A program made the position numbers and the translations under genes. Positions 1 through 64,000 of a DNA stretch of 64,000 nt are shown here, piece by piece (within the stretch, counting starts at the first letter, position 1; each line of letters begins with the position of its first letter). The stretch comes from Cyanobacteria bacterium FACHB-471. Lineage in GTDB: Bacteria > Cyanobacteriota > Cyanobacteriia > Elainellales > Elainellaceae. The notes under the pieces were generated by a model. The model was not told the DNA's origin. It searched no databases and saw nothing but the letters and a program-made list of their open reading frames with translations. Location of the stretch: positions 310,001 through 374,000 of the forward strand of contig JACJOC010000058.1 of the NCBI GenBank assembly GCA_014695345.1. The letters are read 5' to 3'.

Positions 1-1
1 A

Positions 2-712
2 CGCCTGCCAGGTGGTGCCCGCACCCCTGTGCTGATGATTACGGGGCTGGAAGATCGAGAATCGGTTGATCAAGCCTTTGCAGCGGGTGCGGCAGATTTT
101 GTAACGAAGCCAATTCACTGGGCGGTCTTACGTCAGCGAGTACGGCGGTTAATTCATCAGACTCAACTTCAGCGTAAGTTAGAGGCGGCGAACCAGGCAT
201 TGCAGCGGTTAATTTCGATCGACAACTTGACGCAGGTAGCCAACCGTCGTCGATTTGACGAGTATTTGGGTCAGGAATGGAAATGCATGGTGAAAGAGCG
301 ATCGCCCCTCTCCCTGATTCTTTGTGATGTTGATTTTTTCAAAGCTTACAACGATACCTATGGGCACCAGGCAGGCGATCGCTGTCTTCAGCAAATCGCT
401 AAAGTGCTTGAAAATACCCCCAAGCGCGCGACTGATTTGGTTGCTCGTTATGGAGGCGAAGAGTTTGCGGTGATCTTACCCAGTACTCCGATTGAGGGAG
501 CAGTGCAACTAGCTGAGCTAATACGGGCGGAGGTCAAGGCTCTGTCTATTCCCCATTCCTACTCGCCCAGTCAGATTGTGACGTTGAGCATGGGAGTTGC
601 CTTTGCGAGTAGCTGTAGTGATACAAACTACGAAGCCTTGATTGCGGATGCGGATGCAGCCCTCTATAAAGCCAAGGCTTTAGGACGCGATCGCGTTGTT
701 GCTGACGAGTAA
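2..712 (+). CDS. Response regulator with receiver and GGDEF (diguanylate cyclase) domains, 5' partial
   Basis: The reading frame is open from the first bases of the window, so the true start lies upstream. The visible part begins inside a CheY-like receiver: residues shortly after the edge give the end of beta-4 (PVLMITG) and the conserved lysine of beta-5 (VTKP). A short helical linker follows, then a GGDEF domain with the active-site signature RYGGEEFAVILP about 142 residues after the first in-window ATG, plus the substrate-loop motif DVDFFKAYNDTYGH. An intact GGEEF half-site predicts synthesis of cyclic di-GMP from GTP, controlled by phosphorylation (PleD/WspR-like architecture). It converges with the sensor kinase on the other strand with only 7 bases between the stops, but partnership is not shown. 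The family call is firm; the N-terminus cannot be judged. Confidence 0.9.
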   Translation, partial: RLPGGARTPVLMITGLEDRESVDQAFAAGAADFVTKPIHWAVLRQRVRRLIHQTQLQRKLEAANQALQRLISIDNLTQVANRRRFDEYLGQEWKCMVKERSPLSLILCDVDFFKAYNDTYGHQAGDRCLQQIAKVLENTPKRATDLVARYGGEEFAVILPSTPIEGAVQLAELIRAEVKALSIPHSYSPSQIVTLSMGVAFASSCSDTNYEALIADADAALYKAKALGRDRVVADE

Positions 713-719
713 ATTTGCT

Positions 720-3700
720 TTAACCCTCTTGCAGGTTGGACTGAGCGGCTGAGGAAATGGCTAGTGGCAGTGTCAGCCAAAAAGTAGAGCCAACATTGGG
801 AGCGCTGTGAACCCCAATTTGACCGCCGTGAGCGGTAATAATCTGGCGGCTGAGATAAAGTCCCAAACCAATGCCGGTGGAATGACGTGATTTTGGACCC
901 CGAACATAGCGCTCGAAGAGGCGATCGCTGACTTCCTGACTCATGCCAACGCCATTGTCTTGAAAGTTAAACCGAATCATTTCCTCTTCAACGGTGGCGC
1001 TGACGGTCAGGTCTACCCCTGGAGGATTGTGGTTAAGCGCATTGGTAATCAAGTTCTCGAACACTCGTCGTAGCTGCAGAGGGTCAGCCGTGACGAGCGG
1101 CAAGTCTGGCGGCACCAAGTTTTTTAGTGTGGCTTGATTTTTTAGCACCAGTGGTTCCAGTTCTTCTAGAATGACCTGCGTCAGGAGCCCCAGTTGCAGC
1201 AGTTCGCAGTGTAGAACAACACCTTGGGTTTCACCCGCATGGGCTTGCAGCAAAGAATTGATCAGTTGAAGCTGGTGTTCGCTGCTTTGCAGCATTCGGG
1301 TCACAATTGAGCGAGTGATGGGAATGATCTCTCCAGACTGATTCAGCAAATTCTTCAGTACCAGCGACACGCCCATAATTGGTGTACGCAGGTCATGAGA
1401 GAAGGCATTGAGAAATTCGTCTTTAAGCTGATTGAGTTGTTGCAATTCCTGCATCTTTTGCTGAAGCTGGGCAGTGCGTTCCTCAACCTGCTGTTCCAAT
1501 CCAGCGTTGAGGGACTGCACCTGCTGATAAAGCTGGGACTGCTGGATGGCGATTGTCACCTGGGTAGCTAGGCGGTCCATCAGGTCAGCTTCAAAGGGTT
1601 GCCATTCGCGAGGATTGGAGCATTGATTGACCACGAGTGAACCAAAAAATCGACCGTCTGGCATGATAGGGACGGCAATTCCAGCCCTGATCTGATATTG
1701 CTTGTAGTATTCCTTCAGGTATGGAGGAGATGTAGCTTGTTCCGTGTCATTGAGGATGTAGATGCGATCGCGCTCAAAAATGTCTCGGACTTCCTCGTAA
1801 ATGGAGCTGTCTGTCACCGAGCCTAAAGTAGGCAGAACGTTTTCAGCGACCGATTCAGCAACGACGATGCTGATCCCAGCTTCGTTGTAATGGCTGATTG
1901 AAACTCGGTCAGCTTTCAGCAGATGTCGTACTTCTACGGCTGCTGTGTTGAGAATTTCGTTTAGGTCGAGGGATTGGCGAATGCGAAGTGCGATTTCTCC
2001 CAAAAGGCGATCGCGCTCTGCCGAAGCCCGTAGCTGATGTTCTGAACACTTGCGTTCTGTGATGTCACGTACGATCGCCAGCACTTCATCCTCACCGCTG
2101 ACCACCACCCGCGCTTCATAGTCCCGTATGTAAAAGATCTCAGACGGCGCAATTTGCTCTGAAGTCATTTGTCGGTAGAGCTGGTTAGCGCGGTTGTTGC
2201 TGAGGCGCAACTGATATTCAAAAAGTTGAATCTCACCTGTTTTCAGCGCTTGCTCAACATAATGCATCCGCTGCTCAGCCAGATCGGGCGGCAGCACTTC
2301 ATACACCGTTTTCCCGATCAATTGGCTGGGCGGCAACAAAACATCTCCGTCTCTTTCCGCTTTACAGTCCAGGTAAGTGCCGTCTCGGCTGATTCTAAAC
2401 ATCAAATCGGGAATTGCATTAACCAGTGCCCGGTTTCTGGCTTCACTTTGGCGAATCGCTGCCTCGGTACGCTTCCTCTCTGTAATATTGCGAACCCCTG
2501 CAACCCGCATTGTTTGCCCCTTATACTGAATTGCTTTCACGCAAACAGCAGCGAAAAAGTGGGTGCCATCTTTTCTAACACCCATCGCTTCATATTCGTA
2601 GGGCTGATTAGGCGAGGTGAGCGATTGCCAGGTGCGTTTTACCGCTTCCTGGTAACTGGGTGCAACCAGATCCATCACGGACATGCCAATCATCTCAGCG
2701 GCAGAGTAACCCAGCAGTTGTTCGGTAGCAGGGTTAACGTCAATAATCTTGTTGAAATCGTGAATGATGACGGTTTCAAAAGTGGCATTGAAGAAGCTTT
2801 GGAGTCGATCTTCGCTGTCGCGCAGTTCTTTTTCGACCCGCTTGCGATCGGTGACATCCTGCACCACTGTAAGAACTTCATCCTGCCCGCTAACCACAAT
2901 GCGAGCCTCGTAAGCATGAAGCCCTGACTCTTCTGGGAGGGAATATTCACAGGTTCGCAGTTCACCTGATGCTAGAGTTTGTTGAATTTCACGCCAAAAC
3001 ATATCCGCCACGTCAGCGGGGAGCACGTCATGCAAGTAGCGTCCGACGATCGCTTCACGGGGTACGTCAGCCGACATTGCATTGCCCTTGAAGTCAAGAT
3101 ATCGACCGTTTCGGCTGAGGCGAAACATCAGGTCGGGGCTGGCGTCTAACATTGCCCGGTAGCGAGCTTCGCTGTCGCGCAGGTCTTGCTCAGCCTGTTT
3201 GCGATCGGTAATATCGACCAGAACTCCATCCCACAGCAGGTCGCCGTTGTCTTGCCGCTCTGGGCGAGAAAATCCTTGAATCCACTTCAGTTTGCCGGAC
3301 GGCGTGATGATGCGTCCTTCCCAGTTCCAGGGTTCCAAAGCGGCGGCTGAATCAGCGAGCGCCTGCTCAAAATTGGCTCGATCGGCTGGATGACAAAGGT
3401 CAGCAATCAGCGAAAAATCTGCCTGGACTGCCTCCGGATCTAGTTCTAGTAACTCCTGACAACCAGAACTGGCATAAAGCACCCGACGACTGCCGTCGGC
3501 ACGGCAGAGAAACTGGTAAATCATGCCAGGAACGTTTGCCGCAATCTGTTTGAGCCTGGATTCGCTCTGCCGCAAAGCTGCTTCAACCTGTTGGCGAGCG
3601 ATCGCCCCACCAATGCTAGCTGCCACCATCGATAGTGCAGCTTTTTCGTCCTCAGACCATTGGCGTTCGCTCTGACAATCATCGAAGCCAATAAAGCCCC

Positions 3701-4316
3701 ACAGTTCGCTATTGATCCGAATGGGGACGACCAAAATCGCTAGAATGCCCTGGGTTACTAAGCATTCCTGCTCTTCGGGAGGCATCTCTCGCGTCACCTC
3801 ACTGACAATTTTTCCAGCAGCGATCGCCCGATACCATTCTGTTGCGCTGGGGCTAGAAAACGAAAAGCTCTGGAAGGCGGGGTCATGAATGTGGGCTGTA
3901 ATTGACTCTCGTACCCATTCCAGCTTTTGATTGGCGACAGGCTCTCCCGTTTCTGGGTGAGGCTGAATGGTAAAAATATGGACGCGATCGACCCCTGTCG
4001 TTTTGCCTAAAATTGCTAATGCTCTAGTAATTGCTTCACAGTAGTCATCTCCCATTAACAACTGGCTGGTAGCTTCTGCTACCCCTTGAAGGAGGTGAGA
4101 ACCTCGTGATCGCGACTGGTTGTGACAGCTGGAATGAGCAGAGATATCTGTCGGGACAAGATCTGTTGGGACAATAGCAAGATCTGTTGAGGCAAGCCGA
4201 TGCCCAAAGCTACGGCTGGATTGGGCGATCGCCAAAACCTTCTGTAGCCGGATGAATGCAGCTTCATCCGCACAGCAGTCTCGCAGAGCTTGAAGGCGAT
4301 CGATGTCGAGAATCAT
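720..4316 (-). CDS. Multi-PAS/GAF sensor histidine kinase
   Basis: 1198-aa apparently soluble kinase with no obvious membrane segment. Approximate order: N-terminal helical piece (1-70), GAF (75-242), four PAS domains (250-372, 378-495, 498-620, 625-770), GAF (775-935), a coiled coil rich in Gln and Leu, HisKA with H-box AFSHDLRTP (phospho-acceptor His about residue 974), then a HATPase_c domain with N-box NLITNALNHN, G1 DNGVGM and G2 GIGLGLYLS. Such kinases autophosphorylate on histidine and pass the phosphate to a response regulator. The GAF and PAS modules could bind small ligands or chromophores, but no bilin-binding cysteine was identified. No receiver is fused and no obvious cognate regulator is adjacent, so it is probably an orphan kinase. 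The ATG start is the first in frame. The signal sensed is unknown. Confidence 0.93.
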   Translation of the reverse strand: MILDIDRLQALRDCCADEAAFIRLQKVLAIAQSSRSFGHRLASTDLAIVPTDLVPTDISAHSSCHNQSRSRGSHLLQGVAEATSQLLMGDDYCEAITRALAILGKTTGVDRVHIFTIQPHPETGEPVANQKLEWVRESITAHIHDPAFQSFSFSSPSATEWYRAIAAGKIVSEVTREMPPEEQECLVTQGILAILVVPIRINSELWGFIGFDDCQSERQWSEDEKAALSMVAASIGGAIARQQVEAALRQSESRLKQIAANVPGMIYQFLCRADGSRRVLYASSGCQELLELDPEAVQADFSLIADLCHPADRANFEQALADSAAALEPWNWEGRIITPSGKLKWIQGFSRPERQDNGDLLWDGVLVDITDRKQAEQDLRDSEARYRAMLDASPDLMFRLSRNGRYLDFKGNAMSADVPREAIVGRYLHDVLPADVADMFWREIQQTLASGELRTCEYSLPEESGLHAYEARIVVSGQDEVLTVVQDVTDRKRVEKELRDSEDRLQSFFNATFETVIIHDFNKIIDVNPATEQLLGYSAAEMIGMSVMDLVAPSYQEAVKRTWQSLTSPNQPYEYEAMGVRKDGTHFFAAVCVKAIQYKGQTMRVAGVRNITERKRTEAAIRQSEARNRALVNAIPDLMFRISRDGTYLDCKAERDGDVLLPPSQLIGKTVYEVLPPDLAEQRMHYVEQALKTGEIQLFEYQLRLSNNRANQLYRQMTSEQIAPSEIFYIRDYEARVVVSGEDEVLAIVRDITERKCSEHQLRASAERDRLLGEIALRIRQSLDLNEILNTAAVEVRHLLKADRVSISHYNEAGISIVVAESVAENVLPTLGSVTDSSIYEEVRDIFERDRIYILNDTEQATSPPYLKEYYKQYQIRAGIAVPIMPDGRFFGSLVVNQCSNPREWQPFEADLMDRLATQVTIAIQQSQLYQQVQSLNAGLEQQVEERTAQLQQKMQELQQLNQLKDEFLNAFSHDLRTPIMGVSLVLKNLLNQSGEIIPITRSIVTRMLQSSEHQLQLINSLLQAHAGETQGVVLHCELLQLGLLTQVILEELEPLVLKNQATLKNLVPPDLPLVTADPLQLRRVFENLITNALNHNPPGVDLTVSATVEEEMIRFNFQDNGVGMSQEVSDRLFERYVRGPKSRHSTGIGLGLYLSRQIITAHGGQIGVHSAPNVGSTFWLTLPLAISSAAQSNLQEG

Positions 4317-5042
4317 AACACTCCCGATGGCGACAGTACGGTGGTTTGGAGGGCTTCGTAGATACCTATATATCTCATCAAAACCTGAACTTTTAGTCTT
4401 TCTTAATCATTAAAATAGGTCTACTTTTCCCGCCTGTTGTAGTCACGACAATCCTATCTGTAGACGAAGATAAATCGCTGGTGAAGACTGGTGAAACCTG
4501 AGAATCTTCATGACTTATCTAAGCTCGTTCTTAGGTTTCTAGTACTTCAGCATGAATGAGCAGTTTTACGGAAACTGCATAACTTTTTTCTCACTAGGAT
4601 GAAGAAGGTTCCAAAGAATTTAATCGGATACAAACTATCTTTCTGAAAATTTTTCCTGGAGAAGGTAAGGGGGGTTGGGAATATGACTCTAGAGCTGTCA
4701 AATTATTCCTCAGTTCTGGTTCAAATGTAACTAGCCATATCTCCAGGAATTCACTGTTACTGCAACAAATCTTTAGGATGTTCGGGATTCTTAGGGGCAA
4801 CTAATTTACGCAGATTTCGTCGTCACCGTTGTAAATCTTGTAACAGCCTCCTGATGAGATATTGAGAGAAAAAGAAAGTTAGCACGAGTGGCGATTGCCG
4901 AAAAACGTGTAATAAAAACCTTCTACTCACTTTTTGAACAGAATTAAGAGCTTTTCTTGATTGAACCAACTGAGGAACTTTTTATACCTCTATAGGGTCT
5001 ATTAATTCATCCAGTTCAGCATTTTTTGGAGAACGCTCTCCC
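4317..5042. other. Intergenic region between divergent kinase and SLH genes
   Basis: About 725 bases, AT-rich, separating two divergent genes; both promoters must lie here. Scattered short ORFs have no family resemblance. I see no tRNA, no long hairpin and no clear consensus promoter that I would defend. The stretch near 4990-5042, directly before the SLH gene, ends in a GGAG-containing sequence that may serve as its ribosome binding site. Confidence 0.5.
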
Positions 5043-6278
5043 ATGTCTAGTTTCAATTCTTGGCGATCTGGTACCGCCTTATTAACAGCACTTAGCCTGA
5101 CCGCGGGAGCCGCTGCACCCTTGGTGATTCAGGCTCCTGTGCAAGCACAAACTAGCTTTTTTGATGTCCAGTCAAGCTACTGGGCAGCACCCTTCATTCA
5201 AGAGCTAGCCAGACGAGAAATTATTAGTGGTTTTCCTGATGGCAGTTTCCGTCCCGATGATCCGGTTACTCGCGCTCAGTTTGCCGCAATGGTGCGTAAG
5301 GCCTTTGATCAAGCTCAAGTCCGCAATTCTGTGAACTTTGTCGATGTTCCCAGTAATTACTGGGCTTATGAAGCGATTCAGAAAGCCTATACCATTGGCT
5401 TTTTGACGGGTTATCCCGGCAATGTGTTCAACCCCAACCAAAACATTCCCAGGGCGCAGGTGTTGGTTTCCCTAGCGAATGGTTTGGGCTATACGGCCAA
5501 CGGTTCTGTCGGCAGCGCCCTGCAAATCTACAGCGATAGCAGTAGCATTCCTGAATATGCTCAAACCAGCATTGCTGCTGCGACTCAAGAGCAAATTGTG
5601 GTGAACTACCCCAATACTCAGGTGCTAAACCCTAACCGACCCGCAACTCGTGCAGAGGTGGCGGCGTTTATCTATCAGGCGCTGGTGAGTTCAGGCGACG
5701 CAGTTGCGGTTTCTTCACCCTACATCGTGGGTCAAACTCCAGTCGTACAGCCTGCTGTCAGGATTCCCTCTGGTACAGTAATTCCAGTGGGGTACGGGGA
5801 TGCTGACAAAATTTATGTCTCGCCAGAGGAGCCAGATCCCGTTCCGGTGACACTGCTGGTTGACCGAGATATCATTTCGGCTGACGGTACGGTGTTAATT
5901 CCGGCTAATAGCCAAGTGATCGGTGAGGTGCGAATTGCTGGGGATGGGGCACAGTTCTACGCTGAAGAACTGGTCTTAACCAACGGTTCTCGTCTGGCGA
6001 TGGATGCTACTTCTCAAGTTGTTACGACAACTGAAGTGATCCGCCGAGGGGCTAGCGTGCGTGAAGTCATTACGGGCGCTGCTTTAGGTGCGGGTGCAGC
6101 AGCGGCTGTGGCTGGTGTGACAGGCGATCGCGCGATCGCCACTGAGGAAGTCCTGGGTGGTGTGGGTGCTGGTGCGTTGCTCAACTTCTTCTTAGGTCGC
6201 GATCGCGCCACATTGATTTCGATCGATCCCAACACCGATCTAGATCTAACGCTCAATTCACCTCTAGCATTGCGCTAG
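5043..6278 (+). CDS. SLH-domain envelope protein
   Basis: 411 aa. An N-terminal signal peptide (hydrophobic segment about residues 10-32, ending near VQAQ) precedes three S-layer homology repeats at roughly 38-85, 97-145 and 155-215. The first has the typical pattern FFDVQSSYWAAPFI...GFPDGSFRPDDPVTRAQFA. SLH domains attach proteins to cell-wall polymers; in cyanobacteria they also occur in outer-membrane porins. No beta-barrel porin domain follows here. Instead residues 250-400 hold a small beta-rich region (VLIPANSQVIGEV) and a glycine/alanine-rich hydrophobic stretch near 345-385, resembling secreted cyanobacterial SLH proteins of unknown role. The gene stands alone, with a hairpin about 50 bases after the stop. 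The SLH assignment is clear; the function of the C-terminal half is not. Confidence 0.88.
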   Translation: MSSFNSWRSGTALLTALSLTAGAAAPLVIQAPVQAQTSFFDVQSSYWAAPFIQELARREIISGFPDGSFRPDDPVTRAQFAAMVRKAFDQAQVRNSVNFVDVPSNYWAYEAIQKAYTIGFLTGYPGNVFNPNQNIPRAQVLVSLANGLGYTANGSVGSALQIYSDSSSIPEYAQTSIAAATQEQIVVNYPNTQVLNPNRPATRAEVAAFIYQALVSSGDAVAVSSPYIVGQTPVVQPAVRIPSGTVIPVGYGDADKIYVSPEEPDPVPVTLLVDRDIISADGTVLIPANSQVIGEVRIAGDGAQFYAEELVLTNGSRLAMDATSQVVTTTEVIRRGASVREVITGAALGAGAAAAVAGVTGDRAIATEEVLGGVGAGALLNFFLGRDRATLISIDPNTDLDLTLNSPLALR

Positions 6279-6328
6279 TGCTGAGCTAGAAACGCCATTT
6301 CAACCCGACACATTTGCTGAAATGGTAC

Positions 6329-6367
6329 GAGAAACGTGCTATCGCAACCTTAAAAGGCACGTTTCTC
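6329..6367 (+). terminator. Hairpin after the SLH gene
   Basis: A perfect 11-bp inverted repeat (GAGAAACGTGC and its complement) with a 17-base loop lies 50 bases after the SLH stop. No strong T-run follows, so the hairpin may be a terminator or an mRNA 3'-end stabiliser. Confidence 0.55.
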
Positions 6368-6445
6368 TTCAATTAAAGTCGGGAGGGGATGAGGGCAAGA
6401 CCTTTATCCCTTTTATCGATTGAAATTACAACATTTCTCTAAAAG

Positions 6446-6512
6446 CAGATAGAAGGGCAACCCGCGAAGCGGGTTGCCCTTCTATCTGTAACCCTAATTT
6501 TTGGAATTGGTA
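6446..6512 (-). repeat. Dispersed palindromic repeat, copy 1
   Basis: Bases 6446-6465 and 6469-6488 form a perfect 20-bp stem with a 3-base loop, built around GGGCAACCCGC. Read on the minus strand, the palindrome is preceded by AATTAGGGTTACAGAT. The same leader and a diverged version of the palindrome occur on the plus strand at 14999-15070. This marks an interspersed repeat family rather than a simple terminator, although it could still terminate transcripts. Confidence 0.7.
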
Positions 6513-6526
6513 TTACTTGAGAATTG

Positions 6527-7150
6527 CTATAGCTGGATGCTGCCTTGCCGTAAGATTTTCCATTGGTTGTCCTGCCACCGGATGACAGTAGAAGGAACTC
6601 CCTGAGAGGTCGCTGGATCAAGCTCAGAAGGTTTTGCAGGAGACAGCGTTTGTTCCAGCTTGTCTAGTTCTGACGAGGGGAGGGTGAGAACTTCTGGAAA
6701 CTGGGCAGCGATCGCCTCCATTGTCTGCAGCGGAGGTTCTCCCGAGCGGTTGGCACTGGTGGTGGCGAGCGGACCTGTTTGCGACAGAATGTGACGGGCG
6801 ATCGCACTATTCGGCACTCTAATTCCAATCGTGGTTGGGTCAGCTGGGTTGACTGCGGCGGGCAGATGACTGCTCGCAGGCAACACAAGCGTCAATGCAC
6901 CAGGCCAATACTGCTCAGCGACTTGTTGCCAAATTTGTTTTTCCTCAGCACTGCCTGCTGTAAACTCCCACAGATCTGCACTGTTAGCCCCCATTAAGAT
7001 TAGCGGTTTGGTCTGGCTGCGCTGTTTTGCCGCAAAAATTAGCGCTGCCCGGTCGGGTCGCACTGCCAACGCCGGAACGGTATCCGTGGGGAAGCTAACA
7101 AGGCGATCGCCAGAACGAGCCGCAGCAATCAGATCGGAGAGGGAGTGCAT
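6527..7150 (-). CDS. tsaC: L-threonylcarbamoyladenylate synthase (Sua5/YciO/YrdC family)
   Basis: 207 aa, the size of a single-domain YrdC/TsaC protein lacking the Sua5 C-terminal extension. It makes threonylcarbamoyl-AMP from threonine, bicarbonate and ATP, the first step of t6A37 modification of ANN-decoding tRNAs. Visible signatures: VSFPTDTVPALAVRP near residues 18-32 (substrate pocket), KQRSQTKPLILM with the conserved lysines, WPGALTLVLP, and TIGIRVPN, followed by GPLATTSANRSGEPP. It lies directly downstream of prmC on the same strand (73-base gap containing a long palindrome), so the two translation-related genes may be co-transcribed. The family is secure; the tsaC/sua5 naming is a matter of convention. 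Confidence 0.92.
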   Translation of the reverse strand: MHSLSDLIAAARSGDRLVSFPTDTVPALAVRPDRAALIFAAKQRSQTKPLILMGANSADLWEFTAGSAEEKQIWQQVAEQYWPGALTLVLPASSHLPAAVNPADPTTIGIRVPNSAIARHILSQTGPLATTSANRSGEPPLQTMEAIAAQFPEVLTLPSSELDKLEQTLSPAKPSELDPATSQGVPSTVIRWQDNQWKILRQGSIQL

Positions 7151-7153
7151 GGA

Positions 7154-7218
7154 AAGGATGAGAAGTTCTTGTAGGATGGGTTACGTGCTAACCCATCCTA
7201 CAAGAACTTCTCATCCTT
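7154..7218. repeat. Perfect 30-bp palindrome between prmC and tsaC
   Basis: Bases 7154-7183 pair without a mismatch with 7189-7218, leaving a 5-base loop. The stem contains GTAGGATGGGTTA, a kind of sequence common in cyanobacterial interspersed palindromes. It fills nearly the whole gap between the two same-strand genes and could cut off, or set the level of, tsaC transcription from the prmC promoter. Confidence 0.75.
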
Positions 7219-7223
7219 CACCC

Positions 7224-8132
7224 CTAACTTCTGGCTGCCAGCGCAAACCGCTCAATTCCTGCTAAGTCTGCGTGAATTTGAATGTCTTGATAGCTACCGT
7301 GTTGGTGGAGTAGGGCCGCAACGGTTTGAGCTTGACCTGCCATCATCTCAATCAGCCAGATACCGCCAGCTTGTAAATAATCGGGTGCCGTGCTGATCAG
7401 GTGACGAATGCTATCGAGTCCATCGTCACCACCATCCAAAGCTAATTGGGGTTCATGTTTGGCGACTTCGGGTTGCAGTTCAGACATCATTGAGCTGGGA
7501 ATGTAAGGCGGGTTAGAAACGATGCCGCTGAGGCTGCGCTTGAGTGGCACAAGCGGCTGAAACCAGGAGCCGTGGTGAAATTGAATCTGATCGGTTAAGT
7601 CATACCGCTGAGCATTGATTTGAGCGATCGCCAAGGCTTCAACACTGAAATCTACTGCGTGAATGGTTGCCGATGGAAAGGCAGTTGCCAATCCCAAGGC
7701 GATCGCCCCGCTTCCCGTGCCCAGATCTGCCCAGTGTCCTTGCCTTAGCTTGGGATTTGAGACGGTAGCGGCGATCGCCAAATCAATTAAAAGCTCGGTT
7801 TCAGGTCTGGGGATCAAGACAGCGGGGGAAACGGTCAGAGAAAACTGTCTCCAGGGTGCGACTCCTACCAAATATTGGACAGGAACGCTGTCCTCTAACC
7901 GGCGCTGCCAAAGTTGCATTACTTCTTCTAAAGGCAGCTTTAACGGTACCTTTTCTTGATTACGGATAGTTCCAGAATATAGGTGCAGCCGATCCAGACC
8001 TGCTGCTTCTCGCAAAAGCCACTCAATTTCAAAGCTGGGGATGTGAGCGATCGCCGCCTGCTGTCGAGCATCTTGCCACCATCGCCAAAGCTCTTGGCCA
8101 GATACTTCAGCTAGAGGTTTCGTCATCTGCAC
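7224..8132 (-). CDS. prmC: Peptide chain release factor N(5)-glutamine methyltransferase
   Basis: 302-aa SAM-dependent methyltransferase that modifies the glutamine of the GGQ motif in release factors RF1/RF2. The N-terminal helical substrate-binding domain (about 1-105) is followed by a Rossmann-fold domain. Visible marks are the motif VLIPRPETELL, SAM motif I ADLGTGSGAIALGLA, and the catalytic NPPY in GIVSNPPYIPSS, which is diagnostic for glutamine/adenine N-methyltransferases. Length is usual for PrmC/HemK. The ATG start gives a complete N-domain. It heads a probable two-gene unit with tsaC. The upstream region up to the Tic22-like gene is about 120 bases and likely holds its promoter. Confidence 0.94.
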   Translation of the reverse strand: MQMTKPLAEVSGQELWRWWQDARQQAAIAHIPSFEIEWLLREAAGLDRLHLYSGTIRNQEKVPLKLPLEEVMQLWQRRLEDSVPVQYLVGVAPWRQFSLTVSPAVLIPRPETELLIDLAIAATVSNPKLRQGHWADLGTGSGAIALGLATAFPSATIHAVDFSVEALAIAQINAQRYDLTDQIQFHHGSWFQPLVPLKRSLSGIVSNPPYIPSSMMSELQPEVAKHEPQLALDGGDDGLDSIRHLISTAPDYLQAGGIWLIEMMAGQAQTVAALLHQHGSYQDIQIHADLAGIERFALAARS

Positions 8133-8255
8133 TTGTAGCTCAATACGATATAGGGGCGCTTCACGAACCGCCCCCTACGCCATTCTCACATCAAACACAA
8201 AACCAACAGCACTCAAACACTTACGTTGTAATCCGGGATCTTACAATTCGTGAGC

Positions 8256-9047
8256 CTATTGAGGTCGAGCAGGTTGCCCTTGAGCAGGTTGCCCTTGAGC
8301 AGGCTGTCCTTGAAGCGATCGAATGAATTCAATAGTCTCCCTAGGAGGAACCAGCAAAATCTGATTTAGCTCTGGGTTATCGCTATCCTGCAAAGTTTGA
8401 ATCAGACTTTCCAAATTGACTACCTGAATCGTCATTGATTCAGCCAATTCCGGTTGGCTTTCTCTCAGTTGAGCCAGGAGGTTCTGCAACTCAGCCTGAT
8501 TGAAGAACATGGGAACAACCTGATTTTGTCCCTGTTGAATGGTCAGGTAACCACCATCTTCGGCAGTCGAGCGAGCCAGGAAAACTGGCACACCGCTAAA
8601 CTCCTCAGGATTTTCGCCACTCTGCTGAAGCACAGAACGAGCTGACTCAACCTGCTCCGTCGTGGGTACAAACGTAAACTCTAGAGGCTGCTCCTGGTTT
8701 TCGTTAGCCACCGCTAGCTCATAGACTTGGGCTAAAGAGACAGGCACAACCTGCACATCCGTAGCAAGCTCTGGATCGCTTTGACGCAGATTGTCGAGAG
8801 AGGCTTGAGCATCTTGGCGGCTAATGAATACTCCTGCAACGGCTGGTGCTGCCTCTTCATCTCCCAAAACGGCAACTAGAGGGACACCTTGTGCATTGGT
8901 AATCATAAAGACGGGCACGGACTGTAGTCTTTCTACAACCTGTTCTGGCGTCAATGCCAATGCTCGATTGGCTCCACCTAGTAGGGAACCCAGTAGAATA
9001 CCCCCGACTAGGCTGAGTGTCGTACTCCAGCGAACTAATGACTTCAT
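8256..9047 (-). CDS. Tic22-like family protein
   Basis: About 263 aa from the preferred ATG at 9047, which has an AGGAG element at good spacing; an ATG 27 bases further upstream lacks one. A signal peptide (hydrophobic stretch SLVGGILLGSLLGG, cleavage near ALA) points to export to the periplasm or thylakoid lumen. The body has two related halves, each with a VPVF(M/L) strand (near SVPVFMITN and GVPVFLARS), as in the chloroplast import component Tic22 and its cyanobacterial homologues. The cyanobacterial protein is reported to be a periplasmic/lumenal factor needed for outer-membrane biogenesis. The C-terminus carries a short Gly-Gln-Pro-Ala repeat encoded by three 15-bp units. Monocistronic, with its own upstream region. 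Confidence 0.88.
   Translation of the reverse strand: MKSLVRWSTTLSLVGGILLGSLLGGANRALALTPEQVVERLQSVPVFMITNAQGVPLVAVLGDEEAAPAVAGVFISRQDAQASLDNLRQSDPELATDVQVVPVSLAQVYELAVANENQEQPLEFTFVPTTEQVESARSVLQQSGENPEEFSGVPVFLARSTAEDGGYLTIQQGQNQVVPMFFNQAELQNLLAQLRESQPELAESMTIQVVNLESLIQTLQDSDNPELNQILLVPPRETIEFIRSLQGQPAQGQPAQGQPARPQ
8267..8311 (-). repeat. Three 15-bp tandem repeats in the Tic22-like gene
   Basis: Units 8267-8281, 8282-8296 and 8297-8311; the first two are identical and the third has two changes. They encode the repeated GQPAQ segment at the protein's C-terminus. Such in-frame repeats can vary in number between strains. Confidence 0.8.
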
Positions 9048-9452
9048 AACTGCTCCTGATAACAAAAACTGCAACGGGATTCATCCAATGCTGAGTGATT
9101 TAGCAGCATCGTTTTGCAAGGTCAAACCCATTGCCCTGTAGATTGACCGCCTAGTTAAGCATCTACCGGACGGACAACAGCAAGCCTTTGACCTTTCAAC
9201 ATAACATCAGACCTTTAAATTTACTTTCGATGTATCCAGGACAAAACCAGGACTGATTGAAATTTGAGCTTTTAAGGTTTTCCTGAACTGATGTCTTCTC
9301 GACTCGATGACCTGGACAACGCAGAAATGGTTCCGAGCGCAATGCATGGAAGACAAGGTTTCACCATATTGGTGTAGCCAAGCCATCGTACTAATCGCAA
9401 AAAGCAATCAGGCTAAAAGCTGCTAACTTCACCCAATACTAGAGTTCGGTAA
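9048..9452. other. Intergenic region upstream of the Tic22-like gene
   Basis: Roughly 400 bases between the Tic22-like start and the tRNA 3' end. The promoter of the Tic22-like gene should be in the part nearest 9050-9150. I see no convincing gene, long repeat or RNA structure in the rest. Confidence 0.45.
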
Positions 9453-9526
9453 TCGGGATGACAGGATTTGAACCTGCGACATCCTGCTCCCAAAGCAGGC
9501 GCGCTACCAAGCTGCGCTACATCCCG
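9453..9526 (-). tRNA. tRNA-Pro(UGG)
   Basis: On the minus strand a complete cloverleaf can be drawn: 7-bp acceptor CGGGATG/CATCCCG with discriminator A, D-arm with AGCGCAGCTTGGTAGCGC, anticodon stem CCTGC/GCAGG around loop TTTGGGA (anticodon TGG), and T-arm GCAGGTTCAAATCCTGT. CCA is not encoded. TGG reads proline codons CCA and CCG and, with modification, others. No intron is present. Confidence 0.97.
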
Positions 9527-9666
9527 TTAATGTCACACATCAGTATAACCTGCTTTGCAAAAACCAACCGATTGATTTTTGGGGCAAACTCTTTATAAGG
9601 AGTCCCATCACAAACTATAAGATGGAGGAAGCTCCTGAATTTCATTCACCCTAAGCAAGAATTATT

Positions 9667-10107
9667 ATGGGAACTGCTCAGCGTACTCGCCACAGCACCA
9701 TTCAACCCGCTGATTGGAATATTGCTCAACTGCCTGGGTTGAGTAAGGAGGATTGCGATCGCCTAGCTGCCAGTGGCATTCACACCACGCTACAGCTACT
9801 CGAAACGATCAAGACGGTTCCTGAGAAGCAGGCTCTGGCAGCGCAAATCCAAATTCATATTCAACACCTCAACAAGTGGCTAGCACTGTCTGACCTGGCA
9901 CGTGTGCCCATTGTTGGCTGTCAGTATTGCGGCATGTTGCTGCACGCCGGGATCAGTTCTGCTACCCAGCTAGCGCAAATGTCTCTGCCCAGGCTGCATC
10001 AGCAAATTTTGAAGCTGCACGTCTCGACCCTGCACAATCAGGACCACTGCCCGTCTTTAGATGAATTAGCAAATTGGATACGACAGGCGCGATCGCTAAA
10101 CATTTAG
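9667..10107 (+). CDS. DUF4332 (helix-hairpin-helix-like) domain protein
   Basis: 146 aa, soluble and mostly helical. Two helix-hairpin-helix-like units are visible: LPGLSKEDCDRLAASGIHTT near residue 20 and VGCQYCGMLLHAGISSATQL near 82. This is the layout of DUF4332 proteins, common in cyanobacteria and without an established function. HhH folds usually contact DNA or protein. The gene is monocistronic, starts at ATG, and ends 11 bases before a strong hairpin shared with the convergent acetyltransferase gene. Confidence 0.8.
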   Translation: MGTAQRTRHSTIQPADWNIAQLPGLSKEDCDRLAASGIHTTLQLLETIKTVPEKQALAAQIQIHIQHLNKWLALSDLARVPIVGCQYCGMLLHAGISSATQLAQMSLPRLHQQILKLHVSTLHNQDHCPSLDELANWIRQARSLNI

Positions 10108-10117
10108 CTAAATATTT

Positions 10118-10154
10118 AAAGGAATGAGGGAGGATGTTCTCCCTCCATTCCTTT
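10118..10154. terminator. Bidirectional hairpin terminator between convergent genes
   Basis: AAAGGAATGAGGGAG (10118-10132) pairs with 10139-10154, forming 15 bp with one bulged C and a 6-base loop. The A-run at one end and T-run at the other suit termination on both strands, and it sits between the stops of the DUF4332 and GNAT genes. Confidence 0.75.
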
Positions 10155-10161
10155 GATCGAA

Positions 10162-10988
<827 letters not shown>

Positions 10989-11714
10989 ATGGCTGCGGGC
11001 TTGAAATCATCGACGCTGGAACTGCTAAAGCGCTTTAACCGAGCGTTTCCTCAGTTTTATGAGCAGTTTGTTAGTAGTGAAATCCAATTGCAGAACCTGC
11101 GACTAGCCTATCAGCTTTACAAAAGTAAACAGGCAGTGATTGAGCTGAAGCCGGAGGGTAGCAAAAGTGCCTTGCATTTTGCTTATCGCAATCAGTCTTT
11201 TTTGCTCAGCGATATTTTTGGTGTGCTGGCTGCCTACGGTCTAACGATTCACAGCCTCAGCCTGTACGGGCAAATTTATCCGCCGATGCTAGTGTTCATT
11301 AAGCTGGTGGTGTCGCGGGGCGGCAAGGCATTAGCTGACAAAACGGCTGAAAACGTTTGTCGGGCAGTGCGTGAGGCACTGGCAGGGCGATTTGAAGTTG
11401 AGGAAATGCTGGCGGTAGAATTCAACCTGGATGCAGGCTTAGAACAGGTGGAAACAGAGTTCTACGTTGATCCAGTCTTTCACTTGCCTGCTTTGCTAAT
11501 TGAAGCGGACAACCAGCCGGGTTTATTCTACAAGGTGATGTACTCCATTTGGCAGGAAGATTTGCTGGTCGTCAACGCAAATTTGCTAGTCTGGCGAGGA
11601 AGAACGCGCCTGATCCTGTACTTGCTGGGTCCTAATGAGAGCTTGATTCCAGAATATTTGGGGCAAAAGATTGCTGAAAGCGTCAGGCAACGGCTGTTAG
11701 GCAGACGCTTTTAA
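10989..11714 (+). CDS. Protein with two ACT-like domains
   Basis: 241 aa, no membrane segment. Residues about 48-130 (LLSDIFGVLAAYGLTIHSLS) and 165-235 (PALLIEADNQPGLFYKVM, then a beta strand and helix) match the pattern of ACT domains, with an opening strand followed by a helix beginning D-x-x-G-L. Similar pairs occur in GlnD-type and other regulatory proteins that bind amino acids. No catalytic domain is attached, so this is probably a small-molecule sensor or a partner protein. I infer ACT from pattern alone and do not recognise a named family. It stops 19 bases before the stop of the convergent DUF3318 gene. Confidence 0.7.
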   Translation: MAAGLKSSTLELLKRFNRAFPQFYEQFVSSEIQLQNLRLAYQLYKSKQAVIELKPEGSKSALHFAYRNQSFLLSDIFGVLAAYGLTIHSLSLYGQIYPPMLVFIKLVVSRGGKALADKTAENVCRAVREALAGRFEVEEMLAVEFNLDAGLEQVETEFYVDPVFHLPALLIEADNQPGLFYKVMYSIWQEDLLVVNANLLVWRGRTRLILYLLGPNESLIPEYLGQKIAESVRQRLLGRRF

Positions 11715-11733
11715 AGTGCGTGCTACTACGACT

Positions 11734-12345
11734 TTATTCTCGACGCAGAGTTTGGGGAACTCCGACGGGGGAGAGTCCGGCGATCGCCTTCAGATTTTGC
11801 ACCCGCAGCAGTTCGGTAAAATCGAGCTGAGAGCGGCCTTCGATGTGGGAAACAGATTCGATTGCTGCCATCAGGTGACGGGCAGCATCGGTTTCGCTGT
11901 AACCTCGGCGAACGGCAACCCGTACAGCTGCTTCATCGGCTTCGAGTTCACGTTCAGAACTGTAGTTTTTGCGCCAAATCTGAGTTCCAGCAAGGCTGGT
12001 TAGTCCGCCTGCGGTGACAGCGCCAATAATGTCACCCTGCACCAATTCAAAGATGGTGCCGACGACCCCGGCTGCGACTAGACCCTGGTAGATGTTGGGC
12101 TTGAGCCAGTTAACGCTGCCCAGCCAATTGACGGTTCTCAAGATCAGCAAATCTTGCTGGGGTTTGGGAAGCTGGCTCCAGAGGTCAAAGTTGATAAAAA
12201 CCGGACGAGTCTGATCCCAGGGTTTGGGAAGTTGGGCGGCAATGACAGTGGGCTGTTCCGGTTTGCTCTTGATTTTGGCAAACATGCGACCGGATGCAGG
12301 CAGCAGATCCACAAGTCGATAAATTTCGGAGTCTGGATTCATCAT
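11734..12345 (-). CDS. DUF3318 domain protein
   Basis: 203 aa. A conserved cyanobacterial protein that I place in DUF3318 from its opening (SEIYRLVDLLPASGRM), its middle hydrophobic segment (LVAAGVVGTIFELVQGDIIGAV, about residues 88-120) and its acidic-helical end with the ELEADEAAVR motif. The central segment suggests a membrane association. ERELEADEAAVRVA resembles part of M48-type protease sequences (ExxAD), but no HEXXH is present, so proteolysis is not claimed. It is followed on the same strand by nothing closer than prmC and preceded by the M20 amidohydrolase gene with a 19-base gap, suggesting co-transcription. Function unknown. Confidence 0.8.
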   Translation of the reverse strand: MMNPDSEIYRLVDLLPASGRMFAKIKSKPEQPTVIAAQLPKPWDQTRPVFINFDLWSQLPKPQQDLLILRTVNWLGSVNWLKPNIYQGLVAAGVVGTIFELVQGDIIGAVTAGGLTSLAGTQIWRKNYSSERELEADEAAVRVAVRRGYSETDAARHLMAAIESVSHIEGRSQLDFTELLRVQNLKAIAGLSPVGVPQTLRRE

Positions 12346-12364
12346 GGGTGAGGAAGGGGCTGCG

Positions 12365-13576
12365 CTAGTTTACACAAAATTTTTCCACACAGCGGACAAA
12401 GATTTCTACACCCATTCCCAAGACGGTTTCGTCAAAGTCAAAGCGGGGATGGTGATGGGGATAGGCTAAATCACGCTCAATGTTGGCTGCGCCCAAAAAG
12501 AAATAGCAGCCAGGAACCTCTTGTAAGAAGAAGGACATATCCTCACCGCCCATGGTCTGGCATTCTGGGACGATGCCTAGCGGGGTCTCGATCACGGTTT
12601 CAGCGACGGAGCGGACGAGGGAGGCGATCGCCGGATTATTCACGACAGGGGGATAAATCCGCTTGTAGTCTAGCTCATAGCTTGCGCCGTGACTCTGGCA
12701 AACGCCGCTAACGATTTGTTCCATCCGCTGTTCAAAAAATCCTTCAAGTCCGGGATCAAAGTAGCGTACCGTGCCTTGAAGTTTAGCAGTGTTGGCAATG
12801 ACGTTGCGGGCATGTCCGGCATGAAAGCTGCCGATGGTGACAACGCCTGCCTTAAGGGGATCAACGTTGCGCGACACAATCGTTTGCAGCGCGTTCACGA
12901 CTTGAGCGCCAACGACGATAGAGTCAACGGTTTGGTGAGGCATTGCGCCGTGTCCACCTCTGCCCTTAATGGTGCAGTCAAATAGCTCAACAGCTGCCAT
13001 CATTGCACCATCGCGAACCCCAAGTGACCCCAACGGCAGGTTGTTCCACAGATGTAAGCCGATGATTGCGTCCACATCAGGATTTTTTAGGACTCCCGCT
13101 TCTACCATCGGTTTGGCTCCACCGGGACCTTCTTCAGCAGGTTGGAAAATCAGTTTAACGGTTCCAGCAAAATCGGGATGTTGAGACAAATAATAGGCGG
13201 TGCCAAGGGCGATCGCCGTATGTCCATCGTGACCGCAAGCGTGCATGACCCCATCATGCAGCGAACGGTAGGGCACCTGATTAAGTTCTTGAATCGGCAA
13301 TGCGTCCATGTCTGCCCGAATCGCCAGCACAGGTCCAGGACGATTGCCAGGAATGATTGCCACAATCCCAGTTTCGGCAATTCCGGTTTGATGCTCGATG
13401 CCCCACTCTTGTAGCTTTTGGGCAATCGCTTCTGCGGTTAGCCGCTCTCGAAAGCCTAACTCTGGGCGCTGATGAAAGTGTCGTCGCCACTCTACCAAAC
13501 GCGGCTGTAGGGCTTGAATTTCTGGACGAATTCGGGATTGATCAACGTGGAGTGGCTTGAGAGAAGTGGCGACCAT
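12365..13576 (-). CDS. M20 family metallo-amidohydrolase (N-acyl-amino-acid amidohydrolase type)
   Basis: 403 aa, full length for the AmhX/HipO group of peptidase family M20D. It should hydrolyse N-acyl or hippurate-like amino-acid conjugates using one or two metal ions. Metal-binding and catalytic signatures: RADMDALPIQE, HACGHDGHTA, the FQPAEEGPGGAKPM glutamates, and GLHLWNNLPLG; the dimerisation domain has GRGGHGAMPHQTVDS. A late histidine occurs in YPHHHPRFDFDE. No signal peptide, so cytoplasmic. Upstream of and close to the DUF3318 gene (19 bases). Physiological substrate cannot be read from the sequence; relatives include indole-acetyl-amino-acid hydrolases. Confidence 0.93.
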   Translation of the reverse strand: MVATSLKPLHVDQSRIRPEIQALQPRLVEWRRHFHQRPELGFRERLTAEAIAQKLQEWGIEHQTGIAETGIVAIIPGNRPGPVLAIRADMDALPIQELNQVPYRSLHDGVMHACGHDGHTAIALGTAYYLSQHPDFAGTVKLIFQPAEEGPGGAKPMVEAGVLKNPDVDAIIGLHLWNNLPLGSLGVRDGAMMAAVELFDCTIKGRGGHGAMPHQTVDSIVVGAQVVNALQTIVSRNVDPLKAGVVTIGSFHAGHARNVIANTAKLQGTVRYFDPGLEGFFEQRMEQIVSGVCQSHGASYELDYKRIYPPVVNNPAIASLVRSVAETVIETPLGIVPECQTMGGEDMSFFLQEVPGCYFFLGAANIERDLAYPHHHPRFDFDETVLGMGVEIFVRCVEKFCVN

Positions 13577-13753
13577 AATTTTGAAGAGACTCCAGGCGGT
13601 GAAGAATTCCTATCGTGCGGGATATTTCTAAGGTAGCGGATTCCCGTACATTCAATTGAGTTGAATTATGATTCCAAAACGTCTCAATTAGGAACCCCAC
13701 TGCCGGGTCAGAAGGAAAAGGGGGAGAAGGGAAAAGAGCCCTGTTAATCGAAG

Positions 13754-14881
13754 TTAATCGCGTGGACGAGGAACGCGAAGGCGAGGCACTTGCGGGGTAA
13801 TCATCAGCTTTTTCCACAAGTTCTCGTAACTTTCTGTCATGGCTTCGACGGTGAAATGGGCGATCGCCACTTCTCTTGCTCGTCGTCCTAGTTGCGATCG
13901 CAGAGCTGGATCATCTCGCAATTGCCGAATTGCTTGAGTGAGTCCATTCACATCATTTTTGTCGATCAGCAGCCCAGTTTCCCCGTGCCATACCGCTTCT
14001 GGAACGCTGCCTACGCGAGTTGCGATGACTGGACGTGCTGCTAGCATTGCTTCAACAATCGCCAGGGGAAATCCTTCTGAGCGGGAAGGGAGTGCGATCA
14101 CATCAAACCCTGGTAAATACAAGCGGGGATTATCTACCCATCCCGGTAGGCTGACGCGATCGCTAATTCCCAAGTTAAATGCCAGTTTTTCCAGGGCAGT
14201 TCGCTGTTCGCCTTCGCCTAAGATGACGACTTTTACCCCTTCAAGGGGAGCGATCGCCTGCAACAGCACTTCATGCGCTTTCATCAGGTCGAGCCGTCCA
14301 ACACTGCCAACGACGAGCTGTTTATTTGTCTCAAGAGATTCGGGTTCGCCGAAATCGGGCACCCCATTGGGAATCGATAGGACAGAATCTCGTCCAAGGG
14401 CATAGAAGTCTTCCATGCGCTGAGCGCTTGCCTTACCCACAGCAACATGAGCATCGACTCGCAAGGAAATAGCTCTAGTGCGCCAGAGGGCGATCGCATC
14501 GGTTGTTCGCAGTGGCAGTTGGTCAACTCGCACAACACGAGCATGAGGCAGCATCAAAGCAGCCGTTAAGCCTGTTGCACAAGCCCAGGGCGTACATAGA
14601 TTAGCGTGAACGATATCGGGCCGGAGCCGCGATAAGGTATGCAGGTGGGCAGCAAAGGCTTGAAGTCCACGAGGAGGCAAGATGAATCGGTCTGCTTGGG
14701 GACGGCGATGGGCGATCGCCTCCACCACAGTCTGAGAAACGCCCATTACGGATATCTGAATCTGGTCTGAAGCAGTAGCGACTAAATGCCCCAGGCTTAT
14801 CTCTGCACCGCCAATCCCAGCCGCATCCGTATAGGCAACCACTCGCAGCGGTCGATCAGTCCCAGCTTGGACAGTTGTCAT
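13754..14881 (-). CDS. Glycosyltransferase family 4-type (GT-B) protein
   Basis: 375 aa. An N-terminal half like Glyco_transf_4 (ADAAGIGGAEISLGHL-type opening, where the GGAE loop is the usual N-terminal glycine motif) is followed by a Glycos_transf_1 half with VGSVGRLDLMKAHEVLLQAI and the nucleotide-sugar motif SRSEGFPLAIVEAM around residues 275-290. Such enzymes add a sugar from an NDP or UDP donor to polysaccharide or lipid acceptors, retaining configuration. No neighbour identifies the pathway: the next genes are M20 amidohydrolase and a VOC protein. Cytoplasmic, no membrane segment. Donor and acceptor are unknown. Confidence 0.9.
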   Translation of the reverse strand: MTTVQAGTDRPLRVVAYTDAAGIGGAEISLGHLVATASDQIQISVMGVSQTVVEAIAHRRPQADRFILPPRGLQAFAAHLHTLSRLRPDIVHANLCTPWACATGLTAALMLPHARVVRVDQLPLRTTDAIALWRTRAISLRVDAHVAVGKASAQRMEDFYALGRDSVLSIPNGVPDFGEPESLETNKQLVVGSVGRLDLMKAHEVLLQAIAPLEGVKVVILGEGEQRTALEKLAFNLGISDRVSLPGWVDNPRLYLPGFDVIALPSRSEGFPLAIVEAMLAARPVIATRVGSVPEAVWHGETGLLIDKNDVNGLTQAIRQLRDDPALRSQLGRRAREVAIAHFTVEAMTESYENLWKKLMITPQVPRLRVPRPRD

Positions 14882-14998
14882 GCAGACGGACCGTTTGAAA
14901 TTTCAGTTGGCTCGCGGTTGCTCAATCTCCTCGATTTGCAACCGCACCAGAGAGCTATCCTAATTTCACAGCCGTCATGTTGTCATATTCCCCTCGAA

Positions 14999-15070
14999 AG
15001 AATTGTACTAATTCCAAAATTAGGGTTACAGATGGAAGGGTACCCCGCTCTGCGAGGTGCCCTTTTTTGA
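14999..15070 (+). repeat. Dispersed palindromic repeat, copy 2
   Basis: Same family as 6446-6512: ATTAGGGTTACAGAT is followed by an 11-bp imperfect stem with a 3-base loop, and then by a run of six T. In this orientation it looks like a rho-independent terminator. It lies between the divergent glycosyltransferase and VOC genes. Confidence 0.7.
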
Positions 15071-15099
15071 GAGGGATGTTGTTACTTTTTGCTTTGCCT

Positions 15100-15465
15100 A
15101 TGAAGTTTGAATGTAGTGCTGCCTTTGTTACGCTGGCTACGACTCGGCTAGAGGATCTGGTCAAGTTCTACGCTCAGTTATTCGGTCAACTGCCACAGCC
15201 TCATCTTCCCAATCGCTATGCCGAGTTTCAGCTTCCGGGTCTGCGATTGGGCATTTTTCAGCCAAAACAGGAGAATGAAGCAGAATTTGCAGGAGAACGA
15301 GGCAAAATCAGCCTGTGTTTGGAGGTGAAAAGCCTTGAGGAGGTAATCGCCCACCTCACTGCACTAGGCTATTCACCTCCGGGTGAAGTGGCGATCGCCT
15401 CGCATGGCAAAGAAATTTACGCCTACGATCCCGACCAAAATCGACTCATTCTGCATCAGTCTTGA
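15100..15465 (+). CDS. VOC (glyoxalase/bleomycin-resistance fold) family protein
   Basis: About 121 aa from the ATG at 15100. The frame extends upstream to 14977, but that part runs through the dispersed repeat and its terminator-like hairpin and is not protein-like, so the later start is preferred; an ATG at 15076 is also possible. The core fits the vicinal-oxygen-chelate fold: a first half beginning FVTLATTRLEDLVKFYAQLFG and ending with GLRLGIFQP, a second half with LEEVIAHLTALGYS and the closing YAYDPDQNRLILHQ. Enzymes of this fold include glyoxalase I, dioxygenases and drug-binding proteins; the reaction here is unknown. It converges with the CHAT gene 13 bases later. Confidence 0.82.
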   Translation: MKFECSAAFVTLATTRLEDLVKFYAQLFGQLPQPHLPNRYAEFQLPGLRLGIFQPKQENEAEFAGERGKISLCLEVKSLEEVIAHLTALGYSPPGEVAIASHGKEIYAYDPDQNRLILHQS

Positions 15466-15477
15466 ACCCGACTCGCT

Positions 15478-18201
15478 CTAGCGTTGTGCTAAAGCGCTCC
15501 AGGATTGAATTGCCTCTTGCGTCCAGAGCCAGTTATTGCTTAGCGCTTCCGCCTGGAAATTAGTCGGGTCACTCATCATCACCATCTGGTAAAGTTTGAC
15601 CGACTTACTCTCCAGGTTGCTTTGCTCATTAGCAGATCGCTCAGATGCAGCCTGTTGCAGTGCCAGGGCAATTCCTGCGTAGGCGTTAAGCGCTTTCTCC
15701 CCTTGCAAAAGCTGCTCAGGAAGGGGCAAATCTGCATTTGCAGTCTGGCTACTCGGCTGAGCCTTCAGATTAGCTGCCTGCTGCTCTTCCAGTAGCGAGA
15801 GGGCTGCGACCCATTCTTGAATCGCCTCACTGGGTTGGCTCTCAGCATAGTAGGCAAAACCTAGCGCAATTCGGTAATCTGCGTTGTTTGGCTGCTCTCG
15901 AACTGCCGCTTCCCAATAGCGACGAGCATCGTTGATGCTAAAGTCAGCCTCTCCAGCTTGAACTGCCTGCCACGCCAGTCGCCCATGCAAGAAGTTGATT
16001 TGAGGCTGATCGATCTCAGCTTGTGGCACGGTAGCGAGGGCCGCGGTCGCTTGCGGTAGAGCATTGCGGTCGAGCAGAGCATTGACGGCTTGTCCGCCTT
16101 CAGCAAATTTCCCCTGGTTAAAGTGCTCGATGGCGATCGCCGTCACGTTTGTCGTATCCGCAGAATTCAGCTCAGCCTCACCTACGTCGGGTAGCTCTGT
16201 TCCTTCTGTTTCTAGCGTCTCAGAAATGCTTGACCCTGGCGGCAGCAAGTCATCCGGGTTGGCTCCTCCTGAACTGAACCAATCCCTAGGCACGACTAAG
16301 AAGCTAATTAAGGCGATCGCTGCAATGCCAGCTACCCCAACTAGCGGTAAGACAAAGCGAGGAAGCCGCCGAGTCGGGCGCGCAGTCCGGGGTTGGACCG
16401 CGGGCTGAATAGCGGTCGCAACACCCGTAGAACGGGGCTGAGGTGCAGTCTCTTCGTCTGGTTCAAGCGATCTGATCGAGATTGAGCCAGAGTGTGGCGT
16501 GACAGGAAGTCCATCGTAAATCCACTGGTCAGACTCGGTCCTAGATTCGGTTTGAGTTTTTGCTTCGCCATAGGTTAACCCTGAACCGGGTGCATCTTTG
16601 ACATGAACAACTTCTGTATCTAAACCCTGCGGGTCTTCCTTACTAGAAAGCTGTTTTAGCAAACCGGCTACGACAGACGCCTCATCCTCATAATCTAGGT
16701 CTGTTTCGCCGTCTAATTCCTCGTCAAGCTCCGTTTCATACTCTGAGTAGTTTCGATTTCCGTCCTCTGTCAGGTCGCCCAAATCGTCATCGAGAACTGA
16801 TTCCCAGTCATCAGGACCGAGATAGCGAGAATCTGGAACTGCATCAGCGGGCAGTGGAGGGGTTGACCTTGCCGCAGCTTGAGAAACGTCATAGCCCTGC
16901 GGAATCAGCATCAGCCGATCGGCTGGATTGTCGAGGGTGCGATCGCCCTCCGTCAAATAGCCATCAAACTCTGAGTGCAGATAAAGAATCGGCAACGCCC
17001 AATAAAGCTGATGGGAGCCATAGGCAGAAATCAACCCCTGTCGCGCCCGACTAAGGCTGAGGTCAATTGGGTAGCCCTGCTTTAAATTGCGGTAAAACAG
17101 GCGGCTCAATGTCAGTGCCACGTCATCCGGAATGCGCTCTGCCATCGCTAGCACCGCCGGAATGCCACGTCCCACCAGCGCCTCCGCTAGATTGCGCTCA
17201 CCCACATCTGACATAGGGTCAGCCGCAGCCGTGTAAGCGCCACGACACGAGTTAAACACCGCCATACGGATGCCATTGTTGACCAGTAGCCCTGCCAGGT
17301 CATCTCCTGTCAAGATTTCGGTCAGCCCCGTTTTATTGTTAACCAGATACAAATTGCCGCCAGAAGCACCCAAGTTGCTATGCCCCGCATAGTGCAGAAC
17401 CTGGAATTGCCCCTGTTCTAACGCCTGGGTCAGTTGTTCGCGACCGGGCTGATCGAGAATCGTCAATTGGATTTCGGGCAAGGTTCCTGTCAGGCTTTCT
17501 GGCAAAGAACCGCTTTGATGGCGCAACTCCTGCTGAAGGTGCGTGGCTTCTCGCTTTAGCTCTAGCCGCTTTTGGTCAGTCGGAGCCGCGATCACCATGA
17601 GGATACGCAGCGGTTGGTCTGGCTCCTGGGGAAGGGGTGATACAGGCAGCGTCAGGCTAGTGCCCGGTTGGTAGCGAGAAAAGACGACTCCAGTCCCCGT
17701 TGCTACAGGCCGAGGCGGCAAGCTTAGCCCATCGCGCTGGCGCATTCTCTCAGCGGGTGAGTCAGTTTCGTGCAGCACTTCCCAGGGTAGACGGGGCAGA
17801 CGTGAACCCTTTAGCCCTAGCCGCAGCCGCAAAACCTCACCGCGATGTTGGGCGATCGCCTGTGCTGTCATCCAGCTATCGCGCAAAGTGCCTTGAAACA
17901 AAGCGCCATAAAGCTGCTGCCCAATTTCTGCCAAACTGAGGGGCGGCAGTGATGATTCAGCATCAGCAGAATGGTCTAAACTGCGGGACAGTTCAAATCC
18001 ACCAATGCGATTAACTCTATCTCCTTGCAATACACCCAGCAGAGGATCGTTCATTAGCTGCCGTGCCTGAGCTAGCCAATCTTCAACTGCCCAAGTGACC
18101 TGCTCTTCTGCCAAAGGTACACCGGGTGCGACTCGCTCAGTCCGCACTAAATATTCTTCATTCCCCACCGGGGTCACAGAAATGTGAAACTCCTGGGTCA
18201 C
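15478..18201 (-). CDS. CHAT-domain protein with membrane segment and TPR-like C-terminus
   Basis: 907 aa with a GTG start. Residues about 100-420 form a CHAT (caspase HetF-associated with TPRs) domain with both catalytic residues present: His near 274 in VLHYAGHSN and Cys near 319 in FNSCRGAY. A long acidic, low-complexity linker (about 460-600) leads to a transmembrane helix (about 614-636, LPLVGVAGIAAIALISFLVV), after which residues 690-900 look like TPR-type helices (LDRNALPQATAALA, GRLAWQAVQAGEA, YRIALGFAYYAESQPSEAI). CHAT proteases are caspase-like, and in cyanobacteria include HetF, needed for division and heterocyst control; others take part in stress death or antiphage systems. The target here is unknown. 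Confidence 0.88.
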   Translation of the reverse strand: MTQEFHISVTPVGNEEYLVRTERVAPGVPLAEEQVTWAVEDWLAQARQLMNDPLLGVLQGDRVNRIGGFELSRSLDHSADAESSLPPLSLAEIGQQLYGALFQGTLRDSWMTAQAIAQHRGEVLRLRLGLKGSRLPRLPWEVLHETDSPAERMRQRDGLSLPPRPVATGTGVVFSRYQPGTSLTLPVSPLPQEPDQPLRILMVIAAPTDQKRLELKREATHLQQELRHQSGSLPESLTGTLPEIQLTILDQPGREQLTQALEQGQFQVLHYAGHSNLGASGGNLYLVNNKTGLTEILTGDDLAGLLVNNGIRMAVFNSCRGAYTAAADPMSDVGERNLAEALVGRGIPAVLAMAERIPDDVALTLSRLFYRNLKQGYPIDLSLSRARQGLISAYGSHQLYWALPILYLHSEFDGYLTEGDRTLDNPADRLMLIPQGYDVSQAAARSTPPLPADAVPDSRYLGPDDWESVLDDDLGDLTEDGNRNYSEYETELDEELDGETDLDYEDEASVVAGLLKQLSSKEDPQGLDTEVVHVKDAPGSGLTYGEAKTQTESRTESDQWIYDGLPVTPHSGSISIRSLEPDEETAPQPRSTGVATAIQPAVQPRTARPTRRLPRFVLPLVGVAGIAAIALISFLVVPRDWFSSGGANPDDLLPPGSSISETLETEGTELPDVGEAELNSADTTNVTAIAIEHFNQGKFAEGGQAVNALLDRNALPQATAALATVPQAEIDQPQINFLHGRLAWQAVQAGEADFSINDARRYWEAAVREQPNNADYRIALGFAYYAESQPSEAIQEWVAALSLLEEQQAANLKAQPSSQTANADLPLPEQLLQGEKALNAYAGIALALQQAASERSANEQSNLESKSVKLYQMVMMSDPTNFQAEALSNNWLWTQEAIQSWSALAQR

Positions 18202-19022
18202 CGTTACCGTGCTCTCCTGACTTCTGATTTGGTAGTTCTGCTCGATCGCTTTACGGGAGGAAGGTCGTACTCAACCGGACGAATCAAAGGCTCAAAAAGT
18301 TACCTGCTGTAGAATCTTTTTCTCTACAGCAAACAAACTCCCAGCGGAATTTCTCTGAAGTGAAATGAGCAACAGTAAACCCGCATCTCGTTTCAAACCC
18401 CAAAATGTCCGACTTAACCCCAATTTATTCCGGATGGCAACCCGCTTCCCAGAACAGTGGAATGGTAGATGCACCCTGATTTAACTCCCTAGCTCACTTG
18501 TTTGAGTTGGGGAGTTTTCTTTTGCATAAACCAATCGAAATGCTGCTCACTCAGCGACGACTTGAACTATTAGATTGAACTATTTGAATGATTACAGATC
18601 AATTACAGCTTCAGCTTTACGAATAATCTTAAGCAGGGTAGATACAAGACCTATCCCTACAATCCTCAAAATCATCCTGTTAGAGATGAGGGGTGATACC
18701 CCCCACGATTGAAACCTTAGATAAGGAGATAAGTGAAATCCACAGTGTGCCTCTAATCCAGCAAAACTACGGAGTTTTTAAAGATTTAGTAATGCGGGTA
18801 TAAAGCAGATGTGAGGTACAAATTAAGTTTGCTGAGTGAATATACGACAACCCCAAACGGGTTGTGAAAGGCATATTTTTCATCTCACAAACAAATTTTG
18901 TAGAACGTCAAGATGAACGTTTCACAAGATACCAGTAGGGTCAGTAGCAACAAAGCGGTTGAAGTGCCAAAGCTTTGACAAGCCCTGCTCGCCCAGAGGA
19001 TAAATTTCCTCTCAAAAATTTC
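18202..19022. other. Long intergenic region with an orphan terminator
   Basis: About 820 bases without a supportable protein gene. A plus-strand terminator-like hairpin with a T-rich tail lies at 18483-18523, although no plus-strand gene precedes it: the upstream gene is on the other strand. The region 18300-18480 could therefore encode a small RNA. A short hairpin (ACAACCC/GGGTTGT) is also present near 18848-18866. Confidence 0.45.
18483..18523 (+). terminator. Terminator-like hairpin without a known upstream gene
   Basis: AACTCCC (18483-18489) pairs with GGGAGTT (18510-18516), with an inner CTCA/TGAG pairing, followed by TTCTTTT. It has the form of a rho-independent terminator on the plus strand. 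Confidence 0.6.
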
Positions 19023-19265
19023 TTAGCGGGTTGACTGAACTCTGGTGGAGCGATAGGACAAGGTTCCAGCAAGCAGCAATAGCTGAATTTGCCAGGGAGC
19101 AGAAAATAAGCTGAAAACCAAACTGAGGATCGCCAATGCCAGAAGAGCGATCGCCAATTCCTCAGAAAACCTCTCAACCTTGTCGTAGAACCAGACGGCT
19201 GCAACTGCGGCAATCAATGAAGCAATAAACCACATTTTTTTAACCCAGACGAACGAAAAGTTCAT
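19023..19265 (-). CDS. Small membrane protein, unrecognised
   Basis: 80 aa (or 70 aa from the internal ATG at 19235). Two hydrophobic helices are evident: about residues 11-27 (MWFIASLIAAVAAVWFY) and 36-66 (ELAIALLALAILSLVFSLFS, then a further hydrophobic LLLLAG piece), separated by a charged DKVERFSEE turn; the end is basic. This looks like a real integral membrane protein rather than a chance ORF, but I do not recognise a family. It stands alone and diverges from ycf66. Neither start has a clear ribosome binding site. Confidence 0.55.
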   Translation of the reverse strand: MNFSFVWVKKMWFIASLIAAVAAVWFYDKVERFSEELAIALLALAILSLVFSLFSAPWQIQLLLLAGTLSYRSTRVQSTR

Positions 19266-19449
19266 ATTTAGTAAAATACGCTACTTTCTGTCCCGTTTTA
19301 TCGAGCAGTCGGTTCACCCTAGTGGGCGATTTACGCAGCGTACCCGCACCCGCTCGAAACTCAGACCTAAATTCCAGAGTTTTAGTTGCCTGTCGCGAAG
19401 TGGAGCAATCTCAAGCAAAATAGAGTATGCACTCAAACGGGGGTGAACT

Positions 19450-20331
19450 ATGCTCGCACACATCCTGGCGTTGACTATTGGTTTTGGCAGCTTTGGACTT
19501 TATATGTCTGCCTTCTTCTTTCCAGAAGTTCATCGCAAAAATGACTTTACCTGGAGCGGGGTTGGGCTGTTTTATGCCCTTGTCCTGTGGGTATGTGCTG
19601 GACGAATCACTGGTGGAGTGCTGCTGGGGCAGACCGCCAGCGTTGCGCTGCTGGGCTGGCTAGGCTGGCAAACGCTGGCACTGAGGCGGGCGCTTACTCC
19701 CCGTGACCAACAAACTCAGCTACCCGGCTCAGCCAAATCTTTGGGTGAAGCATTCCAGAACGGGTGGAAGCAGCTTCAGACGACGCTACCGCAACGATTG
19801 CAACGATTGCCGTTGCTCAATGGACTGGTGCAGCCGATCGCGGGTCTATTTTCAGGGCTATTTGCGGCAACCGCCACCTTCATCCAAAACTTGCTCAAGC
19901 CCAAACCAAAGCCTAAGCGATCGCCCAAGAACCGTCCTGCTAAATCTAGTGCCACTCAGCCTGCATCGCCAGTTGAAGGGAGTGAGGCAGAGGCAGAAGT
20001 CATTCTTGAGGCAACGATTGCTGAGCCGAGTGGAGCCGCTGACTTAGATGAATTTGATGAGCTAGATGAGTTAGATGAATTTATTGAATCAGTAGACGCT
20101 ACAACGAAGCCTGCTACCTCTGAACCGACTCCTCCAGCAGAAGTTTCAGAAGCGGTTGAAACTTCTGAAGCTTTACTGGAATCGCCAGTTGAGGAAGTCC
20201 CGTCTGTTGCCACTCCAACAGCTGAATCTCCGGCTTCAGAAAACTTAGGAGAATCAGAGAGCTCAGGAGAATCGGGAGAATTGGAAGATTTAGATGGGGC
20301 GATCACTTCTCACAACAATTCTCCTAGCTAA
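19450..20331 (+). CDS. Ycf66 family protein
   Basis: 293 aa. The first ~85 residues carry the Ycf66 domain, with membrane helices at about 4-25 (HILALTIGFGSFGLYMSAFF), 38-55 and 60-77, the last containing GQTASVALLGWLGWQTL. Ycf66 occurs in cyanobacteria and in some plastid genomes; its function is not established. The rest is a long cytosolic or lumenal tail: a basic proline-lysine segment (about 150-170, KPKPKPKRSPKNRP) and then a highly acidic Glu/Asp/Ser-rich tail with repeated DELDE. Such tails vary between species. The gene ends 14 bases from the stop of the convergent subtilase gene. Confidence 0.88.
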   Translation: MLAHILALTIGFGSFGLYMSAFFFPEVHRKNDFTWSGVGLFYALVLWVCAGRITGGVLLGQTASVALLGWLGWQTLALRRALTPRDQQTQLPGSAKSLGEAFQNGWKQLQTTLPQRLQRLPLLNGLVQPIAGLFSGLFAATATFIQNLLKPKPKPKRSPKNRPAKSSATQPASPVEGSEAEAEVILEATIAEPSGAADLDEFDELDELDEFIESVDATTKPATSEPTPPAEVSEAVETSEALLESPVEEVPSVATPTAESPASENLGESESSGESGELEDLDGAITSHNNSPS

Positions 20332-20344
20332 ACAAACCCTCAGA

Positions 20345-22063
20345 TCAAGGCACTGTAATCCCACTAGACTGAGCAGTCTCGATCAAAATTTGCTCAATCT
20401 CATTAGGGGTCAAACTAGGATTAGCGCTGAGCATGAGCGCCACGACACCCGCAACATGAGGTGTTGCCATTGAGGTGCCAGACCAATCAGTCTCATAGGC
20501 ACCACCTGGAACTGTAGAGCGAACCCTAACACCAGGAGCTACAAAAAAGGCAAGGGGTCTTTGCCCAGCAGGGGTAGAGAAATCAGCCACTTTACGCCGA
20601 ATGTCGATCGCCCCTACACCGATTCCCAAATGCTTCACCCCCAGCAGCGCAGGCTCAATCGGCTGGGTTGCCCCAAAACTCTCTCGCTCATTGCCAGAAG
20701 CCATCACAGCCACTACACCTGCTCGTCTCGCATACTTCAGCGCCAATCTGGTTCGGAGCATAGCTGGGTCACCAGGATAGTTGCCCAAACTCATGCTGAT
20801 TACCTTTGCGCCATTTTGCACCGCATAGCGGATGCCCGCTGCAACGTTCGCATCAAACTTGCGGAAAAAATTGTCCTCCTCGCTGTCAATCACTCGAATC
20901 GGCATGATTTTGGCGGCGTAGGCAACCCCCGTAACGCCAAACCAATTTCGGGTGGCGGCAATGGTGCCCGATATATGCGTTCCATGCCCATAGAAGTCCC
21001 TGACATCGTTGCTGTCACGTCCTGCAAAATTCCAGCCATGAACGTCATCGATAAAACCATTGCAGTCGTCATCTAACCCATTGTTTGGAATTTCACCCTG
21101 GTTCTTCCAAATGTTGGACTTCAAGTCAGGGTGATTAATGTCAACGCCAGTGTCTAGTACAGCAACGGTCACGTTCTGCCCTGCATATCCCTTTGCCCAA
21201 GCTTCTGGCGCTTTGACTAAATCTAATCCCCAGTTGCTGCCGCCCAAGTTTTGCACCGCTTTGAAAGGTTTTTGCCCCGCAGCACGGGCAACCGCTGCCG
21301 CTGCATCAACCAATCCATAGCCATAGGAAAAATTGAATCTACCCACTGAATCTGGGAAATTATTCAGGCTCAGCCTATACCGCCCCATTTCTCCAGGATA
21401 GGCACTGCTGACCCGAATTAAGTAATCTTTCCCTGGCTTGACGGTAAAGGTCAGGCTAGAGTTGGTACCCCGAACTGTAGCATTGTCGTTTACTGAAATG
21501 ATGCGATTTGTGTGAGCATCCAAGAGTTCCAGATAAGCATCAAACCGCAAAGATTTAAGCTGAATGTGAAGCTGTTGCCCTTGCTTTAATCCAGCTAAGC
21601 GATAGCTGTCTGCGTAAAAGCTGGGTGAACCTGGATAAGGCTTATCGCTGCGGCTGAGTCTACCTTGAAGCTTTATCTTTAAGCCTGCTGAGGTTGAGCC
21701 TGCTGAGATTGGATAGTCAGCAAATTTAATTTCGGGGTAGCTCTGTGAGAGGCGAGCGGTAGAGGCGATCGCAGTGGAACAAGAGTCCCTACTTCTAAAA
21801 AATTCATTGCGGCGGGTTGTGAGATTAGCTGACTGTTCCGTCAATCCGTTTGCCGATTGAGAGGAATGCTGCCGCAGCTGATGAGATTGCCAGCTTTTGC
21901 GAAGAAACAGCTTTTCAGATAGCTGCAAATTTGGAGATTTTGGGAACGGAGACATAGGTGCTTGAGGTAAGGCTGTGGTTGGCTTCCTAGCTGGTTTTAA
22001 CCAAGTTTTGATTACTTCTGACTGCCAGGATTGGGAGAGGTAGATGCAGCTACAGTCATGCAC
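20345..22063 (-). CDS. Subtilisin-like serine protease (S8) with N-terminal PPC-like domain
   Basis: 572 aa. The S8 catalytic triad is complete: Asp near residue 304 (VAVLDTGVDINHPDL), His near 360 (GHGTHISGTIAA) and Ser near 531 (GTSMATPHVAG). A DDDCNGFIDDVHGWNF segment after the Asp resembles the calcium-binding insertion of bacterial extracellular subtilases. Residues about 125-235 (GLKQGQQLHIQLKSL...NDNATVRG...YLIRVSS) look like a pre-peptidase beta-sandwich of the PPC type, unusual in being ahead of the protease rather than at the C-terminus. The first ~40 residues have no clear signal peptide, so the start or export route is uncertain. Function: protein degradation, substrate unknown. 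Confidence 0.88.
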   Translation of the reverse strand: MHDCSCIYLSQSWQSEVIKTWLKPARKPTTALPQAPMSPFPKSPNLQLSEKLFLRKSWQSHQLRQHSSQSANGLTEQSANLTTRRNEFFRSRDSCSTAIASTARLSQSYPEIKFADYPISAGSTSAGLKIKLQGRLSRSDKPYPGSPSFYADSYRLAGLKQGQQLHIQLKSLRFDAYLELLDAHTNRIISVNDNATVRGTNSSLTFTVKPGKDYLIRVSSAYPGEMGRYRLSLNNFPDSVGRFNFSYGYGLVDAAAAVARAAGQKPFKAVQNLGGSNWGLDLVKAPEAWAKGYAGQNVTVAVLDTGVDINHPDLKSNIWKNQGEIPNNGLDDDCNGFIDDVHGWNFAGRDSNDVRDFYGHGTHISGTIAATRNWFGVTGVAYAAKIMPIRVIDSEEDNFFRKFDANVAAGIRYAVQNGAKVISMSLGNYPGDPAMLRTRLALKYARRAGVVAVMASGNERESFGATQPIEPALLGVKHLGIGVGAIDIRRKVADFSTPAGQRPLAFFVAPGVRVRSTVPGGAYETDWSGTSMATPHVAGVVALMLSANPSLTPNEIEQILIETAQSSGITVP

Positions 22064-22248
22064 TCCGAGTTTTCGACCAGGTTAATCCAGGATTGCAAGT
22101 CCATGCTTAGAATCGGGGTCAAGAAACCGTATCAAGAAAGTTGAAGCTTGAGGAGCTTCTAGCTCATAATGGTTCGATAACTCACAGTTCGATCTTTTAT
22201 CGTTCGAGCGTTCACTTAGTTATTCCCCTAAACTATCCCCCGGCGATC

Positions 22249-25188
22249 GTGACAGAACCAGGAAGCTACAAAGATACCGTTAACCTGCCCAAGACTCAGT
22301 TTGATATGCGGGCCAACGCAGTCAAACGAGAGCCAGAACTGCAAAAATTTTGGGCAGACCACCAGATTTACGAGAAGCTTTCTCAAACCAATTCGGGGGA
22401 GCCGTTTATTTTGCATGACGGGCCGCCCTACGCAAATGGGGCGCTGCATATTGGTCATGCGATGAACAAGACGCTAAAAGACATCATCAACAAGTATCAG
22501 TTGCTCAAGGGGCGCAAGGTTCGCTATGTCCCGGGTTGGGACTGTCACGGGCTACCAATCGAGCTAAAAGTGCTTCAAGCGATGAAGCCAGAAGAACGAC
22601 GGAATCTGACCCCAATCGAATTGCGCCATCGCGCTAAAGAATGGGCTTTGGGGCAACAGCGGCAACAGTGTGAGAGCTTCATGCGCTATGGCGTTTGGGG
22701 CGACTGGGAGCATCCTTACCTGACGATGACTCCAGAGTACGAAGCGGCTCAGATCGGTGTATTCGGACAGATGGTGCTGAAAGGCTACATTTACCGGGGA
22801 CTGAAGCCGGTGCATTGGAGTCCCAGTTCACGCACAGCCTTGGCAGAGGCAGAATTAGAGTATCCAGAGGGGCATACCTCGCGTAGTATCTATGCAGCGT
22901 TTCCAGTGGTGAGCCTGGCGGAGTCGGCGCAGGTGTTCTCCCCCTACCTTCCAGAATTGGGCGTGGCAATCTGGACGACAACTCCCTGGACAATTCCAGC
23001 GAACTTGGCGGTGGCCGTGAATCCGGAGTTGACCTATGCGGTGGTTGAGATCAGCGAAAAGGATGTGATTGCCGATGACTTAGGGGCGATCGCCCAACAA
23101 GCGACAGAAACAGGCAAGGCTTCCGGTATCTTTTTCCGCTACCTGATCGTCGCCAAAGAACTGGTTGAGCGATTGTCTAAGTTATTGAATGTCTCGCTCA
23201 CCGTCAAAGCCGAACTGCCCGGAAAAGCACTGGAGCTTTCCACCTATCGCCATCCGCTGTTTGAGCGGGAAAGCCCGATTGTGATCGGTGGTGATTACGT
23301 CACAACGGAATCTGGAACGGGGTTAGTCCATACGGCTCCCGGTCACGGTGAGGATGACTTTAGGGTCGGTCAACAGTACGGGTTGCCCATTCTTTCACCG
23401 GTTGACGATGCGGGTAACTTTACCGCAGAGGCAGGACCATTTGCTGGACTGAACGTGCTGAAGGACGCAAATGGGGCAGTGATTGAGGCGCTGATGGAAG
23501 CAAAATCGCTGCTCAAGGAAGAAACCTACGCCCACCGCTATCCTTACGACTGGCGCACCAAGCAGCCGACGATTTTCCGGGCAACAGAGCAGTGGTTTGC
23601 TTCAGTGGAAGGCTTCCGGGATGAAGCGTTGAAGGCGATCGCCCAGGTTCGATGGATTCCCGAACAAGGTGAAAACCGGATCACGGCAATGGTGGCAGAT
23701 CGTTCTGACTGGTGCATTTCCCGTCAGCGCAGTTGGGGTGTTCCCATTCCCGTGTTTTATGACGAAGAAACGGGCGAACCGCTGCTGAACGAGGAAACGA
23801 TCAATTACGTTCAGTCCATCTTTGCTGAAAAAGGCTCCGATGCCTGGTGGGAACTTCCAATCGAGGAACTGCTGCCCGAACCATACCGCAGCAACGGCCG
23901 CAGCTACCGCAAAGGGATGGACACGATGGATGTCTGGTTTGACTCCGGTTCCTCTTGGGCAGCGGTAGCTGAACAGCGCGAGGGCTTGCAATATCCCGTG
24001 GAGATGTACCTGGAAGGGTCAGACCAGCACCGGGGCTGGTTCCAGTCCAGCTTGCTAACTAGCGTAGCGACGAATGGCTGCGCTCCTTACAAAACGGTGC
24101 TGACTCACGGTTTTGTCCTGGATGAGCAGGGCAGGAAAATGAGTAAGTCACTGGGCAACGTTGTCGATCCGAGTGTGGTGATTGAAGGCGGCAAAAACCA
24201 GAAAGCGGAGCCGCCCTACGGTGCAGACGTGCTACGGCTGTGGGTGTCGTCGGTGGACTATTCCTCGGACGTGCCACTGGGTAAAAACATCCTCAAGCAA
24301 ATGTCGGATGTCTACCGCAAAATTCGCAATACGGCGCGATTCTTGCTGGGCAACCTGCATGACTTTGATCCGGCAAAGGATGCTGTTCCTTATGAGCAAC
24401 TGCCTGAACTGGATCGCTACATGCTGCACCGGATAACGGAGGTGTTTACGGAAGTGACGGAGGCATTTGAGAGCTTCCAGTTCTTCCGCTTTTTCCAGAC
24501 GGTGCAAAACTTCTGCACAGTTGATCTGTCTAACTTCTACCTCGACATTGCCAAAGATCGGCTGTACATCAGTGCAGCAGATACTCTCCGTCGCCGTAGT
24601 TGTCAGACTGTGTTGGCAGTGGCAATCGAGAACCTGGCACGGGCGATCGCCCCTGTCCTTTCCCATATGGCGGAAGACATCTGGCAATTCATCCCCTACT
24701 CCACTTCTCACGAGTCAGTATTTGAGTCGGGTTGGGTGAAGCTAGAGGACGAGTGGAAAAATCCTGAACTGGCAGCATCCTGGCAGCAGCTTCGGCGCAT
24801 CCGATTTGAGGTGAACAAAGTACTGGAACAGGCGCGGGCAGAAAAGGCGATCGGTTCTTCCCTGGAAGCAAAGGTGCTCCTATATGTACCCGACCTGGAG
24901 CTACGCCAAAAGCTGCAATCGATGAATCCGACAGATAGCCTCAGCAGCAATGGGGTTGATGAACTGCGCTATCTATTCCTCACCTCTCAGGTTGAACTGC
25001 TACACAGTCCGGCAGCGTTGGCTGACCTGAAGTATCAGTCACAGTCTGATGCGCTCGGTGTGGGTGTGGCAGATGCCGACGGGCAAAAGTGCGATCGCTG
25101 CTGGAACTATTCCATTCACGTGGGTGAATTTAAGGAGCATCCGCTGTTATGTGAGCGTTGTATTCCGGCTCTGGCGGGCAAGTTCTAG
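22249..25188 (+). CDS. ileS: Isoleucyl-tRNA synthetase
   Basis: 979 aa from a GTG at 22249, where the sequence begins TEPGSYKDTVNLPKTQFDMR, as in other cyanobacterial IleS; the frame stays open upstream to 22141 but that part is not conserved in character. Class Ia synthetase attaching isoleucine to tRNA-Ile. The HIGH motif appears in PPYANGALHIGHAMNKT near residue 65 and KMSKS in GRKMSKSLGNVVDP near 630. The CP1 editing domain lies between them, with GTGLVHTAPGHGEDDF. The C-terminus has a zinc-binding pair, CDRCWN and LLCERC, typical of bacterial-type IleS1. Its 180-base upstream region contains no T-box. Essential housekeeping gene. Confidence 0.98.
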   Translation: MTEPGSYKDTVNLPKTQFDMRANAVKREPELQKFWADHQIYEKLSQTNSGEPFILHDGPPYANGALHIGHAMNKTLKDIINKYQLLKGRKVRYVPGWDCHGLPIELKVLQAMKPEERRNLTPIELRHRAKEWALGQQRQQCESFMRYGVWGDWEHPYLTMTPEYEAAQIGVFGQMVLKGYIYRGLKPVHWSPSSRTALAEAELEYPEGHTSRSIYAAFPVVSLAESAQVFSPYLPELGVAIWTTTPWTIPANLAVAVNPELTYAVVEISEKDVIADDLGAIAQQATETGKASGIFFRYLIVAKELVERLSKLLNVSLTVKAELPGKALELSTYRHPLFERESPIVIGGDYVTTESGTGLVHTAPGHGEDDFRVGQQYGLPILSPVDDAGNFTAEAGPFAGLNVLKDANGAVIEALMEAKSLLKEETYAHRYPYDWRTKQPTIFRATEQWFASVEGFRDEALKAIAQVRWIPEQGENRITAMVADRSDWCISRQRSWGVPIPVFYDEETGEPLLNEETINYVQSIFAEKGSDAWWELPIEELLPEPYRSNGRSYRKGMDTMDVWFDSGSSWAAVAEQREGLQYPVEMYLEGSDQHRGWFQSSLLTSVATNGCAPYKTVLTHGFVLDEQGRKMSKSLGNVVDPSVVIEGGKNQKAEPPYGADVLRLWVSSVDYSSDVPLGKNILKQMSDVYRKIRNTARFLLGNLHDFDPAKDAVPYEQLPELDRYMLHRITEVFTEVTEAFESFQFFRFFQTVQNFCTVDLSNFYLDIAKDRLYISAADTLRRRSCQTVLAVAIENLARAIAPVLSHMAEDIWQFIPYSTSHESVFESGWVKLEDEWKNPELAASWQQLRRIRFEVNKVLEQARAEKAIGSSLEAKVLLYVPDLELRQKLQSMNPTDSLSSNGVDELRYLFLTSQVELLHSPAALADLKYQSQSDALGVGVADADGQKCDRCWNYSIHVGEFKEHPLLCERCIPALAGKF

Positions 25189-25220
25189 AGCGGGCAAGTT
25201 CTAGAACAGAGGCAGCAAAA

Positions 25221-26198
25221 TTAATTGGCGTAAAGTTCTTCTGGTCCGTCGTGAGTGCAAATGTCTTTGACAAACTCGGTCGGCTCAGGACAGCGGTAGG
25301 CTGCTTCCAGATGAACCAGAGCAATGACCCGACCATTCAACCTCAAAACTCCCCAAGAACTAGGGGTGGTGTTGCGGATGAAGACTCCAGTTAAGGCAGC
25401 AGTTGGGGCAGCGGCTTGCTCAGCAAAAAGTTGGTTGACTGCTTCAGTTTCTAGCTGGGTTGGAAAGCCAAAGTAATACTGCGGTTGCAGGAGAAATCCT
25501 CGTTCTTCGTTGTAGGCGATCGCCTCCGCATCAAGTCTGTAATATCGGTAAGGCTGCTGAGCGGGAATCAGCAACGCTAAGGAAGGACTGTGCGGAAAGG
25601 AAACGCTCACCGCTTGAAATAGCTGTCGCAGTTCACCCGGCGAAATTGTATTGGTTTGAATCGAATTCAACAGAGACGGGGTAAACAATTCCAAAACTTG
25701 AGGCAACGCTTGGTCAAGGTCTTGTTGAATTTGGGCAAACTCAAGGCTTGCCTTCTCAAATGCCTCTCTTTGCCTTTGTTCGGTTTGCTGTTGGTTGAGC
25801 CGCACTACAACGTCTTGCCGGACTCGATTTGCGGCTTGCAATCCAAAAAACAATAAAATAGCTGCAATTCCGGTTACGGGCACCAGACGGTTTAGCTTAC
25901 GCTTTAGTTCAGGTGAAACTTGTACGTCGGGCAGCTTGGCACGGCTGGCACTGGCTTCAGCAAACAGCGTGAGGCTGAGCAGAACGTGGATCACGATCAG
26001 CGTAAAAGTGACCCATGCGATACCGATCACTAACGCCCGAACATAAATGCCTAGTGGGTCAGGAAGAATGTCCCATCCGATAAATTCGTCAATTGTCCAT
26101 AGCAGCACGCCAACGCTGGATAAAGCTAAAGCACAAACGACTAGATTTGTGATTAGTCGAAGCAAAAATCGATGATTGAATAACATGACAACACTCAC
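25221..26198 (-). CDS. Membrane protein of unknown function
   Basis: 325 aa from a GTG at 26198 (an ATG four codons on at 26186 is equally plausible). Three hydrophobic helices: about residues 15-37 (LITNLVVCALALSSVGVLLW), 50-75 (VRALVIGIAWVTFTLIVIHVLLSL) and 108-124 (VTGIAAILLFFGLQA). The soluble C-terminal 190 residues start with a coiled coil rich in Gln (RLNQQQTEQRQREAFEKA) and end in a cysteine-containing beta-rich region. I do not recognise a family. It converges with ileS (33 bases between stops) and has a long untranscribed-looking upstream region. Confidence 0.75.
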   Translation of the reverse strand: MSVVMLFNHRFLLRLITNLVVCALALSSVGVLLWTIDEFIGWDILPDPLGIYVRALVIGIAWVTFTLIVIHVLLSLTLFAEASASRAKLPDVQVSPELKRKLNRLVPVTGIAAILLFFGLQAANRVRQDVVVRLNQQQTEQRQREAFEKASLEFAQIQQDLDQALPQVLELFTPSLLNSIQTNTISPGELRQLFQAVSVSFPHSPSLALLIPAQQPYRYYRLDAEAIAYNEERGFLLQPQYYFGFPTQLETEAVNQLFAEQAAAPTAALTGVFIRNTTPSSWGVLRLNGRVIALVHLEAAYRCPEPTEFVKDICTHDGPEELYAN

Positions 26199-27071
26199 AG
26201 GAAGTTAGCGGTTGAGTGAAGTCGATTTTTGGTCATTGATCAGTAGCTGTTCACAAATGACAACGAACAAAAATCAGAAAAGTTACTGCACTCAACCAGC
26301 AGTCGCTATAAGTTATTCCTGCTTTTGCTTCAGTTTTTGGAGTGTATTCTCAACATCTTGATGGAAGCTTTATAAAAGCGATTCAATGGCTGTAAGGACG
26401 TTTCACAGAAATAGTCGATTAATCAGCAAAAATTGTAGATTGAGTTAGACACGGAAACCTAGTGTTTACAAAAATTTTGAGTTGGGTTGCGCTCTGCTCC
26501 ACCCAACCTACGCGATACTTTTAAGCCGCATTTGAAATTTGGCGCAGTCGGCAAAAACGATGTATTGAGTCAGATTCTTGTCAACGAGCATCAGAGAGGT
26601 ACCGTTTCATTGGCGATCGCACGGGCATGGGCAACTTCGTCAAACCAATTTTTGTCGGTCTAACCCGGTTAGAACCATTCTGAGGATCAGCATCATATCA
26701 CAGCGCCTGCCTCTCCAATTCAGCGCTAGCTTGAGCAATACTTGATTAACAAACTATTTGATGAACGTTGCCCTAGACGATCATCTACCAGTTAGAATCG
26801 TCTGCGTATTGCTTTGTATTGCTTTGCCCTAAATTCCCTGTTGATCAAGTCCCAAGGTTCTCACTTTCTCTATTGCAATCTTAGATGGCTCGTGACAGAC
26901 GCACCCAGACGGCATGTGCCTCTCATGACCCGCTAGTCGTTAGGACTGGCTTGGAACTACATATGCCCCAGGATTGGAGATTGAATTTACTCTGTTTTTT
27001 GGCAGGAGTGCGGCTTTGCCGTAGAAAAACAGCTTGAGTTCAGTCTGGGTCCTCACCTAGAAAGCGGATGC
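26199..27071. other. Long intergenic region between divergent membrane protein and histidine kinase genes
   Basis: About 870 bases. I see a small inverted repeat (26481-26487 with 26501-26507, GTTGGGT/ACCCAAC) of the common cyanobacterial type, and a directly repeated 10-mer GTATTGCTTT near 26810. No tRNA, no protein gene and no clear promoter could be supported; both flanking promoters must be here. Confidence 0.45.
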
Positions 27072-29726
27072 GTGCTGGTGTTGCTGAAACGTTTGATTCC
27101 AATTTTTCGAAGTTCCTATAAAATTCCTCTCCAAACTGCTCTGGTATTGCCTTTTACACTACAAGTTGGGCTTGCGGTTGGGCTGACCTGCTACTTTTCC
27201 CTAAGAAGTGGTCAGAAAACGGTTGATCAAATGGCCGCCCACTTAACTGACGAAGTTTCCATGCGGATTCAGCAGCAGGTTGCTGTCTTCATGGAAACGC
27301 CTCACCTCGTTACTCAAATCAATATAGATGCGCTACGGCTAAGGCAAATTGATCTACAAAATGCAGCCCGCCTTGAGCGTCATTTTTGGAAGCAGATGCA
27401 GTTGTTTCCTAATTTACGCCCGATCGCCTTTGCCAACCAACAGGGAGAAATTTATGCAGTCGATCGCCTGAAGGACGGCACGATGGTGATTCGTGTCATG
27501 GATGAATCAACTGGCAATCGCTACCATACCTACACAACTAATGAAAAGGGCAAGCGCGATCGCCTGGTTGAAACAGATAATACCTTTGATCCGCGAGAGC
27601 GTCCCTGGTACGTTGCTGGTGTCCAAGCTGGAGGACCCACCTGGACTGAAATCTATCCCTACTTTTCTTCCTCAGATCTGGCCATCAGTGCTGCTCGCCC
27701 AGTCTACAGTGAGACGGGTGAACTTTTAGGCGTTACCAACGCCACCCTGTCTCTCTCTCAGCTTTCCAGCTTTTTACAAGAGCTGGAAGTTGGTCACTCA
27801 GGGCAGACCTTTATCATCGAGCGAACAGGAGAGTTGGTAGCAAGTTCAATTTCAATGCGGTCTTCTTTGCCTGCTCAAGCTAGGCAACGGCTTGCAGCGG
27901 TTGACAGCGAAAACAAAACTATTCAAGCAACGGCAGAGCATTTGCTCTACCACTATAGCGATCTGGATGCAATCAAACACCGCGAGCAGCTTGATTTTGA
28001 AATGAACGGTGAGCGACAGATTGTACAAGTTACTCCCTTCAGCGATCGCTACGGTCTCTCCTGGCTCGTCGTGGTAGTCGTGCCAGAAACTGATTTTGCT
28101 CCCTACATTGCTGCCAATATCCGGTCTACTACGCTGTTGTGCCTGATCGTTATGGTAGTGGCAACCGTAGTCGCAGCACTTACCTCTCAATGGATTGCCC
28201 AACCCATTCAACGTCTTAGCCGATCGTCTAAAGCATTAGCAGAGCGAACGATGTCCTCGTGGCGTTGGCAAGAGTTAAGTCAGCCCACCCAAGCCACAGG
28301 CATTTATGAACTAAGTGTTCTGGCACAGGCGCATAATCAAATTGAGGCTCAGTTAAAAGACTCTATCACCGCACTAGCCAAGGCAAATGAGCAGCTAGAA
28401 ATGCGGGTCGAGCAACGAACGGCTGAACTACAACAGCGTACCAATCAACTCCATCAAGCCTTGCAGTTTGAGGCGCTGCTCAGGCGCATTACTGACAAAG
28501 TCCGGGACAACTTGGATGAAGCACAGATTTTGCAAACCGCTGTGCATGAGCTAGGGCAGGAATTATCAGTTGCTTGTTGCAATGTTGGAATGTACGACGC
28601 TGACAAAACTGCTTTCACGATTTGCTACGAATATACGACCTTGCCTGATTGTCGGGGAGCCACTCTTGCGATCGCCGACTCTGCCAGTCCCGCTGTTCAT
28701 CAACAGCTTTTGTCGGGGCTGTCCAGCCAGTTCTGCTTTAATACCGCAGATCCTCTCCGATTAAGAGAAAAGCCTTATGCCATACTGGCGTGCCCGCTTC
28801 TAGACAATCAGGAAGTTTTTGGGAATTTGTGGTCGTTCAAGCCGAAGGAGCAAACATTTACTGACCTGGAAGTGCGGTTAGTTGAGCAGGTGGCGAATCA
28901 GTGTGCGATCGCCATTCGTCAGTCTCGCTTATTTCAATCGGCTCAAGCTCAAATCGAAGAATTGAAGCAACTGCATCAGGTTAAAGATGATTTCCTGAAT
29001 ACGGTTTCTCATGAGCTTCGCACGCCGATCTCAAATATGAAAATAGCCATTCACCTGCTCAGAATTGCTGCTACGCCAGAGCGAAACCAGCAATATCTAG
29101 ACATTCTGCAAGCCGAATGTGCGAAAGAAACAAACCTGATTAATGACCTGCTAGATCTACAGCGCCTAGAGTCAGAACATTACTCCATCACCCCTGAAAC
29201 GATTGTTCTACAAGACTGGATACCAGACGTGATTAGCCCGTTTCTGACCCGATCGGGCGATCGCCAGCAACATCTTCAGGTTAGAGTTCCAGCTGACGTG
29301 CCGCCAATCACTTCAGACCCGAACGTCCTCGAACGGATTTTGGCAGAACTGCTAAATAATGCCTGCAAATATACCCCATCGGGTGGTGAAATTTGGCTGG
29401 AAGTCAGTCACGCTGAGAATTATACTCATGTCAATTCTGTCCTCGCATTTACAATTAGCAACACCGCCGAAATTCCAAAGGCTAACATTTCTCGCATTTT
29501 TGAAAAATTCTACCGAATTCCCAACACTGACTTCTGGAAGCAAGGAGGTACGGGGTTAGGACTAGCACTCGTGAAAAAGCTCACAGAACAGCTAGGAGGA
29601 ACGCTCACGGTAGAGAGCCAGCAAGGGCAAACCACGTTTACTGTTTTGTTGGCAGGAACGAGCGAGGAGAATGGCTCAAGAGAGATAAAGGATGAGGAGG
29701 TCCGAGGAAGTAGTCTCTTACCCTAG
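27072..29726 (+). CDS. Membrane sensor histidine kinase with Cache, HAMP and GAF domains
   Basis: 884 aa from a GTG at 27072. An N-terminal membrane helix (about 20-42) and a second at about 343-365 enclose an extracytoplasmic double-Cache sensor domain with the typical segment DPRERPWYVAGVQAGGPTW and RPVYSETGELLGV. Next come a HAMP linker, a coiled coil of Gln/Glu-rich heptads, a GAF domain (about 465-615), HisKA with VSHELRTPISNMK (His near 647) and HATPase_c (ELLNNACKYTPSGGE, GTGLGLALVKKL). Cache domains commonly bind amino acids or other small ligands in the periplasm. No response regulator is adjacent, so the partner is unknown. All catalytic boxes are intact. Confidence 0.92.
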   Translation: MLVLLKRLIPIFRSSYKIPLQTALVLPFTLQVGLAVGLTCYFSLRSGQKTVDQMAAHLTDEVSMRIQQQVAVFMETPHLVTQINIDALRLRQIDLQNAARLERHFWKQMQLFPNLRPIAFANQQGEIYAVDRLKDGTMVIRVMDESTGNRYHTYTTNEKGKRDRLVETDNTFDPRERPWYVAGVQAGGPTWTEIYPYFSSSDLAISAARPVYSETGELLGVTNATLSLSQLSSFLQELEVGHSGQTFIIERTGELVASSISMRSSLPAQARQRLAAVDSENKTIQATAEHLLYHYSDLDAIKHREQLDFEMNGERQIVQVTPFSDRYGLSWLVVVVVPETDFAPYIAANIRSTTLLCLIVMVVATVVAALTSQWIAQPIQRLSRSSKALAERTMSSWRWQELSQPTQATGIYELSVLAQAHNQIEAQLKDSITALAKANEQLEMRVEQRTAELQQRTNQLHQALQFEALLRRITDKVRDNLDEAQILQTAVHELGQELSVACCNVGMYDADKTAFTICYEYTTLPDCRGATLAIADSASPAVHQQLLSGLSSQFCFNTADPLRLREKPYAILACPLLDNQEVFGNLWSFKPKEQTFTDLEVRLVEQVANQCAIAIRQSRLFQSAQAQIEELKQLHQVKDDFLNTVSHELRTPISNMKIAIHLLRIAATPERNQQYLDILQAECAKETNLINDLLDLQRLESEHYSITPETIVLQDWIPDVISPFLTRSGDRQQHLQVRVPADVPPITSDPNVLERILAELLNNACKYTPSGGEIWLEVSHAENYTHVNSVLAFTISNTAEIPKANISRIFEKFYRIPNTDFWKQGGTGLGLALVKKLTEQLGGTLTVESQQGQTTFTVLLAGTSEENGSREIKDEEVRGSSLLP

Positions 29727-30087
29727 CTCCTAGTCCCCAACTCCTAGCCCCTCTTTTCTCTCTTGCGGAGTAACTCTCGTGGAATTTTTTGCAGCAAGAG
29801 TTTCATTAGTATGGAGGGGAGCATTTTCTGAAGGATGAAGGTTAATTTGAGATAGAGAGCAGGTTCTACCGCCCGATCGCTTTGCCTTACCCAATGTTGT
29901 CTATGGTTGCTGTGCTGTACCTCAATGGTTAGCCTTTTAGCACAGAGATATTGCTTGACAATGGATACCTTTACACATGAATTTTGCTTCATGTTCAAAA
30001 GCATCCTATAAAACAGCAGTCTCGTATAGCAATGGGAAGTAATTAAAGCTGTTAACTGTTGAATTGTGTGCGATCGCCCAACCCTTG
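29727..30087. other. Intergenic region before the Ser/Thr kinase
   Basis: About 360 bases. The first part has low-complexity C/T-rich heptamer-like repeats (CTCCTAGTCCCCAACTCCTAG type) like those near 37590 and 62000. A 135-aa minus-strand frame spans this stretch and runs into the kinase gene, but has no gene-like features. The kinase promoter probably lies near 29980-30060. Confidence 0.4.
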
Positions 30088-31857
30088 ATGAAAGTACCAG
30101 TGCCAGGCGATTTACTAGACAGGCGTTACCGAGTGCTTCGCACTTTGGCAAAAGGGGGATTTGGGCAAACCTATGTTGCTGAAGACACTCGCTTACCTGG
30201 CAACCCCTGGTGTGTGGTGAAACAGCTCAAACCTGCTAGCGATGACCCCAAAGTTTTAGGAAATGCCAGACGGCTCTTTTTGACCGAAGCAGAAACGCTA
30301 CAAAAGCTCGGCAAGCATGACCAAATCCCTCAACTACTGGCCTACTTTGAAGAAGAGGACGAGTTTTACCTGGTCCAGGAACTCATTGAAGGGCACACGC
30401 TAACGTTTGAGCTGCGCCAAGGCAAAAGCTGGAGTGAAATTCAGGTTTGTCATATGCTGCATCAGGTGTTGAGTGTGCTGGCATTTATCCATCATCAGGG
30501 GGTCATTCATCGCGACATTAAACCTGACAACTTGATTCGGCGGCGGCATGACCACAAGCTGGTTTTAGTAGATTTTGGCATCGTCAAGCAGGTAGTGGCG
30601 CAGGGGCAGCCCAAGACGACTATTGTTGCGGGTACACCGGGCTACATGCCAACAGAGCAATGTTTGGGAAAACCACGCCCCAGCAGTGACCTTTATGCTT
30701 TGGGAATTATTGGCGTGCAGGCACTGACTGGACTCAGCCCATCTGATTTGCCAGAAGACCCTGACACGGGTGAACTTATTTGGCAACCTCTGGCTCCGGT
30801 AGGTGATGAGCTGGTGGCAATTCTCAGACGCATGGTGCGGTTTCACTTCAAAGACCGTTATCAGTCAGCCGAAGAGGTTCTGCAAGCAATTGAGCCGTTT
30901 TACAGCCGCTATAGAGCTGCAACCCTACCTCCCTTAGTTGAACAGTTTGATGCAGTTCCCAAGGAGTTGGGGCAACCCGATGTACTTTCTCCAACGGATG
31001 CAGTAGAACTACCTCCGCTGCCCGTACGAGGGGTCTTTTCAGCGGTGACAGACCCAGACTCTACGGTAGTTTGGCAGGACTCGGTGGGATCTGATGTCTT
31101 ACCAGAATCACCCGCACTTGAGGAGCCAGAGTCTACAGCGTTTATGCTGCCCGTTTCTCTCAACGATTCGCCGCTGTCACCCCCAGAGGATGTGCTTCCG
31201 GTGGAGCAAACTGATAGGGCAACGATGGCGATCGCCCCCCTCCCGACTTCCGCCACCCCTCGCTGGCAAGCGTTGGCTCCTTCTCAGCTGCGTTCCGCTC
31301 CTCTAAAGATTGTGGTGGTGGCAGGTTTAAGCGTGATGATTCTAGCTGCAGCTGTGATCGCTCATTTTGCCAATATTGGCGCTGAGCAAACTGCCCGCAT
31401 CACCGACCCAACACCAGACATTGACTCCCGCCCAATTCCCCTCGTGTGTGATGAGTCACCGCTGCCGCCGCTGCCCTCAGGGGAGCCTGACTATGAATAT
31501 TCTGATGGCGTAGCTTATTACGGCTCGGTTGGGGATGGTGATCTGCCAGCCGACGGCAGAGGCACCATGATTTTTCCAAATGGCTATCGTTATGATGGCG
31601 AATTTCAAAACGGCAAGCGTAACGGCTGCGGCACGCTCACCTTTGAGAATGGCAGAAAGTACGTGGGGCAGTTTGAAGACGACCAGTTTAGTGGGGTAGG
31701 AGAGTGGATCTTAGAGAGTGGCGATCGCTACATCGGCGAGTTTAAAGACAATCGCTGTGATGGTAAAGGCAAATTTATCTTTGCCAATGGTGAGACGGCA
31801 GAGGGAATCTGGCAAGACGGCAAACTGCAAGGCAGTGACCTATCGTGCGATCGCTAA
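30088..31857 (+). CDS. Serine/threonine protein kinase with C-terminal MORN repeats
   Basis: About 589 aa from the ATG at 30088; an in-frame TTG lies 24 bases upstream. A Hanks-type kinase domain covers about 10-275: glycine loop AKGGFGQTY, catalytic lysine in VVKQLKP, HRDIKPDN with the catalytic Asp near 143, DFGIVK, and the activation segment GTPGYMPTEQ. A Pro/Glu-rich linker (280-405) precedes a membrane helix (about 411-432, IVVVAGLSVMILAAAVIAHF). The extracytoplasmic end holds four or so MORN-like units (GTMIFPNGYRYDGEFQNGKR, NGCGTLTFENGRKYVGQF and others). MORN repeats bind membranes or proteins; here they may act as a sensor. Substrates are unknown. The end overlaps the converging next gene by 18 bases. 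Confidence 0.93.
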   Translation: MKVPVPGDLLDRRYRVLRTLAKGGFGQTYVAEDTRLPGNPWCVVKQLKPASDDPKVLGNARRLFLTEAETLQKLGKHDQIPQLLAYFEEEDEFYLVQELIEGHTLTFELRQGKSWSEIQVCHMLHQVLSVLAFIHHQGVIHRDIKPDNLIRRRHDHKLVLVDFGIVKQVVAQGQPKTTIVAGTPGYMPTEQCLGKPRPSSDLYALGIIGVQALTGLSPSDLPEDPDTGELIWQPLAPVGDELVAILRRMVRFHFKDRYQSAEEVLQAIEPFYSRYRAATLPPLVEQFDAVPKELGQPDVLSPTDAVELPPLPVRGVFSAVTDPDSTVVWQDSVGSDVLPESPALEEPESTAFMLPVSLNDSPLSPPEDVLPVEQTDRATMAIAPLPTSATPRWQALAPSQLRSAPLKIVVVAGLSVMILAAAVIAHFANIGAEQTARITDPTPDIDSRPIPLVCDESPLPPLPSGEPDYEYSDGVAYYGSVGDGDLPADGRGTMIFPNGYRYDGEFQNGKRNGCGTLTFENGRKYVGQFEDDQFSGVGEWILESGDRYIGEFKDNRCDGKGKFIFANGETAEGIWQDGKLQGSDLSCDR

Positions 31858-32784
31858 AGCAACGTTTTGCAAAAGAGTGAGTGGACTGCACTCTTTTAGA
31901 ATCTGCATTTGCTCTGGGTTTCGGACCAGCAGTGCGCCTGCAAATCCTAGCGAGTTAACTTCGATCGAGTTGAAACTGGATTGCGATCGCGGCACGATCA
32001 ACATCCACTCTCGCGTCGCTAGTAAGTTATAAGGCGCTGATTGTCGCGTTCCTGTGATTTCACCTTCTAACAAGCCAACAGCCCGCAGCAATGTGTGATA
32101 GCGTTCCAGTGTCGCTTTAGCGGCATCCAGTGGAGATGCCATCTCACCTTTCCAACGGATTAACGCATGGCGAAACGGCAGTTCTGGAATCGTGCCAATT
32201 GGATGCTCACTCCCCATATGCTCAAACTGAGCTGCAGCAAACAGGGACTCAATTGGCACTCCCATTCCATCGGGTGCAAACGGCATTGGCACGAGTTGCA
32301 AATGCTTGTGCCGCTGGCTGGCCCCTGCCCTCTGCCCTGCGTTGTAGAAGACGAGTCCATCGACCTCAGCCAGGGTGATCCACATTGCTTCAAAGTCCTG
32401 TAAGTTGAGCCAGTCCTCCTGCTCTTCAAACGCCCGCGTAATGATCAGCAAATGATGGTCAACTACATTGAATTTGTTTAGCAAACACAAGTGAGTTATA
32501 GAAAGATTGGCAACAAACAAATCCTCTTCGTAGGGCAAGAACGGGTTGAAATCCTTGTTGGAACTTGCTTTTGGAGTTTTTCTCTGCGCTTCGTCTTTGC
32601 GAACTAGATTAGCTACGGTGCGAACAATAAACCGAATGCCTGCTTGCTCAATAAATTCGCACGCTGTGGGAATGGATAGAAGTGCTTTGTGGGCGATCGC
32701 CCACTCAGTCTGTTCTCTCACTCGTTTCCATAGACTTCCAGGCTGCAACAAGTCTGTCTCTCTCGCTTTTTTTGCGTTGACCAT
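31840..32784 (-). CDS. ATP adenylyltransferase (Ap4A phosphorylase) family protein
   Basis: 314 aa, the size of yeast APA1/APA2 and cyanobacterial relatives. The HIT-like motif ASQRHKHLQLVPMP (H-x-H-x-Q) lies near residues 170-183, and the C-terminal part has the ATP_transf-type YNLLATREWMLIVPRS. These enzymes split diadenosine tetraphosphate with phosphate to ADP and ATP, or run in reverse, keeping dinucleoside polyphosphate levels down. An upstream LITRAFEEQEDWLN segment matches the family's core strand-helix. Soluble, no signal peptide. Its 3' end overlaps the converging kinase gene by 18 bases, so the two transcripts are antisense there. Directly upstream of its start is a degenerate tandem repeat. 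Confidence 0.87.
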   Translation of the reverse strand: MVNAKKARETDLLQPGSLWKRVREQTEWAIAHKALLSIPTACEFIEQAGIRFIVRTVANLVRKDEAQRKTPKASSNKDFNPFLPYEEDLFVANLSITHLCLLNKFNVVDHHLLIITRAFEEQEDWLNLQDFEAMWITLAEVDGLVFYNAGQRAGASQRHKHLQLVPMPFAPDGMGVPIESLFAAAQFEHMGSEHPIGTIPELPFRHALIRWKGEMASPLDAAKATLERYHTLLRAVGLLEGEITGTRQSAPYNLLATREWMLIVPRSQSSFNSIEVNSLGFAGALLVRNPEQMQILKECSPLTLLQNVALAIAR

Positions 32785-32785
32785 A

Positions 32786-32862
32786 GTTCGGAAATCGACA
32801 GTTCGAAGATTGATGTTCGGAAATTAGCGTTCGAAGATTGGCGATCGGAAATTGGAAGATTG
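32786..32862. repeat. Degenerate tandem repeat of 28-29 bp
   Basis: Two and a half units: 32786-32814, 32815-32842 and a short third at 32843-32862, each starting GTTCGGAAAT or similar and ending TTCGAAGATTG. It begins one base before the ATG of the Ap4A phosphorylase gene, so it occupies the 5' leader of that gene. Confidence 0.65.
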
Positions 32863-32993
32863 AAAAATGAGCGGCAGTTCTCAGTCACTGACCAAGCGAC
32901 AAATTTTGTTAAAAATCTTTAGCAATCAACAATTTGATCTCATTTCACAGTAGATTCTGTTCTAACGGCTTTTTCTAATTAGGAAACTTAGTT

Positions 32994-33107
32994 ATGGCAG
33001 CCTCATACTTACCCTCGATTTTAGTTCCCATTGTGGGCTGGGTCTTTCCCGCTGTAGCAATGGCACTGCTGTTCATTTACATCGAACGCGAAGACTCCCC
33101 CACCTGA
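32994..33107 (+). CDS. psaI: Photosystem I subunit VIII
   Basis: 37 aa, too short for most ORF finders. The product starts [19 protein letters not shown] and ends with [10 protein letters not shown], matching PsaI: one transmembrane helix (about 7-30), with the VGW(V/L)FPA core that contacts PsaL. PsaI stabilises PsaL and trimer formation of photosystem I in the thylakoid membrane. It sits 83 bases ahead of psaL on the same strand; the psaI-psaL pair is common in cyanobacteria and probably forms one transcript. A short AGGA element precedes the ATG. Confidence 0.95.
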
Positions 33108-33190
33108 TAATAGCTGCATCGCTAGCTGTATCAGATTTTTCCTCGCAAACGAGATAGGCATTACAGAAGAACACTTGGAGATACCTAAAT

Positions 33191-33676
33191 ATGACAACAG
33201 AAGTAGTCAAGCCTGCTGGTGATCCTCAGATTGGCAACTTGGCCACCCCGATTAATTCCTCGGATTTCACAAAAGCATTCATCAACAATCTGCCCGCTTA
33301 CCGAGCAGGTCTGTCTGCTCAGCGTCGGGGATTAGAAATCGGCATGGCTCATGGTTACTTACTGTATGGGCCATTTGCTTTCACTAGCCAATTTCGCAAC
33401 TCCAACGTTGCCGACATCGTTGGCTTAATTGAGGCAGTGATTTTGGTAGTGATTCTGACGATCTGTTTGTCGCTTTATGGCAGCGCAGGCGTGAAGAAGC
33501 CAATTGCTACCGTCACCACGCCCAATCCTCCTGAGTCTCTAGGCACTTCAGAGGGTTGGAGCGAATTTGCAGGTAGCTTTTTGGTGGGTGGAATCGGTGG
33601 CGCAGCGTTTGCTTATCTGATCTTCCAGGTGTTTGAGTCTGGAGTGCTGCAAACCTTCGGCAACTTGGTTGGTTAG
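33191..33676 (+). CDS. psaL: Photosystem I reaction centre subunit XI
   Basis: 161 aa. Signature regions of PsaL are clear: QIGNLATPINSSDFTKAF at the stromal N-terminus, NLPAYRAGLSAQRRGLEIGM with the conserved chlorophyll-binding region, and membrane helices at about 72-100 (NVADIVGLIEAVILVVILTI) and 130-150 (FLVGGIGGAAFAYLIF). PsaL forms the trimerisation (or tetramerisation) domain of photosystem I and binds chlorophyll and carotenoid. A GGAG sits ahead of the ATG. A strong hairpin 40 bases after the stop ends the psaI-psaL transcript. Confidence 0.98.
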   Translation: MTTEVVKPAGDPQIGNLATPINSSDFTKAFINNLPAYRAGLSAQRRGLEIGMAHGYLLYGPFAFTSQFRNSNVADIVGLIEAVILVVILTICLSLYGSAGVKKPIATVTTPNPPESLGTSEGWSEFAGSFLVGGIGGAAFAYLIFQVFESGVLQTFGNLVG

Positions 33677-33715
33677 TCTTACATAACCATCCTAAACATA
33701 GCCATCCTAAATGGT

Positions 33716-33754
33716 CTTTGAAAGCACCCGCTCCCTGAGTGGGTGCTTTCAAAG
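33716..33754 (+). terminator. Terminator of psaI-psaL
   Basis: A 17-bp stem (33716-33732 with 33738-33754, one G-T pair) and a 5-base loop, with the sequence CTTTGAAAGCACCCGCT on the left arm. The T-rich end follows directly on the plus strand. Confidence 0.8.
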
Positions 33755-33780
33755 TTTATGAAGCAAATCAATCAATAAAA

Positions 33781-33803
33781 GAGGCAGGGTTAAACCCTGC
33801 CTC
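33781..33803. terminator. Bidirectional terminator between psaL and psbJ
   Basis: GAGGCAGGGT (33781-33790) pairs perfectly with 33794-33803 around a TAA loop. T-runs follow on both strands (CCTTTTG on plus, TTTTATTG on minus), so it can end the psbEFLJ transcript as well as read-through from psaL. Confidence 0.8.
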
Positions 33804-33834
33804 CCTTTTGTCTTTCTAAAAGCTGACTCAGTTC

Positions 33835-33954
33835 TTAGATTGAAGAACCTAAACCTGCGTAAGCACCGTAGAAGAAAAGTCCTAAAATTGCGAGTGCGCC
33901 TAAGCCAGCGACTGTTGCGACTACCCACAAAGGAATTCTGCCAGTTCCAGACAT
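33835..33954 (-). CDS. psbJ: Photosystem II reaction centre protein J
   Basis: 39 aa on the minus strand, starting [17 protein letters not shown] and ending [13 protein letters not shown], the well-known PsbJ sequence with one membrane helix. PsbJ is a low-molecular-mass subunit beside cytochrome b559 that affects plastoquinone exchange and assembly. A strong GGAGG lies just ahead of the ATG. It is the last gene of the psbEFLJ unit. Confidence 0.97.
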
Positions 33955-34042
33955 TGTTTTACCTCCTAACTCACACGAAACACAGCACGAAAAATAGAGT
34001 CAAACTAATTTGAAATTCTCCTTAATGGAGAACTATCTTAAG

Positions 34043-34168
34043 CTAGTTGAAAAAGTAGCTTGAAAACAAAATGCCAAGTACGAAAACCAACAGCAAACCC
34101 AGGTATAGAGAAGTTCTATTTAACTCGACTGGTTGCTTGTTGGGGTTTGAACTTCTGGTTGGTGGCAT
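34043..34168 (-). CDS. psbL: Photosystem II reaction centre protein L
   Basis: 41 aa, from [20 protein letters not shown] to the conserved end [10 protein letters not shown]. The membrane helix spans about 20-38. PsbL lies at the photosystem II monomer interface and is needed for QA function. The frame is open further upstream, through psbF in another phase, but the start at 34168 gives the family's usual N-terminus and has AGGAGGG ahead of it. Its start is 8 bases after the psbF stop. Confidence 0.97.
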
Positions 34169-34176
34169 GGACCCTC

Positions 34177-34311
34177 CTAACGGTGAATAAACTGCATTGA
34201 TGCGATCGCACCCAAGAAGAAAATCGTCGGAACCGCAAGGGTGTGAACGGCTATCCATCTAACGGTGAAAATTGGATAAGAAACGGGTTGATTAGGGCTG
34301 TTGCTCGTCAT
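34177..34311 (-). CDS. psbF: Cytochrome b559 subunit beta
   Basis: 44 aa: starts [19 protein letters not shown] and contains [19 protein letters not shown], where the histidine is one of the two axial haem ligands. With PsbE it forms the cytochrome b559 haem pocket in photosystem II, needed for assembly and photoprotection. It lies between psbE and psbL on the minus strand. The gap to psbE is 142 bases, wider than the usual few tens of bases in this operon. Confidence 0.97.
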
Positions 34312-34453
34312 AGTCTATCTTTGTCACTCGTGAAACTGTTGTGCAAAACTGCTGTCCAATAAATCGCTTAACTTATTGGCTGCCATCAAATAGGCTGTCT
34401 GCTTTAAGCTGGAGTTTTAGTTGGAAACCTGTACCAACTCCTGCCATTAATTT

Positions 34454-34699
34454 CTATCGGATAAACTCTTCAATTTGCTGTTTACCTTCAAAACGGTCTT
34501 GAACGATGGGCACTTCTTGGCGAGTTTGAGTGTAGTATTCGTTAGGTCTAGGTGTGCCAAATGCATCATATGCCAGACCTGTGCTAACAAATAGCCAACC
34601 TGCAATAAACAGTGCGGGAATGGTAATACTATGGATTACCCAGTAGCGAATGCTAGTAATAATGTCAGAAAACGGACGTTCTCCAGTAGTACCTGCCAT
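34454..34699 (-). CDS. psbE: Cytochrome b559 subunit alpha
   Basis: 81 aa, starting [20 protein letters not shown]; the haem-ligand histidine lies in [14 protein letters not shown]. The lumenal C-terminal part (about 45-81, [12 protein letters not shown]...[10 protein letters not shown]) is standard for PsbE. It heads the psbEFLJ unit and has a strong ribosome binding site (GGGAGGAAC) and a recognisable promoter at 34737-34765. Upstream on the same strand lie ycf48 and rubA, the classical neighbours of this operon. Confidence 0.98.
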
Positions 34700-34736
34700 T
34701 CAAGTTCCTCCCAATAACAACTGAATCCTGATCTAT

Positions 34737-34765
34737 ATCATACGAGAGTAAGCAAAGAGTCACAA
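34737..34765 (-). promoter_or_regulatory. Sigma-70-type promoter of psbE
   Basis: On the minus strand, TTGTGA (-35, at 34760-34765) and TATGAT (-10, at 34737-34742) are 17 bases apart. Transcription would start near 34730, about 30 bases before the psbE ATG. This suggests psbEFLJ can be transcribed separately from ycf48 and rubA. Confidence 0.6.
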
Positions 34766-34858
34766 GCAAACCTAGTCCTAACTGCAAACCTAATTTAGAT
34801 TTGAGAAGCGTTCAAAACCACTAGCTTTGTGCTTCTAGGAAATAGTTTGCTCTAGCTT

Positions 34859-35887
34859 CTAAGCGGCTTGCGATTGAGGTTCATACCTCAACAGCGTACC
34901 GCGTTGACCTAAGATGAATCCGCGATCCGGTGTAACAAAAACAATCCGGTACAGATTAGATGGAATGTTCTCTACACCCCGATCTTTTTCCCAAGTCACA
35001 CCACCATCGGTGCTGCGGAGCAAGTTGCCACTGCCTCCAGCCACCCAAACTTCTTCGGGTGTGCGATAAGCCAAGTCGAGCAATCCCCAACTGGTCGAAA
35101 ATTCTGGGTTGGTTGCTTCATCCCATTCTTCAGTGCTGTTGGGTTCGCTGAACTGGACGATTCCACCTCTAGCCAATAGCCACAAGCGACCGTCTCGGCT
35201 AAAGCCCATATTTTGCAGCTTCCGAGAACTGGTGCGGTTGTGGGGTTGCCAAGCTTCTTGTCCGGGTTCCCAGGTTGAGTAGAAGTTACCACGGGCTGAA
35301 ACGGCAACGTACTTACCATCGGGCGATCGCGCAATATTCCGCAATACCCCGACTGCCTCTTGCACCATTGCCTGCCAGGTTCTGCCACCGTCCTCAGTTT
35401 GATAAATCGCACCGATGTCGGTGGTCATCTCAGCCGACTGTTTCGCCAGAGCGGTAATGGTGTTGGGTGAACCCGGCAATTTATCGCTGAGGGGCACCCG
35501 TAGCCAGGTCTTACCGCCATCCGTGGTGTGTAGTAGGATTGCAGGTTGACCCACGACCCAACCTTCCTGTCCGGAAAAGCTAACCGAGGTGAAGCTATAA
35601 ACTTGCCCCTCATCGAGTTCCAGCGCACGAGGTTGCCAGGTTTGCCCACCATCAAATGTTTCTAGCAGTGTAGAACTCTTTCCAACCAGCCAGCCATGCT
35701 CCAAGTCATCCGTGAAGGAAACGTCAGAAAGGGTGGCTTCAGTAGAAAGCGCAACGGGCTGCCAGGAGTTATAGCTAATGGACGGTAAAAAGGACCTGGT
35801 ACAGCCAGTACAAAATAAGACCGCTGCCAATAATATTACAATTCGTTTCAAAGGTTTCAGGATCGGGTGCATCAGAATTTGGTTCAA
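34859..35887 (-). CDS. ycf48: Photosystem II assembly factor Ycf48 (HCF136 homologue)
   Basis: 342 aa. The N-terminus carries a lipoprotein signal (RIVILLAAVLFCTGC, lipobox cysteine near residue 28). The rest is a seven-bladed propeller of BNR-like units, visible as repeated D-G-G-x-T-W elements (ETFDGGQTWQPRAL, TDGGKTWLRVPL, EDGGRTWQAM, TDGGVTWEKD). Ycf48 binds the unassembled D1 protein and helps build the photosystem II reaction centre. It precedes psbE by 160 bases and follows rubA by 45, the conserved order. An ATG five codons later is an alternative start. Confidence 0.96.
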   Translation of the reverse strand: MNQILMHPILKPLKRIVILLAAVLFCTGCTRSFLPSISYNSWQPVALSTEATLSDVSFTDDLEHGWLVGKSSTLLETFDGGQTWQPRALELDEGQVYSFTSVSFSGQEGWVVGQPAILLHTTDGGKTWLRVPLSDKLPGSPNTITALAKQSAEMTTDIGAIYQTEDGGRTWQAMVQEAVGVLRNIARSPDGKYVAVSARGNFYSTWEPGQEAWQPHNRTSSRKLQNMGFSRDGRLWLLARGGIVQFSEPNSTEEWDEATNPEFSTSWGLLDLAYRTPEEVWVAGGSGNLLRSTDGGVTWEKDRGVENIPSNLYRIVFVTPDRGFILGQRGTLLRYEPQSQAA

Positions 35888-35932
35888 CGGTTTTCAAATA
35901 GCTTGGTCAAAAGAGTTGGAAGGGCGATCGCC

Positions 35933-36298
35933 CTACTGCAACCCATAGAGGCTGAGGAAAAACAAAACGCCTAACGCCAAGGCACCAAAAATTAAAAGGT
36001 TCTTTTGACCAGGCGTTAGAGTATTTACACCTAATCCGTAACGAAGATTTTCCTTGAACCCAGAGGGATTTCCCACTGGTCCAATATTGCTAAACTGCCG
36101 GGTAGAAGCATTGCACACCGGGCAGCGCCAGTTTGAAGGCAACGCTTCAAAGGGTGTGCCTGGAGAAACGCTGCGCTTGTCGTCCCCTTTGGCAGGTTCA
36201 TAGATGTAGCCACAAGCGCCACATTCATGGCGATCTAGCGGCTTTGGCTCAGTAGACTCGACAGTGTCAGGATTTTTTGGATCAGCTTCAGTACTCAT
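35933..36298 (-). CDS. rubA: Membrane-anchored rubredoxin
   Basis: 121 aa. A rubredoxin fold at about 22-72 has both iron-binding pairs, ECGACGYIYEP and WRCPVCNAST, then a C-terminal membrane helix (about 100-118, LLIFGALALGVLFFLSLYG). This is the thylakoid RubA needed for photosystem assembly, especially photosystem II (and photosystem I in some species). It lies directly upstream of ycf48 on the same strand. The N-terminus (1-20) is acidic and variable. Confidence 0.96.
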   Translation of the reverse strand: MSTEADPKNPDTVESTEPKPLDRHECGACGYIYEPAKGDDKRSVSPGTPFEALPSNWRCPVCNASTRQFSNIGPVGNPSGFKENLRYGLGVNTLTPGQKNLLIFGALALGVLFFLSLYGLQ

Positions 36299-36420
36299 GG
36301 TTACGCATACCTAGAGGTGGACTGGACAACAGCCAACACTAGCCAAACTTAAATATCTGTTAAAAATCATTCTATACAGAACTTAACCACAAATCTAATT
36401 TTTCTCAGATTTTCCTGGCT

Positions 36421-36915
36421 TCATTTCTCTGTTTTGCCACTTGAGCGTGGCCCGTTTGAGCGGGGAGGGTTATAGAAAACAGCGATGAGCAGACAAACAA
36501 TGCCGATATTAATAAAGACATCCGCCAGGTTAAAAACAGGAAACCGAACCAGGCGGAATTCTAAGAAATCTACGACTTCTCCAGCGGCAAAGCGATCAAT
36601 GCCATTTCCTAAAGCGCCTCCCAAGATGAACCCGTAGCCTGCCTGTTCCCAGCGATTCATCACAGGGCCAAACCAGGCGAGCGCCATCAGTCCCAGGCTT
36701 ACACCCAACGACAGCCAGCGCAACCAGCCACCTGATTCGCTGAATAGGCTAAATGCGGCTCCGGTATTTGTCACGTAGGTGAAGTGGAACACGCCATCCA
36801 CAACCGGGATAGAGTCATTCAATTCCATTGCCTGCACGACCCAGTATTTTGTGATTTGGTCTAGCACCAAACCCAGGAAGGCAGCAACCCAGAAAAATTG
36901 GTTCTTAATATTCAT
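36421..36915 (-). CDS. lspA: Lipoprotein signal peptidase (signal peptidase II)
   Basis: 164 aa with four membrane helices. Conserved boxes: the first-helix FLGLVLDQITKYWV, FHFTYVTNTGAAFSLF, the catalytic Asp pair in GGALGNGIDRFAAGEVVDF and VFNLADVFINIG. LspA removes signal peptides from lipid-modified prolipoproteins such as Ycf48. The gene is on the same strand as bioY and rubA, 74 bases after bioY and about 120 before rubA. Length is standard. Confidence 0.97.
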   Translation of the reverse strand: MNIKNQFFWVAAFLGLVLDQITKYWVVQAMELNDSIPVVDGVFHFTYVTNTGAAFSLFSESGGWLRWLSLGVSLGLMALAWFGPVMNRWEQAGYGFILGGALGNGIDRFAAGEVVDFLEFRLVRFPVFNLADVFINIGIVCLLIAVFYNPPRSNGPRSSGKTEK

Positions 36916-36989
36916 GAATGCAGACTAGAGGGTTGCCGAACAAAATTTCTACAGTTAAGTAGCTAACCATAATAATTGAACATCTTTAC

Positions 36990-37580
36990 CTAGTAGAACA
37001 TGAGATGTCGCAGTGCAAAGGCGAGAACTGTGACGGCACACACTACAGCAAGCTGTCCCGGAATCGGATAAATAGAGAAGTTTAAGACTGCTTGAGGAAA
37101 GGATAGGGCGTTAATGTCAACCCAGCGCAACATATAGGTTGCAATCAGATATCCCAATCCCGTTGCGTGAATGGTGAATAGCCCAGACAGGCAGCTAAAG
37201 GCGAGAGATTCCAGGCGTGACGGCAACCGAAATGCGAATGACCCACAGACCCATGCTCCCGGAATGAAGCCCAACAAGTAGCCGAAGCTGGGCTGATAAA
37301 TGTAGTCCAGCCCACCCCCCTGAGTAAACACTGGAAATCGGGTTAAGCCCAGAATCAGATAGGCAATTTGTGAAAGGGCTGCTGCCCGCTTCCCGCCCAG
37401 ACATCCAACTAACAAGACGGCTCCTACCTGAAAGTTGACTTGCAGGGAATAGGTTTGTACGCCGTCTTGACTCCAGTTCCAGGGGAGGTTGGTGGTGAAC
37501 GCTTCTAGGAAGGTGCCACCGATGGTGAGAATCAGACCGATTAAGGCCCACAGGAGTTCGGTGGGAGGGGTCACTTTCAA
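36990..37580 (-). CDS. bioY: Biotin transporter BioY (ECF S-component)
   Basis: 196 aa, mostly hydrophobic with about six helices. The GGKRAAALSQIAYLILGL and FPVFTQGGGLDYIYQPSFGYLLGF segments are typical of BioY, the substrate-binding component of biotin ECF transporters. It is followed on the same strand by lspA and preceded by bioB, so biotin uptake and synthesis are linked here. The energising EcfA/EcfT partners are not in the window. The start is an ATG. Confidence 0.95.
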   Translation of the reverse strand: MKVTPPTELLWALIGLILTIGGTFLEAFTTNLPWNWSQDGVQTYSLQVNFQVGAVLLVGCLGGKRAAALSQIAYLILGLTRFPVFTQGGGLDYIYQPSFGYLLGFIPGAWVCGSFAFRLPSRLESLAFSCLSGLFTIHATGLGYLIATYMLRWVDINALSFPQAVLNFSIYPIPGQLAVVCAVTVLAFALRHLMFY

Positions 37581-37625
37581 ATCAGAGGAAGGGGCTAGGA
37601 GCTAGGGACTGGGGGTTAGGGGTTT

Positions 37626-37666
37626 GAAGGTTAATTTTTTGTGTGAGACACAAAAAATTAACCTTC
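37626..37666. repeat. Perfect 19-bp hairpin overlapping the bioB stop
   Basis: Bases 37626-37644 pair with 37648-37666, with a 3-base loop; the left arm is GAAGGTTAATTTTTTGTGT. It overlaps the last codons and the stop of bioB. Its A/T-rich arms give a U-run inside the stem on either strand, so it may attenuate transcription of bioY from the bioB promoter. Confidence 0.7.
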
Positions 37667-38761
37667 TTCAAATGCTGGAACGGGAGCTTCGCCGCCCTGG
37701 AGTCCGAGTTCCTGGAGCATGGCTTGGTCTTGCTCCGGGGGTTGTCCGAGGGTGGTGAGGTAGTGCCCGACTAGCATAGCGTTGATGCCTGATCTTAGAC
37801 CAAGCGTTTGCAGTTCGCCCATGACGGCTTCGCGCCCGCCTGCGTAGCGGATAATCTGCTGAGGCAGGATCAGACGAAAAATAGCGATCGCCTTCAGCGC
37901 TTCATACGGATCAAGTTTGGGGCGATCGCCTAGAGGAGTGCCCGCTCTGGGATTGAGCAAATTCAGCGGCACCGATTCGACTTCTAGCTCACGCAGAGAC
38001 AGCGCCAGGTCAACTCGATCTTCCCAGCTTTCGCCCATGCCCATGATGCCGCCCGTGCAGGCTTGAATGCCAGCGGCTTTGAGGTTTTTGATAGTTTGGA
38101 CGCGATCGCGCCAGCTATGGGTGGTGGCGACATTGGGAAAGAAGTTTTCTGAGGCTTCCAGGTTGTGGTTGTAGCGGGTGACTCCGGCTTCTCGCAACGC
38201 TTCAGCCTGTTCGGGGGTGACTTCACCCAATGCACAGCAGGGCTTGACATTGGTTTCTGCAATCACTTGTCGAACGGTTTCTAGAACTTGCTCGAACTCG
38301 GCAGATTTGCTGTATTTAGGCCCACGCCCCTGACTAACCAAGCAAAACCGTCTGGCTCCGGCGGCTTCGGCTGCCCTGGCTTGAGCCAAAATTTCCTCGG
38401 TTGGCTTTAGTCCATAAACGGGTGAGTCTTCTCCAGGATGGTGAGCCGACTGAGAGCAAAAGCCACAGTTTTCTGAGCAGTTGCCAGATTTAACATTAAT
38501 AATGCTGCACAGGTCAACGATGTTGCCACAGCAAGCTTGCCGCACGCGATCGGCTGTCTCGCACAGCAACAAAATGTTCTCTTGACCTTCGATTTGAGTC
38601 AGGGCGATCGCCTCTTCACGACTGAGGCGGTGTCCGGCAATGATGCGATCGCTCAGTTCTCTGAGCTGGTTGCTGAGAGGCTGCTTGTTCGGAGACAGTG
38701 TTGCACTATCGGAATGCTGCTCCGAATCTACAGATAAAGGAGATAAAGGGGTTTGAACCAC
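37658..38761 (-). CDS. bioB: Biotin synthase
   Basis: 367 aa radical SAM enzyme that inserts sulphur into dethiobiotin. The [4Fe-4S] motif C-x3-C-x2-C appears in SGNCSENCGFCSQSAHH near residue 100; other conserved parts are RFCLVSQGRGP, YNHNLEASENFFP, GIMGMGESWEDR, NLLNPRAGTPL and the arginine of IRYAGGREAVMG, a [2Fe-2S] ligand. The N-terminal 40 residues are species-variable. It is followed by bioY on the same strand (77 bases, including a hairpin), so synthesis and uptake may share regulation; no BirA operator was recognised. Confidence 0.97.
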   Translation of the reverse strand: MVQTPLSPLSVDSEQHSDSATLSPNKQPLSNQLRELSDRIIAGHRLSREEAIALTQIEGQENILLLCETADRVRQACCGNIVDLCSIINVKSGNCSENCGFCSQSAHHPGEDSPVYGLKPTEEILAQARAAEAAGARRFCLVSQGRGPKYSKSAEFEQVLETVRQVIAETNVKPCCALGEVTPEQAEALREAGVTRYNHNLEASENFFPNVATTHSWRDRVQTIKNLKAAGIQACTGGIMGMGESWEDRVDLALSLRELEVESVPLNLLNPRAGTPLGDRPKLDPYEALKAIAIFRLILPQQIIRYAGGREAVMGELQTLGLRSGINAMLVGHYLTTLGQPPEQDQAMLQELGLQGGEAPVPAFEEG

Positions 38762-39458
38762 GTTCTACCTTCTGGTTACAATGCTGAAATTTTACGTTCT
38801 AGAGATTGTCCCACACAAGCTATTCGTTACATCTGTTACTTGCTTAAGACCAAAGCTGTGCTGGTGGATCGTTAATAGGAACTTAGACAAAAGAAAATCG
38901 GTCAGAGTAAATAACATTTCGAACCGTTTGAACTGCGATCGCCACCCTTTTTGATTTGTAACCCTAACTCAAAACTCAAAGTCTAGAAATTAGAACTTGA
39001 GTTGTTTTCGTCACCTCTGTCCGTCTCGAATTTTCGTCACCTTTCACCCTAACTTACGCCACAGATTCTTACAGCAATTTCTACTTGGATAAACCACAAA
39101 TCCCTGTAGGGGCAGTTCGCGAACTGCCCCTACGCTAGGGCTCGCTGCCTTTGGATAAGGCGCTTGAGCCCCTGGTTTTACTTGTTCTACAAACAAGGGC
39201 GTGATCTCTGATTTTGAGCAGGTCTTCCTGTATAGTTGGCTGATAAGATCTTTGCTTTAGTAGAGACAAACAGTTTTACTGTTTTGCTAATTCACCAGTT
39301 AAAGCGGAATTTTATCAGTTGGTAGTTTCATTACTTGATTTGAGAAAGGCAAATTGAGTCATTTGGGCAATGGGTGAATGAGTTGGGTTGAGACGCGAAG
39401 AAAAGGGTTGAGCGATTGAGTCCGGAGATTTCAATGAATTTCTAGAGTTGAAGCTGCT
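38762..39458. other. Intergenic region between divergent bioB and Omp85 genes
   Basis: About 700 bases. It holds one copy of a dispersed palindromic repeat (39070-39134) and the bioB and Omp85 promoters. The stretch 39280-39440 next to the Omp85 start is AT-rich. No gene or RNA could be supported. Confidence 0.5.
39070..39134. repeat. Dispersed palindromic repeat flanking Omp85, copy A
   Basis: 65 bp ending in a perfect 28-bp palindrome (39106-39133, core CAGTTCGCGAACTG). A second copy in the same orientation at 41678-41742 agrees at about 55 of 65 positions. The pair lies either side of the Omp85 gene. Confidence 0.8.
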
Positions 39459-41660
39459 ATGCGTGTTCCTGTTTTCGCGTTTTGTACTTTAGCAATGCTG
39501 TCGGTTGGAGAAGTGAGGGCGATCGCCACCCCCAACTCAACCGCACCCGAACCGAGTCCCTCAAGCCAAGCTCCACAGCCCGCCATTCCAGTCATCGTTC
39601 CAGTGATGGAAGGGGCGATCGCGCCTCCAGAGATGCTGATGGCTCAGGAATTCTCTCAAACGCCTACCGAGGCTGCTCCAGGTAGCCAAATTCCTTACTA
39701 TCAGGACTACCAGCCAGCAGCCAGCAGTGCCCCGATGGCAACGCCTGCAGCTGCTAGCCCAACTGCGGAAGCAATGTCTGACGCTTCTCCAGCATCCTCG
39801 TCAGACAGGACTGCTCAATCTCCTGATTTTCCTAGCCCAGTTTTGCCGTCCACTCCGCCTGCCATTGCTCCCGCGCAAACCAGCCCACCTCGACCAGTTA
39901 ATCTGTTGCCTGAAGATGTCGTGGTGACTGCGACTAATGTTCAGGTTGTGGGTGTAGAGCCAAACCTGCGACAGATCGTTCTAGAAAACATCCAAACGCG
40001 ACCGGGTGGAGCAACTAGCAATACTCAGCTTCAGAGTGATGTGGCGGCGATTTTGGCAACGGGACTTTTTGCCGACGCGAATGTCACCAGTTTTGAGAAC
40101 CCGGATGGGTTAAGTGTGGTGTTTTCGGTAGAACCAATTGTGGTGCGATCGCTCCAGCTTTCGGGGGCACAAGTGTTGCCGCTAACCGTGGTCAACCAGA
40201 TCTTTCAACCGCAGCTAGGGCAACCCGTTGACCCAACCGCGTTGAGACAAGCCGTTCAGCAAATTAACCAGTGGTACGTTGAAAACGGCTACACCCTGGC
40301 GCAAGTGTTGGCGCTGCGTCCTAGCCCTCAAGGGGTTGTCACCGTTGAAGTGCTGGAAGGTGTGATTAGCGATATCAACATTCGCTTTGTGAATGAGGAA
40401 GGCGGCACTGTTGATGAGGATGGAGAACCGATCGAAGGACGCACTCGCGAAGACTTCATTCGCCGTGAACTTCAGCTTCAGCCCGGACAGGTATTTAACG
40501 AGAATACGGCTCGGCAGGATTTGCAGCAGCTCTATGCCCTGGGTTTATTTGAAAATGTAGACATTTCGCTCGGCGGCACCGCGCAACAAGTGGATGTCAC
40601 CTATAACTTGGCGGAGCAACTGTCTCGTTCATTTAATGTAGGTGGCGGCTACAACGACGATAGTGGACTGTTTGGCACCGTCACTTATCAGGATCAAAAC
40701 TTTGGCGGTGTTGGTGAACGCATCAATGCAGATGTGCAAATCTCTGCCGAAGATTTTCAGTTTGGCACAAATTTCACCAGTCCCTATCGAGCCAGCAATC
40801 CCGATCGCCTGGGCTACAGCGTCGATGCGTTTCGTCGCCGCACGCTTTCTCGCACGTTTACCGATGAAGTGCTGTTGCCGAATGGCGATCGCGTTCGAGA
40901 AGGACGATTTGGCGCGGGCGCTTCTGTCTCACGTCCCTTAGGGGAGTGGGATGCCGAATTGGGGCTGAACTACACCCGCGTCAGTTTGCGTGATGGTGAT
41001 GGCGAAATTTCTCCTCGTGATGAGGAAGGGAATCCGCTCAGCTTTAGCAATACGGGCATTGATGACCTGACGACCCTAGAGTTTTCAATGACGCGCGATC
41101 GCCGCAACAATCCAGTGAACCCCAGTGAAGGAAATGCCTTAACGCTCAGCACTGAGCAAACCATCCCCATTGGCAACGGCAGCATCTTTGGCAATCGCCT
41201 TCAGGCAAACTACGTGCAGTATGTTCCCGTCGATGTTTTGGAGTTGGATGAGGCAACCGATCGCAACCCTGAAGTCTTAGCGTTTAACCTTCAGAGTGGT
41301 ACAGTGCTGGGTGATTTGCCGCCCTACAACGCCTTCAACCTGGGTGGAGCAAACTCAGTTCGCGGCTACCGGGAAGGCAGAGTGGGTACGGGTCGCAGCT
41401 ATGTCCTGGCATCAGCAGAATACCGTTTCCCCGTCTTTGACCCGGTTGGGGCAGTGGTGTTTGCTGACTTTGCTTCTGACCTGGGAACAGCAGATGAAGT
41501 CTTAGGAGAACCGGGCAATGTGCGAGACAAACCCGGATCGGGATTTGGCTTTGGAGTTGGCTTGAGAGTTCAGTCACCTTTGGGGCTGATTCGGGCTGAC
41601 TATGGAATTAACGATGATGGAGAAGGAAGACTACATTTTGGTTTTGGTCAACGGTTCTAA
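39459..41660 (+). CDS. Omp85/BamA family outer-membrane protein
   Basis: 733 aa. A signal peptide (about 1-22) and a long Pro/Ala/Ser-rich linker (25-145) are followed by three POTRA domains: about 150-225, 226-298 and 299-390. Then comes a 16-strand beta-barrel (Bac_surface_Ag) reaching the C-terminus, which ends in the usual aromatic residue (FGFGQRF). The VRGY motif of strand L6 is visible in GGANSVRGYREGR. Three POTRAs are typical of cyanobacterial Omp85, which inserts beta-barrel proteins in the outer membrane and is related to chloroplast Toc75. No Tic22-like gene is adjacent here. Flanked by two copies of a dispersed repeat. Confidence 0.95.
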   Translation: MRVPVFAFCTLAMLSVGEVRAIATPNSTAPEPSPSSQAPQPAIPVIVPVMEGAIAPPEMLMAQEFSQTPTEAAPGSQIPYYQDYQPAASSAPMATPAAASPTAEAMSDASPASSSDRTAQSPDFPSPVLPSTPPAIAPAQTSPPRPVNLLPEDVVVTATNVQVVGVEPNLRQIVLENIQTRPGGATSNTQLQSDVAAILATGLFADANVTSFENPDGLSVVFSVEPIVVRSLQLSGAQVLPLTVVNQIFQPQLGQPVDPTALRQAVQQINQWYVENGYTLAQVLALRPSPQGVVTVEVLEGVISDINIRFVNEEGGTVDEDGEPIEGRTREDFIRRELQLQPGQVFNENTARQDLQQLYALGLFENVDISLGGTAQQVDVTYNLAEQLSRSFNVGGGYNDDSGLFGTVTYQDQNFGGVGERINADVQISAEDFQFGTNFTSPYRASNPDRLGYSVDAFRRRTLSRTFTDEVLLPNGDRVREGRFGAGASVSRPLGEWDAELGLNYTRVSLRDGDGEISPRDEEGNPLSFSNTGIDDLTTLEFSMTRDRRNNPVNPSEGNALTLSTEQTIPIGNGSIFGNRLQANYVQYVPVDVLELDEATDRNPEVLAFNLQSGTVLGDLPPYNAFNLGGANSVRGYREGRVGTGRSYVLASAEYRFPVFDPVGAVVFADFASDLGTADEVLGEPGNVRDKPGSGFGFGVGLRVQSPLGLIRADYGINDDGEGRLHFGFGQRF

Positions 41661-41677
41661 AGGGCGATCGCGAGGTG

Positions 41678-41742
41678 TACAGCAATTTCCACTTGTGTAA
41701 GCCACAAACTCCTGTAAGGACAGTTCGCGAACCGCCCCTACA
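41678..41742. repeat. Dispersed palindromic repeat flanking Omp85, copy B
   Basis: Direct copy of the 39070-39134 element, with about 10 substitutions; the palindrome is still mostly intact. It starts 18 bases after the Omp85 stop. Confidence 0.8.
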
Positions 41743-41786
41743 CTAACGTGCCTTTCCACTTCTCAAAAAGTCTATAACTTATCACC

Positions 41787-41816
41787 TTGACTAAATACCG
41801 TTCACTCAGATATGCT
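41787..41816 (+). promoter_or_regulatory. Sigma-70-type promoter for the leader and small gene
   Basis: TTGACT (41787-41792) and TATGCT (41811-41816) are separated by 18 bases. Transcription would begin near 41823, giving a 5' leader of about 310 bases before the ATG at 42133, long enough to contain the folded element at 41964-42115. Confidence 0.6.
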
Positions 41817-41963
41817 CTCACGTTAAGGTTGTCTTTTTCACTCACGGCAACCCACTAAACCCAAAGATCTAGCGCCGCTCAAAGCTGTGTCCAGCAGCAA
41901 TGAGCGACTAACCCCCAAACTGGTAACAGCAGTCTGGCGGCTAATGGTGAATTTTAACACTCC

Positions 41964-42115
41964 CTTAGCCACCCCGACTTGTCATGTCAAAGAAAGCGTT
42001 GCTGATCCTTTAAGACATGAAAGTGAAAATAAACTCACTTTTAGTTCTCTCACTCACTTATGCAACGTGTGAATTAGTGCGGGGTGGCTAGGTTTTTGGG
42101 GTTTCCTCAAAAACC
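41964..42115 (+). ncRNA. Candidate structured leader RNA (unrecognised class)
   Basis: A 13-pair helix (41964-41976 with 42080-42092, one G-T pair, core TAGCCACCCCG) closes a region of about 130 bases. Inside, 41977-41988 can pair with 42014-42024 (11 pairs, one bulged G), and 42051-42054 with 42076-42079. The segment 42020-42026 can alternatively pair with 42035-42041, which would break the first inner helix. Directly after the closed region, 42091-42101 pairs with 42105-42115 as a stable hairpin just ahead of the ribosome binding site. Mutually exclusive helices and a hairpin by the start codon are the form of a riboswitch or attenuator, but it matches no class I know. Confidence 0.5.
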
Positions 42116-42132
42116 TCAAGGAGTTACAACTC

Positions 42133-42381
42133 ATGTCTCAATGTTTCTTGGAATCTCCCAACGCATCCCCTGTTGAGGGAGAAGTTGCCGCTATCCAAAG
42201 TAGTGAGCGCGATCGCCTGCGAGTTCTCATCATCGGTTCTCGCGATGGTGTAATCGAAACAATTCACGACTTATATCATCGAGGCTTTGCTGAAGTGAAT
42301 GCGTGGAGTCCACTGTTACCTGCACCCAGTTCTGGTGAAGTGATGAGTATTTTGACACGCGATCGGAGAAAGGGAGAGTAG
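42133..42381 (+). CDS. Small conserved cyanobacterial protein, unknown function
   Basis: 82 aa. The centre reads RLRVLIIGSRDGVIETIHDL and is followed by HRGFAEVNAWSPLLPAPSSG and EVMSILTRD. I believe this resembles a family of short cyanobacterial proteins of about 70-85 aa with no assigned function, but I cannot name a domain. It is soluble. An AAGGAG (42118-42123) at good distance supports the ATG start. The long, apparently folded leader in front suggests it is a regulated gene. It is followed by the methyltransferase gene after about 290 bases. Confidence 0.7.
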   Translation: MSQCFLESPNASPVEGEVAAIQSSERDRLRVLIIGSRDGVIETIHDLYHRGFAEVNAWSPLLPAPSSGEVMSILTRDRRKGE

Positions 42382-42669
42382 AAAGAGAGGGAGGAGGGGG
42401 CAATCGCGCCCTCTTCCTTGATTCATTTAACGGATTCTGCACCTCAAGCTCACCCAATCTGATGCACAGATATGAATTCAGAGTAGTCTTCACATCTTTA
42501 TGCCCCAGTAGTCATGAGGTGCTGAGATTCTGAATTTATGCGGAAAGTTTCTATATAACCTCCGCGAGCAGAGGTACTATACGGCTTTCAGTTACCCATC
42601 GGGAGTGTACTTTGGTACTGTTTAGGGGTGGTAAATAATAAGCAGGTGCTAAAGATTTGAGGAGGCGGG

Positions 42670-43452
42670 ATGGCATTCTACGATGTGATTGGTAAAACCT
42701 ATGCTCAAACAAGAAGAAGCGATCCACGCATCACTAAAAAATTGCTAGAGATTTTGGCATCCTCACCAGCTTCTACGATTGCGGATATTGGTGCTGGAAC
42801 AGGTTCTTACGCAAGTGTTTTGGCTGAGCATGGGTATCGTGTTTTTGCAATTGAGCCATCAGAAACTATGCGGAGTCAGGCGATCGCTCATCCTGCAATC
42901 GAATGGATGGATGCATATGTGGAGAACTTGCCGCTATCCGATCAATCTGTGGATGCAGCTATCATCATGCTTGCTTTCCACCATTTTCCAGACTATCGGC
43001 AAGCATTAAACGAGATGCATAGAGTTGTAGGAAACGGACAAATGATATTCTTCACCTACGACCCAGAGATGATCTCCAGCTTCTGGTTGACTGAATATTT
43101 TCCCTCATTCATTAGAGATGTTGAATCCACATTTTTGCCAATTCCAAAGTTGCTAGAGGAGATTCAATCGATTACGGATAGTGTAGCAAATGTGATTCCC
43201 TTTCCTTTGCCAAATGACCTATCAGATTCATTTGCAGCAGTGGGTTGGGCGCGACCGGAACTGTACCTAGATAGTGATATTCGCAATGGTATCTCTTCGT
43301 TTAGCAAGATTGATGATGATGAGTTAAATAGTGGTCTATTCCGCTTAAGCGAAGATTTAGAGAGGGGCTGGTGGGATTGCAAATATGGGCATCTACGCCA
43401 GCAAAGCGAGTATGATGTCGGCTACCGCTTTTTTCATCGCTCAGCCGTATAA
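42670..43452 (+). CDS. Class I SAM-dependent methyltransferase, likely integron-cassette gene
   Basis: 260 aa. The Methyltransf_11/25-type core has SAM motif I IADIGAGTGSYASVL near residues 37-51, FAIEPSETM (motif II) and the LSDQSVDAAIIMLAFHHF region (motif III). The C-terminal half is variable and likely holds the substrate site; the acceptor is unknown. A strong GAGGAGG precedes the ATG. Its stop codon lies inside the first box of an attC-like site (43447-43532), the usual position for an integron cassette gene. Neighbours give no pathway. Confidence 0.88.
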   Translation: MAFYDVIGKTYAQTRRSDPRITKKLLEILASSPASTIADIGAGTGSYASVLAEHGYRVFAIEPSETMRSQAIAHPAIEWMDAYVENLPLSDQSVDAAIIMLAFHHFPDYRQALNEMHRVVGNGQMIFFTYDPEMISSFWLTEYFPSFIRDVESTFLPIPKLLEEIQSITDSVANVIPFPLPNDLSDSFAAVGWARPELYLDSDIRNGISSFSKIDDDELNSGLFRLSEDLERGWWDCKYGHLRQQSEYDVGYRFFHRSAV

Positions 43453-43532
43453 CAATTTGGGTGCAACGGATCGAACGAAGTCAATAGGTGAGATGCAAAG
43501 ATCCCTGCAACCGCTGACCCGAACCGTTAGCC
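43447..43532 (+). other. attC-like recombination site 1
   Basis: 86 bp with the order and symmetry of an integron attC. Outer boxes are GTATAAC (43447-43453) and GTTAGCC (43526-43532). Inner boxes are GGGTGCAACGG (43459-43469) and CCGCTGACCC (43511-43520), with 5-base spacers on each side. The inner boxes pair except for one extra G on the left and one mismatch, as expected for the extrahelical base that orients recombination. It begins inside the methyltransferase stop region. Confidence 0.7.
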
Positions 43533-43600
43533 TGTGCATTCAGGCGATCGCTCCCATTCTATTTCTCCCAACCGTTCAATTTTGAGAGATGAGATAGAAA

Positions 43601-44746
43601 TTAATGGCTATGTTCTAGTGTTGGCGATTGAAGGAATGGGTAATCGGTGTAACCCTTCTCAAAGCCGCAGTTTTCAATTGAATCATTGCAGGGAGGTGCA
43701 TAAAACGTGGCAGAATCAGGTGCGTTGAGCGGCGCGTCAAGACGAAATCGCTCTGGTAAATCTGGATTGGCAAGAAACAAATTACCAAACGAAACCAAAT
43801 CAGCATTGTTTTCTGACAATGCGGTCATTGCAGTTGGTTTGGTGTAGCCACAATTGACCATGAGCGTACCTTTATAAAGCGGTCGGAACAGGCTGGTAGG
43901 AATTTTCTGTCCACCGTGACGCAAATCGGCTTCGCTGGCTTCCATCAAATGCACATAGGCAAGGTCAAAGGCATTGAGAACATCAATCGCGTAGCTGAAG
44001 GTTTCAATCGCATTGGAGTCTGCCATACCGTTGTAGGTGTTGCTGGGAGAGAGTTTGATGCCTACTCGTTTTGCACCCCAGACCTGAGTAACCACTTCCG
44101 TAATTTCCAGCAGAAAGCGAGTGCGATTTTCTAACGAACCGCCGTAGCGATCGCTCCTCTGGTTGGCATTATCCTGCAAAAACTGGTCGATGAGGTAGCC
44201 AAACGCTCCATGCAGTTCCACGCCATCAAACCCTGCGGCTAAAGCGTTTTCCGCACCCTGCTGAAATTGATGAATAATTTCTGAAATTTCATCAAGTTCT
44301 AACGCCTTGGGTGTTACGTAAGGCTGCATTCCTTGAGGCGTGAAGGTTTGTCCCTGAGCGGCGATCGCGCTGGGACCAATCGGTGTGGCTCCTTCTGGAT
44401 GCAAGAGTGGATGAGCAACCCGTCCAGCATGCCAGAGTTGCAAAAAAATTCGCCCACCCTGCTGATGGACAGCATCGCTCACGAGTTTCCATCCGGCTGT
44501 TTGCTCAGCGGTAAAAATACCTGGTGTGTTGGCATAAGCCGTGCTGAGCGGCGAGACTTGGGTCGCTTCAGTAACGATCAAACCTGCCGATGCCCGTTGA
44601 GCATAGTACTCTGCGTTCAGAGGCGTAGGAATTTTCTTTTCCCCCTGACCCGCGCGGCTACGAGTCATGGGAGCCATCACCACTCGATTGGGTAGTGTCA
44701 AAGAGCCCAATTCAAAAGGTGTGAACAGGTCGATTGTTTTGCTCAT
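43601..44746 (-). CDS. Alkene reductase of the old yellow enzyme family
   Basis: 381 aa FMN-dependent (beta-alpha)8 barrel. The start reads LFTPFELGSLTLPNRVVMAPM; further on are FLQLWHAGRVAHP, the catalytic pair in GFDGVELHGAFGYLIDQFL, and QRSDRYGGSLENRTRFLLE. This is the set for NemA/xenobiotic-reductase-type enzymes that reduce activated C=C bonds or nitro compounds with NAD(P)H. It is on the minus strand between attC-like sites 1 and 2, the opposite orientation to the cassette-like genes, so it may not be a cassette. The isochorismatase remnant lies just upstream of it on the same strand. Confidence 0.93.
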   Translation of the reverse strand: MSKTIDLFTPFELGSLTLPNRVVMAPMTRSRAGQGEKKIPTPLNAEYYAQRASAGLIVTEATQVSPLSTAYANTPGIFTAEQTAGWKLVSDAVHQQGGRIFLQLWHAGRVAHPLLHPEGATPIGPSAIAAQGQTFTPQGMQPYVTPKALELDEISEIIHQFQQGAENALAAGFDGVELHGAFGYLIDQFLQDNANQRSDRYGGSLENRTRFLLEITEVVTQVWGAKRVGIKLSPSNTYNGMADSNAIETFSYAIDVLNAFDLAYVHLMEASEADLRHGGQKIPTSLFRPLYKGTLMVNCGYTKPTAMTALSENNADLVSFGNLFLANPDLPERFRLDAPLNAPDSATFYAPPCNDSIENCGFEKGYTDYPFLQSPTLEHSH

Positions 44747-44819
44747 CGTAGGTTATTCCTGATGGTACTTCTGTGTTTATGGGCGATTACCCCGCAGGGG
44801 GAACTGCTTCGCATCGCAA

Positions 44820-45366
44820 CTACTTGTTAATCAATTTGGCTAGAATTTCTTCGTACATAATGGTCTGAGTTGTTTTTCCAAAATCATACGACCATGAAAC
44901 CGCTAACTCTGCCATCACCTGATTGGTTGAAGTGAGCATCACTCCATGCCTTTCCATTCTCCGCAGTGCTGTTTCATCTGCCAGCGTTGTTGGCGATCCA
45001 CTAACATCCGACGACCATCTGCACTCCGTAAACATCTTCCACCGCACTAATTGCCGGGTAGACAATGCAAACATCATTGGTTAGCCCTGCCATAATCAGC
45101 TTTTTCCTACCCATTGCCTCCACTGCTTGCTTGTAATCTTCGTACTCCCAGCAATTCACCATACCAGGACGTTTCACTCTCTGCTCGTATGCTTCTGGCG
45201 CAATCGTTTGCAAATCATCTAGCAGTTCATCTAGCAGTAACCCTTGAAACTGTGTTTCCGTACTGCTGGTTAAAACCAGGGGCACCCCAGCTTCTTTTGC
45301 CGTTCGAGCAAGGGTGCGAGTGTTTTGGACAATTACATCATGGGGCAAATTACGAGCCAGCTTAGA
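44820..45366 (-). pseudogene. Isochorismatase-family hydrolase, truncated and frameshifted
   Basis: Two minus-strand pieces make one protein. The first runs from LARNLPHDVIVQNTRTLA through GLTNDVCIVYPAISAVED to VVG and then a stop. The second resumes at SGSPTTLADETALRRMERHG and continues to the end. They are joined by one extra base near 45008-45010. The N-terminal ~20 residues, with the first catalytic Asp, are missing: homology starts exactly at the end of the IS element at 45364. The remaining cysteine motif (TNDVCIV) is intact. Not expected to be functional unless the frameshift is a sequencing error, and even then the N-terminus is lost. Confidence 0.85.
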
Positions 45367-45956
45367 GGATGCCTGAGAAGTGTACTAGGCTAAGCGATGA
45401 AGCATGATGGGAATATTAGCAACATAGATAAAAGCTTCTGAAGTTTGTGGAAGGACCTCGTAGTCTCTACTGAGGCGACGACACCAGTTGAACCAGCCAA
45501 AGGTGCGTTCTACTTTCCACCGCTGTGGAACAGGAACGAAGCCTTTGATAGCATCTTTTTGCAGCACAAGTTCAACAATCGGGCGGTACGTATCGGTGAC
45601 AAAGCTTACTCGCACCCACTAATACAGTTTGTGGTTGATGCGTTCCTAAGTTCCATTGACTCGCTATACCCGGAAGTAGTGATAGACCGTTTTCCAGCAG
45701 GGGAAGTCAGAAGGTAACATTCGCCAAGCACACCCGGCACAGAGAATGTACAGAATCGCGTTGACAACTGCTTGCATATCGACTCTGCAAGGACGACCAC
45801 CGGGCTTGGCAGCGGGAATCAAGCCTATCAGTAGTTCCCATTGTGCTTGAGTCAGGTTGCTCGGATACGATGTACTCATAGCTCTCGAAATGCTGTCTTG
45901 ATTTGCTATTGACAGGTTATCGTTTCGAGAGCTTTTCTACTTCTCAGACATCCTCT
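45364..45956 (-). mobile_element. IS5-type insertion element, internally deleted
   Basis: Ends are defined by an 18-bp inverted repeat with one mismatch (45364-45381 and 45939-45956, sequence AGAGGATG(C/T)CTGAGAAGT). Between them lie pieces of an IS5-family transposase in different frames. At about 590 bp it is shorter than a complete IS of this type (usually near 800-900 bp). A hairpin (45880-45890 with 45923-45933) lies inside the right end. No target-site duplication is obvious: the flanks are TTA and TGA. Confidence 0.8.
45385..45879 (-). pseudogene. IS5-family transposase remnant
   Basis: The N-terminal piece (45664-45879) starts [20 protein letters not shown] and contains [19 protein letters not shown], the typical DUF4096-type start of IS5 transposases. 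The C-terminal piece (45385-45615) has [20 protein letters not shown] and [19 protein letters not shown], which includes the catalytic glutamate region. The middle of the catalytic domain, including the DDE aspartates, is missing and the pieces are out of frame. Inactive, but its ends could be moved by an intact relative. Confidence 0.85.
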
Positions 45957-46197
45957 GAGACGGAAACTTTCCAGGTAATGCACTCGAAAAGCACTCCATC
46001 CAGAGAGTTTCGAGAATAATAGCCTGGGGTAGGGGTTATACGGAAAATTTCAGTACAATAAATTGTCGTACAGCAGAATTTGTCTATGAGGTTGTACCTA
46101 GAGACTGCTTGTTAGTAGCAAAAGTCTGTCAAAGAAGTTCTCATTCAACATCAATGCTATATCTGTTGTTATGTGAAGCCATAAAGTGAGGCAGCCT

Positions 46198-46674
46198 ATG
46201 GAGAGATATAACCCGCTGACCCCCGCTGCATCGTTAGAGGAGAGGAAACAGCAAGCTCTTCATCAGTGCGATCACCTTAGCAAAGATTTTGCTAAACGTG
46301 CTGACCGTCACAAAGCTCGATATAAGCGGCTTCAAGTTACTAGTATTACGCTAGCTGTCTGCACAACCATTCTCTCAGCTTTGTCTGCTAGCAGAGTGCT
46401 TGTACAGTTGGATTGGATTGTCCCCGTTGTAAGTGGTTTAGCAACACTTTCAACAACGTTGTTGAGCCAAACAAATACACAGAAAATGTGGGTGCAGTCT
46501 CGTAATATTTCTCAGCAGTTTCAGACACAAAATTTTCTTTATTTACAATGCAGTGGGGAGTATGCAAATGTACAGGATGATTCAGAAAGACTTCAATTGT
46601 TCTCGAAGCATTTAATGGAGATTTGGTCACAGGCACAGGAGAATTGGTCACAGCAAGCATCTTCTGGGAAGTAA
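46198..46674 (+). CDS. DUF4231/SLATT-like two-helix membrane protein, likely integron-cassette gene
   Basis: 158 aa from the ATG at 46198; a GTG 12 bases upstream is possible. A charged N-terminal helix rich in Lys/Arg (ALHQCDHLSKDFAKRADRHKARYKR) leads to two hydrophobic segments, about 55-72 (ITLAVCTTILSALSA) and 78-97 (LDWIVPVVSGLATLSTTLLS). Then comes a helical tail with Gln and Trp residues (MWVQSRNISQQFQTQ). This is the layout of DUF4231 and of SLATT domains, predicted pore-forming effectors often found with defence genes, but no partner enzyme is adjacent. An attC-like site follows the stop by 25 bases. Confidence 0.72.
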   Translation: MERYNPLTPAASLEERKQQALHQCDHLSKDFAKRADRHKARYKRLQVTSITLAVCTTILSALSASRVLVQLDWIVPVVSGLATLSTTLLSQTNTQKMWVQSRNISQQFQTQNFLYLQCSGEYANVQDDSERLQLFSKHLMEIWSQAQENWSQQASSGK

Positions 46675-46698
46675 ACAAGTCTTGGTTCGTAGGTTGCT

Positions 46699-46784
46699 GC
46701 ACAACAATTCTGGTGCAGCGGATCGACTGGAAACACCCATGGTGTTGCAAAGGTATTGGAAACCGCTGACCGGAACCGTTAGAA
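46699..46784 (+). other. attC-like recombination site 2
   Basis: 86 bp, the same length and layout as site 1. Boxes: GCACAAC (46699-46705), TGGTGCAGCGG (46711-46721), CCGCTGACCG (46763-46772), GTTAGAA (46778-46784), with 5-base spacers. The inner boxes pair with one extra G on the left in the same place as site 1 and one G-T pair. The LysE gene starts 8 bases after the last box, as in a cassette array. Confidence 0.7.
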
Positions 46785-46791
46785 AGCGCCA

Positions 46792-47412
46792 ATGAACGAA
46801 TTCTTCCTTTCCGCACTCTCATTCGGGTTAGCTGCGGGTCTCAAACCGGGACCACTGGGTGTAATTGTAATTCAACAAGCTTTATCGAGAGGGCTTTTCG
46901 CCGGAGTCCGAGCAAGCCTTGCCCCATTGATTACCGATGGCCCAATCATCATCGCTGCACTTTGGTTTCTCTCGCAATTCAAGAGTATTGAACTATTTGC
47001 CGCTGCTCTAAGTTTGGTTGGAGGAGCTTATCTGCTTTGGCTATCCGCGAGGATGTTTCGCGTCAACAACATTTCGTTAACCGGAAAGCTCGAATCACAA
47101 AGCTCCCTCGCAACAGCAGTGAAGGTGAACCTTCTCAATCCGGGTCCCTATCTCTTTTGGTTCACGGTTGGCGGGAACTACATCATTCGTGGCTCTACCG
47201 CCGAGAGCGTTGTCTTCGTCGTAACCGCTATTGGAACCCTGATAGCTTCCAAGGTTGCTGTTGCCATTCTTGCCGTCCGCTTCTTCCCGTCCTTGGAGAG
47301 TCGTGGCTACCGCCTAACGATGAAATTACTTGCTAGCACATTGGTCTGGTTTGGTCTCGTGTCCATTGTAAGGGCAGCTGAACTTGGACTCCACTATGCC
47401 CGCGCTTTCTAA
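46792..47412 (+). CDS. LysE/RhtB family exporter, likely integron-cassette gene
   Basis: 206 aa with about six membrane helices: the family opening FGLAAGLKPGPLGVIVIQQA and the conserved later segment NLLNPGPYLFWFTVGG. LysE-type proteins export amino acids or other small polar molecules; the substrate cannot be predicted. The gene starts 8 bases after attC-like site 2 and its stop codon lies inside site 3, so it fits a complete cassette. It contains no GCGATCGC. Confidence 0.88.
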   Translation: MNEFFLSALSFGLAAGLKPGPLGVIVIQQALSRGLFAGVRASLAPLITDGPIIIAALWFLSQFKSIELFAAALSLVGGAYLLWLSARMFRVNNISLTGKLESQSSLATAVKVNLLNPGPYLFWFTVGGNYIIRGSTAESVVFVVTAIGTLIASKVAVAILAVRFFPSLESRGYRLTMKLLASTLVWFGLVSIVRAAELGLHYARAF

Positions 47413-47478
47413 CTCTTCATAGCAGCGGACAGCCAAAAAGCCTACGCTTTTGTCCGTCGCTGAACTCCAACGTTAGGA
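47407..47478 (+). other. attC-like recombination site 3
   Basis: 72 bp starting at the LysE stop. Outer boxes TTCTAAC (47407-47413) and GTTAGGA (47472-47478). Inner boxes AGCAGCGGACA (47421-47431) and TGTCCGTCGCTGA (47451-47463) pair apart from a 3-base bulge on the right. The centre forms an extra hairpin (AAAAGC/GCTTTT). The half CGCTGAACTCCAACGTTAGG looks like common environmental attC sequences. Shorter and different in sequence from sites 1 and 2. Confidence 0.65.
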
Positions 47479-47637
47479 CGGACTTGCTTGTTCCAGTCTT
47501 TGTCAACTGAGGTTAATCGCAGTAGAAACGTCAGCGCTCTTGCCATTCTTCTTCAATCTCACCCTCAAAGGTCTGCTGTTTTGTTTGCTTCATCAGAATT
47601 GGTTCGTTCTATCAAGCCAGAGATGGAAGTGGAGGTG

Positions 47638-48432
47638 TTATCCTTTGCCAAAATTATTTCCTAATATCAACTTCCAGAAGCTAGAAACCCACTTTCGCGG
47701 CACAAACCGAGGCAGCGTAGCCAGAATGGGATTAACCAGACTGCCAGGAATCACGATCGGCTCTCGTTTTTCAAATGCTTTTAGGGCATCTCGTACAACA
47801 GTCTCAACTGGCATATCGATTTTTTCAGCTACGTTAACCAGGAACGATGGAAATCCCGCTTCTTTGAAGAACTTAATGCCCGCCGGTCCTGGGCAAACAG
47901 CTAGCACATGCACTCCATAGCTGCGATTTTCTGCCCACAACGCTTCGCTAAAGCTGAGAATAAATGCTTTTGTTGCCGCGTAGATCGAGAAATAGGGCAT
48001 AGACTGAAACGCAGCCACCGAAGACAAATTGATTATCCCTCCCGTTCGACGCTGCCGCATTCCAATCAAGAAGCGATGGCTCAAATCCACAATTGTCGCA
48101 ATATTAAGCTGCACCATTTTCAGCTGCAGGTCGCGATCGCTTTCGGCAAAATCACCGTAATCTCCAATCCCAGCATTGTTGACTAATAGGTCAATCGATC
48201 GTCCAAGTTGTTGCACAGTTTGAAAGATAGTTTCTGTCGCGTCTGGTGCTGTCAAATCCTGAACAATAATGTCTACTTGGATTTGATGTTGATGTTTGAG
48301 GGAATTGGCAAGTTCCTGTAACTTGTCCTGGGAACGAGCGACCAGCACAAGATCGGTTTGACGTGCTGCTAATTGTTGGGCAAATGCTGCACCAATGCCA
48401 GCAGAGGCTCCAGTAATCAAGGCTGTCGTCAT
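47638..48432 (-). CDS. Short-chain dehydrogenase/reductase
   Basis: 264 aa classical SDR. The cofactor motif is TGASAGIGAAF near residues 7-17, NNAGIG near 88, the catalytic Ser in NLSSVAAF and Tyr-Lys in YFSIYAATKAF near 155. The pattern suits NADPH-dependent reduction; the substrate is unknown. The C-terminal ~40 residues (VNPILATLPRFVPRKW) resemble those of the YqjQ/DltE-type group. On the minus strand, after attC-like site 3. The ATG start has no strong ribosome binding site. Confidence 0.92.
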   Translation of the reverse strand: MTTALITGASAGIGAAFAQQLAARQTDLVLVARSQDKLQELANSLKHQHQIQVDIIVQDLTAPDATETIFQTVQQLGRSIDLLVNNAGIGDYGDFAESDRDLQLKMVQLNIATIVDLSHRFLIGMRQRRTGGIINLSSVAAFQSMPYFSIYAATKAFILSFSEALWAENRSYGVHVLAVCPGPAGIKFFKEAGFPSFLVNVAEKIDMPVETVVRDALKAFEKREPIVIPGSLVNPILATLPRFVPRKWVSSFWKLILGNNFGKG

Positions 48433-48511
48433 GCAAACTTATCTCACTTTACTAAAGTAGATTCGGCTAAGTTCATAGTTTCTGCATCATTCCGAAGAAC
48501 TATTACTACAG

Positions 48512-48591
48512 TAGACTTCCTGCGTGAATGGTAGCGCGGCGGAGCCGCGCTACCATTCACGCTTCAAAAAGTGATTCATGCAGGAGGTCTA
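48512..48591. mobile_element. MITE-like nested palindrome
   Basis: An 80-bp element with nested inverted repeats. Outer 18-bp arms are 48512-48529 and 48574-48591 (16 of 18 match, TAGAC(T/C)TCCTGC(G/A)TGAAT). An inner perfect 19-bp stem is 48522-48540 with 48544-48562, loop GGA. No coding capacity. The arms look like terminal inverted repeats of a small non-autonomous element whose parent transposon is not in the window. Confidence 0.6.
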
Positions 48592-48708
48592 GTAAACAAG
48601 GAAGTAGTAATACGGTTAGCTGTGTCTAATGAACCAACCCGTTATCTCGCTAAGTTTGTCGGTGGGGATGCAGCCTTGAAATTTCGGCTGAGCCAGCAAC
48701 ATCAGAAA

Positions 48709-49404
48709 TTAGCTTTTCAGGTTGAGTTGACTCGCTGTCTTTTTTGTTTGGGCTAGGAAAGCATCAAGGAGTGGTTTGCCAAATTGCATCAAGGGTTGCA
48801 CAATTTCTTCCCCCGCTGTTTCAGGTGTGCCTGCATTAAAAGGTGGTTCAGGGGTGTACTCCATCATCAATTGAGCCATCTTTGCAACCTTCTCTCCACA
48901 AAGCAGTCCCAGCAGCGTTAAGCCAAAATCAATTCCTGATGTAACACCAGCCCCTGTGATGCGATCGCGGTCAACAACAACTCGTTGAGGCACAACTTCA
49001 ACTCCCATCATTGCCAGCTGATCACGAAATGCCCAATGGCAGGTTGCTTTGTAGCCTTGCAGTAAACCAGTCGCTGCCAGGAGCATTGAACCTGTGCATA
49101 CACTCGTCACATATTGAGCAGATTTTGACTGCTGTTGCAGAAAGTCCAAAATTTCAACGTCTTTTATGATCTCGATTTGTCTCATACCGCCACCTGGCAC
49201 GCAAATCACATCCAGAGTTGGACAATCGGCAAGTGTTACGGTTGGCGTCAGGGTCAGACCTTCGTTGCTAAGGATAGGGGTCAGATTTTTCCAGACCAAA
49301 TGCACTTGTGTATTGGGTGGAAAGGCTAAAACTTGGTAAGCTGCCATCACGTCAAGCTGAATTACACCCGGATAAACGAGAAAGCCAATTTGTAGTTGAG
49401 ACAT
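48709..49404 (-). CDS. DJ-1/PfpI family protein
   Basis: 231 aa with a class I glutamine-amidotransferase-like fold. The nucleophile elbow cysteine is in YVTSVCTGSMLLAATGLL and a conserved CHWAFRDQL follows, as in isonitrile-hydratase-like and ThiJ/PfpI proteins. A GGGMRQIE motif lies near residue 72. Enzymes of this group act as hydratases, deglycases or proteases; no specific reaction can be claimed. It is divergent from the LuxR-type regulator gene with about 90 bases between, so the regulator may control it. Confidence 0.88.
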   Translation of the reverse strand: MSQLQIGFLVYPGVIQLDVMAAYQVLAFPPNTQVHLVWKNLTPILSNEGLTLTPTVTLADCPTLDVICVPGGGMRQIEIIKDVEILDFLQQQSKSAQYVTSVCTGSMLLAATGLLQGYKATCHWAFRDQLAMMGVEVVPQRVVVDRDRITGAGVTSGIDFGLTLLGLLCGEKVAKMAQLMMEYTPEPPFNAGTPETAGEEIVQPLMQFGKPLLDAFLAQTKKTASQLNLKS

Positions 49405-49497
49405 TGCCCTCAGTTGTTTAATAACGTCTGGTTGTGAAACGATTGTAGGGAAAGTCTGCTAACGCCAATAGTCCTCAAGTGGGTACACTTTTAGCCT

Positions 49498-50199
49498 ATG
49501 CCTCGTTCTCTTTACCCTTTGTTTCAAGCGATCGCTACTGCACCAACTGAACAAGGCCTGCGGTTTAGGGTGATGGATAGTATCAGCGAATATTTTGGAG
49601 TGCAACGCTGGGGGACTTATCTTCTAGATGAAAATAACGGCTTAGCCAGTGTTGATGCAAGAGGGGTTTCAGATACGTTTGTTGAACAGTATCAAAAGTT
49701 TGGTAAATCTGTTGATCCAGTTTTGCAGTACGTTTTGCAGTACCATGCTCCGGCTCATGAAGAATTAGTTCTGCCGAAGGGAGCCTGGAAACAGAGTGAG
49801 TTGTACAAAAGATGCTGTTCTAGCTACGATCATGAGCATATTATGACGGGTCCCATTGTTGGGCAAGGTCAGTTAGTTGGTACAGTAAACTTTGCTCGTA
49901 TTGGTCATGTGCCTGCATTTAGTCAATTGGATCTGGCTAGTTTGGGAGCCGTTTGCACTCACCTTTCTGCACGTCTTGCTGAACTGCGGAAACAGCCCTG
50001 GAGTACAAATCCATCCGTCAAGTGTCTTACACCTAGAGAAGTTCAAATTGCTGATCTTGTTGCAAAAGGGCTGACCAATGCAGAAATTGGTGCGGAGTTA
50101 TGGATCACTCAGAATTCTGTGAAACAAGCTCTAAAGCGTATGTTTCGGAAGTTAGAAGTTTCTGCTCGGACAGAAATGGTAGCGAAATTGCGTATGTGA
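49498..50199 (+). CDS. GAF-LuxR type transcriptional regulator
   Basis: 233 aa. The N-terminal 165 residues look like a GAF sensor domain (FGVQRWGTYLLDENNGLASV, ... LVGTVNFARIG). The C-terminal part is a LuxR-type helix-turn-helix (LTPREVQIADLVAKGLTNAE, IGAELWITQNSVKQ, ALKRMFRKLEV). The recognition-helix region is intact. No receiver domain, so a small molecule or redox state is the likely signal rather than phosphorylation. It diverges from the DJ-1-like gene; shared promoter control is an inference. Confidence 0.88.
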   Translation: MPRSLYPLFQAIATAPTEQGLRFRVMDSISEYFGVQRWGTYLLDENNGLASVDARGVSDTFVEQYQKFGKSVDPVLQYVLQYHAPAHEELVLPKGAWKQSELYKRCCSSYDHEHIMTGPIVGQGQLVGTVNFARIGHVPAFSQLDLASLGAVCTHLSARLAELRKQPWSTNPSVKCLTPREVQIADLVAKGLTNAEIGAELWITQNSVKQALKRMFRKLEVSARTEMVAKLRM

Positions 50200-50379
50200 T
50201 AGGCTCCAACCATGGAGGCAGTTGAATAGAGCAAGATAGCAATTGTAATGTGTGATGCAGTAGACATCACAACACCCCTAGTTTTGAGTTCAAGGTTTTG
50301 CTGCCGCTCATTTAAACCATTCTGCTGGAAGTCGGCTTTTCTTCGCGCACAATTTTACAAATAGATTATATTGCTTCGT

Positions 50380-51099
50380 ATGGATATGTGGGCACTTCAC
50401 AAAGAAGATTGGGAAGCTCTTGAATCTTTAGAGGTTCCAAGGTGCGGTCGTAGATTGGATGTGGCAGGATTTGTCTTAGGCGATTCATTCGAGACGATTT
50501 TGCGGAACATCTCAGAAAATTACCTGAGTGCAGCATGGGCGCGCGTATCAGAATGTTTGAAGCAAAATCATATTTTTGCTAGTGATTTGACTTGGGGATG
50601 GATGCACCCTGGGGAAACAGGACTTCCTGACACGCTCGACACACCCGAAGCTTCCATCGTTATACCGACCAATTTCACAGGGTGGACAAGTTGCGAACTG
50701 TCAGAAATTTGGCGAACTGGAGAATGCAAACGCCTTGATGCACAGTTGAAGAATGGCGTCCCCTCAATCCGTTGCACAGCAACCTGGCGGTCACTCAAAT
50801 GGAACATTGCGCCGCAGGACTATCAGTTAGCGTTGAAGCTCATTGAAGTGAATTGCACTGAAGAAGTATCAGATTGGCATCCCACCTATGTGTTACAAAA
50901 CATTGATGAACCAATTGAACTCTGGCGGCAGATAGGAAGGTCCATACAGGATAATAATCAGCCGCAGGTTGATACTCTGTTAGAGGAAGCAAGACACTTA
51001 TATACATCATTAGGATTTCGGATTCTCCTTCGAGGGTATAAAACGTACCTTTACAGCGGTGCTCATGAAGTCCAAATCGCTTTGCCAGATTTGGTGTAA
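50380..51099 (+). CDS. Unrecognised protein
   Basis: 239 aa from the ATG at 50380; an in-frame TTG lies 9 bases upstream. No signal peptide or membrane segment. The protein is tryptophan-rich (MDMWALHKEDWEALESL, LTWGWMHPGETGLPDTL, TATWRSLKWNIAP) and ends with a globular beta pattern (LYTSLGFRILLRGYKTYLYS). No known domain is recognised. It reads like a real coding gene but stands alone between the regulator and the converging MFS gene. Confidence 0.65.
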   Translation: MDMWALHKEDWEALESLEVPRCGRRLDVAGFVLGDSFETILRNISENYLSAAWARVSECLKQNHIFASDLTWGWMHPGETGLPDTLDTPEASIVIPTNFTGWTSCELSEIWRTGECKRLDAQLKNGVPSIRCTATWRSLKWNIAPQDYQLALKLIEVNCTEEVSDWHPTYVLQNIDEPIELWRQIGRSIQDNNQPQVDTLLEEARHLYTSLGFRILLRGYKTYLYSGAHEVQIALPDLV

Positions 51100-51170
51100 C
51101 GGCCAAAATTCCAAGACATCGCGTTGCAGCAGAACAGGTCACTCCACTCGGCTCATGTATTACGCCACTA

Positions 51171-52406
51171 TCAGTACCGAATCATTCGTGATAGCACAAA
51201 CATCACAATTGATGCCAGCCATGCACCTACCACAATGCTGAGAATGGCTACATCAAAACTACCCGTTGCTGCCACGATTGACCCTGGAATTAGAGAGCCA
51301 CCCACCCCTCCCAACAACATAGATAAACCGTTATAAAGTCCTGTTCCTGCACCCACTTGATTGGCTGGCAAGATGCGTTGAATGATTGCGTATTCTTGAG
51401 CCGCATAAGCACTTTGGCAAAACACTGCGGCGGCAAAAAACAGCACCAAAAGTTCTACTCTATTGGTAGTGGAAGCAATATAAACCATCCCACCTGCTAT
51501 CAGAAAACCAACTCCGGCAAGTTTTGTCCTTTGCTGCAACTTGTCGCCTAGATAAGCCATCAGTGCAATGCCAGCGATTCCGGCTGAAAAAATTAAAGCA
51601 AGCGGCCATCCCAGTTGTGCAAAATCGATCGCCTTTGCACGATTAAAATACGTGGGCAACCAGTTCAATACACCAAAAGCACAAAAGGCATTGAGGCTAC
51701 CTCCTACAACGGCAAGCCAGAATCGATGATCTCGACGATATTGAACCGACGGTCTTTGCTGACGCTGATCGTAAGCGGTCGTATCCACATCAGATTGGAC
51801 TGAAGACGGCTCATCCGGCACTAGAAAGTAAACTAATGGAATCGAGAGCAGCATTCCAGCAACGCCCAAAACCGCAAAGGTAGAACGCCAACCCCAAACC
51901 TGAATCAACGGCACCACAATCAGCGGTGCGATCGCCGTAGACAGCAAAATGCCGCTTCCCCAAATCGCATTAGCACGCGATCGCTCCCCCGACGAAAACC
52001 ATTGACTGATAATCGCACTCAACATCGGAATGTGAACCCCTTCTCCCAGTCCCAAAAGCAAACGTAGGACAATTAGAGCTGTAAAAGAGTATCCAAACGG
52101 TGCGCTCAAAATCGTAACGAGGGAGAAGGCTGCGATCGCTGCTATGACGCTTCGTTTTGCCCCAAATCGCTCTGCTAAAGGACTCAGCAACATGTTGGAC
52201 AGAGCGTAGGATAAAAAGAAAGCAGCCAACAATAACTCGCCCTTTGAGCCTACTTCGCGATCGCTCCAATTAAAGTCTTGAGCAAGACGAGGTATCGCTA
52301 AAGACAGGTTATTGCGGTCTAAATAATTTACAAAAACTGTTACAGCAAGTACGGCAGGAATCTGCCAGCGAGTTTTGGAGTTAAGGGTTATGGAGGTTGG
52401 CATCAA
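51171..52406 (-). CDS. MFS transporter
   Basis: 411 aa with 12 predicted membrane helices in two six-helix halves. The loop 2-3 region has LAERFGAKRSVIAAIAAF and the N-terminus VTVFVNYLDRNNLSLAIPRL, close to the anion:cation symporter (ACS) group of the major facilitator superfamily, whose members carry organic anions such as sugar acids. The substrate cannot be set. The second methionine may be the start. Its 5' end overlaps the opposite-strand RidA fragment. Confidence 0.9.
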   Translation of the reverse strand: MMPTSITLNSKTRWQIPAVLAVTVFVNYLDRNNLSLAIPRLAQDFNWSDREVGSKGELLLAAFFLSYALSNMLLSPLAERFGAKRSVIAAIAAFSLVTILSAPFGYSFTALIVLRLLLGLGEGVHIPMLSAIISQWFSSGERSRANAIWGSGILLSTAIAPLIVVPLIQVWGWRSTFAVLGVAGMLLSIPLVYFLVPDEPSSVQSDVDTTAYDQRQQRPSVQYRRDHRFWLAVVGGSLNAFCAFGVLNWLPTYFNRAKAIDFAQLGWPLALIFSAGIAGIALMAYLGDKLQQRTKLAGVGFLIAGGMVYIASTTNRVELLVLFFAAAVFCQSAYAAQEYAIIQRILPANQVGAGTGLYNGLSMLLGGVGGSLIPGSIVAATGSFDVAILSIVVGAWLASIVMFVLSRMIRY

Positions 52407-52842
52407 AGGCTTTCTAGATCAACCTCCTCAGTTTACGGAGATGTATCCATTAGCACAAGGTAAGATCATCTGGAACCACATAGGGACAATCTTGAAATCG
52501 GCTAGCATGGGTTATGAGAACATAGTTTCTTTACGAACTTATCTACCCAGTCCTGAATGCGATGAGCCAAACATTCGGTTAAAGATGAAATATTTGGGTA
52601 ATAATGAACCCGCCGCAACCGTGATTTGTTGTCAGCTCCTGAAATCAAAGTGGAAGTTAGCAATCGAAGCTGTCGCCCAACATAACAAGTCATTGAATGC
52701 AAGGAACAGCCTAGAGAATTTGTACGTTTTATTTCAAATCGTTGGGAGGAGCGATCGCCTCTGGCTAAACTCTAGATTTCTAGCCAAACCTTATGAATTC
52801 GTTGCTAACGAACCTCCGGCTGAAATGGTTTTTAGCCACTAA
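52375..52842 (+). pseudogene. RidA/YjgF family fragment
   Basis: The reading frame is 155 aa, but only about residues 28-102 match RidA: WNHIGTILKSASMGYENIVS, LRTYLP and ATVICCQLLKSKWKLAIEAV, the second half of that ~125-aa family. The N-terminal half, with the first strands, is replaced by unrelated sequence that overlaps the MFS gene, and a non-homologous tail runs to the stop. It looks like a 5'-truncated remnant. RidA removes reactive enamine/imine intermediates; this copy lacks half of the fold. Confidence 0.72.
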
Positions 52843-52846
52843 AGCC

Positions 52847-53965
52847 ATGAATTGCAGCATTGATTTCGTCGAAGTTCTCTATAGAATTTACCTGAATCAC
52901 AACAAAGTCATCCATTTTCGCAACGGCTACCCGGTTTATTCCCTCTCGACTCCCGCTTTATTTAGCAAACCCGCTGCTAATTTTATTGCTCGTGCCCTCT
53001 ACCGCACAATTCAAAACAAGAATCTGCCCAACATGATGAGTTTTGCGGTGAATGATAACTGCAACGCTGCCTGTCAGCATTGCAGCTTTTTCACAGCCGT
53101 AGAAGAACCAGGTCGGGCAGTCCTGACACTCAATCAGGCACAAAAATTGATTCGAGATGCTCAAGATTTGGGCGTTTCTGTGATTAGCTTTGTGGGGGGT
53201 GAGCCTCTGATGCGATCGGATTTGCCAGAAATTATTCAATCTGTAGATAAAGGCTTTTCTACCACCGTTCTATTCACAAATGGTTGGTTCTTAGAAGAGC
53301 GAATTCATGAATTGAAGTCAGCAGGTTTGGATAGTATTTACATCAGTATTGATTCAGCAAATCCCGCAGAGCACGATCGTTTTCGACGTAAGGAAGGTCT
53401 GTTCGCTCAGGCAATTCGAGGAATTAAACTGGCTCAAAAGCTAGGTTTCTCAACCGGAATTTCGACCACCATGACACCTAAAGCTTACGAACAAGGTGAG
53501 CTCAAAAAAATTGTCGAATTGGGCAAAAAAATTGGTATTCACGAAGTTTTAGTGTTTGATGCGTTGCCCACAGGACGATACAAAGATCGAGAAGATCTAG
53601 TCGATAACGAGGGTTGGGTTGAAGCCATGATTCAATCTGCACAACGGTATAACCAAAATTCAGACTACCCTGGCGTCACCTTTTATGCCCACTTCACTAG
53701 TCACAAAAGTGTCGGGTGCTCCTGTGGAACCAGTTACTTTTATGCTTCTCCCTATGGCGACATCATGTCCTGTGACTTCAACCACAGTAAATTTGGCAAT
53801 GCATTAGAAGAGCCGCTATGGAAAGTGTGGGAAAGACTGACAACTTTGCCGGAATTTTGTCAGGCAAAATGGGGCGGCTGCAAAATCAAAGATTCAACAT
53901 TTCGCGAGATGACGACGGTTTCTGATGGAAGCTGTAATGATTGTGGCGCTGTCAGTAAGTGCTGA
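52847..53965 (+). CDS. Radical SAM protein with SPASM-like C-terminus
   Basis: 372 aa from the ATG at 52847; the frame opens earlier but that part overlaps the RidA fragment. The radical SAM cluster motif C-x3-C-x2-C is in NDNCNAACQHCSFF near residue 75, followed by SFVGGEPLMRSDL (the GGEP motif) and DSIYISIDSANPAEHD. The C-terminus has extra cysteines (SVGCSCGTSYF, DIMSCDFNHS, GGCKIKD, SCNDCGAVSKC), as in SPASM or Twitch domains that bind additional iron-sulphur clusters. Peptide- or lipid-modifying members share this layout; the substrate is unknown. No precursor peptide gene was seen nearby. Two membrane protein genes follow on the same strand. Confidence 0.88.
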   Translation: MNCSIDFVEVLYRIYLNHNKVIHFRNGYPVYSLSTPALFSKPAANFIARALYRTIQNKNLPNMMSFAVNDNCNAACQHCSFFTAVEEPGRAVLTLNQAQKLIRDAQDLGVSVISFVGGEPLMRSDLPEIIQSVDKGFSTTVLFTNGWFLEERIHELKSAGLDSIYISIDSANPAEHDRFRRKEGLFAQAIRGIKLAQKLGFSTGISTTMTPKAYEQGELKKIVELGKKIGIHEVLVFDALPTGRYKDREDLVDNEGWVEAMIQSAQRYNQNSDYPGVTFYAHFTSHKSVGCSCGTSYFYASPYGDIMSCDFNHSKFGNALEEPLWKVWERLTTLPEFCQAKWGGCKIKDSTFREMTTVSDGSCNDCGAVSKC

Positions 53966-54083
53966 TCAGTGAATGATGTATAGGGTGTTTTAAGCAAAGC
54001 TGTAGCGCACCATCTTGTGGAATTGAATTGCTGTGCGATCGCCAACCCATCCTTAAAGAACTAGCTGGAGAAATTTCTTTTGC

Positions 54084-55115
54084 ATGAATGGATTGACTAA
54101 TAGCTTCCTTTCTCATCTAGCCTGCGGTTTTGATGCAAGACTAACCCCGCTAACTCTATTATTTGAACTGTTCGTTTTTAGTGGAGTTGCTGCTGCATTT
54201 TTGATTCTTCCTAAAGTCAAAGACAAGGTCGGACAGCGCTTTCTAATCCTGAGCGTCGGTGTGCTGATCTTCGAAGTCTTTACGGCTCCCATGTGGCATA
54301 ACCATAGGCTGGGCTGGTGGGCGTATGTATATCGAGACGTGAGTTGGGTGTTGACGATTGGCTGGGCAGCAATGATTTTATCCGTCGTGCTGCTAGTTGA
54401 TCATTTTTTGCCTCGCTGGGAGGAATGGCATCGGTTTGCACTTTACTTAGCAACTCTGACTGTTCTAGTTAGCATTCTTGAAATCGTTGTTGTAAATATT
54501 GGAATTCGAGGTTATGCCCCGGAGGTATTGGATTCCGTAATTGGCATTTTCGTTTGGGATGTACCCATTATTGAGGTGATCTACTACACGCCAGTTTTTA
54601 CAACTTTAGTGATTAGTTTCTATAAGTATTGGAGTTTTGCAATTGATGAACAGCTTTTAATTCCAACTAAGCGAAGAAAATGGCTAAGAAGTTTTGTCAT
54701 TGCTTTAGTCGGCATTCTTTTGTTTGAAGTGATGATTGAACCAATGGCAAGAAATCAGAATTTGCTCGATTGGTCTTACATCTTTCACGACATTAGCTTG
54801 CTCATGACTGGAACCTGGATTCTGGTGATCTGGCTAGCAATGAATATTGTGAACAAACTGTTCATCCACTACAGCATTCCCCAACGGTTTCTAATTGCCC
54901 TACTCGTAACAGGAGCGATCGCCCTGCCGTTAGAGTCCTGGTTTATCATCAACGGCTATCGAGTCCATGGTGAAAGTGCGATCGCCAACTTCACTGGTTT
55001 CACCACACCTTTCACCCATGTGCCTGTAGAGGTTGCCTTTGCCATTCCCTGCTACATGGCTTTAGTGATTACGTTTATCCGCTACTGGGAAACTGCAATT
55101 GACAACAAATTATGA
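54084..55115 (+). CDS. Multi-pass membrane protein with internal duplication, unrecognised
   Basis: 343 aa with about 9-10 membrane helices. The two halves are related. LIFEVFTAPMWHNHRLGWWA aligns with LLFEVMIEPMARNQNLLDWS, both followed by Y-x3-D-(I/V)-S. Later the first half has IPIIEVIYYTPVF-like sequence and KYW, the second HVPVEVAFAIPCYMALVITF and RYW. The conserved E, N, D and W positions suggest a binding or catalytic site repeated in each half. It lies 118 bases after the radical SAM gene and its stop overlaps the start of the next gene by 4 bases (ATGA). I do not recognise a family. Confidence 0.75.
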   Translation: MNGLTNSFLSHLACGFDARLTPLTLLFELFVFSGVAAAFLILPKVKDKVGQRFLILSVGVLIFEVFTAPMWHNHRLGWWAYVYRDVSWVLTIGWAAMILSVVLLVDHFLPRWEEWHRFALYLATLTVLVSILEIVVVNIGIRGYAPEVLDSVIGIFVWDVPIIEVIYYTPVFTTLVISFYKYWSFAIDEQLLIPTKRRKWLRSFVIALVGILLFEVMIEPMARNQNLLDWSYIFHDISLLMTGTWILVIWLAMNIVNKLFIHYSIPQRFLIALLVTGAIALPLESWFIINGYRVHGESAIANFTGFTTPFTHVPVEVAFAIPCYMALVITFIRYWETAIDNKL

Positions 55116-55606
55116 GCACTCCTATCCGATCATTTAAATCTTTTGCCGTCGGGTTTCCCCTGGTCTTTCTTTGTCTTGCTGCATTCACAGGCGGGTTGAG
55201 CAACGCCTTTTGGCTGCTAGCCGCTTCAGTCGTGTGTACAGCTGGAATTGGTTTAATTATCTGGATTCCTTTGTCCCTTGTGACAGGATGGGCAGCACTC
55301 ACTTTAGCGAAGGAAATTGCTAACACTACAGGGATATCTAGCCGCGACGGAGCAGTCAGAAATGCAGCAGAGCGAACTGAGGCATCCATTCGTCAGCAGG
55401 CGATGCGAAGCAGTTCCCCTCAAGGGGTAGTCGCCCGCACCGTTTCCCAAAACACAACTTCCCAGGAACGCATTGCGCTAGACGAATATATCCGGCGGGC
55501 AGTCCGACTAGGACACACTTACGAACGAATTCTCACTACCCTGACAGAACAAGGATGGAAAGAAGCAGAGATTCATCAGGCGTTTCAGGTTGCCACAAAT
55601 CACTGA
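55112..55606 (+). CDS. Small membrane protein, unrecognised
   Basis: 164 aa. Two hydrophobic helices at about 10-32 (FAVGFPLVFLCLAAFTGGL) and 36-62 (LLAASVVCTAGIGLIIWIPL) are followed by a soluble, Ser/Arg/Gln-rich tail ending in a helical SERIALDEYIRRAVRLGHTY type segment. The tail resembles the ERIxxxLxxxGWxxxEI pattern of short membrane-associated proteins. It overlaps the previous gene by 4 bases, so translation is likely coupled. A terminator hairpin follows directly. Confidence 0.7.
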   Translation: MSTPIRSFKSFAVGFPLVFLCLAAFTGGLSNAFWLLAASVVCTAGIGLIIWIPLSLVTGWAALTLAKEIANTTGISSRDGAVRNAAERTEASIRQQAMRSSSPQGVVARTVSQNTTSQERIALDEYIRRAVRLGHTYERILTTLTEQGWKEAEIHQAFQVATNH

Positions 55607-55607
55607 T

Positions 55608-55633
55608 AGAGATAAACGCTATCTCTCTTTTTT
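55608..55633. terminator. Terminator after the radical SAM-linked operon
   Basis: AGAGATA (55608-55614) pairs with TATCTCT (55620-55626) around AACGC, followed by CTTTTTT. It overlaps the last codons of the converging cyclase gene. Confidence 0.75.
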
Positions 55634-57292
55634 GCCAACCAATAAATAAGTCGTCATCTCACCTTTACCTTTGACTACAATCTTGCCACGTTTTTCAAAC
55701 AGGTAGCGATCGCGCAACAGTTCATAGGTTGCTTCTGTCACCTGAATGCTGCCAGATGAGGCGTGAGATTGCATTCGACTGGCTACGTTTACTGTGTCTC
55801 CCCAGAGGTCATAGGAGAACTTTTTGGTGCCAATGATACCAGCAACAACTGAGCCTGAATTGATGCCAATGCTAAGCGAGAGGCGATCGCCCTGAGAAGT
55901 GCTGAACTGTTGAATGGCTTCCTGCATCTCTAACGCGATATTAGCGGCGGCTTCTGCGTGATCGCGGCGGGGAACGGGTACGCCACTGGCGACCAGGTAA
56001 GCATCTCCAATCGTTTTAATTTTCTCTAAATCATATTTTTCGGTGAGTCGGTCAAACACAGAGAAAATTTTGTTTAACAGAGACACCAGTTCATGGGGAG
56101 TAATCTGGCTAGAAATGTGAGTGAAATTAACCAGATCAGCAAACAAGATGGTCGTTTCATCAAAGCTGTCCGCGATCGCTTCTTCTTCGATTTTGAGTCG
56201 ATCGGCGATCGCTTCGGGCAGAATGTTCAGCAACAAATGTTCAGACTGCTCCTGCTGGTAGCGCAACGCTTCCTCTACCGTTTTGCGAACGGTGATGTCG
56301 TGAATAAAGACAGAAATTCCTCCAAAAGAGGGGAATGCTCGAACTTCAATCCAGCGTCCCAAGGGGTGAGAAAATTCCTCAAAACTGACGCTGGTTTGCT
56401 GGTCAACCGCTTTTGTGTATTCTCGTTTAAAGGTTGAATTCGCCATTTCGGGCAGCACTTGCCAAATTACCTTGCCTAGCAGACCTTCGCTCGATCGCTG
56501 CAAAATTTGCTCTGCTTTGCGATTGACAAAGGTAAAACGGCCCTGCCGATCGAGCGCAAAAAAGCCGTCAGTCATCCCTTCCAACAAATCCACCACTTGC
56601 TGATCTGAAGCCCGCAGTTTTGCTTCTGCCTGCTGATAGCGAACGATTTGCCGCTCTAGTTTTTTTACGGTTAGCCGCAGTTCCATCTGGGCGATCGCCT
56701 GTCGGCTTAAAGTTTGCAGTGCCTTTTGCTGCTCTGGCGTGAGGCTGCGCGGCACCCGATCCATTACGCAGAGCGTTCCCAGGGGAAAGCCATCTGGTGT
56801 AACCAGCGGTGCCCCTGCATAAAAGCGAATGCTGGGGTCGGCTGTGACAAGTGGGTTATCGACAAATCGCTCATCCTCTAGCATGTTGGGTACGATCATC
56901 AGATCGTCTGGATTCAGGATTGCGTGGGAACAGAAGGAAAACTCTCTCGGTGCGCTAGTAGCATCTAACCCAACCCTGGACTTAAACCACTGCTGATTGG
57001 CACTAGTAAGGCTGAGCAAGGAAATGGGGCTACCGCAAATGTAGGCTGCTAGCTCGGTTAGATCGTCAAACTCTGCTTCAGGCAAAGTATTAAGAATCTG
57101 ATATCGTCGCAGCACATCTAGCCTTTCCTCCTCGTTGTCAGGAACAGAATAGGGGGCGATCGCCGGATTTGAAGAAAGTTCAGACGGTGAAACGGTAACA
57201 CCTTCTAACGACGGTTTAGCGAATCTGCCAAACCGACCGACGAGCTTGATGACGCTGGCGATCGCGCTGTATTTTTGCTGCATTGCCTTCAA
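55619..57292 (-). CDS. Adenylate cyclase, class III, with GAF and PAS domains
   Basis: 557 aa. A GAF domain (about 55-195; opening with LRRYQILNTLPEAEFDDLTE and ending in CVMDRVPRSL) and a PAS domain (about 215-335, with FFALDRQGRFTFVNRKAEQI) precede a class III cyclase (about 350-550). In the cyclase, both metal aspartates are in place: ILFADLVNFT and KIKTIGDAYLVAS. The lysine before TIGDAY and the aspartate in YDLWGDTVNVASRM are the adenine-specifying pair, so ATP is the likely substrate and cAMP the product. No membrane segment. Signal unknown. Confidence 0.92.
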   Translation of the reverse strand: MKAMQQKYSAIASVIKLVGRFGRFAKPSLEGVTVSPSELSSNPAIAPYSVPDNEEERLDVLRRYQILNTLPEAEFDDLTELAAYICGSPISLLSLTSANQQWFKSRVGLDATSAPREFSFCSHAILNPDDLMIVPNMLEDERFVDNPLVTADPSIRFYAGAPLVTPDGFPLGTLCVMDRVPRSLTPEQQKALQTLSRQAIAQMELRLTVKKLERQIVRYQQAEAKLRASDQQVVDLLEGMTDGFFALDRQGRFTFVNRKAEQILQRSSEGLLGKVIWQVLPEMANSTFKREYTKAVDQQTSVSFEEFSHPLGRWIEVRAFPSFGGISVFIHDITVRKTVEEALRYQQEQSEHLLLNILPEAIADRLKIEEEAIADSFDETTILFADLVNFTHISSQITPHELVSLLNKIFSVFDRLTEKYDLEKIKTIGDAYLVASGVPVPRRDHAEAAANIALEMQEAIQQFSTSQGDRLSLSIGINSGSVVAGIIGTKKFSYDLWGDTVNVASRMQSHASSGSIQVTEATYELLRDRYLFEKRGKIVVKGKGEMTTYLLVGKKER

Positions 57293-57418
57293 ATCAGAGA
57301 GGAGTTTGTCCCAACCCCCTTAGGTTACCCAGACTGCAACTTACCTAACTTGGCGAACAGCCAACCCCAATGCCGCGTCTAGCTGGCACACTAGAAGTAT
57401 TCAGCGCCAACAGTTACT

Positions 57419-59695
57419 GTGTCGAACTCATCGGGAAGATATCAAACTGCTGCGGAGAAGCCCCCCAACCAGTCTCAGGGGAATGCTCAGGCTGCGCCAC
57501 CGATTGAGCCACTGCAAGGGGTGGTGGAGCGGTTGACCTACCATTCTCAGGAATCGGGCTATACAATAGCGCGGCTGAAAGCGCCTCGCACCAGTGAGTT
57601 AGTGACGATCGTTGGCAATTTTGCCAATATTCAGGCAGGACAGACTTTACAGCTTCACGGTACCTGGCGAGAGCATCCTAAATATGGGCAACAGTTTCAG
57701 GTTGTTCAGTACCGAGAAACCAAACCTGCGACGCTCACAGGACTTGAAAAGTATTTGGGCAGTGGCTTGATCAAAGGGGTCGGTCCGGTGACAGCTAAAC
57801 GCATTGTGGCACACTTTGGACTGGAAACTTTGGAGGTGATTGAACATCAGATAGAGCGCCTGGCAGAAGTTCCGGGAATTGCCAAGAAGCGAGTTAAGTT
57901 AATTCAAGCGGCTTGGGAAACGCAGAAGGCAATCAAAGAGGTGATGCTGTTTCTGCAAGGGCACGGAGTTTCGACCACGTATGCGGTGAAGATTTATAAG
58001 CAGTATGGAGATGAGTCGATCGCCACGGTAACCGGCAATCCTTACCAACTGGCGACGGATGTATATGGTATTGGCTTTGTCACGGCGGATGCGATCGCCC
58101 GTAACTTAGGAATTGCGCCTAATTCAGAGTTTCGCTATCGCAGCGGCACTCTCCATGTATTAACAGAAGCCTCTGAAGAAGGGCACTGTTTTTTACCCAA
58201 AGATGATTTAGTGAATCGAGTGGTGAAACGTCTGGAAATAGACGATCACCGACCTGAACCAACACAGGTATCATCTATCATTCAACTGATGGTGAGTGAT
58301 GGAGAACTGGTTGAGGAAGAGATACCCGACACAGAAACACGAGTTTATTATGCTCCTCCTTTTTTTGGGGCAGAGAAGAAACTGGCAGAGCGATCGCAAC
58401 AACTGCTGAATCAACCCCTCACCGTAGATCTGCCACGAGTACAGCGCTGGATCGATCGCTTCACCGAAAAAACTGGCTTACAGCTTTCAGACCAGCAGCG
58501 CCACGCGGTCGAAATGGCTGCTACTCAGCGCGTGTTGATTCTTACGGGTGGACCAGGCTGCGGCAAAACCTTTACGACGCGCACTATTGTGGCGCTGTGG
58601 AGGGCAATGGGAAAGGCGATCGCTCTTGCGTCTCCCACGGGACGGGCAGCCCAACGACTAAGTGAAATGACCGGACAACCTGCCAAAACGATTCACCGTT
58701 TATTGGAATTTGACCCCAAAACGATGAAGTTTAAGCGCGATCAGGAATATCCGATTCCAGCGCAGGGGATTGTTGTGGATGAAGCTTCCATGCTGGACTT
58801 GTTTCTGGCAAATTCTCTATTCAAAGCCGTTCCTCCAGATGCTCAACTGTTACTCGTGGGAGACATTGACCAGTTGCCCAGCGTCGGACCGGGTGCGGTT
58901 TTGCAGGATTTGATTGCGTCAGAAAAAATTCCGGTGGTGCGACTGACACAAGTTTTTCGTCAGGCTCAAACTAGTCAGATCGTGAGTAATGCTCACCGAA
59001 TTAATCAGGGTCAGTTCCCTCAACTGGAGCCTGTGTCTAATGTGCCTGAATCGGACTGTTTGTGGTTAGGCGCACCAGAGCCACAGCCCGGAATTCAGGC
59101 AATCCATGATTTGATCACCGATCTGATTCCGCAATTGGGCTTTGATGTGGCGCGAGATGTACAGGTGTTATGTCCGATGACACGCGGGGAAGTCGGGACG
59201 CGCAACTTGAATGGTGTACTGCAATCTTTAATTAATCCGCCCAGTTCCACAAAGGCACAGATTGAGCGGGGTGGAATGATTTTGAGGGTGGGCGATCGCA
59301 TCATCCAAAAAGTGAATGACTACGATCGCGAAGTATTCAACGGAGATTTAGGAGTGATTACGGCGATCGATCCAGAAGAACAAGAAGTGAGCGTGCAATT
59401 CGCAGAAAGGATCGTGAGTTATGACTACGCCGACTTGAACGAAATTACTTTAGCCTGGTCAGTCACCATTCACAAAAGCCAGGGAAGTGAGTATCCGGTG
59501 GTGATTCTGCCGCTCTATATGCAGCACTACTTGATGCTGAGCCGCAACCTGATTTACACCGGACTGACTCGTGCTAAAAAACTGGCAATTCTGGTGGGAC
59601 CACAAAAGGCGATCGCCCTTGCCGTCCGGCAGGTCAAAGACCAGCAGCGATACACGCTTTTAGAGAAACGCCTGAGCGGACATCTGGACTTTTAG
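57419..59695 (+). CDS. recD2: RecD2-type SF1 helicase
   Basis: 758 aa from a GTG at 57419. The N-terminal part has an OB-like region and helix-hairpin-helix units (EKYLGSGLIKGVGPVTAKRI, IERLAEVPGIAKKRVKLIQ), the RecD2-specific N-domain. The SF1 core has Walker A LTGGPGCGKTFTT (residues 377-384), Walker B VVDEASMLDL, GDIDQLPSVGPG, and the C-terminal SVTIHKSQGSEYPVV and LTRAKKLAILVG. RecD2 is a 5'-3' DNA helicase in DNA repair, acting without RecB and RecC. Length is standard for the family. Confidence 0.95.
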   Translation: MSNSSGRYQTAAEKPPNQSQGNAQAAPPIEPLQGVVERLTYHSQESGYTIARLKAPRTSELVTIVGNFANIQAGQTLQLHGTWREHPKYGQQFQVVQYRETKPATLTGLEKYLGSGLIKGVGPVTAKRIVAHFGLETLEVIEHQIERLAEVPGIAKKRVKLIQAAWETQKAIKEVMLFLQGHGVSTTYAVKIYKQYGDESIATVTGNPYQLATDVYGIGFVTADAIARNLGIAPNSEFRYRSGTLHVLTEASEEGHCFLPKDDLVNRVVKRLEIDDHRPEPTQVSSIIQLMVSDGELVEEEIPDTETRVYYAPPFFGAEKKLAERSQQLLNQPLTVDLPRVQRWIDRFTEKTGLQLSDQQRHAVEMAATQRVLILTGGPGCGKTFTTRTIVALWRAMGKAIALASPTGRAAQRLSEMTGQPAKTIHRLLEFDPKTMKFKRDQEYPIPAQGIVVDEASMLDLFLANSLFKAVPPDAQLLLVGDIDQLPSVGPGAVLQDLIASEKIPVVRLTQVFRQAQTSQIVSNAHRINQGQFPQLEPVSNVPESDCLWLGAPEPQPGIQAIHDLITDLIPQLGFDVARDVQVLCPMTRGEVGTRNLNGVLQSLINPPSSTKAQIERGGMILRVGDRIIQKVNDYDREVFNGDLGVITAIDPEEQEVSVQFAERIVSYDYADLNEITLAWSVTIHKSQGSEYPVVILPLYMQHYLMLSRNLIYTGLTRAKKLAILVGPQKAIALAVRQVKDQQRYTLLEKRLSGHLDF

Positions 59696-59708
59696 GAATA
59701 GATATCGA

Positions 59709-60389
59709 CTAAATCTGCTTTAGCCGATATCCCAAGCCATGCACCGTCTCAATCAGGTCTTCAGGCGCGCCAGAGACTCTTAGCTTTTGGCGCAAACTTT
59801 TGATATGTGCCTTGACCGTGTCTTCTTCGGGTGGCTCCTGCAAAGACCAAATGTGCTCAATCACCGCGGCCCGACTGAGAACGCGGCGACCGTTGCGGAC
59901 GAGCAATTCTAAAATAGAGAACTCTTTGGGGGTGAGCCGGAGGGGGCGATCGCCATACTGCACCTCATAGGTACCGGGGTTTAGCTGCAAACTGCCCCAC
60001 TGCATTCCTGGAGAGGAACCAGAACTGCCGCGACGCAGGAGGGCACGAATTCGAGCCAACAGTTCTGGCAGGTCAAACGGTTTTACCACATAGTCGTCGG
60101 CTCCCGCATCCAGTCCAGCAATTTTGTCAGCGCTAGTGTCACGGGCGGTGATCATCATCAGCGGTTGGTGATAGCCTTGAGTTCGCAGACGTTGGCAGAG
60201 GCTCATGCCATCCAGCTTGGGCAACGTTACGTCCAGCAAAATCAGGTCATAGGGCAAGGTTGTCACCTGCTGCCAACCTTTTTCCCCATCCTTAGCAACA
60301 TCTACAACATAGCGTTGGTCAGTCAGCGCCTCGGAGAGCGCTTCGCCTAACCTGGCATCATCTTCAACAAGCAAAATTCGCATACGCAC
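59709..60389 (-). CDS. OmpR/PhoB family response regulator
   Basis: 226 aa. Receiver domain 1-115 with phospho-acceptor Asp near 53 (LILLDVTLPKLDG), the acidic ILLVEDDARLGEAL start, and YVVKPF with the Lys. A winged-helix trans_reg_C domain (about 130-225) has RLTPKEFSILELLVRNGRRV and VHGLGYRL. It binds DNA as a dimer when phosphorylated. The Arg-rich linker is QseB/CopR-like, but no partner kinase is adjacent. It converges with recD2 (13 bases). Several methionines cluster at the start. Confidence 0.93.
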   Translation of the reverse strand: MRMRILLVEDDARLGEALSEALTDQRYVVDVAKDGEKGWQQVTTLPYDLILLDVTLPKLDGMSLCQRLRTQGYHQPLMMITARDTSADKIAGLDAGADDYVVKPFDLPELLARIRALLRRGSSGSSPGMQWGSLQLNPGTYEVQYGDRPLRLTPKEFSILELLVRNGRRVLSRAAVIEHIWSLQEPPEEDTVKAHIKSLRQKLRVSGAPEDLIETVHGLGYRLKQI

Positions 60390-60758
60390 AACCGACCCAG
60401 CGCTATCAGTAAGCAGTTCTTGGATCTCGTAAAATTTAGATTCCCTTGTGTTGTAGGTAGGGGTTGTGTTAAAGGATACATTTTAGAGTGAGAGTCAGGA
60501 TTAGAGTACTACTTTTGGCATAACCAGGAATGAATTTTGTAGTATATGCTACAAAATTCATTCCTGAAAACCTGTTCACTAATGCCATCTACCGGAATTT
60601 AAGGAGCTTCCAAGCTCGGCCTTGCGTATTCATACGTAAAACTAAGAAATCTAAAGCATCTACTGTTCCCTTTGTCCGGTTTTGCGTCTTGATCACGTAG
60701 GTTCTAGCCCTGAGAAAACTCCTTAAGCACGGGTGTAGGAGCGAACTAGGAGATAAAG
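60390..60758. other. Intergenic region between divergent OmpR-type and acetamidase genes
   Basis: 369 bases holding both promoters and an 18-bp perfect palindrome (60525-60566). No gene is evident. The GGAG-containing sequence ahead of 60759 is the likely ribosome binding site of the acetamidase-family gene. Confidence 0.5.
60525..60566. repeat. Perfect 18-bp palindrome upstream of two divergent genes
   Basis: CAGGAATGAATTTTGTAG (60525-60542) pairs with 60549-60566; the loop is TATATG. It could be an operator, a leader hairpin or a small interspersed repeat. Confidence 0.65.
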
Positions 60759-61979
60759 GTGAGAAAAAAGCAAGGTTTTCGGCTAGAGCGACCTGTAGAT
60801 CAGATTCGTTCAGGCATCAGCTTGGTCACTGAAACAATTAGAGGACGCAGTCGCCGGTTTCGCAGGTTGAGATTGACCGCAGGTGTGACTGCGGCGATCG
60901 CTCTCTCTCTGTGGGCAATTGTAGGGGGCGTGTTTCCTTCTCCAGCAACGGCAACTGGTCAGACCTATGAGGTCTTGTCTACTCCTGAAAACGTGATTTG
61001 GGGAGAACTGTTTAAGCCAGACAGTGAGCCGATTTTGCGAGTGCAGTCGGGCGATCGCTTGGTTATGCAAACTGTTTCTCACGAAGGCATTTTGGCTGAC
61101 CAGGGAGACACCATCGAATTTCTCACAGGTAGTGGTATTGCTGAATCAGATATTTTGCCTGACCAGTTGCAGATCAAGGCAGAGGTCGAGAAAACTGGCC
61201 CTGGCCCACACGTGATCACTGGTCCCATCTATGTAGAAGGGGCAGAACCGGGAGACGTACTGGAAATCAAGACCCTCAACATTGATTACCGCGTACCCTA
61301 CGGTGTGATTTCTAACCGTCATGGCAGAGGTTCTCTCCCAGGGGAATATCCTGAGAATGGTGAACCGATCTACACCAAAGTTATTCCCATTGACCGCGAG
61401 AATGACATCGGTATCTTTAAGCCAACGAATGGACTGCCTAACTTAAACATTCCGCTGAAGCCATTCATGGGACTGATGGGCGTTGTTCCGGCTGATCCTG
61501 AAGATGCAGTCAATTCAGTTCCGCCTGGTTTATACGGCGGCAACGTAGATATTAAGCTTTTAGGAGTAGGCAGCAGCCTTTATTTACCCGTTCAAGTGCC
61601 CGGAGCGCTATTTTATTCTGGCGATCCTCATTGTGCTCAGGGTAATGGAGAGGTTGCGCTGACAGCGATCGAATGCTCTCTCACGCCTACCTTTGAGCTC
61701 ATTGTTCATAAAGGTATGACGCTAGAAGCGCCAGTCGGTGAAACCGAAGATGCCTGGATTGCAGTTGGTCTCGACCAAGACTTGGATGAGGCAATGAAAA
61801 AGTCGGTGCGTGAGTATCTACGAATCACCAATGAGGAATATGGCTTGACTAAGCCAGACGCGCTTCTCTTTGGCAGTGCAGCAATCGACTTTGAGGTTTC
61901 TCAGGTTGTCGATATCGTCAAAGGAATTCACGGAGTGATTCCTAAGGAGCTATTTGCACCACTAACCCAAGGAAATTAG
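60759..61979 (+). CDS. Acetamidase/formamidase family protein, exported
   Basis: 406 aa from a GTG at 60759 with AAAGG ahead of it. The N-terminus has a twin-basic region (RGRSRRFRRLRL, near 28-39), then a hydrophobic helix (44-63, AAIALSLWAIVGGVFP) and a likely cleavage after ATA, so it is exported, possibly by the Tat route (RR is present but the full consensus is not). The catalytic body matches FmdA/AmdA: HVITGPIYVEGAEPGDVLEI, YGGNVDIKLLGVGSSLYLPV, DPHCAQGNGEVALTAIE. Amidases of this family release ammonia from acetamide or formamide; the substrate here is not known. Confidence 0.9.
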   Translation: MRKKQGFRLERPVDQIRSGISLVTETIRGRSRRFRRLRLTAGVTAAIALSLWAIVGGVFPSPATATGQTYEVLSTPENVIWGELFKPDSEPILRVQSGDRLVMQTVSHEGILADQGDTIEFLTGSGIAESDILPDQLQIKAEVEKTGPGPHVITGPIYVEGAEPGDVLEIKTLNIDYRVPYGVISNRHGRGSLPGEYPENGEPIYTKVIPIDRENDIGIFKPTNGLPNLNIPLKPFMGLMGVVPADPEDAVNSVPPGLYGGNVDIKLLGVGSSLYLPVQVPGALFYSGDPHCAQGNGEVALTAIECSLTPTFELIVHKGMTLEAPVGETEDAWIAVGLDQDLDEAMKKSVREYLRITNEEYGLTKPDALLFGSAAIDFEVSQVVDIVKGIHGVIPKELFAPLTQGN

Positions 61980-62128
61980 GGATTAGGGGTTGGGGGTTAG
62001 GAATTAGGGGGGATGCGTCGCCCCTAATTCGCCTGTAGATTATGGAGCGATCGCTATCAGTCCACAAGACGCGATTTATTTCGTTTCTCCAAGAAGACTA
62101 CCCTCAATCCCCAACCCCTACTCCCTAA
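61976..62128. repeat. Near-perfect inverted repeat between acetamidase and sugar kinase genes
   Basis: 61976-61995 (TTAGGGATTAGGGGTTGGGG) is complementary to 62109-62128 at 18 of 20 positions, with about 110 bases between. The left arm includes the acetamidase stop codon; the right arm ends 9 bases before the kinase start. Low-complexity G-rich heptamers of this type also occur near 29727 and 37590. Confidence 0.6.
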
Positions 62129-62137
62129 CAACCGCCT

Positions 62138-63172
62138 ATGCCCCTAGAAGCTGACTTCACTGCTCAACTCCGATCTGCGGCCGATCGGCTTTGGCAACTT
62201 TTAGAGAATTTTGGGCGATCGCAAGTCCTGGTAGTCGGCGATCTCACCCTGGATGAGTTTCTAACAGGACAAGTTGAGCGAGTTTCGCGGGAAGCTCCCG
62301 TGCTGATCCTGCGGCATGAGACGACGCGGCAGGTACCGGGTGGGGGAGCCAACGCAGTTTACAATTTGGCGAAGCTAGGAGCGCAAGTCAAGGCTGTTGG
62401 GCTGGTCGGGAAAGATGACCAGGGAAATGCGCTAAGGCAAATTTTTGAAGCAGCAGGAATTGATACGCAAGGAATTTTGGTCGATCGGGATCGACCCACC
62501 GTGACCAAAACTCGCATCTCTGGTCATGCTCGCCAATCCGTAACCCAGCAGATCGTGCGAATCGATCGCAAATCAGATAGCTTGCCCGATCTCAGCCTGC
62601 AACTTCAGCTAGCAGAATACATTCAACAGCAGGCAAAGGATGCTCAGGCTGTAGTCTGTTCCGATTATGGAGATGGCGGACTAACTCAACCTGTAATTGA
62701 GGCAGCTCTGTCTCATACTCAAACTGTGGTAGATGCTCAAACTGAATTGCATCGCTACGCTGGAGCCTTTTTGTTTACGCCAAACTTGCCGGAAGCAGAA
62801 CTCGCGGTGGGATATGCGATCGCCTCTCCTGAAGCACTCGAACGAGCCGGACGTGACCTCTTAGCGCTAACTCAGGCACAGCATGTCCTAATTACCAGAG
62901 GCGAGGAGGGAATGAGCCTGTTTGACCGCAATGGCAACCATTCCGTGATCCCCGCGTTTAATCGCACCGAAGTATTTGATGTTACAGGTGCAGGCGATAC
63001 AGTGGCGGCAGCGCTCACGATTGCTCTGACAGTCGGCGCGTCTGCCTGGGAAGCAGCGGTTTTGGGCAACCTGGCAGCCAGTATTGTGGTGCGGCAGTTT
63101 GGCACTGCTACGACTACAGTTGAGGAGATGAAAGCTGCACTACAAGACTTGCTGGATGAGATGCCTAACTAA
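62138..63172 (+). CDS. PfkB-family sugar kinase, RfaE1-like
   Basis: 344 aa. Ribokinase fold with VLVVGDLTLDEFLTGQVERV at the start and RQVPGGGANAVYNLAKLG as PfkB signature 1; signature 2 is DVTGAGDTVAAALTIAL near residue 285, with the catalytic Asp in GAGD. EAPVLI and the VSREAPV region are close to RfaE domain I, the D-glycero-beta-D-manno-heptose-7-phosphate kinase of LPS core heptose synthesis. The adenylyltransferase domain is absent, so if it acts in that pathway another gene must supply it. The specificity is inferred. Confidence 0.87.
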   Translation: MPLEADFTAQLRSAADRLWQLLENFGRSQVLVVGDLTLDEFLTGQVERVSREAPVLILRHETTRQVPGGGANAVYNLAKLGAQVKAVGLVGKDDQGNALRQIFEAAGIDTQGILVDRDRPTVTKTRISGHARQSVTQQIVRIDRKSDSLPDLSLQLQLAEYIQQQAKDAQAVVCSDYGDGGLTQPVIEAALSHTQTVVDAQTELHRYAGAFLFTPNLPEAELAVGYAIASPEALERAGRDLLALTQAQHVLITRGEEGMSLFDRNGNHSVIPAFNRTEVFDVTGAGDTVAAALTIALTVGASAWEAAVLGNLAASIVVRQFGTATTTVEEMKAALQDLLDEMPN

Positions 63173-63195
63173 AAATTTCTGCAAACCGCATCGCT

Positions 63196-63717
63196 TCAAA
63201 ATGCCTGTACTTGTGGCCAGGTTGAGACAAGGAAGACCACGACGACAGCGATCGCCAGCACGCCCTGAATCAAGTTACCAATCAGCGAGCCGACGACGAT
63301 GCCAACTCCGGCTTTGACTGCCAGGTTCAGGTCTTTTCGATAGAGATATTCACCGATGATGGCTCCGGCTAGTGGACCAATCAGAATTCCCAACAGTGGG
63401 CCGCCAAACGGCAACGCTGGAAGCAGTCCAAAGAAGCCCAGGAACAAGCCCACGATCGCTCCAATTTGTCCCCACTTGCTCGCTCCTGCTTTTTTTGCGC
63501 CCCAGTAGGTTGCCAGCAGGTCAACGCCAATGCTGAGCAGCAGCACTGTAATCGCGACGGCAATGGGAATCCAGAGTCCTGTAAATCCTTGAGCGAAGCC
63601 CCAGATGGCGATCGCCACTACAATCAGGCTAGTTCCAGGAATGCCAGGAACCACCGCCCCAATCACACCGACAACCATTAGCGCGACCAACGACCAGTAC
63701 AGAACTGCCATTAACAA
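63196..63717 (-). CDS. DUF456 membrane protein
   Basis: 173 aa, strongly hydrophobic with about five helices rich in glycine (GVIGAVVPGIPGTSLIVVAI, GLFLGFFGLLPALPFGGPLL, GPLAGAIIGEYL). This matches DUF456, glycine-zipper-type membrane proteins found in many bacteria, function unknown. It converges with the kinase gene (23 bases). The region upstream, to 63882, has no feature I can support beyond a short palindromic repeat near 63806-63828. Confidence 0.87.
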   Translation of the reverse strand: MLMAVLYWSLVALMVVGVIGAVVPGIPGTSLIVVAIAIWGFAQGFTGLWIPIAVAITVLLLSIGVDLLATYWGAKKAGASKWGQIGAIVGLFLGFFGLLPALPFGGPLLGILIGPLAGAIIGEYLYRKDLNLAVKAGVGIVVGSLIGNLIQGVLAIAVVVVFLVSTWPQVQAF

Positions 63718-63882
63718 TATCTCCTCACTGTGGGTTTGATTGAGTTGAACTTTGGTTAGGAGCGCAACGATGCAGACAAGAATTTAATTAGGGGGTTTGG
63801 GGTAAGGGCGATTCGCGATTCGCCCCTACAAGCGGGTTGAACTTCCACAATCGCGTCTGGATAAGAAGGAATGACGAAGTTA

Positions 63883-64000
63883 CTAGGCTTCAGAGGATAC
63901 TAACGGAGATCGGCTTAGAGTATCTGCCAGCTTATCGGCGATTCCAGCGATCCAGGTTTCGTCTTGCTGCGTGTAGCTTCTGGGGGCATTAGCTGCCAAA
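63883..64000 (-). CDS. C-terminal end of an unidentified protein, 3' part only
   Basis: A minus-strand frame runs from the window edge to a TAG at 63883-63885. The last 39 residues include NAPRSYTQQDETWIAGIADK and LADTLSR. The sequence is coding-like, and its pattern recalls the last helix of a GAF domain or of cofactor-assembly (CCB-type) proteins, but 39 residues are too few to decide. Confidence 0.6.
   Translation of the reverse strand, partial: LAANAPRSYTQQDETWIAGIADKLADTLSRSPLVSSEA

Follow-up and report, generated by a model that had tools for sequence, protein, structure and literature searches.

The 5' leader of a gene for an 82-residue protein in Cyanobacteria bacterium FACHB-471 carries a large structured RNA that is uncatalogued, has no match in Rfam 15 and often occurs in several copies per genome. 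Comparison of homologous leaders makes its conserved structure near certain, and we propose that it is an orphan riboswitch-like leader, representing a new family of cis-acting structured RNA, that sets the translation of the small protein, a reading that we regard as probable but well short of secure. All positions given here are those of the window, by which we mean the whole stretch of 64,000 nucleotides that was analyzed.

Architecture and conservation of the leader RNA

The region from 41950 to 42150 has a predicted minimum free energy (MFE) of -63.6 kcal/mol compared with -41.2 ± 4.1 kcal/mol for 200 dinucleotide shuffles, none of which is as stable (z -5.45, 0/200), and this bears out the claim of an earlier note, made from the letters of the DNA, that a folded leader lies ahead of a small gene. 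The gene itself was correctly thought to be conserved, as the 82-residue open reading frame (ORF) has matches in 38 of 60 genomes (E ≤ 1e-5), the source genome included. The MFE structure contains a closing helix (UAGCCACCCCG/CGGGGUGGCUA) with inner helices and, immediately 5' of AAGGAG and the ATG at 42133, a hairpin (GGUUUUUGGGG/CCUCAAAAACC). The promoter that the note had placed upstream is sigma-70-like and is kept in all 15 aligned copies of the locus from the same genome; the transcript would be read from it, starting at about 41823-41825, so that the whole leader is some 310 nt long (about 41823-42132). What did not hold is the proposed start of the fold at 41964, since the conserved RNA begins near 41827, the repeated unit begins at the promoter and the long-range helix P1 needs sequence further upstream; the fold first described is the 3' part of the leader. 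The reading of 41964-42132 as a single local fold was dropped because the 15 copies share a longer conserved unit. The features of the locus are as follows.

41787-41816 (+): sigma-70-like promoter, TTGACT (41787-41792), 18-nt spacer, TATGCT (41811-41816); from the sequence
41827-41852 (+): P0, 5'-terminal hairpin GGUUGUC...GGCAACC; from the MFE fold, similar by eye in many of 17 leaders, outside the covariance model
41860-41873 (+): P1, 5' strand CCCAAAGAUCUAGC; covariation and RNAalifold, placed in the window from copies that lack the insert
41875-41907 (+): P2 (41875-41881/41901-41907) with P2a (41884-41887/41895-41898); strongest covariation of the RNA
41916-41936 (+): P3, CAAACUG...CAGUCUG; covariation and RNAalifold
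41939-41970 (+): P4 (GGCUAA/UUAGCC) with P5 (GGUG/CACU, AUUUUA-type loop); P4 from covariation and RNAalifold
41971-42085 (+): P6, ACCCC (41971-41975)/GGGGU (42081-42085); 372 of 380 cells paired
41998-42079 (+): optional P6 extension, formed by the inner helix and competing hairpin of the earlier note; from the 15-copy alignment
42087-42100 (+): P1, 3' strand GCUAGGUUUUUGGG, common to P7 and extended P6; covariation, local-hairpin and alternative-pairing counts
42091-42115 (+): P7, hairpin of 42091-42101 with 42105-42115; MFE and local-hairpin test
42120-42123 (+): Shine-Dalgarno (SD) sequence GGAG; from the sequence
42133-42381 (+): gene for the 82-residue protein of an unnamed small-protein family with a beta-alpha-beta core; homology and AlphaFold2 model

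The long-range helix P1 (CCCAAAGAUCUAGC/GCUAGGUUUUUGGG, 14 pairs) encloses P2, P3, P4-P5 and P6. Its window position was taken from the copies without the insert because the sense match of the model in the window ends at 42014. The insert, the extension segment of about 82 nt in P6, is absent from five of the 15 copies (L041, L042, L046, L051, and L052) and shortened in two more (L048 and L050). Hence the inner helix with its competing hairpin is an optional extension that a third of the sister copies do without. Within the P4-P5 region, the complement of the SD sequence is present as ACUCC (41959-41963). Contact between the P2a and P3 loops was considered by eye on the alignment, where some copies fit such kissing and many do not, and it is not claimed here.

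The structure is supported by compensatory changes in homologous leaders, the kind of check that the earlier note had called for. Leaders from other genera were fetched via the protein and can be aligned over the whole 5' region. In the MAFFT alignment of 17 of them (A4), RNAalifold gives 37 pairs, 12 with compensatory changes; the structure was fixed at this point and the covariance model R1 was then built. The cells of A4 are paired at 91.2%, compared with 87.5% after shuffling and at most 47.4% when the partners are slid, 13 pairs are double-changed (8.3 shuffled, 2-6 slid) and covariation is 0.205 (0.136 shuffled), while one measure runs the other way, with 31 further pair types as opposed to 34.7 in the shuffles. 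The contrast is larger in A7, the 91-row covariance-model alignment obtained after 40 more regions had been added (90 sense matches and one antisense match, L071; 90 distinct rows). Here 42 of the 46 pairs have double changes (24.5 shuffled, 13-23 slid), double-change cells number 492 (140.6 shuffled, with 0/500 shuffles as high) and covariation reaches 0.398 (0.175 shuffled, at most 0.089 slid); P5 is the weakest helix, with 72.4% of cells paired. When column pairs were ranked by a G-test with average-product correction (90 sense rows, 156 columns), structure pairs made up 16 of the top 20 (score at least 30.7), and RNAalifold on the 76 rows of A8 gives 39 pairs, of which 33 have compensatory changes. 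It should be noted that these last two methods score without the structure but that A5, A7, and A8 are alignments made by fitting to the model.

Alternative helices near the ribosome binding site, as suggested by the earlier note, do exist, but the conserved choice lies between P1 and P7 or extended P6 and not between the helices named there. The 13-pair closing helix of that note is present in the window MFE; it corresponds to P6 extended by pairing of the P4 3' strand with the P1 3' strand, and thus is an alternative to P1 plus P4. In A8 most cells retain this alternative (349/375) and also the pairing of the P1 5' strand with the P4 5' strand (267/295), compared with 357/373 for P4 and 429/447 for inner P1. 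At the variable positions the comparative fold is kept better, with P1 and P4 holding in 68/75 and 61/69 cells and the alternatives in 49/72 and 49/70. For the window copy itself, the two solutions lie 2 kcal/mol apart (MFE -103.3, P1+P4 fold -101.3 kcal/mol). The 11-pair hairpin does stand before the SD sequence, as P7, but it is not separate, as it uses the 3' strand of P1. By their sequences, P7 and P1 have bases in common and cannot coexist. The conservation of P7 was assessed in the 73 leaders, out of 81 with a found ORF, in which the RNA is followed by the start codon at a distance of 24-60 nt. Their local P7 hairpins have a mean of -12.55 kcal/mol, compared with -9.90 when the downstream halves are swapped between leaders (the best of 5000 permutations being -10.86) and -7.87 after shuffling of the downstream part. 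P7 takes in 3 nt or more of the P1 3' strand in 58 of the 73 leaders and fewer in 15, and in some leaders, among them L208, L213, L216, and L223, the SD sequence lies inside the P7 hairpin itself.

Copies, distribution and the downstream gene

In the source genome, the leader DNA has 24 matching pieces, eight of them nearly full length, and the protein has 17 matches; 18 places were taken with their flanks and leader and ORF occur together in 15. The repeated unit spans from just upstream of the -35 box to shortly after the stop codon, pieces of these dispersed copies are 74-92% identical to the window copy, and the flanks are mostly unrelated in appearance, with some upstream sequence common to L042, L047, and L050. 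With 25 candidates scored, R1 finds 22 matches in this genome (E ≤ 1e-4). The window copy comes after a gene that we take to be BamA-like, and this gene is followed by a copy in the relative G001 too, with 87% identity over 241 columns to the locus end; the window copy is therefore old and not a recent insertion. Two further observations concern the copies: many of them have HIP1-like GCGATCGC sites close to their ends, just outside the promoter on one side and beyond the stop codon on the other, and L044 and L046 carry an identical 27-nt in-frame insert within the small-protein gene.

Across the class, R1 detects the RNA in 100 of 388 sampled genomes (E ≤ 0.01), including the source genome, and R2, a model built from 76 sequences, in 102 of 388 (E ≤ 1e-4), representing 50 of 160 genera and eleven family labels. 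In these scans, seven candidates per genome were scored and the copy numbers per genome are thus minimum values. Among 117 genomes drawn separately from the phylum, five were positive, one of them the source genome. Named carriers among the scanned loci are Tychonema bourrellyi, Microcoleus sp. LEGE 07076, Phorm 6, Myxacorys californica, and Oculatella sp. LEGE 06141.

According to a family profile, a member of the small-protein family (E ≤ 0.01) lies within 700 nt downstream in 83 of 90 RNA hits, part of which were originally found via the protein. For the 62 loci brought in by the RNA model searches (L159, L160, L162, L164, L166-L183, and L188-L227), the figure is 55, the seven misses being L178, which is at a contig end, L210, L181, L215, and three loci of the genome G055. 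In eleven further loci, the protein follows the RNA at six from the source genome and is missing from the C76 remnant and from four more G055 loci. All seven G055 loci (L174, L204, L205, and L239-L242) thus lack a family protein downstream, and their RNAs precede HTH-like genes instead; the four proteins scanned gave weak matches below curated cut-offs to HTH_36 (E 1.3e-3), HTH_IclR (3e-4), KorB (6.5e-3), and HTH_23 (0.027). This is apparently a lineage-specific change of partner gene; four family proteins are encoded elsewhere in G055. L181 and L215 (family label f11) have the RNA but no family ORF downstream, and these copies are possibly stand-alone or decaying. Conversely, none of 35 tested loci bearing the protein carries the RNA, a few of them having little upstream sequence. 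In two of the four plasmid loci examined (L186 and L187, from Scytonema plasmids), the protein occurs without the RNA and an HTH-annotated gene lies divergently upstream; L086, L087, L092, and L093 likewise have the protein without the RNA, with similar HTH genes by eye.

With the Sphaerospermopsis member L142 as query, the family was found on 12 plasmids, where its members carry the annotation hypothetical, but not on any phage record, and no relative was confirmed in viral_contigs. Some genomes hold tens of copies, with 43 matches to the family protein in G031. For the protein, nothing significant came from Pfam, NCBIfam, PHROGs, PADLOC, or PDB sequences. Its AlphaFold2 model is confident in the core alone (40 of the 82 residues have a pLDDT of 90 or more), and a Foldseek search of the PDB gave nothing at E ≤ 0.001 (best 0.15). 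Weak ACT-like and ribosomal matches were set aside.

A proposed mechanism and its alternatives

We propose a mechanism in which P1, closing P2, P3, P4-P5, and P6, would form a sensor-like domain, with P7 and the SD sequence directly after it serving as the expression platform. Specifically, the 3' strand of P1 (GCUAGGUUUUUGGG) could pair either far upstream, so that the domain is closed, or locally in P7 or extended P6. In the closed state, P1 together with P4 would exclude P7 and the long P6, and the ribosome site would tend to be freer, while in the open state P7 would hold that site shut, in part of the copies with the SD sequence itself paired, either inside P7 or to the 3' strand of P5. 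A signal that stabilizes or destabilizes the domain would then set translation of the small protein, and from the model we favor a ligand over a protein as that signal and expect the RNA to switch in the cell. Regulation of translation in cis by the leader is likely in this model.

The predicted access of the SD sequence fits translation as the step that is most likely controlled. In the 73 leaders, its mean unpaired probability is 0.139, compared with 0.260 when the upstream part is shuffled (six shuffles each), and it falls below the shuffled value in 56 (p 3e-6). The SD sequence is mostly paired in both predicted states, with unpaired values of 0.18 with P1 on and 0.12 with P1 off; forcing P1 raises access by more than 0.1 in 24 of 73 leaders and lowers it by more than 0.1 in seven (p 4e-4). 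The duplexes of each SD sequence with its own anti-SD in the P5 3' strand average -6.28 kcal/mol, compared with -5.65 ± 0.18 for permuted pairs, the lowest of 5000 permutations (-6.39) being below the observed mean; with one leader per genome, the median z is -2.6 (range -4.1 to -1.0), and 41 of 81 own duplexes reach -6 kcal/mol or lower. The strong anti-SD coevolution that had been expected therefore proved modest in the permutation test. For the window copy, the SD sequence is predicted to be paired in either state; its partner is ACUCC in the shorter fold and a local segment in the longer one. Since the effects on SD access are modest and the window SD is paired in both states, the direction of switching, with the closed domain as ON, is a guess.

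An autogenous leader, to which the small protein or its paralogues together would bind and repress or activate their own translation in the manner of ribosomal proteins, would fit the near-constant pairing of RNA and family protein (83/90) and the small beta-alpha-beta core. We nevertheless consider it unlikely, since the seven G055 RNAs precede HTH-like genes while that genome encodes four family proteins elsewhere, the RNA is absent from all 35 tested protein loci (again with the caveat of short upstream sequence in a few), and the protein has no clear fold match. It is less likely still, and in our view improbable, that the RNA acts mainly in trans or within an RNA-protein particle with the ORF as its partner. 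Such a role would agree with the 22 matches in one genome and with the two f11 loci and the C76 remnant, which have RNA without protein, but it would leave unexplained the spacing of 24-60 nt from the RNA to the start codon in 73 of 81 leaders and the link that P7 makes between the RNA and the SD region, and by eye no terminator was noticed before the ORF.

The 15 dispersed copies, with their 74-92% identity and with homology that stops just short of the promoter on one side and a little past the ORF on the other, could also be seen as a mobile or amplified DNA repeat, in which conservation comes from copying and the fold is a by-product. We give this little credence, as compensatory changes extend over 90 distinct rows, the 15-copy alignment shows by eye no transposase, terminal repeats or target duplication, the G001 copy after the same gene indicates age, and viral_contigs yielded no protein relative. 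Slighter again is the chance of a terminator-type transcription attenuator; alternative hairpins do lie within the leader, but in the window and, by eye, in the leaders inspected, what comes after P7 is an SD sequence and no U-run, and it is the lack of the U-run in the window that makes intrinsic-terminator attenuation unlikely.

If the leader is a riboswitch-like element as we propose, a genome such as this one may hold some 20 sister switches, the majority of them accompanied by a paralogue of their own, and a single signal may set the whole small-protein family, an extension that we offer tentatively and with less confidence than the mechanism itself. The essence of the finding is that an RNA present in roughly one in four of the genomes sampled from the class represents a concrete and testable gap. 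The leader points to a signal and to an unnamed small-protein family, and finding the signal could give both a function. Cyanobacteria could also be engineered with the leader RNA as a native genetic switch, and the alignment and structure suffice for the design of mutants and for transcriptome searches.

Relation to known RNA classes

The claim that the leader resembles no known class, glutamine riboswitches included, has stood up against Rfam. At gathering threshold, Rfam models match the whole window only at a tRNA and at NsiR1, both away from the leader, and do not match any of 20 relatives; from 41750 to 42420 there are five matches at E ≤ 10, all far below gathering. The leader does not reach the gathering threshold of the glnA, Downstream-peptide, cobalamin, Cyano-1, or Cyano-2 models. 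The NsiR1 match lies at 18463-18521 (+) with 60.1 bits (gathering 39); NsiR1 is a nitrogen-stress RNA of heterocyst-forming cyanobacteria, and the closest named relatives of the source genome are Leptolyngbyaceae. The leader RNA is not mentioned in the literature consulted, which covers a part of the journals and includes passages of PMC2864571 and PMC8400943, and a description elsewhere may exist.

Downstream-peptide RNAs precede ORFs of 17-100 residues that belong to no known family (PMC2864571). The RNA described here is, like Downstream-peptide (RF01704) and glnA (RF01739), a cyanobacterial 5' leader, but it differs from them in its long-range P1 of 14 pairs closing four helical domains. 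Both of those are glutamine riboswitches of cyanobacteria and are much shorter RNAs. In being tied to one protein family, the leader resembles the autogenous leaders of the ribosomal-protein type, in which the RNA would always lie before the gene of the binding protein; here that holds for the family protein at 83 of 90 hits, HTH-like genes follow in G055 and the protein lacks a clear fold match. The G+C-rich hairpin followed by a U-run that marks a terminator is not seen in the window or, by eye, in the leaders inspected. In translational riboswitches, P1 is set against a helix that sequesters the SD sequence. Unlike these, the present RNA has 22 matches in one genome and one protein family after 83 of 90 hits, and its ligand is hypothetical. 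Like them, it has a conserved structured domain in a 5' leader, whose transcription is expected from the promoter, and mutually exclusive helices that join domain and platform in 58 of 73 leaders; P1 closes the sensor-like domain, and its 3' strand also belongs to the platform beside the SD sequence.
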